Made by a program: the position numbers and the translations under genes. Under the pieces are notes generated by a model. That model was not told the origin of the DNA. It did not search any database and was given only the letters and a program-made list of their open reading frames with translations. This document shows positions 1 to 30,302 of a DNA stretch of 30,302 bases, piece by piece. Positions within the stretch are counted from its first letter, which is position 1, and each line of letters opens with the position of its first letter. Origin of the DNA: a virus; IMG/VR virus record IMGVR_UViG_3300008107_006570, positions 1 through 30,302 of that record; one strand, written 5' to 3'.

Positions 1-137
1 GATAGACACATAGTAACTTCTACTTTGTAATCTATACTTTTATCTCTAAATACAGAGTTTCTTTTTAGCATGTTTAAAGTTAGTGCTAAATCTTCTAACT
101 CCTGCGGCATCGCAAATATTGTTATAACTCCTTTCAT
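1..137 (-). CDS. Partial N-terminus of a probable glycosyltransferase-like protein
   Basis: Reading the minus strand from an ATG at 137-135 gives an open frame of 45 codons that runs off the left edge, so only the N-terminus is seen. It begins MKGVITIFAMPQELEDLALT. A hydrophobic first strand followed by an amphipathic helix with a TLNMLKRNS segment resembles the start of GT-A nucleotide-sugar transferases. The ATG overlaps the TAA of the upstream gene by one base (TAATG), so it is very likely translationally coupled within the sugar gene cluster. No catalytic motif is visible in this fragment, and the functional call comes mostly from neighbours. Confidence 0.55.
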   Translation of the reverse strand, partial: MKGVITIFAMPQELEDLALTLNMLKRNSVFRDKSIDYKVEVTMCL

Positions 138-865
138 TATCTTATAATTTGTCCATCAGCTTTATCTATTGTAGTTGGATGTTCAATAACATCAATACCA
201 CTATTAGTTAAATGCCATCTTAGTAAATATTCATTTCTTAATCCACTATCTTGTCCAGGCCAGCCACCTTGTAAAAACTGAATGTAATTCAAATCATAAT
301 TTAAATACCAATCAATTTTTTTATACAATTGTGAATATATCCCCATGTTAGTTTGGTTACCAATAGCAAATACATCGTAGTATCCTCTATGCTTAACCCT
401 TTCATCCGTTTTCCAATCCCAGACATGTACTTTACTCAAATCCAATGATTCCAAATCTAATAAAGAATCTTCATATTGTAAATCGAAACGGGTTCTAATT
501 ACAACATCATATTTTCTTTCAATTAAATCATACGCTTGATATAAAGAATACCACATCGATTTTGAATTCTGAAGTGGTTGCCTCCATAAAGGGTCAACTA
601 TTCCTTTATCATCAAATACTTTTGGAGATTCAATAGCAATAGCTTCAGCTTTATACATATTTTTAATCTCCGAAAGATAATTGTCAGAATATTCATATAC
701 ATCTTTTGGTCTATCTTTGAAAAATTGAGTTGCTTCAAATTTACCACCTGCCCAAGTATGTAGATAAACATCACAATCGTATCTATTTAAATACGATTTT
801 TTTAAATTATCATAACCTATTTGATAATTTCTCGGTTGACCCGAAACTAAAATTGCTACTTTCAT
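137..865 (-). CDS. Glycosyltransferase-like protein (SGQPR type)
   Basis: This 242-aa protein opens with a beta strand and the motif SGQPR (residues 8-12), followed by a DVYLHTW segment near residue 35. That pattern is known from GT-A-like sugar transferases of capsule and virus gene clusters. A central VIRTRFDL segment places an acidic residue where these enzymes carry their metal/nucleotide-sugar motif. There is no signal peptide or membrane segment, so it should act in the host cytoplasm. Its ATG overlaps the TGA of the GDPD-like gene (ATGA), and its stop overlaps the next start (TAATG). Donor and acceptor cannot be told from sequence. The family-level call is moderately secure. Confidence 0.6.
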   Translation of the reverse strand: MKVAILVSGQPRNYQIGYDNLKKSYLNRYDCDVYLHTWAGGKFEATQFFKDRPKDVYEYSDNYLSEIKNMYKAEAIAIESPKVFDDKGIVDPLWRQPLQNSKSMWYSLYQAYDLIERKYDVVIRTRFDLQYEDSLLDLESLDLSKVHVWDWKTDERVKHRGYYDVFAIGNQTNMGIYSQLYKKIDWYLNYDLNYIQFLQGGWPGQDSGLRNEYLLRWHLTNSGIDVIEHPTTIDKADGQIIR

Positions 866-1311
866 TTTTTATATTTTTCTATGAAATCTGAACAAACTCC
901 AGCTGCTTCCGATACATCATCATTATAGATTTCAGGCATAACAGCTATACTTCCATTTATTGGCTGTTTGCCAGGAAATGCCCATATCCAATTTTCTGAT
1001 GTTAGTGTTACAGTATCGTTTTCGTGCCAAAAATAATTAAATAGTTCCAACGAATAATCGATATCAGTAAGGTATAATAAAGCATCTATGTTTTTACAAT
1101 GAATCCATAAATTTGAACTTCTTTCTTTTAACCAATCCCATCCTATTGGGTATTGTGGGGTATCATGTCCTAAAAATAATTCACCATCTATACCCCAAAC
1201 ATCAATCTCTACATCATAACCTAAATCTAATGCAGTTTGTATATAATCTGGTCTATTTTCTGCTTCAGGTATTTTACCATTCACATTTCCTCTGTGCGAT
1301 ATTAGTATCAT
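862..1311 (-). CDS. Compact glycerophosphodiester phosphodiesterase-like protein
   Basis: The 149-aa protein carries the sequence signature of the GDPD/PI-PLC-like TIM-barrel family: HRG at residues 6-8, a PExEN segment at 15-19, E35-x-D37, the GHD motif at 48-50, and WIHCKN at 69-74 with a candidate lysine. These match the family's catalytic histidines and calcium-binding acidic residues. The length is well below the usual 230-300 residues of GDPD enzymes, but the ORF is clean and coupled to its neighbours at both ends, so it looks like a compact form rather than a fragment. In this cluster it may hydrolyse or remodel a glycerophosphate-type substituent on a polysaccharide. That role is inference. 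Confidence 0.6.
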   Translation of the reverse strand: MILISHRGNVNGKIPEAENRPDYIQTALDLGYDVEIDVWGIDGELFLGHDTPQYPIGWDWLKERSSNLWIHCKNIDALLYLTDIDYSLELFNYFWHENDTVTLTSENWIWAFPGKQPINGSIAVMPEIYNDDVSEAAGVCSDFIEKYKK

Positions 1312-1312
1312 A

Positions 1313-2182
1313 TTAATATTCCTCCCCTTCTACAACCTTTCTAGCATCTCCTCTTTCGTGGTTGTGGTTTTTTGATTTAATTGTGTGATACATATGAACT
1401 CCAAATGTACCAATTTCAGTTGAGCGATTTATTCCACCCTGATTAAACCCAACATTAAACAAATCATGTGCACCTCCCCAAGTTGCATTTGGGTTCAATG
1501 CTCTACTTGCTATTTGATGACAAATACTTAATACATCATTTGTGAATATGTGTAGATTATAATCATTTTGAATATTGTGAGATACAAATTTAATAGATGG
1601 GTGTGTATCTGCTTCACCATTTGATGAATATTCTTTATACGGGTCGGCTAATGAACCTGGGGTTATTGGATGATTTGTTCCACCTCTATAATAGGTTGCT
1701 AAAGGAGCTACTTCAAACTTATCCAACTTACACAATTCATCGATTTCTGATTGTGGAACTTTTGATTTAGCGTTGTATATTGGTAAACTCCATATAGAAT
1801 TTATATCAGTATGTTTGTTAAATACTTTGTTAAAGTTATGGGATACACAATAATCGGATTTTAATAATAATGTTTTGCCTGGCTTATTCAATCCATTTTC
1901 AACCAACATTCCCAATTGATTAATGATATCTTGTGTTAATGTTTTTTGACAATCTAATTCATCATATGGAAATACAGCCAAATTCTGAATATAGTTATTG
2001 ATATCCAATTCTTTAACTTTAGCTTCCAACCATTCATTACTAATGGTTTCGGAATGTGTGTTGTATAGGATAAACCAATCCCAAATTATACTTTCACTTT
2101 GGGTTTGTAACAAAGAACGTAAGCTATATTCAGCATGTTCTTTTGTTAAGGTTGTGTGTGTTGTAAATATACAATTATTCAT
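1313..2182 (-). CDS. Glycosyltransferase-like protein of unknown specificity
   Basis: This 289-aa protein begins with a short strand followed by TTHTTLTKEHAEYSLRSL, the kind of N-terminal strand-helix seen in GT-A transferases. A TLLLKSDYCVSHNF segment near residue 105 supplies a possible acidic nucleotide-sugar site. The C-terminal part contains GGTNHPITPG and GGAHDLFNVGFNQGG, glycine-rich loops I do not recognise. There is no signal peptide or transmembrane segment. It overlaps the upstream methyltransferase gene by 8 nt and ends 2 nt before the GDPD-like gene. The call is supported as much by position in the sugar cluster as by sequence, and an unrelated fold is possible. Confidence 0.45.
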   Translation of the reverse strand: MNNCIFTTHTTLTKEHAEYSLRSLLQTQSESIIWDWFILYNTHSETISNEWLEAKVKELDINNYIQNLAVFPYDELDCQKTLTQDIINQLGMLVENGLNKPGKTLLLKSDYCVSHNFNKVFNKHTDINSIWSLPIYNAKSKVPQSEIDELCKLDKFEVAPLATYYRGGTNHPITPGSLADPYKEYSSNGEADTHPSIKFVSHNIQNDYNLHIFTNDVLSICHQIASRALNPNATWGGAHDLFNVGFNQGGINRSTEIGTFGVHMYHTIKSKNHNHERGDARKVVEGEEY

Positions 2183-2786
2183 AATTTAAAAATTCATCGC
2201 TATTGATTAAATTAAGTATTTCTACTCTATTTGATTCTAAAAAATCATAATTTAAAATAGTTGGTATTTCTATTTTTAATTCTTTTCCTATTTGATTTGG
2301 CTTTATAACGCCCAATCCTTCATCATCATTTACTACAAATACTTTATATTTTAAATGTGAGTTATTTTTTCTAAATTTTACAATAGACTTCCAAACATCT
2401 CCATTCCAACCATACTCCCATATATCAAAATCAGCAGGTACTCTTTGTCTCATTTCTGATATTGGGTTACAATCGTGTAATATTATAACACCATCATCTT
2501 CTAAATGTTTAAGAGAATTTTCTATATCTTTATCAACTTGCTCCGTATGATGTAATCCATCTATAAAAATAACATCATACTTATACCCCAAAGTTGGTCC
2601 AATAGTTTCAAAAAAATCATCGGATGTTAAATGATAGACAGCTGGGCTATTTTCATCTGGGTCAACGGAATCTTTTATGATTGCATCAACACCACTATAA
2701 CTATGCCCTTTGTGAACTCCTATCTCCAAATATTTTTTAAATTCTTTTTTAGATAGGTAATGATTTATTAAGATTACTTTATTCAT
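2175..2786 (-). CDS. Class I SAM-dependent methyltransferase (Methyltransf_24-like)
   Basis: The 203-aa protein shows a Rossmann methyltransferase pattern: KKYLEIGVHKGHS (residues 18-30) is motif I with the glycine-rich SAM loop, YDVIFIDGLHHTEQV in the middle is the motif with an acidic/His pair typical of Methyltransf_24, and DDGVIILHDCNP follows as the post-motif strand. Such enzymes often methylate sugars or sugar-linked groups in surface polysaccharide loci, which fits the neighbours. It overlaps both flanking genes by 8 nt. There is no recognition domain that would suggest DNA methylation. The substrate is unknown. Confidence 0.7.
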   Translation of the reverse strand: MNKVILINHYLSKKEFKKYLEIGVHKGHSYSGVDAIIKDSVDPDENSPAVYHLTSDDFFETIGPTLGYKYDVIFIDGLHHTEQVDKDIENSLKHLEDDGVIILHDCNPISEMRQRVPADFDIWEYGWNGDVWKSIVKFRKNNSHLKYKVFVVNDDEGLGVIKPNQIGKELKIEIPTILNYDFLESNRVEILNLINSDEFLNYE

Positions 2787-3564
2787 TTAAATAAATTTTA
2801 GAAAAATATTCTTTTATAGAACCACTCATCTTTGGATTCAAATTATGTGGTTTACTATCTACAAAATGAAATATTTTTACGGTTGAAACATCTTCTAATT
2901 TTAATTCATTTACTGCATCTAAATCGAATAGTAAATAGTTATAATCCGAACTTAAATAAGTTACAAATATTTGATTAGAACCCACAAAATAATCCAAAGC
3001 AGGGGTATCACTGTTAAATCTTCTAGTCTGCTTTGATGCTTCTCTAAATAGAGAACTTATTTTTTCATTTACATACTGATGTGTATTTATTATTTGAAAT
3101 CCTGCATTTGCAGAATATTTATCAAACGGGTCATACCAATTGGGTGCTTCCGCAATCGATATTGCTAAATCGCTTTCTAATTCTAATAAATCAAAGTGTG
3201 AATTACACATCATATCACCATCACATTTTATAGCATAATCATATGATTCTTTTAAATATTCAGGTGCATCGCAATACCAATACATAGCATCGGGCCATCT
3301 ACCTTTTTGTCCGCTTTCAATATATTGAACATCCGAATATTGATTGTAGTTTTTCTTACAATCTCCTTTTACTAACTTAATGTTGTTATCATCGCAAAGC
3401 TTTTGAACTTCATCGATTCTTTCTTCATTTATATCTGTAAAATATACATAATCTAATTCTTCTTTGAAATACTTTTGAAAAGATTTCAACATTCTGATTG
3501 GTTCTTTGTTTTCGGATAAAATGTATTCCGAATTACCAGCGCAATATACTACCCACTTTCCCAT
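2779..3564 (-). CDS. GT8-like glycosyltransferase
   Basis: The 261-aa protein has an acidic DGD triplet (residues 115-117) inside AIKCDGDMMC, the position and context of the manganese-binding DxD motif of GT-A enzymes. A C-terminal KIFHFVDSKPH segment resembles the histidine-containing end of family 8 transferases. A FNSDTPALDYFV segment is similar to the conserved acceptor-side region of that family. No membrane anchor is seen. Its ATG at 3564 overlaps the TAA of the HAD-nucleotidyltransferase gene (TAATG), so the two are probably translated in fixed order. Sugar specificity is not readable. Confidence 0.6.
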   Translation of the reverse strand: MGKWVVYCAGNSEYILSENKEPIRMLKSFQKYFKEELDYVYFTDINEERIDEVQKLCDDNNIKLVKGDCKKNYNQYSDVQYIESGQKGRWPDAMYWYCDAPEYLKESYDYAIKCDGDMMCNSHFDLLELESDLAISIAEAPNWYDPFDKYSANAGFQIINTHQYVNEKISSLFREASKQTRRFNSDTPALDYFVGSNQIFVTYLSSDYNYLLFDLDAVNELKLEDVSTVKIFHFVDSKPHNLNPKMSGSIKEYFSKIYLNE

Positions 3565-4940
3565 TATTTTTTATAGTTTTCTAAGTAATATTTTAAATCT
3601 TCAGGCGTTCCCAACCCCCACATCTTTTCGATGTTGAATGTTTTGATTTTTTTACAATCACCAATTGCTTCGTTGAATACAGGACAAACATAGAATTCAT
3701 TATTTGTTCTGATATTTTTTTCAATCATTTGTTCAGCGTATTTAACATAATCTGAACCTTTAGCCCAATAGTAAACACCAACAGTTGCAATGTCTGAAAT
3801 CGGATTCTTCTCTGCTACTTCCGTTACATATCCATACTCATCCACTTTAGCGAATGACCATTTAGGATGTGTTGCTGTAAATGAAAGGATACCACCATCA
3901 ACTTTTTGTTCAATCATTTTATACATAAACTCATTACTATCCCACTCTACGAATTGGTCAGAGTTTGCCATAAGTAATGGTTCATCGTTGTTAATAAATT
4001 CCTTAGCCAACAATGTTGTACAAGCTGCTCCTTCAGTCATACCATCCACTTCTACAATTTTACAATTGGGAGTGATTAGATTTAATAGAGTATCCAAGTT
4101 AAACTTAGCTCTATGCTCTTTTTGTACTACATAGATGAAGTTAGCATCTATATTTAGATTATCTACTACAACCTGAATCATAGGTTTACCTTCCACATCA
4201 ATTAGTGGTTTTGGAAACGTATATCCTGCTGCTGCGAATCTACTTCCAGCGCCTGCCATTGGGATAAGAACGTTCATCTTACCACCTTGCCATTTTGGTG
4301 TACTCATAATTTTACTTTTTGTTTCGTCTAATTTACTAATAATTTTTGATAAAACCAAATCTTTTGGATTATCTACTCTTAATATACTTGCTCTACTTCT
4401 ACTTGCTGCCAATAAACCATGCGGGGAATCTTCTACAATTAGAGTTTCTTCCGGCAAACATCCCATCATACTCATAGCCTTCCAATACATCTCAGGATGT
4501 GGTTTAGAGTTCTTTACATCCTCATTAGAGATAATTAAATCCATATACTCAATAATCCCTATCTTTGCTAACATCACCAATACAGACCTTCTAATTGAGT
4601 TTGAAGCACATGCCAACTTATAACCCCTATCTCTTAATTCCTTAAATAATTCAATCTTATCTAAGTCGGGTTGTAATCCTGATATAGCTTCAATTGTTAA
4701 GTGTTGCTTTCTATTCCACACATGCTCATGTACATCTTTTGGTAATCCTTTGCTTTTAGTCAACATATCTAACTTTTGATTTGTTTTCAAACCATCATAT
4801 GTAGATAAGTGTTCAGCTTCTGATATAACGTACTTATTACTCTGTCCAATTTCCCAAAGAGCTTGGTTTAGGGTTTTAAAGTGTATTTCTTTTGCTTCTA
4901 CTAATACTCCATCTAAATCGAAGATAATTAATTTTGTCAT
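3564..4940 (-). CDS. Fusion of HAD phosphatase and sugar-phosphate nucleotidyltransferase
   Basis: Two enzymes are fused in one 458-aa chain. Residues 1 to about 205 form a HAD-superfamily phosphatase: FDLDGV with nucleophile D8 and acid D10, motif II ACASNS (110-115), a KPHPEM lysine motif (146-151) and the acidic VEDSPHG (169-175). After a short linker, residues 222-458 form a nucleotidyltransferase: PMAGAGSRF (227-235) binds the nucleotide and FPKPLI (242-247) is the family's lysine motif, with an NSDQ segment later. The likely job is to dephosphorylate a sugar bisphosphate and then charge the sugar 1-phosphate with a nucleotide, giving a donor for the adjacent transferases. The gene overlaps both neighbours by a few bases (ATGA upstream, TAATG downstream). 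Confidence 0.8.
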   Translation of the reverse strand: MTKLIIFDLDGVLVEAKEIHFKTLNQALWEIGQSNKYVISEAEHLSTYDGLKTNQKLDMLTKSKGLPKDVHEHVWNRKQHLTIEAISGLQPDLDKIELFKELRDRGYKLACASNSIRRSVLVMLAKIGIIEYMDLIISNEDVKNSKPHPEMYWKAMSMMGCLPEETLIVEDSPHGLLAASRSRASILRVDNPKDLVLSKIISKLDETKSKIMSTPKWQGGKMNVLIPMAGAGSRFAAAGYTFPKPLIDVEGKPMIQVVVDNLNIDANFIYVVQKEHRAKFNLDTLLNLITPNCKIVEVDGMTEGAACTTLLAKEFINNDEPLLMANSDQFVEWDSNEFMYKMIEQKVDGGILSFTATHPKWSFAKVDEYGYVTEVAEKNPISDIATVGVYYWAKGSDYVKYAEQMIEKNIRTNNEFYVCPVFNEAIGDCKKIKTFNIEKMWGLGTPEDLKYYLENYKK

Positions 4941-5578
4941 ATTCTATATTTTTCTTTTGGAAATGTTTCCATATAATGATTCACTTTACTATTGAATATT
5001 GAATATGGTTTCCAATTGTTACCTAATTGAATAAATTGCAATTCCGCATTGAATCTATTTCTTTTTACGTTTTCTAAATTTATTGTTTTTATATAATCAG
5101 CTTTTGCCCACCAAAAATTGCCAGAATAAAACTGACATAATGGAATTGAATCCAATAAACATCCAAATGTATTATATTTTGTTCTTTCAAATATAGCAAA
5201 AACATCATTAACTTTTTCAACATTGAAGTACATCATTAAATTTCTCCAATCTTCTATATTTTCATAATTCGAATCGTTTAGTTTGGATGCTCCCTTTGTG
5301 TGAAAGTAAAAAACGTAATCCGAATCATTAAATTTACTACTATCTGATTCTAATAACTCTAATGTAATGAATTCATGCCCTTCCGCTCTAACATCTCTTA
5401 TTTTGGTTTTATCTAATAGTGATAGAACTTTTTTTGTTGATATGTTTTTGCCTGCTATTGAAATCCCTATATTTAAATTATATTCAAAATTAAACTTACT
5501 TTTAAGTAATTCTATTTGCTCACTTACTATGGATTCTACCCCATCTATTACATATATGTGATAGTAAACGTGTACCAT
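4937..5578 (-). CDS. Glycosyltransferase-like protein
   Basis: The chosen start is the ATG at 5578, giving 213 aa beginning MVHVYYHIYVIDGVESI. It overlaps the TAA of the upstream GT2 gene as TAATG, like other pairs here, and begins right at the first core strand. A longer frame from 5644 would add 22 basic residues inside the upstream gene. Motifs include VFYFHTKGAS in the middle and SGNFWWAKADYI towards the C-terminus. These resemble small GT-A-like proteins of bacterial and viral polysaccharide loci, and YFHTKG is reminiscent of rhamnan-synthesis RgpF-like transferases. The family call is moderate; the donor is unknown. Confidence 0.5.
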   Translation of the reverse strand: MVHVYYHIYVIDGVESIVSEQIELLKSKFNFEYNLNIGISIAGKNISTKKVLSLLDKTKIRDVRAEGHEFITLELLESDSSKFNDSDYVFYFHTKGASKLNDSNYENIEDWRNLMMYFNVEKVNDVFAIFERTKYNTFGCLLDSIPLCQFYSGNFWWAKADYIKTINLENVKRNRFNAELQFIQLGNNWKPYSIFNSKVNHYMETFPKEKYRI

Positions 5579-6201
5579 TATAAAGTTTCGTAATAGTTGT
5601 TTTGCTTTTCTTGTCTTTGGATTGTTTTTGGATGTTTTATACAATACATCTCATCCGATGGAAACGCTGTATATGATTCAAACCCACCAATTCTTTCGTG
5701 TACTTTTCCAGCCCAACCAATAGTTTCTTTGTTTTTATAGATACGGGTCTGAACATCTGGAAAGTTAACCCATCCCTTTTCATCTACTCTCCATCCCCAT
5801 TTTTGAATATGCTCTTCTGTCAATCCTTCCACTGTGTTTATGCGTGGAACTACAATTAAATCTTTGTCTATATTATTCTCCAATATATCTTCCAAATTAA
5901 CAATAAGGTTTGGGTCTAAATACTCATCTGCATCCAATTGAAAAATCCACTCACCTTTACAATTTGAATTTAAAAAGTTTTTCCAATGAGCAAAATCGTT
6001 ATCGAATTCAGATTCAATTAGAGTAATATAATCTGCGTTTGCTTGAAGTTCCAAATACTCAACCATTTCGGTTGGTGCTTTGGGTGTATCTAAAAGAACT
6101 ACAATTTCTGAATTCTCTCCTTTGTAGTTTAATAATTGTGTAACTAATCTTATAATTTCTTCGTGTTCATTACAAGCCGTTATTGCGTAACTTAATTTCA
6201 T
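5578..6201 (-). CDS. Family 2 glycosyltransferase
   Basis: A short GT2 (GT-A fold) enzyme of 207 aa. The N-terminal SYAITACNEHEEI is the first nucleotide-binding strand and loop of the family. EIVVLLDTP is the second strand, and WIFQLDADEYLD supplies the DxD metal motif (D90, D92). WAGKVHERI near the C-terminus resembles the acceptor-side segment seen in TPR-glycosyltransferases of the SunS type, here without TPR repeats. The start at 6201 lies 32 nt inside the end of the epimerase gene, a long overlap for this window, but the core strand begins at residue 3, so a later start is unlikely. It is cytoplasmic, with no transmembrane segment. Confidence 0.75.
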   Translation of the reverse strand: MKLSYAITACNEHEEIIRLVTQLLNYKGENSEIVVLLDTPKAPTEMVEYLELQANADYITLIESEFDNDFAHWKNFLNSNCKGEWIFQLDADEYLDPNLIVNLEDILENNIDKDLIVVPRINTVEGLTEEHIQKWGWRVDEKGWVNFPDVQTRIYKNKETIGWAGKVHERIGGFESYTAFPSDEMYCIKHPKTIQRQEKQNNYYETL

Positions 6202-7033
6202 CTATATAACTTTTTAATTTATCGATTGGTTGCCATCCTAATCTTTCAACGGCATCATTATTTAATCTTAATGTTTTTCTATAATTTCCTTTTACATCAT
6301 CTACATACTTTCTATTTGGGTAATCCAACATATCTGCTAATTCATTCAATGAATAATTACAACCCGTTCCTAATTCCCAAGCATCTTCATGCTTTTCATC
6401 GCTTTCAGCTATTCGTATTAAACCATCAACGATATCATCAACGTGTGTAAAATCTCTACGTTGTTCACCATCTCCGTGAATTAAAATTGGTTCATTTTTA
6501 GATATAGCATATCTCCAAATTCCAATAACCGCTGCCATGTCAGAGCCAACCAATTCACCTGGTCCGTAAACATTGTAAAATCTAGCTATCTCACCATTAA
6601 ATTCATATACTTCTTTAAACATCTTAATCCATTCTTCTCCCATATGCTTTGTTAATGCGTATGGCGATAACATCGGATTGTGATGGCGAGATGATGAACC
6701 GGCATAAATTAATTTACATCCATTTTTATGTGCATATTCAACAACTTTCTTCGTTCCTTTTACATTACAACTGAACGTTAAGTTTGGATTTTTAAATGAT
6801 GGCTGTATTCTACTCAATGCTGCTAAGTGAAAGATGTAATCGTAGGATTTATCTTTAACATTATCCATAGCTCTGACATCTCCACCTAAAAAATTTACGA
6901 ATGGATGAATTTTAGCTTCTTTACCAATAGATAGATTATCAACAACATCTACCTCATATCCTCTTTTGAGTAATTCGGATGAGAGAGCATATCCAATAAA
7001 TCCTGCTCCACCTGTAACTAATACTTTTTTCAT
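6170..7033 (-). CDS. NAD-dependent nucleotide-sugar epimerase/dehydratase (extended SDR)
   Basis: The 287-aa protein is a clear extended short-chain dehydrogenase. TGGAGFIG (residues 7-14) is the NAD-binding GxxGxxG loop, DxVDNLS follows strand 2, HLAALS is the NAG-like motif, and the catalytic YxxxK is Y125/K129 in SPYALTK. RFYNVYGPGE and DFTHVDDIV are typical of UDP-glucose 4-epimerase and GDP/dTDP-sugar dehydratase relatives. It lacks the TGxDG-type extras that would settle on one reaction, so a UDP-hexose 4-epimerase-like role is only the most likely. It would convert the nucleotide sugars used by the surrounding transferases. The ATG overlaps the upstream stop at 7033. Confidence 0.8.
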   Translation of the reverse strand: MKKVLVTGGAGFIGYALSSELLKRGYEVDVVDNLSIGKEAKIHPFVNFLGGDVRAMDNVKDKSYDYIFHLAALSRIQPSFKNPNLTFSCNVKGTKKVVEYAHKNGCKLIYAGSSSRHHNPMLSPYALTKHMGEEWIKMFKEVYEFNGEIARFYNVYGPGELVGSDMAAVIGIWRYAISKNEPILIHGDGEQRRDFTHVDDIVDGLIRIAESDEKHEDAWELGTGCNYSLNELADMLDYPNRKYVDDVKGNYRKTLRLNNDAVERLGWQPIDKLKSYIDEIKLRNNGL

Positions 7034-7428
7034 TAATCTTCGTTGTGAGGTTTATTATTTGTATAACTCCAAGAACTACCACTTGGATATCCCGTTGCAG
7101 TCGATGTTACAAATTGTGGCGTTGCATATGTAATAGAACCTCCACCCGGTGTTGTTGTGATTACTGCCTGCGTAGTACCTGTTCCGAATGAACCCGAACT
7201 ACACGTTATCTTATATGGATTATATGGGTCTATATAGTGTGGGTGTTGCCACGTTGGAAATTGTTGTATGTTTGGAACTCCTATGCCCGGTCCAATTGGT
7301 GTACCAACTAAATCATTTACCTCTGCTAATTTATCTTTTAATGCATCCCATTGTTTTGGTGTGGGTGCGTATTCGTGGCAGGCTTCTACAAAGCCTTTAA
7401 GCCATATAACATATTCTTTTGAATTCAT
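7033..7428 (-). CDS. Hypothetical phage protein with conserved N-terminus and low-complexity tail
   Basis: I do not recognise a function. Residues 1-40 (starting MNSKEYVIWLKGFVEA, with TPKQWDALKDKL) form two helices of a type common in small proteins of T4-like phages. Residues 45-131 are rich in Gly, Pro, Thr and Ser, with strand-like TTTPGGGS and SYTNNKP patches, and look disordered or fibrous. There are two isolated cysteines and no membrane segment. It sits between the GT4/unknown pair and the epimerase gene, so it may be expressed with the sugar cluster, but nothing in the sequence ties it to sugars. Confidence 0.65.
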   Translation of the reverse strand: MNSKEYVIWLKGFVEACHEYAPTPKQWDALKDKLAEVNDLVGTPIGPGIGVPNIQQFPTWQHPHYIDPYNPYKITCSSGSFGTGTTQAVITTTPGGGSITYATPQFVTSTATGYPSGSSWSYTNNKPHNED

Positions 7429-7430
7429 AA

Positions 7431-7901
7431 CTATCTACCTTTTAATTGTGAACGTTTATCTATTCCGGTAACATTCATATTCTTAGGAGTTATTTCATTA
7501 ACATCCATAGTCAATTCCACTACCTTTTGTAATCCGCTTATTTTATATGTTCTATAAGCATCATTTGTTATAATTGGTACTTTAGCAACAACAGTTTCAT
7601 AAAACTTTTTAGCTCCGCCTCTCATTTGTAATTTTTCAGTTTCTTCATTTACAAATTTACCAAAAAACTTTTTAATCAAATTTGGGTTTACATTAGATAC
7701 TTTTACACAATGTACTATATCTTTTCCTTGTGATACAAATAAAGTATATATGATAGGTGCAGTTGTTTCTGTAAATCTTCCAGTTGTACCATCAACATAA
7801 TCGTATTCTTTTATAAGATAAAATCTACCCCTAGTCATTTTGTTAGGAGCTACTATATTTTTATCATCAATGGATTTACGATATATTGGATTGTAATTCA
7901 T
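7431..7901 (-). CDS. Hypothetical protein
   Basis: The 156-aa protein starts MNYNPIYRKSIDDKNIVAPN and is predicted mixed alpha/beta, with basic patches. Recognisable features are few: RGRFYLIKEYDYVDG near residue 25, a central QMRGGAKKF turn and a basic tail ending KRSQLKGR. It has no signal peptide, transmembrane segment or cysteine motif. The frame is clean and spacing is tight on both sides (1 nt and 2 nt), which supports a real gene. I cannot assign a family. A role linked to the two GT4 enzymes encoded just upstream is only positional inference. Confidence 0.6.
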   Translation of the reverse strand: MNYNPIYRKSIDDKNIVAPNKMTRGRFYLIKEYDYVDGTTGRFTETTAPIIYTLFVSQGKDIVHCVKVSNVNPNLIKKFFGKFVNEETEKLQMRGGAKKFYETVVAKVPIITNDAYRTYKISGLQKVVELTMDVNEITPKNMNVTGIDKRSQLKGR

Positions 7902-7902
7902 A

Positions 7903-9171
7903 TTACTTACTTACCATTTTTAATTTAGGTAACTGCATTGGTTGAAACGTTGGTTGTTTCTTACTATAAATACCATACTGATTTAAAATAGTATCAAACA
8001 ATTTAGTCATTTTTGATAAACTGAAATTTTGTTTATTTTGCTTTCCCAATTGGAATGAATTCACTTTGTACTTATCATAGCTTTTGTAAACATCTTTAAT
8101 TACTGGTAATGACTTGGAAACATTTACATTAAACCACTTTGCTTCTTTTAATAAAAAGTTATCTGCCGCTGATTCATGTACTTCTTTCAATTCACCTTCT
8201 AATAATACTGCTCCACTTTTTAAGAAATCCAAATGACCACTCCAATTAGAAACAATTACAGGCTTACCTGTTAAACTGAATTCTAATAATGGTCTACCAA
8301 AACCTTCACCTTTTGTGAAATTTATCATTGCTTTTACTTTTGGATGTTCATATAATCCATTCATTTGAGCAGATGTTAAATCGCCATGCAATAGATAAAC
8401 CGGCACGCTTTTATAATCCTTACCCAACGTTTCTCTTATTTTAGAAACCAATCTTTCTCTATCCATTATACTAAAGCCAGCGGTTGATGTTTTTAGAATT
8501 AGAGCAGGTTTTACCTTTTCATTTTTAAAAGCCATTGCGAATGTTTTAATCATCATTCCCACATTCTTTCTATCTTCTCCTAAATCACCTTTTAACCAAT
8601 GTCCTACAAATAGGAATGCAAAATCTTCTTTAACTTCATCCAATTCGGAAATATGTGCTACTACTTCAGTTCCAAAATCGTTTTCATCAAATCCTTCAAA
8701 AAGAACTTCTACGGGTTTTTGTATCCTATGTTGTGCAATTAATTGCTTAGTTTTATTATCTTGCTCATTATAAACAGTATCAACTAAACTTTTCTTAGCG
8801 TGTTCGGATGGAGTTATAATCAAATCCATTCGGTTACATCCGTGAATCCAATCTAATGCACAATGCGTTGTTTCGATTCCAGCAGTAATTCCGATATTAT
8901 AGTGTCCTAATGGTTGAAACTCATTTGGTACAGTGACCTGAATATATACATCTGGCTTTTGCTCTGGCTTTTGGATAATATTATCTACAATCCATTTATG
9001 AAATTCATTATCATAATTTAATGCATCCATTGGAGTTGCCCCCCAACGAATACTAATTACTTTTATTTCGAACTTATCTAACTTATATAATGAATGTAAT
9101 AAATCTCTCGCATGGTCTCCGTATCCACTTCTCGTTGCTACGGGTGCCTGAAATACTAATGTTGGTTTCAT
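7903..9171 (-). CDS. GT-B glycosyltransferase, family 4-like
   Basis: The 422-aa protein has two Rossmann-like halves. The N-terminal half opens with FQAPVATRSGYGDHARDL, an acceptor-domain loop like that of GT4 enzymes. The C-terminal half contains FLFVGHWLKGDLGEDRKN and the donor-site motif KGEGFGRPLLEFSLTGKPVI, the E-x7-E pattern that binds the nucleotide diphosphate of the donor. The usual GT4 position between these is intact, so it should be active. It begins 1 nt after the stop of the upstream GT4-like gene, with which it may form a functional pair. No membrane anchor. Donor and acceptor unknown. Confidence 0.8.
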   Translation of the reverse strand: MKPTLVFQAPVATRSGYGDHARDLLHSLYKLDKFEIKVISIRWGATPMDALNYDNEFHKWIVDNIIQKPEQKPDVYIQVTVPNEFQPLGHYNIGITAGIETTHCALDWIHGCNRMDLIITPSEHAKKSLVDTVYNEQDNKTKQLIAQHRIQKPVEVLFEGFDENDFGTEVVAHISELDEVKEDFAFLFVGHWLKGDLGEDRKNVGMMIKTFAMAFKNEKVKPALILKTSTAGFSIMDRERLVSKIRETLGKDYKSVPVYLLHGDLTSAQMNGLYEHPKVKAMINFTKGEGFGRPLLEFSLTGKPVIVSNWSGHLDFLKSGAVLLEGELKEVHESAADNFLLKEAKWFNVNVSKSLPVIKDVYKSYDKYKVNSFQLGKQNKQNFSLSKMTKLFDTILNQYGIYSKKQPTFQPMQLPKLKMVSK

Positions 9172-9172
9172 A

Positions 9173-10552
9173 TTATAACTCTATTAATTTAAATTTTTGT
9201 TTTGGTTTCCAATTTTCGAATGCACCTTCCATACCTTCCACTAATGCATCACACATAGCTTCTCTACTTAATTTTCCTTCACCCATAAAATGCTTTCTAC
9301 CTTTTAATCCTGCTGATTTTCTATCTTCTTTTGGCGTTTGATACCAATCCATAATCAATGGTGCTACATCTTCAAAATCAATTCTATCATCAAAAATATA
9401 TGGAGTAGGAACTGAACCTGTTGTTGAACGAACTGGCCAAATTGGTTTTACCCAATCTCCCCAAACTACACTTGCTTTTTTATGCTTATCGTGTAAAGAA
9501 CCAATTTCTAAATAATCTTCTGCGGTTAATAATTTACCCGTACCATTTTCTCTAAATCCACATTGGTCTTGCAATCCACCCGTTACAGTTGTAATGATTG
9601 GAGTCCCTGCCATTACTGATTCCGCAGTTCCTAATCCGAATCCTTCGTTAGATGATAACATAATAGTTACATCTGCCAAATTGTAAAGATAGTTTAATTC
9701 TTCTTCTTTTAATTTTTCATCAACAAATATAATATTTGCATCTGGCATTAAATGTTCTGCTGTTTTTATTAAATCAGTACCATGCTCTTCAACGGGTCTA
9801 GTTTTCATAACTAAAACAACCTTATCTCTTTTTTCTTCTGGCAATGCTTCTCTAAATGCATTGAATGCTAACATCACATCAATTGGTTGCTTTCTTCTGA
9901 TATTTCTATTTGTCCAATAAAGAACAAATTCATATTCTTTATCACCAAAAATTCTTTCTTTAAAATCTTTTGGAACTTCTACTGGTTTGTAGATATCTGA
10001 ACGGATACCATGTGGTACATAGCTTACTTGCCAATCTTCAGGCTTAGTCCAATGTTTTTCTTTATCCCAACTCCAAACTCTTTTAGTAATACCATAGGTT
10101 TGCTTTGAGATACATCCAATCCAATCACAACTTTCGTAATAATCTCTATTGTATTTTGGGTCTGGCAAATCATCCCAAATGTGATAAAAGAAAAGGGGAA
10201 CTGATTGACGAATTTCATGCTCAATCTCATACAACCAAATCCAATATCTAGGGTCGGTGAAGTGTAAGATAGCATCTGGCTTTTCCATCATCAATAACTG
10301 ACGAATAACATCGGGATTACCATATCCATCAAATGGATAAATTTTTACGTTAGCATCTTCTACGCCTGTTTGCTTTCTAACATCTTCATTTAAATCAAAT
10401 ATTTTTCCTGCTTCAGGGTGTTTGATTGCTGCACCTAATTGTACCCAATCGTATTTGTGAACTGTTCCTAAAACCAATTGCTTTGACATATTGGCTATAC
10501 CACTAGCCATTCGAAGGTCATCGGACAGTAACAAGATTTTTTTCTTTGCCAT
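9173..10552 (-). CDS. GT-B glycosyltransferase, family 4-like
   Basis: A 459-aa GT-B enzyme. The N-terminus KKKILLLSDDLRMASGIANM is a first Rossmann strand with a glycine/serine loop. The C-terminal domain carries TNRNIRRKQP and SSNEGFGLGTAESVMAGTPI, the E-x7-E donor-phosphate motif. The middle of the chain includes YVPHGIRSDIYKP, a family-typical hinge. It is longer than its downstream neighbour and only distantly similar to it outside the donor motif. It is the first gene of the sugar cluster after the RHH regulator, separated by 16 nt with AATAAGTTATG at the start, so it may be co-transcribed from the regulator's promoter. Confidence 0.8.
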   Translation of the reverse strand: MAKKKILLLSDDLRMASGIANMSKQLVLGTVHKYDWVQLGAAIKHPEAGKIFDLNEDVRKQTGVEDANVKIYPFDGYGNPDVIRQLLMMEKPDAILHFTDPRYWIWLYEIEHEIRQSVPLFFYHIWDDLPDPKYNRDYYESCDWIGCISKQTYGITKRVWSWDKEKHWTKPEDWQVSYVPHGIRSDIYKPVEVPKDFKERIFGDKEYEFVLYWTNRNIRRKQPIDVMLAFNAFREALPEEKRDKVVLVMKTRPVEEHGTDLIKTAEHLMPDANIIFVDEKLKEEELNYLYNLADVTIMLSSNEGFGLGTAESVMAGTPIITTVTGGLQDQCGFRENGTGKLLTAEDYLEIGSLHDKHKKASVVWGDWVKPIWPVRSTTGSVPTPYIFDDRIDFEDVAPLIMDWYQTPKEDRKSAGLKGRKHFMGEGKLSREAMCDALVEGMEGAFENWKPKQKFKLIEL

Positions 10553-10568
10553 AACTTATTTTGTTCTC

Positions 10569-10766
10569 TTAAAATTGTGAACCACTAATTTGTAATGTAG
10601 TGTATTCGTTTAATTGTTTTCTAAATTCTTCGTTTTTCGTATAAAGGTCTAAAGTTCTATTAACAAGTCTTTGAAAATTTAATCCACCTTGAATTGTAGC
10701 TATTTTAAAATCCTCATCATATAACCTTTTTATAACCTTAACCGTAGTTAATTTTAAATCTGCCAT
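10569..10766 (-). CDS. Small ribbon-helix-helix (Arc/CopG-like) transcriptional regulator
   Basis: From the ATG at 10766 the protein has 65 aa. Its layout is that of an RHH dimer: a short strand (DLKLTTVKVI, residues 3-12), helix A (KRLYDEDFKIATI), a GG turn, then helix B (LNFQRLVNRTLDLYTKNEEFRKQL). A start at 10790 would add eight residues translated from the inverted repeat at 10778-10801, so the later ATG is preferred. That repeat fills the gap upstream and overlaps the only plausible promoter, which suggests autoregulation. The fold call rests on pattern, since no exact family motif can be proven by eye. The gene lies between the Cas4-like nuclease and the GT cluster. Confidence 0.55.
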   Translation of the reverse strand: MADLKLTTVKVIKRLYDEDFKIATIQGGLNFQRLVNRTLDLYTKNEEFRKQLNEYTTLQISGSQF

Positions 10767-10777
10767 AGTTAATAATA

Positions 10778-10801
10778 TTTGTATATACATATATATACAA
10801 A
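10778..10801. promoter_or_regulatory. Perfect 10-bp inverted repeat, probable operator of the RHH gene
   Basis: The arms TTTGTATATA and TATATACAAA are exact reverse complements separated by CATA. The element occupies most of the 38-nt gap between the nuclease stop and the RHH start. On the minus strand the TTTG of one arm is at the -33 position relative to a poor -7 box (TATTATTA, 10770-10777), which ends 3 nt before the ATG. The repeat therefore coincides exactly with the -33 element and the 20-nt spacer. A dimeric repressor bound here would block the promoter. With no G/C-rich stem it is unlikely to be a terminator. Confidence 0.55.
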
Positions 10802-10804
10802 AAA

Positions 10805-11665
10805 TTATTTTCCATCACAATGTGTTCCATAAAATTCACACCATCCGCATAGTTTAGATGGTTTCTTAAAAAAATCTACATCGGTTCTATATGAACCATC
10901 TGGATTAAATACATTATCCACAAATGCATTAAACTCATTCCAAGCTTTATTAATAGATGGTTTACCATTTGCCGGAACGTGTCTACTAATGCGTGGAATT
11001 ACATAATCAGTATTTTCGGAAACTTTTCTTTTTAGAATGATAAACTCAACATCTATCATATCCATAGAAACTCCTAACATTTCTGAATAGAATTTTTTGT
11101 AAAGAAGTATTTGTGCGTTCTTAGTTGGGTCTTTCTTTTGGTATTTACTCCAACCCGATGTAGATGTTTTGAAATCTATAATTCTATACTTACCATCGAA
11201 AGTACTTCTAACTACCAAATCTATAAATCCTAAGAAATTAATATGTTCTCTGATTTTTGTATTGATTGGTTGTTCGATTGCTACTAATTCATCATACTTT
11301 AAAGAAAAAAAGTTATTGAAATTTTTAGATTTTTGAAAGTAATCTAAAATAAGATTACCATCTTCTAAAAATTCTACTAATTCTTCTTTACTACAAATTG
11401 GGTCTTTACCTTCGTTGGATTCTTTGAGAAAGATTTCTCTCATTTTTTCTTTAAGAAATGCTTTCGTATCCATTCCCTTATCCGCTTGTGATTTGGAGAT
11501 ACGAAGGCATCTACTTAAATACTCTTGCAACGTTTCGTGCATTGCTGAACCAAATACTGAATGTATATTGGATGTGGATTGTGATAATCCATCTATGTAA
11601 CTTAGTTTATATTGTTGTGGGCAACTGCTCCACATACTATATTGTGAAAATGATACTCTAGCCAT
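10805..11665 (-). CDS. Cas4/RecB-like PD-(D/E)XK nuclease with iron-sulfur cysteines
   Basis: The 286-aa protein has the Cas4/AddB-type nuclease order: SQYSMWSSCPQQYK (residues 7-20) with first cysteine C15, FGSAMHETLQEYL with H43, FLGFIDLVV with D149, IDFKTS with D164 and K166, and Q185 after that. The C-terminus KLCGWCEFYGTHC gives C273-x2-C276-x6-C283. Together with C15 these make the four-cysteine arrangement that holds an Fe-S cluster in Cas4/AddB exonucleases. It probably resects DNA in recombination-dependent replication or degrades host DNA. It has its own promoter: the -7 box ends 4 nt before the ATG. The neighbouring genes encode the clamp loader and the RHH regulator. Confidence 0.8.
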   Translation of the reverse strand: MARVSFSQYSMWSSCPQQYKLSYIDGLSQSTSNIHSVFGSAMHETLQEYLSRCLRISKSQADKGMDTKAFLKEKMREIFLKESNEGKDPICSKEELVEFLEDGNLILDYFQKSKNFNNFFSLKYDELVAIEQPINTKIREHINFLGFIDLVVRSTFDGKYRIIDFKTSTSGWSKYQKKDPTKNAQILLYKKFYSEMLGVSMDMIDVEFIILKRKVSENTDYVIPRISRHVPANGKPSINKAWNEFNAFVDNVFNPDGSYRTDVDFFKKPSKLCGWCEFYGTHCDGK

Positions 11666-11701
11666 ATAACAAATATACGAAATTTATTTTAATAAACCAA
11701 A
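11666..11701 (-). promoter_or_regulatory. Bacteroidota-type promoter, leaderless, for the Cas4-like nuclease gene
   Basis: On the minus strand, TTTG at 11701-11698, a spacer of exactly 20 nt, then TATATTTG at 11677-11670, which fits the Bacteroidota -33/-7 consensus TTTG...TAnnTTTG. Only four bases (TTAT) separate the -7 box from the ATG at 11665, so the transcript should start at or within one base of the start codon. The -33 element lies just upstream of the clamp-loader stop codon's 3' side. Confidence 0.75.
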
Positions 11702-11704
11702 GAA

Positions 11705-12157
11705 TTATATCTTTAATTTGAGTTTCGTAATTTGTTTTTTATCTATTCCGTATTTCTCACAAATATATTTAATATTCTCCCTACCTTCTCTAGTAGAGTA
11801 AAGAATATCAATGTATTCTACTGCCTGTGATTCTGGCACTGTAAAATCTTTCTTAATCAATTCAACTAAAAACTCTTCATATTTATCTTCCGATTTACCC
11901 TTTGTATATTTTAAATATTGCTTACCTTTTGGTAGAACATTAATATACAATTTGTACATTTCCTTTGGCTGAAGAGTTTGAGTTAAAGGTAATAATGATG
12001 CAACAAGTTCAACCCATTCCGGCTTCATTGATAGGAATCGATTAATCATAAAGTTACTCCACGATTTCAAATCCTCTTCCGATAACTTATCGAAATAGTT
12101 CGGGTCTTGCTCCGCCGTAATTGCATTAAGATGGTCGAATAACTTTTTAGCTGCCAT
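11705..12157 (-). CDS. Clamp loader small subunit, T4 gp62-like
   Basis: The 150-aa protein resembles T4 gp62, the non-ATPase subunit of the gp44/62 clamp loader. The diagnostic stretch is SNFMINRFLSMKPEWVEL ... MYKLYINVLPKGKQYLKYTK, which parallels the gp62 segment with a conserved PRGKRYGKW core. The rest is helical, with no ATP-binding motif, as expected for the collar subunit. Operon position supports it: the gp44-like subunit is two genes upstream, and the sliding clamp and polymerase lie further upstream. The start overlaps the upstream stop as TAATG. It is shorter than T4 gp62 (187 aa) but complete at both ends. Confidence 0.75.
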   Translation of the reverse strand: MAAKKLFDHLNAITAEQDPNYFDKLSEEDLKSWSNFMINRFLSMKPEWVELVASLLPLTQTLQPKEMYKLYINVLPKGKQYLKYTKGKSEDKYEEFLVELIKKDFTVPESQAVEYIDILYSTREGRENIKYICEKYGIDKKQITKLKLKI

Positions 12158-12396
12158 TATTTTTCTTCTTTTACACTTTTTAATTCTTCAGGTAAAAATT
12201 CATCCAATGGTTTACCGCAATTAGTACACAAAGGTACTTCGAATGGCATTACAGTATCTCTATCACCACCGGTTAATAATTTAGATGCCTTACGGAATCT
12301 ATAACCTAACATAAAAAGTAAATTACCACATTCACACGGAATATCGCGTGTATCTTTTAAATCGATTTGTGGTTGTTGGAATTGTTCGTTTATCAT
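12157..12396 (-). CDS. Small zinc-ribbon-like hypothetical protein
   Basis: A 79-aa protein with a C-x-C pair (C21, C23 in PCECGN) and a C-x2-C pair (C57, C60 in LCTNCGKP), spaced 33 residues apart like the two knuckles of a zinc ribbon. The C-terminus is acidic and lysine-rich. It lies between the two clamp-loader subunit genes and overlaps both by ATGA and TAATG, so it is translated in step with them. I do not know a named family. A role in the replisome or in late transcription, which uses the sliding clamp in T4, is possible but unproven. Confidence 0.65.
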   Translation of the reverse strand: MINEQFQQPQIDLKDTRDIPCECGNLLFMLGYRFRKASKLLTGGDRDTVMPFEVPLCTNCGKPLDEFLPEELKSVKEEK

Positions 12397-13340
12397 TTTA
12401 TAATATTTAAAATTTGAATAATTGTGCTCATAAACACTATTTCTTTATCTACTACTAAAGCATCTTTAGATAATCCATCTGCAATAGTAAGTATTACATT
12501 TGCCGTATTTCCACTTGCATATTCATCAACTTTATCATATAACATTGTGTACATTTCTGAATAGTCATTTAAACGATTATCTGCTACTGCTTGTCTAATG
12601 TTTATGAATAAGTTTCTTTTATCATTTGATGATTTAAGTAACTCAATCAATTTGGTTTGGAAGTTTGATTCGACCATAATCGAATGGTCTACTTTCAACT
12701 CGCCTTTAGCCGATTGTAATTGGCAAGTATTTAAGATTCTACGGATATCAGGGTAATATGAATTGATAATATCAGCCATATTCTTTGGTTCGTACTTAAT
12801 CTTTTCCGAATCTAAAATCTTAGCAACCTGAACGGCTACATCTTTTTTAGTTGGCGGAGTGATAGCAAACGATTGACATCTACTTTGAATCGGGTCGATA
12901 ATCTTTTCAATGTAGTTACAAGTCAAAATGAATCTACAATGTTTACTGAATGTTTCCATTAAGTTACGAAGGATTGCCTGTGCATTTGGAGTCATATAAT
13001 CAAACTCATCCAAAATGATAACTTTAAATCCTGCAAAACCTACCGATGATGCGAAGTTCTTTACTTTGTTACGAACGGTATCCACATTGTTTTCATCCGA
13101 TGCGTTGATAATCATATGGTCACATTTGATTGTGTTTACGATTAACTTTGCTAATGTGGTTTTACCTGTACCCGCCTTACCATAAAGTAGTAAGTGAGGT
13201 ATATCGTTATTATCCAAATATTGTTGAATAGTTTCTTTGATGGTTTCATTACCAACGTAATCAGCTAATGTTTGTGGGCGGTATTTCTCCACCCACAAAC
13301 TATGCTCTCTTTTATTAATATCGTTTGCGAAAAAGCTCAT
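12393..13340 (-). CDS. Clamp loader large subunit (AAA+ ATPase), T4 gp44/RFC-like
   Basis: The 315-aa protein is a full RFC/gp44-type AAA+ ATPase. The RFC N-terminal box is WVEKYRPQTLADYVG (residues 16-30), followed by Walker A GKAGTGKT (54-61), Walker B ILDEFD (109-114), sensor 1 LTCNY and the arginine-finger motif SRC (153-155). The remaining 150 residues form the lid and collar helices. With gp62-like protein it opens the gp45-like clamp and loads it at primer ends using ATP. The TGA overlaps the zinc-ribbon gene's ATG. It sits 3 nt after the MazG-like gene. Motifs are complete with no sign of damage. Confidence 0.93.
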   Translation of the reverse strand: MSFFANDINKREHSLWVEKYRPQTLADYVGNETIKETIQQYLDNNDIPHLLLYGKAGTGKTTLAKLIVNTIKCDHMIINASDENNVDTVRNKVKNFASSVGFAGFKVIILDEFDYMTPNAQAILRNLMETFSKHCRFILTCNYIEKIIDPIQSRCQSFAITPPTKKDVAVQVAKILDSEKIKYEPKNMADIINSYYPDIRRILNTCQLQSAKGELKVDHSIMVESNFQTKLIELLKSSNDKRNLFINIRQAVADNRLNDYSEMYTMLYDKVDEYASGNTANVILTIADGLSKDALVVDKEIVFMSTIIQILNIIK

Positions 13341-13343
13341 AAA

Positions 13344-13643
13344 TTAATTTTTTACAAATACTCCGTTTACAGTTTTACCTGTTCTATCTTTTATCTCATT
13401 CCATGCTGCTTCTAAACATTCAGCTGGCTCTAAACCTAATTGTTTAGATAAAATAATAAGAGTTACAAACGAATCACCGATACCATCTTTGATTTCTTCA
13501 TCTTTTGATTTCAATAATGCACCTGCCGTTTCGCCTACTTCTTCTAACACCTTTAACATTTGCTTTGGTGCATTATCAGGAACTAAAATTCCCTTATCGT
13601 GTGCCCATTGGGTCACATTTTCTATTAAATTATCAAAACTCAT
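13344..13643 (-). CDS. MazG-like nucleotide pyrophosphohydrolase
   Basis: The 99-aa protein is an all-helical NTP-PPase of the MazG type. KVLEEVGETAGAL gives the acidic cluster E34, E35, E38, and KDGIGDSFVTLI gives D53 and D57, the second half of the magnesium site. The length is that of a single MazG domain, which dimerises. In phages such enzymes hydrolyse non-canonical or surplus NTPs or lower alarmone levels. Here it lies between the clamp and clamp-loader genes, so a nucleotide-pool role during replication is likely. If this phage uses modified nucleotides, a sanitising role is also conceivable. Confidence 0.8.
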   Translation of the reverse strand: MSFDNLIENVTQWAHDKGILVPDNAPKQMLKVLEEVGETAGALLKSKDEEIKDGIGDSFVTLIILSKQLGLEPAECLEAAWNEIKDRTGKTVNGVFVKN

Positions 13644-13646
13644 ATT

Positions 13647-13946
13647 TTAGTTTTTATTTTCTTGTTGTCTTTGAATTTTAGATTCTTCGCTAATTGGTCT
13701 TGGGAATATACTAAATTCCATACCATTTTGTCTGAAAGTTAACTTATCACTTTCGTTTGGTTGAATTTGTAATACCAAAGGAGATGGTTCTTGTCCTTCA
13801 TTTTGCCAAGCGAATACTATCGGTTCATTATTGAAAAATTGAAAACACCATTCCGCATCTTCTATAATTTTTGGTTGTTCCATTTGAACACTACCTTGCT
13901 CTTGTGGAAACAATTCTAATTGTTCGAATTCTTTTTTCTTTGCCAT
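13647..13946 (-). CDS. Hypothetical small acidic protein
   Basis: A 99-aa protein starting MAKKKEFEQLELFPQEQG. Its middle alternates hydrophobic and polar residues (AEWCFQFFNNEPIVFAWQNE, LVLQIQPNESDKLTF), which suggests a small beta sandwich or barrel. The C-terminus is charged and Gln-rich. It has one cysteine, no membrane segment and no motif I know. It lies 4 nt from the clamp gene and 3 nt from the MazG-like gene, so it is expressed with the replisome. The N-terminal EQLELF resembles short clamp- or partner-binding peptides, but that is speculation. Confidence 0.65.
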   Translation of the reverse strand: MAKKKEFEQLELFPQEQGSVQMEQPKIIEDAEWCFQFFNNEPIVFAWQNEGQEPSPLVLQIQPNESDKLTFRQNGMEFSIFPRPISEESKIQRQQENKN

Positions 13947-13950
13947 TTTA

Positions 13951-14664
13951 TTAGTTTTGAATTTCTACTAAATAATATTTACAAACGAACTCATCGATAA
14001 TGAATTCAACGTGCGCCAATCCATCAGCCGATACTTTAAGTTTAGCAGCGGTTGCTTCTTTGTTAGCCGTTAAGATTTCTTTAAGATACTTAGCGGAGAA
14101 AGAGATTGGTTTAACTTCACCAGCGTAACCTTTTTCACAAGTGAATGTTACTCTATTTGTAGAAATGGTTGAATAACCGATAGCCATTTTCAAATCACCA
14201 CCTTCGGTAAATACAGTGAATGTATCGATATCACTCAATGCACCCTTTGCTTTGATAAACTTATCAATCATAGTAGATGCCATCTCAATTGAGATACCAA
14301 ATTCTGGCAATACCTTCAAATCAGGCACCGCAGGAATTACACCTAAATCAGCCAATTGATATGAAGTTTCGGTTTCATCTGAAACCAATTTTAATACGGT
14401 AGCTTTATCGCCAGCCATATCAACATTTAAAGATAAATCATTATCTAAAATGCCTAATAAATTTTTTAACAATGATGTAGTATAAATACCAACATTGAAT
14501 GGTTTTGATGTAAAGCCATTAAAATCCACTTCACCCAGCATTGTCTTATCATCTGAAATGAAACGTACAGATAATTTGTTTCCTTCTGCGTTCCATGCTA
14601 CCGATTCGATTACTCCACCTAATGAGTACTTCTGAATGAATCTTTGTAAATTGTTTTTGTTCAT
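13951..14664 (-). CDS. DNA polymerase sliding clamp, T4 gp45-like
   Basis: A 237-aa protein close in length to T4 gp45 (228 aa). The N-terminus FIQKYSLGGVIESVAW, the central strand-rich region VLKLVSDETETSYQLADLG and the C-terminal FIIDEFVCKYYLVEIQN follow the two-domain clamp fold, which trimerises around DNA. No catalytic residues are expected. It comes directly after DNA polymerase and before the clamp-loader genes, the expected T4-like neighbourhood. It is the only gene in this block preceded by a strong promoter with a real leader, so clamp and clamp loader may be expressed at higher or different times than polymerase. Confidence 0.85.
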   Translation of the reverse strand: MNKNNLQRFIQKYSLGGVIESVAWNAEGNKLSVRFISDDKTMLGEVDFNGFTSKPFNVGIYTTSLLKNLLGILDNDLSLNVDMAGDKATVLKLVSDETETSYQLADLGVIPAVPDLKVLPEFGISIEMASTMIDKFIKAKGALSDIDTFTVFTEGGDLKMAIGYSTISTNRVTFTCEKGYAGEVKPISFSAKYLKEILTANKEATAAKLKVSADGLAHVEFIIDEFVCKYYLVEIQN

Positions 14665-14695
14665 AATCTAGTTTTTAAATTTTATGTTATTGTTA

Positions 14696-14727
14696 CAAAT
14701 ATAAGAAAAACTTTTTAATATTCCAAA
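14696..14727 (-). promoter_or_regulatory. Bacteroidota-type promoter for the sliding clamp operon
   Basis: On the minus strand, TTTG at 14727-14724, exactly 20 nt of spacer, then TATATTTG at 14703-14696. The ATG is at 14664, so the predicted leader is about 27 nt, AT-rich and without a Shine-Dalgarno match. The element begins right after the polymerase stop codon. It is the one member of the promoter set here that is not leaderless. Confidence 0.75.
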
Positions 14728-17289
14728 TTAAAAGGAGAAAAACTTCTTAGCAGTTTGGGCTTCCGTTGATGCTTTCTCCCACTTTAGGGCTTTATAAAAA
14801 TCATCAACTTTGTTTTCCAATTCTGCTTTATAAATCATATCCCTATCAACATATTGCTCTACGAAATCCATAATTTCATTTGGGTCATTATAATCTTTGA
14901 ACGCCACAGTATCTAACCCCAATGGATTGTTTTTAAGATATACCCACTTTACTTTATCACCATCTCTGATTGGTTCGTGCTTATATGGGCAATTAAAGAA
15001 TTTCAATAATCGGTTATAAGTGATTCCAGCTTTTACGTGCGCAGGAGTTCCTTTCTCAAAGTTAGCTATTGATAACCCACTATCTTTTCTCCAACTACCA
15101 TCATCGTATTTACTCAACTCTTTAATAGCCCCACCTTTTGCTATTTTATTTACAGGTAAATTAATCATATTCTTTTTGAACTCTAAAAGAGATTCATCCA
15201 TATATGCGTTATCTTTACCCATTAAAATATCCTTTAACATCTTAGCCATAAAGTCCTGAAATGCTTTGGGAAATGATGAACGAACTACATCCAATCCCTT
15301 TACATCCAACTTATCACAGGGGATGCCATTCTTTAAAATCATCCATTGAGCGTAACGTTTCTTAGCTACCCAAAATCCTGCTTTACTGATGTACTCTTTC
15401 TTAATCTCAAATCTATGCTTATCTTTTGGTATAAAGAAAAATCTTTCTGCCAACATATCATAGAATGAGTTTAAAAATGTTTGAGTTTCTTCGGCGATTG
15501 TATTTACCTCTTCAGCCATTCGGTTTTGGTCAAACTCTTTATAGTTGGGATAACGATGTTTCACCAACGGCTCAGCCATCATATAGATGGAATCCGTATC
15601 TATATAAACATTGTAATCTTCTCTTGTTCCGAGTTCTTTCCAGTATTTGATGTTTGCCATCTCTGCTGTTTTTTTGATAACGGTTTGGCCGGTGATTGTA
15701 ACCGCTTCTGCATTATCAATATCATAAAACCTAAAGGCAGGAAGACCAAGCACGCCATACATAGAATTAAGAAGAATCTTCTGAACCAACTGCCGTTTTG
15801 CATAGAATTCATATTTTTCTGTATCTTTTGCTTCTCCATATTTTTTTTCTAATTTCCTAAATTCAACACGTTTTTGAAACCAATCATTTAGGATATCTGC
15901 GATTAGACCCGGCTTATCTTGTGTATAAAGAACTCCATTTGCAGCAACACCTAAATTACTATCTTTAATAACTTCTTTTAATTCCTGTGTACTATATTCG
16001 TAAGTATCACCATCCTTACCCACTAACTTATATGTCTTTTCAGCACCTCTAATATTTTCCTCTGCATCCCAATTCTGAATCTTACCAACTTTGGTTTCTG
16101 GCGAAATGTTTAGAGTCATAATGATTGATGGATATAGGGATGTTAAATCCAAATCATAAATCCAATCATACTTACCAACGATGGGTTCTTTTACATATGC
16201 TCCAATAAACTTCTCCTCATTGTTATCCCTAAGAGCCTGCATTCTTTCCTTTCTATCTTTTGGTTTATTAGTTGCTACCAATCCTTTCTTTTTAAGATAT
16301 CCCAAACAAGCGCCTTCTAACCATTTAGATGAGAAAATATAATCCTCATATGGTACATATCCGGCGTGGCAAACTGCTCTACATAATTCAATGAATTGAA
16401 GTTTCTCATCCATTGCTACAACTAAGTCCACATCGACAATGTTATACTCAATGAATTTTTCCAAATCATTTTCGAATAAATCATCTAAACTTCCTTCGTA
16501 CTCAACCTTACCTCTACCCAATTCTTTAGTAGCGATATAGTTTAGGGTATAAGATGCTTCTAATGTATATGTGTAAGTTTTGTATAGATTGATATAATCC
16601 AAAATACTTACACCACCAAAACTAAACTTTTCTCTATATGGAGACCAGAATGCCTGACCTATTGGTGATAATCGTTTAGCGTTACCTTCACCACATACGT
16701 TTTTTAATCTGTTATACAAATATGGAATATCAAAGAAATCTATATTCCATCCGGTGAGAATAGTTGGATTAACTTCTTCGTAATAATTAAGGAAAGCATA
16801 TAGTAGATTTTTCTCATTGTCAAAAATGTGAACGTTAACTTCTCTACCATCTTTGTTAAAGTTTTTGGCATTGTTTTTTACTTTTCTTTCTTTATCTAAT
16901 ACAAATACATCATACAATTTAGTTGCTCCATCGTGAGCCGCTATTGCAGTGATTTCGTTCTTTGCTTCTTTTGTGTTTGGTAGACCTGTTATCATTTCCA
17001 CCTCAATATCAAATGTAAGAACTCTATGTCCATTCGATGGTAAATCGTTATCGTAGATATCTACTAACACTCTCGTTGTTTCAGGTACATCCGATTCAAA
17101 TAAATCTTCAGCATCTTCCTTTTCCCACTTACCAATTTTAGTTAATTTATCGCCATACATAGAACGATACTCACCATATGGGTCTTTCTTATACGCATAC
17201 TTTCGGTATGGAAATGTTTGATATCCACTCTTATCATCCCATAAGTGAATTAAGTTCTTCTGCCTTTCGTAATAAATGTTTTGATACAT
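14728..17289 (-). CDS. Family B replicative DNA polymerase, T4 gp43-like
   Basis: The 853-aa enzyme has all expected motifs. The proofreading exonuclease has Exo I with D94 and E96 in TFDIEVE, Exo II with N182 and D184 in GWNIDFFD, and Exo III with Y282 and D286 in YNIVD. The polymerase domain has motif A with D381 in DLTSLYPSII, motif B with K504 and NSMYG (508-512), and motif C with D564 and D566 in YIDTDSIYM. The extreme C-terminus KKFFSF resembles the short hydrophobic tail by which gp43 binds its clamp. Its ATG overlaps the TAA of the upstream GT-B gene, so the polymerase is translationally tied to the putative modification module. It is slightly shorter than T4 gp43 (898 aa). Confidence 0.95.
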   Translation of the reverse strand: MYQNIYYERQKNLIHLWDDKSGYQTFPYRKYAYKKDPYGEYRSMYGDKLTKIGKWEKEDAEDLFESDVPETTRVLVDIYDNDLPSNGHRVLTFDIEVEMITGLPNTKEAKNEITAIAAHDGATKLYDVFVLDKERKVKNNAKNFNKDGREVNVHIFDNEKNLLYAFLNYYEEVNPTILTGWNIDFFDIPYLYNRLKNVCGEGNAKRLSPIGQAFWSPYREKFSFGGVSILDYINLYKTYTYTLEASYTLNYIATKELGRGKVEYEGSLDDLFENDLEKFIEYNIVDVDLVVAMDEKLQFIELCRAVCHAGYVPYEDYIFSSKWLEGACLGYLKKKGLVATNKPKDRKERMQALRDNNEEKFIGAYVKEPIVGKYDWIYDLDLTSLYPSIIMTLNISPETKVGKIQNWDAEENIRGAEKTYKLVGKDGDTYEYSTQELKEVIKDSNLGVAANGVLYTQDKPGLIADILNDWFQKRVEFRKLEKKYGEAKDTEKYEFYAKRQLVQKILLNSMYGVLGLPAFRFYDIDNAEAVTITGQTVIKKTAEMANIKYWKELGTREDYNVYIDTDSIYMMAEPLVKHRYPNYKEFDQNRMAEEVNTIAEETQTFLNSFYDMLAERFFFIPKDKHRFEIKKEYISKAGFWVAKKRYAQWMILKNGIPCDKLDVKGLDVVRSSFPKAFQDFMAKMLKDILMGKDNAYMDESLLEFKKNMINLPVNKIAKGGAIKELSKYDDGSWRKDSGLSIANFEKGTPAHVKAGITYNRLLKFFNCPYKHEPIRDGDKVKWVYLKNNPLGLDTVAFKDYNDPNEIMDFVEQYVDRDMIYKAELENKVDDFYKALKWEKASTEAQTAKKFFSF

Positions 17290-18401
17290 TAACCTCTTAG
17301 TTTTTCGTTTAATACTTTAATCATTCTACTATCGTTTAACGATAGTTCCTTTGCTCTCTGAATTGCTTTATTCGATAATTCTATTCTATGATGTTCATCA
17401 TCTAATATTTTATCTAACATATCAAACAAGTCCTTTTTATATTTAAAAAATAAACCATTTGGGTCTATTTCTTTGTAACAATCTGATTCCTGAAATATCA
17501 TAGGAGTTCCGTTCATCATACAATCGGTAGCCGCTACACTCCAACCATAATTAGTCTGCCTCATTTGAATTCCAACTGAACACGATTGTAATTTTTTATA
17601 GTAATCATGCTTAGCTACTTTAGTATTATCAATCCACCCAAATTCAGGCTTACCATCTAATTGTGGCACCCACACTTTGAAATCTTGTCTACGCTCTCTA
17701 TATTCCTCCATTAATTTAATAAAAGATGGATATCCCTTATATGCGGCTGCTCTATGATTGAATACAATAACCTTTTCTTTTGGTTGTAGTGTTTCTATAA
17801 TTTTAGTATCATCTATACCTAAATTCCAAACCACTAATATACTATTTAATTTTTGAATAAACAAATCATTGAACCACAATTTTGCTTCTTCTAAAACTCT
17901 ATCTTTTTGTTCTTGCGTATTTAAAAAGCAAGTATCCATTTGAGATACACCCAATAATTCTATTGGCATCCATCTCCATTTATTTTTTCTATCTTCCGCA
18001 TTGCAGGTTTTCATTTCCCACCAATGACAATACCCAATAATTTTTGTATTGAAGTCGTTTTTATATCTACCAACTTGCGGCCAATCAGGTAAATGGGAAT
18101 AAATTACATCATACTCAATTGTTTCCATCAAACGATTCATATCAGGTGGATATGTTCTCATTTTAATCATATCACCTGAAAATTGAAGTATGTGTTGCTT
18201 TACATTAATTAGATTTAATTTCTTAACAGGCTGTGGTAATATAATATTCCAAAAGTATTCTCCATGTGATTCCAATGATTTAATATGATTGTAAATAACA
18301 TCTACAAACGAATCTTTTTCAATATTGCCAGAATTAGTAATATTTGGTATTACTAATACTTTTCTAGCTTTTTTATAATCAATGGTTTCCCAAAATGCCA
18401 T
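17289..18401 (-). CDS. GT-B glycosyltransferase directly upstream of DNA polymerase
   Basis: A 370-aa two-domain GT-B-like protein. The N-terminal half has ARKVLVIPNITNSGN and later DVIYSHLPDWP and GYCHWWEMKTC. The C-terminal half has VIVFNHRAAAYKGYPSF, the GT4-type loop after the hinge, and a donor-side segment SVGIQMRQTNYGWSVAATDCMMNGTPMI, where the usual first Glu of E-x7-E is not obvious. A purine-rich AGGAAG lies 7 nt before the ATG, one of the few Shine-Dalgarno-like sites here. It is unlike the GT4 pair at 7903-10552. It sits between the DUF4338 gene and polymerase, which makes a DNA-base glycosyltransferase a reasonable hypothesis. A surface-sugar role is the alternative. Confidence 0.65.
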   Translation of the reverse strand: MAFWETIDYKKARKVLVIPNITNSGNIEKDSFVDVIYNHIKSLESHGEYFWNIILPQPVKKLNLINVKQHILQFSGDMIKMRTYPPDMNRLMETIEYDVIYSHLPDWPQVGRYKNDFNTKIIGYCHWWEMKTCNAEDRKNKWRWMPIELLGVSQMDTCFLNTQEQKDRVLEEAKLWFNDLFIQKLNSILVVWNLGIDDTKIIETLQPKEKVIVFNHRAAAYKGYPSFIKLMEEYRERRQDFKVWVPQLDGKPEFGWIDNTKVAKHDYYKKLQSCSVGIQMRQTNYGWSVAATDCMMNGTPMIFQESDCYKEIDPNGLFFKYKKDLFDMLDKILDDEHHRIELSNKAIQRAKELSLNDSRMIKVLNEKLRG

Positions 18402-18402
18402 A

Positions 18403-19629
18403 CTATCTTCCTACTTCTTTTAAATAATGTTCTTTCATTTGCTCCCAAGTCATTCCGATTGCATTCACATAGAACAATACTTCGGGTTTAATTCTACCTT
18501 CTTCGTGTAATTTTGTATATCGTTTAATGGCTTTATCTTTCCACCATTTTATAGTATATTCATTTCCTTTAGCAAATTTTTCATTTAATACTAAATCCGT
18601 TTCTTCTATTTTAGAACAAAGAAAGTCATTACCATTCTGATACATTTGTGCAAAGTAAACACCTCTTTGGAATCCGTGGTCATAAGCGTTACCTTTAATT
18701 CCTAACTCTTTGAAAATTGCCTGAATAATCTTTTGTTTAATTCCACTTACAGGTCCGTTCTTTTCGTATCCCATATTAGCACCATTACGTTCCCTTTCAT
18801 CCATAATGTTTTTCTTATACCATTCTGAACGATTTTCTTTTAACCATTGATGCCACGGGTCATATACCGAATCATCTGGCTTTGTAGAAATCTTACCTTT
18901 AGATTCTCCTAATGTTTTGAAATGTGGAATACCATTGTATTGAGAATGAATCCCATACAAAGATGTTGTACCTACTCCAACTAATGGGTTATCATATTTA
19001 GTTTTCCAATATGCTCTAATTTCAGGAGCGGTTGCTAATGCTGCGATTAACTTACCTCCTAAGAAATTATATCCAAATGGTTGAGTTGATACGATAGTTG
19101 TAGCAATAGATGTACAATTCAATTTACCTTTTTCAAATTTATCTTCTTTGCCCCAACCAATAAATTCATCTCTAACTCCTAATGAAGTGATATCTGACCC
19201 TAAACAAATTTGTCCTAATATCTTTCCGCTTGTTCTATCTTTAACGTATATCTTTACGTTTCTGCCAGGATTAGCCTGAAATTCCATTGTATGTATTAAC
19301 TTACGAATTTCAGTCCAACGAGTGGATTCTTTCGGGTCATCTTCCACAATTTCCACATACGGGTCAATTGCTTCAATTTCTGAAATAGTTAATTCTTTAT
19401 TCGTAATATCAGTTGGTTTCCACAACGAATCATAATATGATTGTAATACAGGCAGACGTTTCATATTTGAAACTCTATCTTCATTCCATTCAATCCACTT
19501 CTTATATAGAGTTTGTTCCTCTACTGACATTTCTTTAAGATAGTCCAAATTCTCAATGAACTTCTTCTTCATCACATCATAATCGAATGTGGCTGTGTTT
19601 GTTTCTTCTCCCGTATCCCAAAATTTCAT
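18403..19629 (-). CDS. DUF4338 (DruA-like) domain protein
   Basis: A 408-aa protein whose central part fits the DUF4338 family, which includes Druantia DruA: GKILGQICLGSDITSLGVRD (136-154), EFIGWG, then LNCTSIATTIVSTQPFGYNF (170-189), and NPLVGVGTTSLYG with HFKTLGES to about residue 243. Long helical extensions flank the core (1-120 and 250-408). The biochemical activity of the family is not settled. Phage copies are known, and linkage to DNA recognition or modification is suspected. It follows two Mom-like genes and precedes a GT-B gene and DNA polymerase. It has its own leaderless promoter. The start at 19629 is fixed by that promoter. The family assignment is by recognition of the core pattern and needs a profile search. 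Confidence 0.6.
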   Translation of the reverse strand: MKFWDTGEETNTATFDYDVMKKKFIENLDYLKEMSVEEQTLYKKWIEWNEDRVSNMKRLPVLQSYYDSLWKPTDITNKELTISEIEAIDPYVEIVEDDPKESTRWTEIRKLIHTMEFQANPGRNVKIYVKDRTSGKILGQICLGSDITSLGVRDEFIGWGKEDKFEKGKLNCTSIATTIVSTQPFGYNFLGGKLIAALATAPEIRAYWKTKYDNPLVGVGTTSLYGIHSQYNGIPHFKTLGESKGKISTKPDDSVYDPWHQWLKENRSEWYKKNIMDERERNGANMGYEKNGPVSGIKQKIIQAIFKELGIKGNAYDHGFQRGVYFAQMYQNGNDFLCSKIEETDLVLNEKFAKGNEYTIKWWKDKAIKRYTKLHEEGRIKPEVLFYVNAIGMTWEQMKEHYLKEVGR

Positions 19630-19665
19630 ATTACAAATATAACAAATTAATTTTAAATTACCAAA
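19630..19665 (-). promoter_or_regulatory. Bacteroidota-type leaderless promoter for the DUF4338-GT-polymerase operon
   Basis: On the minus strand, TTTG at 19665-19662, a 20-nt spacer and TATATTTG at 19641-19634. Four bases (TAAT) then separate the box from the ATG at 19629. The -33 element lies within the last codons of the upstream Mom-like gene, whose TAA (19660-19658) falls in the spacer. The promoter is therefore packed into the gene end, and transcripts should begin at the start codon. Confidence 0.75.
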
Positions 19666-20461
19666 ATTTGGTATCTATTTCCGTTTCTGGTGCGATTGTT
19701 GTCCAATGTTGGATATCCTTATTGAATGCACGGGTATCTTTTGGATAAGGTCTGATTTCATGCTTAAAGGATTTCATAATTGCTTTCTTTTCCTTCTTAT
19801 CAGCTGTGATAATTTGCAGATATCTATGCTTTGGTGGTTCTTCCCTTCTCCAAAATTCCTTATATCCTTGCTTACCAATTTCTCTACGAAGGTGTTCTAA
19901 ATTACCACTACCCCATTTTGTAAACACAGTCCTACTATGTATCCATTTGTAAGGGTCATTTGATAATGAAATACCATAATTTGGCATTAATGCAATATCA
20001 GTATTTAAACCTTGATAAATCCAATTGGTTGCTTGGTAAATACCACCTAAGTGTTCTTGTCCGTTATCCGCGTAAGAAATAAGTGCTTTAATTGCCGAAT
20101 CATTTTCTCTGAACCATTTGAATGATTGTCCCATTGCGTATGATTCAATGTTAGAGCCATAACCATCATCACAATAAAGACGAGTTAATTCTAATACATT
20201 ATCTTTTGTAAGTAAATCTGAAATAGAAGTTGCTGCTCTCGCTCCAACGGGAAATCCATAAACTAAACATCCGATTAATTTATTATCTTCACCTAACGCA
20301 TTTACTTCATCCATTTTGTAAAAAATACCTAAAGCGTATCTACACGCAGTCCAAGCGTGAGTGTAGTGTTTCTTTACGATAATTTCTTTTGCTACATCTT
20401 TACCGATTGGTGCTATAAATACTTTTGAGGTATCGCAATAATTCTTACCTTCTTCTTTCAT
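19658..20461 (-). CDS. Mom-like DNA-modification protein, paralogue B
   Basis: The 267-aa protein resembles the Mom family (GNAT-related; phage Mu Mom converts adenine to an N6-carbamoylmethyl form). Family-type features are IIVKKHYTHAW with H32-Y33, a small-residue strand CLVYGFPVGARA, LELTRLYCDDGYGSNIES (90-107), ALISYADNG with D132, and GGIYQATNWIYQG (139-151). The C-terminal KHRYLQI is shared with its upstream neighbour. The two proteins begin almost identically (GK[DN]YCDTSK) and align over their length, so they are tandem duplicates. B has a longer C-terminus. Both keep the likely active-site residues, so neither looks degenerate. The exact chemistry is unknown; adenine modification is inferred from family. 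Confidence 0.62.
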   Translation of the reverse strand: MKEEGKNYCDTSKVFIAPIGKDVAKEIIVKKHYTHAWTACRYALGIFYKMDEVNALGEDNKLIGCLVYGFPVGARAATSISDLLTKDNVLELTRLYCDDGYGSNIESYAMGQSFKWFRENDSAIKALISYADNGQEHLGGIYQATNWIYQGLNTDIALMPNYGISLSNDPYKWIHSRTVFTKWGSGNLEHLRREIGKQGYKEFWRREEPPKHRYLQIITADKKEKKAIMKSFKHEIRPYPKDTRAFNKDIQHWTTIAPETEIDTKFW

Positions 20462-20465
20462 AAAC

Positions 20466-21221
20466 TTATTTTATGGGTTCTAATTTATAAATCTCCTCCA
20501 CAAATTCTGCATTATGCTTTGGATATGGTAGAGATGGGTATTTCAATGATTTGAATAATTTCTTTTTTTCTTTTCCACTTAACAATATATAAACGTATCT
20601 ATGTTTACGTGGTTCTTTCTTAATCCAAAATGGCGATGATACCATTGTTTGAATTATCTTTGGGTCATTAGTTCCATACTTTACATATGAAGTTCTACTA
20701 TGATGCCACTCGTCAATCTCACTCCATTTAAAACTCCAACTATCGTTTGGTCTAATCTTATTACCCTGATATATCCAATTGGTAGCTTGATATATAGTTC
20801 CTAAGTGTCCAACTTTTGGGTCTGAATATGATACTAATGCTTTGATATGTGGTGCGTTTTCTCTCAACCATTCAAATGATTTACCAACGAACCAACTCTC
20901 AATGTTACTACCATATCCATCAAATACAAAAAGACGGGTAAGTTCTAAAACTTCCGTTCTATCCAATAGTTCCGAAATGGATGCGCCCGAATGTCTACCA
21001 ACCGGGTCACCATAACAAGCTACTCCAATAAGTTTTTCGTTTACTCCGCCAAAAAATTTGTGTGCATCATTTGATATATGAAATAAACCTATTGCATAAG
21101 ATACTTTTGTCCATATACCACTATAATGGTTATTTACAATAATATCTTTAGCTACATCTTTACTTATTAATCTAACTGAAAGTTTGGATGTATCACAATA
21201 ATCTTTTCCATCTAATTTCAT
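20466..21221 (-). CDS. Mom-like DNA-modification protein, paralogue A
   Basis: The 251-aa protein matches the Mom-like pattern: IIVNNHYSGIW with H32-Y33, LIGVACYGDPVGRHSGAS, LELTRLFVFDGYGSNIES (92-109), ALVSYSDPKVGHLG with D134, and GTIYQATNWIYQG (141-153), which is the best family signature. A C-terminal HHSRTSYVKYG and KHRYVYI follow. It is the upstream twin of the gene at 19658-20461, separated by 4 nt. Differences are concentrated at residues 73-80 (GRHSG versus GARAA) and after the NWIYQG motif, which would suit different substrates or steps. It follows the 52-aa gene by 4 nt, so it should be transcribed from the promoter before the small HTH gene. Confidence 0.62.
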   Translation of the reverse strand: MKLDGKDYCDTSKLSVRLISKDVAKDIIVNNHYSGIWTKVSYAIGLFHISNDAHKFFGGVNEKLIGVACYGDPVGRHSGASISELLDRTEVLELTRLFVFDGYGSNIESWFVGKSFEWLRENAPHIKALVSYSDPKVGHLGTIYQATNWIYQGNKIRPNDSWSFKWSEIDEWHHSRTSYVKYGTNDPKIIQTMVSSPFWIKKEPRKHRYVYILLSGKEKKKLFKSLKYPSLPYPKHNAEFVEEIYKLEPIK

Positions 21222-21225
21222 ATAA

Positions 21226-21384
21226 CTATTTTACCCATTCATTGAATGCTTCTTCAAACGCAGATACTCTATCTCTCTTTGGGTCTGCATCCATAAGAGC
21301 TTTAGCAGTATCTAACACTTCTTTCCACAAACCATATGAATTGGCTTCCAATAGAATTTCTTCGATTTGCTCTTCGGCACTCAT
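21226..21384 (-). CDS. 52-aa acidic hypothetical protein
   Basis: A short gene that fills the gap between the HTH gene and the first Mom-like gene. ATG at 21384, TAG at 21228-21226. It reads MSAEEQIEEILLEANSYGLW, then a KEVLDTAKALMDADP helix and an AFEEAFNEWVK end. It is acidic, fully helical in prediction and has a regular codon pattern. The start is preceded by AATAAGTTATG, the same sequence context as the GT4 gene start at 10552. No function is known. Its length and acidity would suit a small adaptor or inhibitor protein. Confidence 0.7.
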   Translation of the reverse strand: MSAEEQIEEILLEANSYGLWKEVLDTAKALMDADPKRDRVSAFEEAFNEWVK

Positions 21385-21387
21385 AAC

Positions 21388-21585
21388 TTATTGCTTTTCG
21401 TATGGCCACTTAATCATATGTGTCCACGTTTGGTTAGTAACTATTTTTTTAATGTTAGCAGGCGAAACACCATTGTTTCTTGCCAATACTTTGACATTTC
21501 TATGACCTACCTTCCAAAGTTCTCTAATTTGAGATACTTGCTTTTCAGTCAATTTGTGCATTGGATGCGCTTCTCCTTTTAACAT
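21388..21585 (-). CDS. Small helix-turn-helix DNA-binding protein
   Basis: The start at 21585 gives 65 aa. A frame opening at 21618 exists, but that ATG lies upstream of the -7 box and would not be in the mRNA. The body KLTEKQVSQIRELWKVGHRN followed by VKVLARNNGVSPANIKKIVTNQTW is a classic HTH: helix, a VLARNNGVS turn and a recognition helix. It closely resembles the DNA-binding repeats seen at the ends of phage HNH endonucleases and in small phage regulators. No nuclease domain is present, so it is either a free-standing regulator or a remnant of a homing enzyme. It is the first gene of the Mom-like transcription unit. Confidence 0.7.
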   Translation of the reverse strand: MLKGEAHPMHKLTEKQVSQIRELWKVGHRNVKVLARNNGVSPANIKKIVTNQTWTHMIKWPYEKQ

Positions 21586-21621
21586 ACGTCTAATATAACA
21601 CTTTTTTTTGACAATCACAAA
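21586..21621 (-). promoter_or_regulatory. Bacteroidota-type leaderless promoter for the HTH/Mom-like operon
   Basis: On the minus strand, TTTG at 21621-21618, a 20-nt spacer, then TATATTAG at 21597-21590 (one mismatch to TAnnTTTG). Four bases (ACGT) precede the ATG at 21585. The spacing to the start codon and between boxes equals that of the promoters at 19634 and 11670. The -33 box is adjacent to the stop of the SGNH gene. Confidence 0.65.
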
Positions 21622-21622
21622 T

Positions 21623-22210
21623 TTATTTTATTTTATCGTAAACAAATTCTGCTATTTTTTTATATCCATCTAAATTTGGATGCAATCCACCCTCCTTAAC
21701 ACCTTCATATCCATAAAATGCACCATTTTCAAAATATGGAACATTTGTAAGTTTTTCTGAATCTCTTAGGTAATCGGCAAATGTATAATTTGGCTCTATA
21801 AATCTACTAAAATCCAAATCAACTGGCTCTTCATCGTTGAACATTGGATAAAATGCGTTAAAATAATATCGATTATAATTTTTTAATAAATCATCTATTA
21901 CTTTATAATCACTATTTGGGGTTGTTAGATTTCTATATGGAAATGAAAATGCTATAATTATTAAATCATCCGATAATAATTCATTCAAATTTACTTTTAT
22001 AAGATTGTAAATATCATTGTTTCCAAAGTTATTACATTTTCCCATATTGATAAATGGAATATTTAATTTTTCAGCAACATATCTAGGCCAAGAATTCATT
22101 CTACGATAGTAATCTTCAAAATCATTAGGCGAACCGTGTCCTTTCCATTTAATACTATCGCTTAACCCATATCCATTTGTATATGAATCTCCAAATGTAA
22201 CCAATCTCAT
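21623..22210 (-). CDS. SGNH/GDSL-type hydrolase
   Basis: A 195-aa protein with block I FGDSYT (nucleophile S9), an NNFGNND segment at 60-66 for the Gly/Asn oxyanion-hole blocks, and block V GGLHPNLDGY with catalytic H177. The usual Asp three residues before the His is replaced by Gly, so the triad may be a Ser-His dyad. No signal peptide, so it would act inside the cell or on the virion, for example as a sugar O-deacetylase or esterase linked to the glycosyltransferase gene just upstream (one base between stop and ATG). An AAGGA purine run lies just before the start. Confidence 0.75.
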   Translation of the reverse strand: MRLVTFGDSYTNGYGLSDSIKWKGHGSPNDFEDYYRRMNSWPRYVAEKLNIPFINMGKCNNFGNNDIYNLIKVNLNELLSDDLIIIAFSFPYRNLTTPNSDYKVIDDLLKNYNRYYFNAFYPMFNDEEPVDLDFSRFIEPNYTFADYLRDSEKLTNVPYFENGAFYGYEGVKEGGLHPNLDGYKKIAEFVYDKIK

Positions 22211-22211
22211 A

Positions 22212-22931
22212 TTAATCCTTTTTTCCGAAATTTTTAATTATGTAATCGTTTCTATGCAAATTAACTCCAAACTCATTATAAGTTTCCGAAATATGGCCAA
22301 AGATATAATTGACTTTATACCCCAATTGAACAGCGACCATTCCTAATAAATTTTCCATACACGCCGAGCCCATTTTGTTTGTAGGTAATATTTTATGAAA
22401 GTTTTTTTCTTTCAATTCTTTTAAAAATTGATTCTTGCATATAAACAAATTAAATACAAATGTTTTAAATCCATATGGTTTATATGGTATATCGCATATT
22501 TTGATATGAGATATACACCATTCTTGCTCTCCTATTTTATTTGATTCATAATCATTTGAATAGAAAAATGAACTAATTTCTTTATCGGAGTTTGGATAAT
22601 GTTTTGTTAAATCTGTAACAGGAATAGTTGTATCTTGTAAAAACATATAATGTTCTTCATTTGGATATTTTTCATATGCTTTCCAAATTGCACCTACTTC
22701 ATAATTCTCGTTTCCTTCTATAATATCAACGCCTTCCAGTAAATTATAATATGATTTATCTTCAGAATTACTATCAACTACAACTATTTTTTCATTTGGC
22801 ATATATTTTTTACATGCTAAATAAACATCTTCAATAGTAGAAGAACTGCCTGTATATGGAAATTTATTAGGAACTTTAAATTCCTTTTTTAGCCCATAAT
22901 CATTCGTATATTTACAACCAATTATAATCAA
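22212..22931 (-). CDS. Glycosyltransferase-like protein (GT-A type), TTG start
   Basis: A 239-aa protein read from a TTG at 22931; no ATG lies near the first strand (IIIGCKYTND), and the TTG is 4 nt after the thioredoxin stop. IVVVDSNSEDKSYY is a GT2-like second strand with an acidic residue, and VGAIWKAYEKYPNEEHYMFLQDTTIP supplies the donor-site helix and an LQD triad in place of DxD. The C-terminal CMENLLGMVAVQLGYKVNY looks like the acceptor helix. It is cytoplasmic. Coupling with the SGNH hydrolase suggests a small two-gene sugar unit outside the main cluster. Confidence 0.6.
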   Translation of the reverse strand: MIIIGCKYTNDYGLKKEFKVPNKFPYTGSSSTIEDVYLACKKYMPNEKIVVVDSNSEDKSYYNLLEGVDIIEGNENYEVGAIWKAYEKYPNEEHYMFLQDTTIPVTDLTKHYPNSDKEISSFFYSNDYESNKIGEQEWCISHIKICDIPYKPYGFKTFVFNLFICKNQFLKELKEKNFHKILPTNKMGSACMENLLGMVAVQLGYKVNYIFGHISETYNEFGVNLHRNDYIIKNFGKKD

Positions 22932-22935
22932 CGTA

Positions 22936-23199
22936 TTACTTTAAATTTTCATTTATTGCGTTAATATATGCTACTTTTGATGATACGCCTGTAAATCTTT
23001 CAACTTCTTTACCATCTCTTTCAATGATTACCGTAGGTACTGAACGTACACCATATTTAGTTGCTTCTTCATAAGCCACATCCACATCATAATCTTCAAA
23101 TTTAACATTTGAAAAATTACTCTTTACTTCATTCATTACGGGAGCCAATGCTCTACAAGGTCCACACCATACTGCCGAAAATTTCTTAACTGTTACCAT
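22936..23199 (-). CDS. Thioredoxin
   Basis: The chosen ATG at 23199 gives 87 aa starting MVTVKKFSAVWCGPC, which places the first beta strand at the N-terminus as in compact phage thioredoxins. Starts at 23229, 23223 and 23220 are also open but lie deeper inside phoH. The redox motif is WCGPC; the cis-proline loop is VRSVPTVII; the C-terminal helix is AYINAINENLK. It would reduce the ribonucleotide reductase encoded two genes upstream. It overlaps phoH by 14 nt and is followed 4 nt later by the glycosyltransferase-like gene. Confidence 0.9.
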   Translation of the reverse strand: MVTVKKFSAVWCGPCRALAPVMNEVKSNFSNVKFEDYDVDVAYEEATKYGVRSVPTVIIERDGKEVERFTGVSSKVAYINAINENLK

Positions 23200-23911
23200 T
23201 TGTTCTTTCTTTAAATTCATCATATGCATCCAATAAGGAGTCTACTACTGGGTGTCTATGATTGGTTAATAATGTTTGTGAATCCATATCTTTAATCTTC
23301 TTTGCAGCTGATAATAAGAATTTGAATCCACTATCTCCTTTATATTTTAAATCTACTTGCTGTGTATCACCACATACAACCATTTTACTTCGTAATCCCA
23401 AACGAGATGTAATCATCTCCATTTGGTCGTTTGTGCAGTTTTGTGCTTCATCTACAATTATAAAACTATCCAAAAATGTTCTACCTCTCATAAATGCTAA
23501 TGGTACAATTTCTACATGCCCATCTTCCAATATCTTATCAATTTTATCTTTATTATACAATTGATAAAAATTAGAATATATTGGTTGCATCCAGGGTTCC
23601 ATTTTTTCTCTCAAGTCTCCCGGTAAAAATCCAATCTCTTCTTTACTTACCGTAGGACGAGTTATGATAATTTTTTGAACAGTCTTTTTAAATAACATAT
23701 CCAATGCAACCTGGCAAGCTAAAAGTGTTTTACCACTTCCGGCTTTACCACTTAGTATCGTTATGGCGTTATTTAAAATCTTTTCCTTTGCTTCCTTTTG
23801 CTCTTCGTTTAATTGAATTTGAAACTTAATAGGTCCTTTTGGTTTTTCAATTTTTTCTTCTCTAATTCTCTCTGTCAATTCTTTGTGCTTTGTTGATTGA
23901 TTTTCTGCCAT
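23186..23911 (-). CDS. phoH: PhoH-like ATPase
   Basis: The 241-aa protein carries PhoH hallmarks: Walker A SGKAGSGKT (54-62), KIIITRPTV, the EIGFLPGDLREKMEPWMQP segment (92-110) that is diagnostic of the family, Walker B FIIVDEAQN (150-158), and GDTQQVD with the later TNHRHPVV. PhoH proteins are common in T4-like phages and are predicted ATPases or RNA helicase-like enzymes whose exact phage role is unclear. A charged 28-residue N-terminus precedes the domain. The gene sits between nrdA and thioredoxin, as in other dNTP-supply blocks. Confidence 0.92.
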   Translation of the reverse strand: MAENQSTKHKELTERIREEKIEKPKGPIKFQIQLNEEQKEAKEKILNNAITILSGKAGSGKTLLACQVALDMLFKKTVQKIIITRPTVSKEEIGFLPGDLREKMEPWMQPIYSNFYQLYNKDKIDKILEDGHVEIVPLAFMRGRTFLDSFIIVDEAQNCTNDQMEMITSRLGLRSKMVVCGDTQQVDLKYKGDSGFKFLLSAAKKIKDMDSQTLLTNHRHPVVDSLLDAYDEFKERTNGNS

Positions 23912-23929
23912 AAAAATTTTTTTTATATA

Positions 23930-25111
23930 TTATCCATCACAACTTAAACAATCCGGGTCCATTGCTTTTGTTGCAATATCACCTCTTAATACTGATTCAG
24001 TTCTCATATAATAAAGTGTTTTAACACCTTGCTTCCACGCTTCCATATGAACCTGATTAATCCATTTTGGTTCTGCGATTGCAGGGAATGCTAAATTCAA
24101 TGAAACTGCTTGGTCAATATATTGTTGTCTAATACCTGCTTGTCTTACTAAATCTAATTGATTGATTTCCTTAAATGTTTTGAATACATCTTTGATAGGT
24201 GTACAATTATGCTTTGGTTCGTTTTCAACCTCTTTACATTCCATCACTTTACCATCTACATAACACCACTCATCTAAGAAATCCAAATCTTGTACTGAAC
24301 CACCATCGTTTAAAATTTGGTCCCAAACTTCTTTTGTGTTTTTGCCAACTTTGCGAAGTACTCTTTCCAATTCAGGGTTCTTTCTAATGAATGTTCCTTT
24401 TGATGTTTGTTCGGTAAATACGTTAGCTGCCCAAGGCTCAATACCACTACTTACGTTACCACTCAATTTAGAGTTTGATACGGTAGGTGCTACTGCTCTT
24501 AGGTGGGTATTTCTAAATCCACTCTCTTTACACCATAGGGGTTCACCATATTCTTTAGCTAAATCTCTACTTGCTCTTTCAGATTCAATCTTAATTTGAG
24601 AGAAAATCTTACGAGTTTCAAATTGAGCTTGTAAACCTTCAAATGGAATACCTCTTTGTTGTAAGTATGTATGCCATCCCAATACACCTAATCCTAATGC
24701 TCTACCTCTTTCTGCTGAACGAACTGCATTTTCGAATCCTTTCATATTCTTAGCTCTTTGTAAGAATTCTTCCAACACACCATCTAAGAAGATAGTAGAT
24801 GTATAAACTAAATCAGTATCTTTCCACTCATCATACTTTGCTAAGTTCAATGATGATAAACAACAAACGAATGAATGCTGCTCATCGGTATGTAAAACGA
24901 TTTCAGAACAAATATTAGTCATATGAACTTTCAATCCGTTCTTTTTATACATTTCAGGATTATGTTTATTGACATTACCTTTAAACATGATATAAGGTTC
25001 ACCTGTAGCCTTTCTTTTCTGAAGTAACTTACCCCACTTCCTACGAGCTTCAGAGTCGCCTTCCTCTAATTTAGCCATAAACTTATCACTTACAACTACA
25101 CATTGGTGCAT
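23930..25111 (-). CDS. nrdA: Ribonucleotide reductase large subunit NrdA, C-terminal fragment of a broken gene
   Basis: This frame encodes most of the reductase barrel. Its listed ATG (25111) is internal: the frame is open further upstream to about 25222 and there reads SVRRGAASVNIKIDHKDFDD, which is normal NrdA sequence. Catalytic residues are present: N66-x-C68-x-E70 in TNICSEI, the redox cysteine C84 in FVCCLSS, the YY pair in KTLYYMRT, and the C-terminal swinging CLSC. It lacks a true start and the activity-site cysteine, which lies in the 25195-25617 frame. Between the frames about 109 nt of coding sequence is missing. Unless restored, no functional enzyme can be made. Confidence 0.85.
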   Translation of the reverse strand: MHQCVVVSDKFMAKLEEGDSEARRKWGKLLQKRKATGEPYIMFKGNVNKHNPEMYKKNGLKVHMTNICSEIVLHTDEQHSFVCCLSSLNLAKYDEWKDTDLVYTSTIFLDGVLEEFLQRAKNMKGFENAVRSAERGRALGLGVLGWHTYLQQRGIPFEGLQAQFETRKIFSQIKIESERASRDLAKEYGEPLWCKESGFRNTHLRAVAPTVSNSKLSGNVSSGIEPWAANVFTEQTSKGTFIRKNPELERVLRKVGKNTKEVWDQILNDGGSVQDLDFLDEWCYVDGKVMECKEVENEPKHNCTPIKDVFKTFKEINQLDLVRQAGIRQQYIDQAVSLNLAFPAIAEPKWINQVHMEAWKQGVKTLYYMRTESVLRGDIATKAMDPDCLSCDG

Positions 25112-25194
25112 ATTAAGTGCTTGGCGATTTACATCCCCCTTCGGTTCTCTGATTTCAATAAAATCATCAAAATCTTTATGGTCAATTTTAATAT

Positions 25195-25223
25195 TTACCG
25201 ATGCTGCTCCTCTACGAACACTA
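25195..25223 (-). other. Junction of an apparent deletion plus frameshift inside nrdA
   Basis: At the GGGVGIGIN segment the N-terminal frame continues only ten codons to a TAA at 25197-25195, while the C-terminal frame takes over at GATAGTGTTCGT. In E. coli NrdA about 39 residues lie between the matching GLN and VRGGA segments. Here only 8 nt do, so roughly 109 nt (not a multiple of 3) are absent. The missing part would include the RPxGSPI and PFxK regions that shape the substrate and specificity site. Confidence 0.7.
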
Positions 25224-25617
25224 TCATATTGATACCAATACCAACACCACCGCCATGCTTTGCCAATAACATCAATTCTAAATTCTTAGAACCAATTTCA
25301 AATATACTATCACCTACATCGATACCGAAGCAAGATATAGGTAATCCTCTATCGGTGCCGGTATTTGATAGTACTGGCGTTGCTAAACACAACCATCCTT
25401 TCCAAATGTAATCAAAGAATTTTGTTGCTAATTGTGGTTTCTCCAATCTCTTAGCAACTGCCGTAGCAACTCTCCAATATGCATCTTTTGGTTTTTCTCC
25501 TGGTAGCAAATATCCTTTTGATATCGTCTTAACATAGATTTCAGTATTTCCCCAATTTGGAAAATCTACATCTAATTCCCATCCTAATTCTTCTCCGTAA
25601 TTTTTCATAACTTTCAT
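25195..25617 (-). CDS. nrdA: Ribonucleotide reductase large subunit NrdA, N-terminal fragment of a broken gene
   Basis: A 140-aa frame starting MKVMKNYGEELGWELDVDFP directly after the nrdB stop. It matches the start of class I NrdA: AYWRVATAVAKRLE, GWLCLATPVLSNTGTD, and SCF with C96, the counterpart of the redox cysteine C225 in E. coli. It ends with KHGGGVGIGINMI and then ten unrelated residues before the stop. No N-terminal ATP-cone is present, so overall activity control through dATP is unlikely. NrdA normally works with NrdB to convert ribonucleotides to deoxyribonucleotides. The break is described at 25195-25223. Confidence 0.85.
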   Translation of the reverse strand: MKVMKNYGEELGWELDVDFPNWGNTEIYVKTISKGYLLPGEKPKDAYWRVATAVAKRLEKPQLATKFFDYIWKGWLCLATPVLSNTGTDRGLPISCFGIDVGDSIFEIGSKNLELMLLAKHGGGVGIGINMIVFVEEQHR

Positions 25618-26631
25618 TTAAAATATATCATCCCAATTTTCACCTTCTCCTGCTTTTGAATAATCAGTTGGTCTGATTGCAAAGAAGTCGGTATGTGTAA
25701 CACCTCCCGTAAGATGATAGAACCAATCTAATTCGGATGCTTTCTTTTCATCAAATTCAAAATAATCATCACCACCCTTAATAGGGTTGTATCCTAATTC
25801 TCCTAATTTTTCATTGATTCTTTTTGTAATGAATTCTTTTAGGTCATCTTTTTTAAGATTCTCCAAATCGCCCATTTCAAAAATCTTATCAATGAATTTG
25901 TGTTCTAAATCTCTAATAATTTCAGCTGCTTTGTAGATATCAGCTTTTGCTTCTTCTAACAATTCAGGATATTCTTCACACATATGTCTGAATAATTGAC
26001 ATCCCATTTTAGAATGTAGGGATTCATCTCTTACACTCCACTTCATTTGTTGTCCAATTCCTTTTAATAGGTTTCTCATTTGGAAACTATAAAGAACTGC
26101 GAATGATGAATATAATGCTACACCCTCAGCGAATGCTGAAAAGATTGCCAATGAACGAGCTACTTCAACTCTAGCTTTATGATTAGTATCTAAATCTTTT
26201 GGAGTCCAATCAGCCGTTGTATTTGTTAATAACTCAAATCTTTCTTTCATAACTTCATCGTGCATAAAGCCTGCGAAGTCATCTAATCCCAATGTTTCAT
26301 TTAAGTATGAGTATGCAACTGAATGGATTGTTTCTTGCGAACCAAATGCCATTGCCATTTGTCTAATCTCATGCTTTGGAAACCATTTGGTTACCATACC
26401 GGTCCAATAGTCTGATACTGCACATTCGGTTTGAGCGAATCCTAAAAGAATATTACCAACTAAATGCTTTTCCTCTTTTGATAAATTTTCGTTCCAATCC
26501 TTAACATCACCTTGCATCGGTATCTCTGTGTGTAACCAAAACGCCTGCATTTGTTTTAACCATCCCTCCGTATAATATTCTGGGTATTCAAACGGCTTGA
26601 ATGGGATTCTTTCTGTAAATAATTTGCTCAT
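25618..26631 (-). CDS. nrdB: Ribonucleotide reductase class I small subunit NrdB
   Basis: A complete 337-aa radical-generating subunit. By alignment with E. coli R2 the metal ligands are E69 (in FAQTEC), E100 and H103 (QETIH), E169 (AFAEG), and E203 and H206 (RDESLH). The radical tyrosine position is Y107 (HSVAY). The first ligand is Glu rather than the usual Asp, and the 31-residue distance to the second ligand matches E. coli. That substitution is known from R2 subclasses with other metal or radical chemistry. The C-terminus ends NWDDIF, the acidic/aromatic tail that docks into NrdA. The longest gene-free stretch of the window lies upstream. Confidence 0.93.
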   Translation of the reverse strand: MSKLFTERIPFKPFEYPEYYTEGWLKQMQAFWLHTEIPMQGDVKDWNENLSKEEKHLVGNILLGFAQTECAVSDYWTGMVTKWFPKHEIRQMAMAFGSQETIHSVAYSYLNETLGLDDFAGFMHDEVMKERFELLTNTTADWTPKDLDTNHKARVEVARSLAIFSAFAEGVALYSSFAVLYSFQMRNLLKGIGQQMKWSVRDESLHSKMGCQLFRHMCEEYPELLEEAKADIYKAAEIIRDLEHKFIDKIFEMGDLENLKKDDLKEFITKRINEKLGELGYNPIKGGDDYFEFDEKKASELDWFYHLTGGVTHTDFFAIRPTDYSKAGEGENWDDIF

Positions 26632-26728
26632 TGTATATTCTTATTTTATTAGAGTTGTAGGTATAACTATACGTCAAAAATTAAAATTTTACCTTTTCTT
26701 TAGAAAATTTTATATGACATTTTTTCAG
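26632..26728 (-). promoter_or_regulatory. Intergenic region upstream of nrdB with two small inverted repeats
   Basis: This 97-nt gap is the longest in the window and lies at the start of the dNTP block. It holds GTATA-AC-TATAC (26661-26672) and TTTTCT-TT-AGAAAA (26694-26707). AAAATTTT also occurs twice (around 26683 and 26704). A clean TTTG-N20-TAnnTTTG promoter was not found; a TTTG lies near 26675 without a matching -7 box. No NrdR-box-like pair is evident. It probably holds the nrd promoter in a diverged or phage-specific form. Confidence 0.35.
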
Positions 26729-28084
26729 TTATCCCATATTCTCTACATACTTTTTATGTAATAATTTTTTCTCTAAATTTTCACCATTTTTAGAGTCTTT
26801 TGTTGCAATAACTCCATCAGCGGAATTAGCTGCGAACACATCCATAATACCGTGAAACGTATCAATCTTAGCGGGGAAAGTCATACCATCCGGTCCAAAA
26901 CGATTTTTAACAATGTGAATACGGCCTGTGTTTGATAACTTATCTTTAGTTTTTCTACTAACACTCATAATGAAGTCAGCGGTTTGTACTTTCTTATAAG
27001 AATCACCCACACTATCCGCTTGGATAACTTCGTGGTCAATAGCTGCTCTATTAGTTTGAGTTGCTGTCCAAATTGGAATACCCATCTCACCACTCAATCC
27101 TCTAAGTTCTTCATAGATACCACCCAACTCAGCGTATAACCCATCCCTATTACTACCACTCTTTAACAAATCAGCGTAATCAATAATAATGAGATTTGGA
27201 TTAAATCCACTTGCTTTTAATTTTTCAATGTGAGCTGAAAGGGTTTTTGAAGATGCGAATTGTGGTGGATAGTATTTAATACGAACTCTACCTGGCGTAT
27301 TCTTAATCTTTCGAACAATTTCATCTTTACGTTCTTTGTGTTCGGATGTTTGGATGCCTGTAAGGATTGTTGTATATCTTTGTCCTACATAACTTTCTGA
27401 TAATTCCAAAGTATAATGTAATACATTTAATCCCTTCTGAACTGCTGAACACGCTATCTTTGATAAAAACCAACTCTTACCAATACCCGATGGTGCCATT
27501 ACAACTCCCAATTCGCCGGGACCTAATCCACCATCCATTAGTTCATCAACAACTTCCCATCCGGTCGATACTGAATTTCGTTTGACATCTTCCATAATCA
27601 ATTCGAAATTATCGATGTAATCCAATCCTAAGTCGTTTTCTACTCCAACTTTGGATGCTGCCATCATCGTATCTATAATCTTATCGTAGTTTCCTGCTTT
27701 GAGTAAATCTACCGATTTTAGAAGGGCATCTTTAACTTTTTGATTTTTAGCAAATGTAAGATATTCTTTCTTTACATAAGGTAAATCTTCAGAACCAATC
27801 TGTAAATATACAGACTTCAATTGTTCAACAACAGTCTGCTTTAATACTTTATCCTCAACTTCGCCCACCTTAATCTTAAACACCTCCATAGTAGGGGATG
27901 TACGGAATTCATTGAAGTAGTTTTGAACTTCTCCAATAATCCATTGGTTGGCTTGTGATTCAAAAAAAGCTGGTTTAGTTATTTCAGTTACCTGTTCTAA
28001 GAACTTTACATCTGATATAAGAGAAGCTACAACTTTAGATTGATACGATTGGCCATATTTTACTAACGTATCTACTGCTTCCAT
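26729..28084 (-). CDS. dnaB: Replicative DNA helicase, DnaB/T4 gp41-like
   Basis: A 451-aa helicase. The N-terminal 150 residues are helical (primase-interaction domain). The RecA-like C-terminal domain has Walker A APSGIGKS (197-204), the catalytic Glu E227 in TLELSE, Walker B LIIIDYADLL (298-307, D302) and motif H4 with TATQTNR. A typical SVGDSYKKVQTADFI segment follows. It would be the hexameric 5'-3' helicase at the fork together with the gp43/45/44/62-like proteins. Its start overlaps the stop of the 79-aa gene as TAATG. The C-terminal 35 residues are charged and probably flexible. No primase gene is visible in this window. Confidence 0.9.
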   Translation of the reverse strand: MEAVDTLVKYGQSYQSKVVASLISDVKFLEQVTEITKPAFFESQANQWIIGEVQNYFNEFRTSPTMEVFKIKVGEVEDKVLKQTVVEQLKSVYLQIGSEDLPYVKKEYLTFAKNQKVKDALLKSVDLLKAGNYDKIIDTMMAASKVGVENDLGLDYIDNFELIMEDVKRNSVSTGWEVVDELMDGGLGPGELGVVMAPSGIGKSWFLSKIACSAVQKGLNVLHYTLELSESYVGQRYTTILTGIQTSEHKERKDEIVRKIKNTPGRVRIKYYPPQFASSKTLSAHIEKLKASGFNPNLIIIDYADLLKSGSNRDGLYAELGGIYEELRGLSGEMGIPIWTATQTNRAAIDHEVIQADSVGDSYKKVQTADFIMSVSRKTKDKLSNTGRIHIVKNRFGPDGMTFPAKIDTFHGIMDVFAANSADGVIATKDSKNGENLEKKLLHKKYVENMG

Positions 28085-28323
28085 TATGCTTCAGCTTTTT
28101 GCTTTTTTAATTGTTTTTTTGATTGAACCTTTTCGGCTTGGTCGGTAGCTTGGTCGGTAACTTGGTCGTTCTTTGGTTTACGAGTCGCAAGCTTCCATTC
28201 TGATTTTGGTACAAACTTCCAGTACCCACCCTTTACTCTTTCATCAGCATCTATATCTGATACTCTACGGATTTCATCTAATTCGTAACCTTTGGCTACT
28301 TTGATACATTTAATACACTTCAT
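28084..28323 (-). CDS. Hypothetical protein with N-terminal CxxC and TDQ repeats
   Basis: A 79-aa protein. Residues 1-50 are compact: MKCIKCIKVAKGYEL with C3 and C6, EIRRVSDIDADERV and YWKFVPKSEWK, a pattern I have seen in small phage proteins of unknown role. The last 30 residues are a charged tail with TDQ repeated (QVTDQATDQAEK), then a KKQLKKQK basic run. A GGAG lies 8 nt before the ATG, one of the few clear Shine-Dalgarno sites in the window. It overlaps the helicase start. No function can be assigned. The CxxC pair alone is too few ligands for a stable zinc site unless it dimerises. Confidence 0.65.
   Translation of the reverse strand: MKCIKCIKVAKGYELDEIRRVSDIDADERVKGGYWKFVPKSEWKLATRKPKNDQVTDQATDQAEKVQSKKQLKKQKAEA
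28137..28172. repeat. Short tandem repeat, 12-nt unit, three copies
   Basis: Three consecutive units CTTGGTCGGTAG, CTTGGTCGGTAA and CTTGGTCGTTCT lie within the 79-aa gene and encode its TDQ repeats. The first two differ by one base, the third by more, so the array likely arose by slippage and may vary in length between relatives. Confidence 0.7.
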
Positions 28324-28352
28324 AGTTTTTTCTCCATGTTTTAATTTAAAAA

Positions 28353-28658
28353 TTATTTTAATACCATTAAGATTTCTGATTCTCTTAATAAGGTATATTT
28401 CTCTCCGTTGATTTTTACCTCTTGCCCCTGATGGTATGGTGGTAAAATCACTTCATCCCCTTCTTCAACAGTCATTGGAATTAATACTCCACTTTGTGTA
28501 TAAATGCCAGGTCCTACTTTGATAACCTCCGCACGTTTAACATCTTCCAATTTTGCACTATCTGGAATGATGATACCACCGGCTGTTCTGTCATTGTTTT
28601 GTTCTAATTCTTTTAGGAGAACTCTATCTCCAATTGGTTGTGCTACTTTGTCTGCCAT
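28353..28658 (-). CDS. groES: GroES-like co-chaperonin
   Basis: The 101-aa protein is a full GroES: PIGDRVLLKELE at residues 8-19, the mobile loop NDRTAGGIIIPDSAK (22-36) with the hydrophobic III tripeptide (29-31) that binds GroEL, EVIKVGPG, EGDEVILPPY (roof-side region) and VKINGEKYTLLRESEILMVL at the end. It closely follows bacterial GroES rather than the diverged T4 gp31. It would replace or modify host GroES so that the host GroEL folds the phage capsid protein. No groEL is in the window. It starts 8 nt after the recA-nuclease stop. Confidence 0.93.
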   Translation of the reverse strand: MADKVAQPIGDRVLLKELEQNNDRTAGGIIIPDSAKLEDVKRAEVIKVGPGIYTQSGVLIPMTVEEGDEVILPPYHQGQEVKINGEKYTLLRESEILMVLK

Positions 28659-28666
28659 AACTTAAT

Positions 28667-30302
28667 TTAAAATTTTGATAAATGTGAAAATGTTGATTGT
28701 AACCAATCTAATACATTTGGGAATGAATCTAACATACGATGCTTTAATCCCAATTTAAGAAACTCTTGCTTCTCAAGCTTTGTTATTGGTTCATCGTATC
28801 TATCCATAATTTTCATTTTAAGGTTTCCACTAAATTCAGGTTCTGATAATTGCATCAATTTACGATTTCTTTCGCAAATTTCCAAATTATCTAAAAATAA
28901 TTCGTGAGCCTTAATCTTTTTATCCAATGTATTTACATACTCAACCATTGTTTCGGTTGTATGTGTGGTTTCTTCTGTAAGGATTGGAAATGCTTTGATA
29001 ATAGTTTTTGCACCTAATCCATTAATACCTTCGATGTTATCCGATTTATCACCATCAATCATTCTGAAGTTAACAAAATTGTGTGGATGAAATCCGTATT
29101 CTTCTTTAACTTCATCTATTGTATAAACTTTCTTTTTTGTTGGCGAATAAACAGATACATCTTTATTTACTAATTGTAAAAAATCTTTATCGGAACTCAT
29201 AATAATAACCTTCTCATCTTCTTGTCGAAGTTGAGTTGTTATATACCCAATAACATCATCAGCCTCAATACCATCATAAACCATTAAGGTTACAGGTAGG
29301 GCTGTTAATAGTTCGGCTAATCCAACCATCTGCCTTCTCATAGAGATTTGCTCATCTTCGGGATTCATATCCACAGTGATGGCACGATTTAGGCGGATTT
29401 TGTTTTTAGCTCTATCGGCTTTATAACCTCCGTAAATTTTCTTTCTGCTGTCTGAACCACCCTTGCCATCGAATACGATGATACAACGGGTTGGGTTTAA
29501 AGTACGGATAGCGTAGCCGATACTTTTTAAAGTACCGACTATGCCTCCAATATGGTCACCATTATCGTTTAGATTTGGTGCGGTTGACCAAGAACGAATG
29601 CTTAATTCTTCGTTTTTAAGAATATCTGGAAAATCCTTTGATTGGAATTTGATAACTTCTCCGGTATCGGTATCAATGTATTCATACCATGCACCACCTT
29701 GCTTTACCAATTTGTTATCTTTCATTACTCCCAACCAACTTCCGTAGTTATCAATACCTCTATCAAAGAAGATATTGAAATCGGCGTGTCTTAATGGTGG
29801 TCCTAAACGATTTTTGATAACCTGTGCTCTTACTTTGATACCAACAATCTTATCACCTACTTTAAGTTGTCCCATTGATTTCAAACGGAAACGAACAGAA
29901 GCATGGAATGCTAATGCTTTACCACCTGATGTTGTCCAAGGGTCACTAAATGCCATTGCGTTCATCTTTTGACGAAGTTGGTTAGTAAACACTAAACAAA
30001 TGTTCTGTCTACCAATCATATTCGTAATCTTTCTCATCGCTTTGGAGATAATGATTGCTTTATCGGTTGCGTAACCATCTTTATCATAATCAGCTTCTAA
30101 TTCCTTTTTTGTAGATGCAGCTGCTACTGAATCTACTACGATAGTTACCAATTTGTTTTTATCACCTGTTCTAACTTTCTCAATGATTGTTTCACAAGCT
30201 TCAAAAATACCTTCAACCGTATCTACTGAAACGTATAGTAATTTTGAAATATCAACACCAATTGCTTCCAAAAACTCCCTATTAACGGCAGTTTCGGTAT
30301 CA
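28667..30302 (-). CDS. RecA-like recombinase fused to a 5'-3' exonuclease/flap endonuclease (5' end missing)
   Basis: The frame is open through the right edge, reading DTETAVNREFLEAIGVD there, so the Walker A part lies outside; a TTG at 30271 is not the true start. Numbering from that TTG, residues 1-222 are RecA-like: Walker B LVTIVVDSVAA, TNQLRQK, TTSGGKALAFHASVRF and the GAWYEYIDTDTGE tail. From about 225, SIRSWSTAPNL starts a T4 RNase H/T5 FEN-type nuclease with D268, EADD (336-339), SSDKDF (359-364) and the helix-hairpin GDKSDNIEGINGLGAKT. The first nuclease strand with its catalytic Asp (normally a DGxN-type start) and the RecA C-terminal end are absent at the join near 29602. This is a real fusion or a collapsed assembly. 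Confidence 0.85.
   Translation of the reverse strand, partial: DTETAVNREFLEAIGVDISKLLYVSVDTVEGIFEACETIIEKVRTGDKNKLVTIVVDSVAAASTKKELEADYDKDGYATDKAIIISKAMRKITNMIGRQNICLVFTNQLRQKMNAMAFSDPWTTSGGKALAFHASVRFRLKSMGQLKVGDKIVGIKVRAQVIKNRLGPPLRHADFNIFFDRGIDNYGSWLGVMKDNKLVKQGGAWYEYIDTDTGEVIKFQSKDFPDILKNEELSIRSWSTAPNLNDNGDHIGGIVGTLKSIGYAIRTLNPTRCIIVFDGKGGSDSRKKIYGGYKADRAKNKIRLNRAITVDMNPEDEQISMRRQMVGLAELLTALPVTLMVYDGIEADDVIGYITTQLRQEDEKVIIMSSDKDFLQLVNKDVSVYSPTKKKVYTIDEVKEEYGFHPHNFVNFRMIDGDKSDNIEGINGLGAKTIIKAFPILTEETTHTTETMVEYVNTLDKKIKAHELFLDNLEICERNRKLMQLSEPEFSGNLKMKIMDRYDEPITKLEKQEFLKLGLKHRMLDSFPNVLDWLQSTFSHLSKF

Follow-up and report, generated by a model that had tools for sequence, protein, structure and literature searches.

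The 30,302-nt window analyzed here, a stretch of viral DNA, ends in a frame that reads from a RecA-type recombinase into a FEN-type 5′ nuclease. This apparent fusion represents two ordinary neighboring genes with some 212 bases missing, because 79 of the 79 relatives that cover the join keep separate, overlapping genes. The join is probably an assembly artefact, with sequence lost where pieces of the contig were put together. An assembly error is the most likely origin because exactly 100 bases are also gone from a second core gene on this contig. The products of the real phage would presumably be a RecA-type recombinase and a FEN of the usual kind.

The frame across recA and the FEN gene

The single frame runs from 30301 to 28667 on the minus strand, comprises 544 codons and is open at the contig end (Table 1). 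Its residues 1 to 184 match RecA in Pfam, and residues 238 to 403 and 405 to 486 match the N and C domains of 5′-3′ exonucleases (E = 2.4e-31 and 3.5e-07, respectively). PHROGs matches were to a UvsX-like recombinase and to an exonuclease. The sequence-only reading had described one frame leading from a RecA-like recombinase into a FEN-type nuclease, and these assignments bear it out; it had also placed the join between positions 29560 and 29660, and we found it within that interval, at 29601/29600 (KNEEL/S/IRSWS).

Table 1. Coordinates of the features discussed in the text.
Feature	Position	Strand	Basis or remark
recA, internal part (approximately residues 101-333 of 369)	29601..30301	-	Pfam RecA, 1.3e-38; full 369-aa RecA in L002/L012/L033
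FEN/Pol I-type 5′ nuclease without its first 40 residues (MSQ...KTLIIDGLNTF)	28667..29600	-	Pfam 5_3_exonuc_N match starting at position 15 of the 164-position profile
Join, with 211 or 214 nt of the relatives absent	29600..29601	-	Blunt, with TTAAG (recA) against CATTCG (nuclease)
Second blunt deletion, exactly 100 nt	25222..25223	-	Bases kept in all of approximately 30 relatives; puts the large subunit of ribonucleotide reductase out of frame
nrdA, N-terminal piece (Ribonuc_red_lgN)	25195..25617	-	Stop soon after the 100-nt deletion
nrdA, C-terminal piece (Ribonuc_red_lgC)	23930..25111	-	Other frame because of the 100-nt deletion

Both proteins are incomplete. The contig stops short of the 5′ end of recA, leaving the N-terminal domain and Walker A incomplete in the window, and the final 36 codons of the gene are absent at the join. 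RecA is complete in relatives; in the full-length copies of L002, L012 and L033, the tail reads KDQIYRKICEVCILQYKTNSASEEVDETTDVANESD. Similarity to the RecA core domain is present in the part that the window retains, and the complete RecA of L002 matches PDB structures of the E. coli protein (E of approximately 6e-54). On the nuclease side, the acidic cluster of the FEN N-terminal resolvase-like domain is present in the frame (GIEADDVIG, MSSDKDFLQL and IDGDKSDNIEG), and the first beta strand, which carries the first Asp of the metal site and occurs in 79 of 79 relatives as (I/V)IDGLNTF, is absent. An intact 350-residue copy of the nuclease is found at L004:2907-3959. Asp35 of this copy aligns with Asp18 of the 5′ nuclease domain of Taq Pol, and we take it to be the first metal-ligand Asp of the family. 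The earlier observation that RecA had lost its final residues and the nuclease its first-Asp strand was accurate, as intact relatives have both in the 211 to 214 nt absent from the window. A phage gene for a GroES-like co-chaperonin (Cpn10, 6.3e-26; 28353-28658, minus strand) immediately follows the FEN gene and precedes that of a DnaB-type helicase.

The recA side of the join ends ...GAAGAATTAAG, the G of which matches L001. Relatives have ACCTT before CATTCG, and the two sides of the window join share no bases. The lost stretch encodes the last 36 RecA residues and the first 40 residues of the nuclease, ending with KTLIIDGLNTF, and just 702 nt separate the join from a contig end. Repeat-mediated collapse was ruled out at this site, as there is neither a repeat nor microhomology across the join. 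A hairpin that made the polymerase skip the segment was unconvincing as a cause: the intact region folds into a diffuse structure that is only modestly more stable than those of shuffled sequences (z -1.94). The sequence-only reading had favored a deletion, or an assembly collapse, between adjacent genes over a true fusion. The loss of sequence between separate genes stands, but "collapse" is not quite the right term because the join has no repeat; sequence lost at the join of assembled pieces fits better than repeat merging. Any deletion, whatever its size, has a 1-in-3 chance of leaving the frame open, and the in-frame state is no evidence of selection.

Gene layout in related viral contigs

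Relatives up to approximately 95% identical to the window were found among 2.9 million viral contigs, and the best 80 of the 402 were used. Those spanning the whole query match over approximately 1,840 to 1,858 bases, versus 1,632 in the window, and the nucleotide alignment places this difference in length at one point, between 29601 and 29600. Among these best 80, all 79 loci that cover the join have separate and complete recA (369 aa) and FEN (350 aa) genes that overlap by 14 nt, RecA having its own stop and the nuclease its own ATG; fused loci number zero. The stretch between the codons that are neighbors in the window measures 211 nt in 39 loci, 214 nt in 38, and 220 and 223 nt in one each.

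A degenerate pattern of the join gave no exact match in any other contig of the 2.9 million, and a search of the viral collection for an intact copy from the same strain, using 42 exact bases of the recA side, found none. In the reference set of prokaryote genomes, no confirmed relative was detected. The recombinase-nuclease fusion that the earlier title had announced is thus not borne out, and the search for homologues with the same fusion, which had been suggested along with it, returned none from these collections.

The second loss and a control on other loci

The longer sequence that relatives have at nrdA first came to light when the remainder of the window was compared with their genomes. 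The 100-nt loss falls after GGGVGIGINMI, and its two sides share essentially no bases (0 to 1 nt). The gene appears as two pieces because the deletion shifts the frame. When all loss events in the window were scanned, gene-boundary indels, which are ordinary gene-content differences, were set apart from two blunt intragenic losses, at 29601 and 25222, the only intragenic ones on which at least five relatives agree. They lie 4.4 kb apart, both in core replication genes. Neither cut improves a protein, and that in nrdA destroys a core enzyme. Elsewhere, approximately 1.3 kb of the window (21636-22935) is absent in six relative stretches, a gene gain or loss at gene boundaries.

As a control, every other locus was used as a query in the same way, amounting to 765 kb of 90 loci. 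This yielded mostly shared differences in gene presence and a few one-off events. At L005:5256, a blunt in-frame loss of 57 nt takes from the DnaB-type helicase the 19 residues GLNVLHYTLELSESYVGQR, which immediately follow its Walker A region; among approximately 20 relatives, this is seen in L005 only. At L025:1829, a blunt loss of 79 nt causes a frameshift in a small gene, and relatives keep the bases. The collection thus has one-off blunt losses in at least two further contigs; the window has two within 30 kb, which marks it out as a contig of poorer quality. No N is present in the window or in the 765 kb of the 90 loci from these records. Such N-free records are compatible with dropped scaffold gaps but do not prove them, as the same would be seen if scaffolds had never been used.

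Origin of the join and comparison with known systems

In the phage proper, recA and the FEN gene would be adjacent with a 14-nt overlap, and approximately 212 nt across the end of the former and the start of the latter would have been dropped from the contig, the remaining single open frame being a product of chance. The same kind of loss would have taken 100 nt from nrdA. The likely route would start from a strain-rich phage population that broke the assembly graph, an effect reported for viral microdiversity (PMC11443906). Read pairs or chimeric reads may then have set two neighboring pieces side by side, with the unresolved stretch between them left out rather than written as Ns. The two sides may also come from different strains that occurred together, recA from one and the nuclease from the other, a special case of the artefact whose probability overlaps with that of the whole. 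We regard such a cross-strain join as possible but tentative. On the nuclease side, relatives L004 and L005 share 99% identity with the window, compared with approximately 92% on the side of recA, and the switch falls at or near the join; however, identity to every relative shifts repeatedly along the window, so that natural mosaicism explains the pattern equally well, and a single relative is the best match to either side of the nrdA join (97% and 95%).

Blunt joins can also arise by real illegitimate recombination, which counts against an artefact. In a defective phage variant, such recombination would have removed approximately 212 nt from recA and FEN and, separately, 100 nt from nrdA, and the genome would persist in a decaying or helper-dependent state, its fused product having at most RecA activity. 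The clean join, with no visible ambiguity in the sequence, and the occurrence of blunt deletions in nature agree with this explanation, which we nonetheless consider unlikely: core replication genes would have to have suffered two independent losses within 4.4 kb while the window's other long frames look open, the variant would have to dominate the sample to be assembled, and the join was seen once only. Far less probable still is a functional recombinase-nuclease, in which the FEN part would resect or trim at the site of strand invasion by the RecA core. One open frame does cross the join, the RecA core is conserved up to it, and fusion would be a short step as RecA and FEN are neighbors in many phages. 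Against it, the nuclease lacks its first core strand with the conserved Asp35, none of the 79 relatives is fused, and a similar loss puts nrdA out of frame on this contig. In addition, mutants in the conserved metal-site carboxylates, which matter for FEN activity in Bacillus subtilis, fail in that enzyme, one single mutant being tolerated (PMC10191290). Equally improbable is a phage lineage with recA and FEN as one gene, whose product would combine RecA with a nuclease-dead FEN serving as a DNA-structure-binding appendix.

Left uncorrected, the contig would supply databases with a false new recombinase-nuclease fusion and with a phage that has a split ribonucleotide reductase. A cheap test is available: once a contig has been aligned with many close relatives, blunt losses within conserved genes can be spotted.

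Chimeric contigs between strains are a known error in viromes, usually affecting less than 2.5% of contigs and less than 5% of those of at least 10 kb in a simulated benchmark (PMC5610896). Like the window, those chimeras are one-off joins in strain-rich viral data; in contrast, that study counted joins between genomes, whereas the window shows missing sequence. In the literature searched, fused RecA-exonuclease genes of phage metagenomes did not come up; the one match concerned Mre11/Rad50 fusions, a different system. Three annotated matches were inspected for a natural fusion, and none has a fused gene: Microcystis phage Mel-JY01 and Stenotrophomonas BUCTxx99 have two adjacent genes, and only a recA CDS is annotated at that place in DP SC_2_H4_2017. 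The body of the window nuclease is matched throughout by the bacterial Pol I 5′ nuclease domain, T5 FEN and mycobacterial FEN (PDB 1taq, 1exn and 6c33), but it lacks the N-terminal 40 residues that carry the first metal-ligand Asp. Mel-JY01 and the 80 IMG/VR relatives (L001-L080) resemble the window in having recA and a FEN/5′-3′ exonuclease gene in the same order and on the same strand, with protein identities of approximately 50% to Mel-JY01 and up to approximately 95% to the IMG/VR viral contigs. They differ in that their copies are two genes with a stop and a start, whereas in the window this boundary of 211 to 214 nt is missing.
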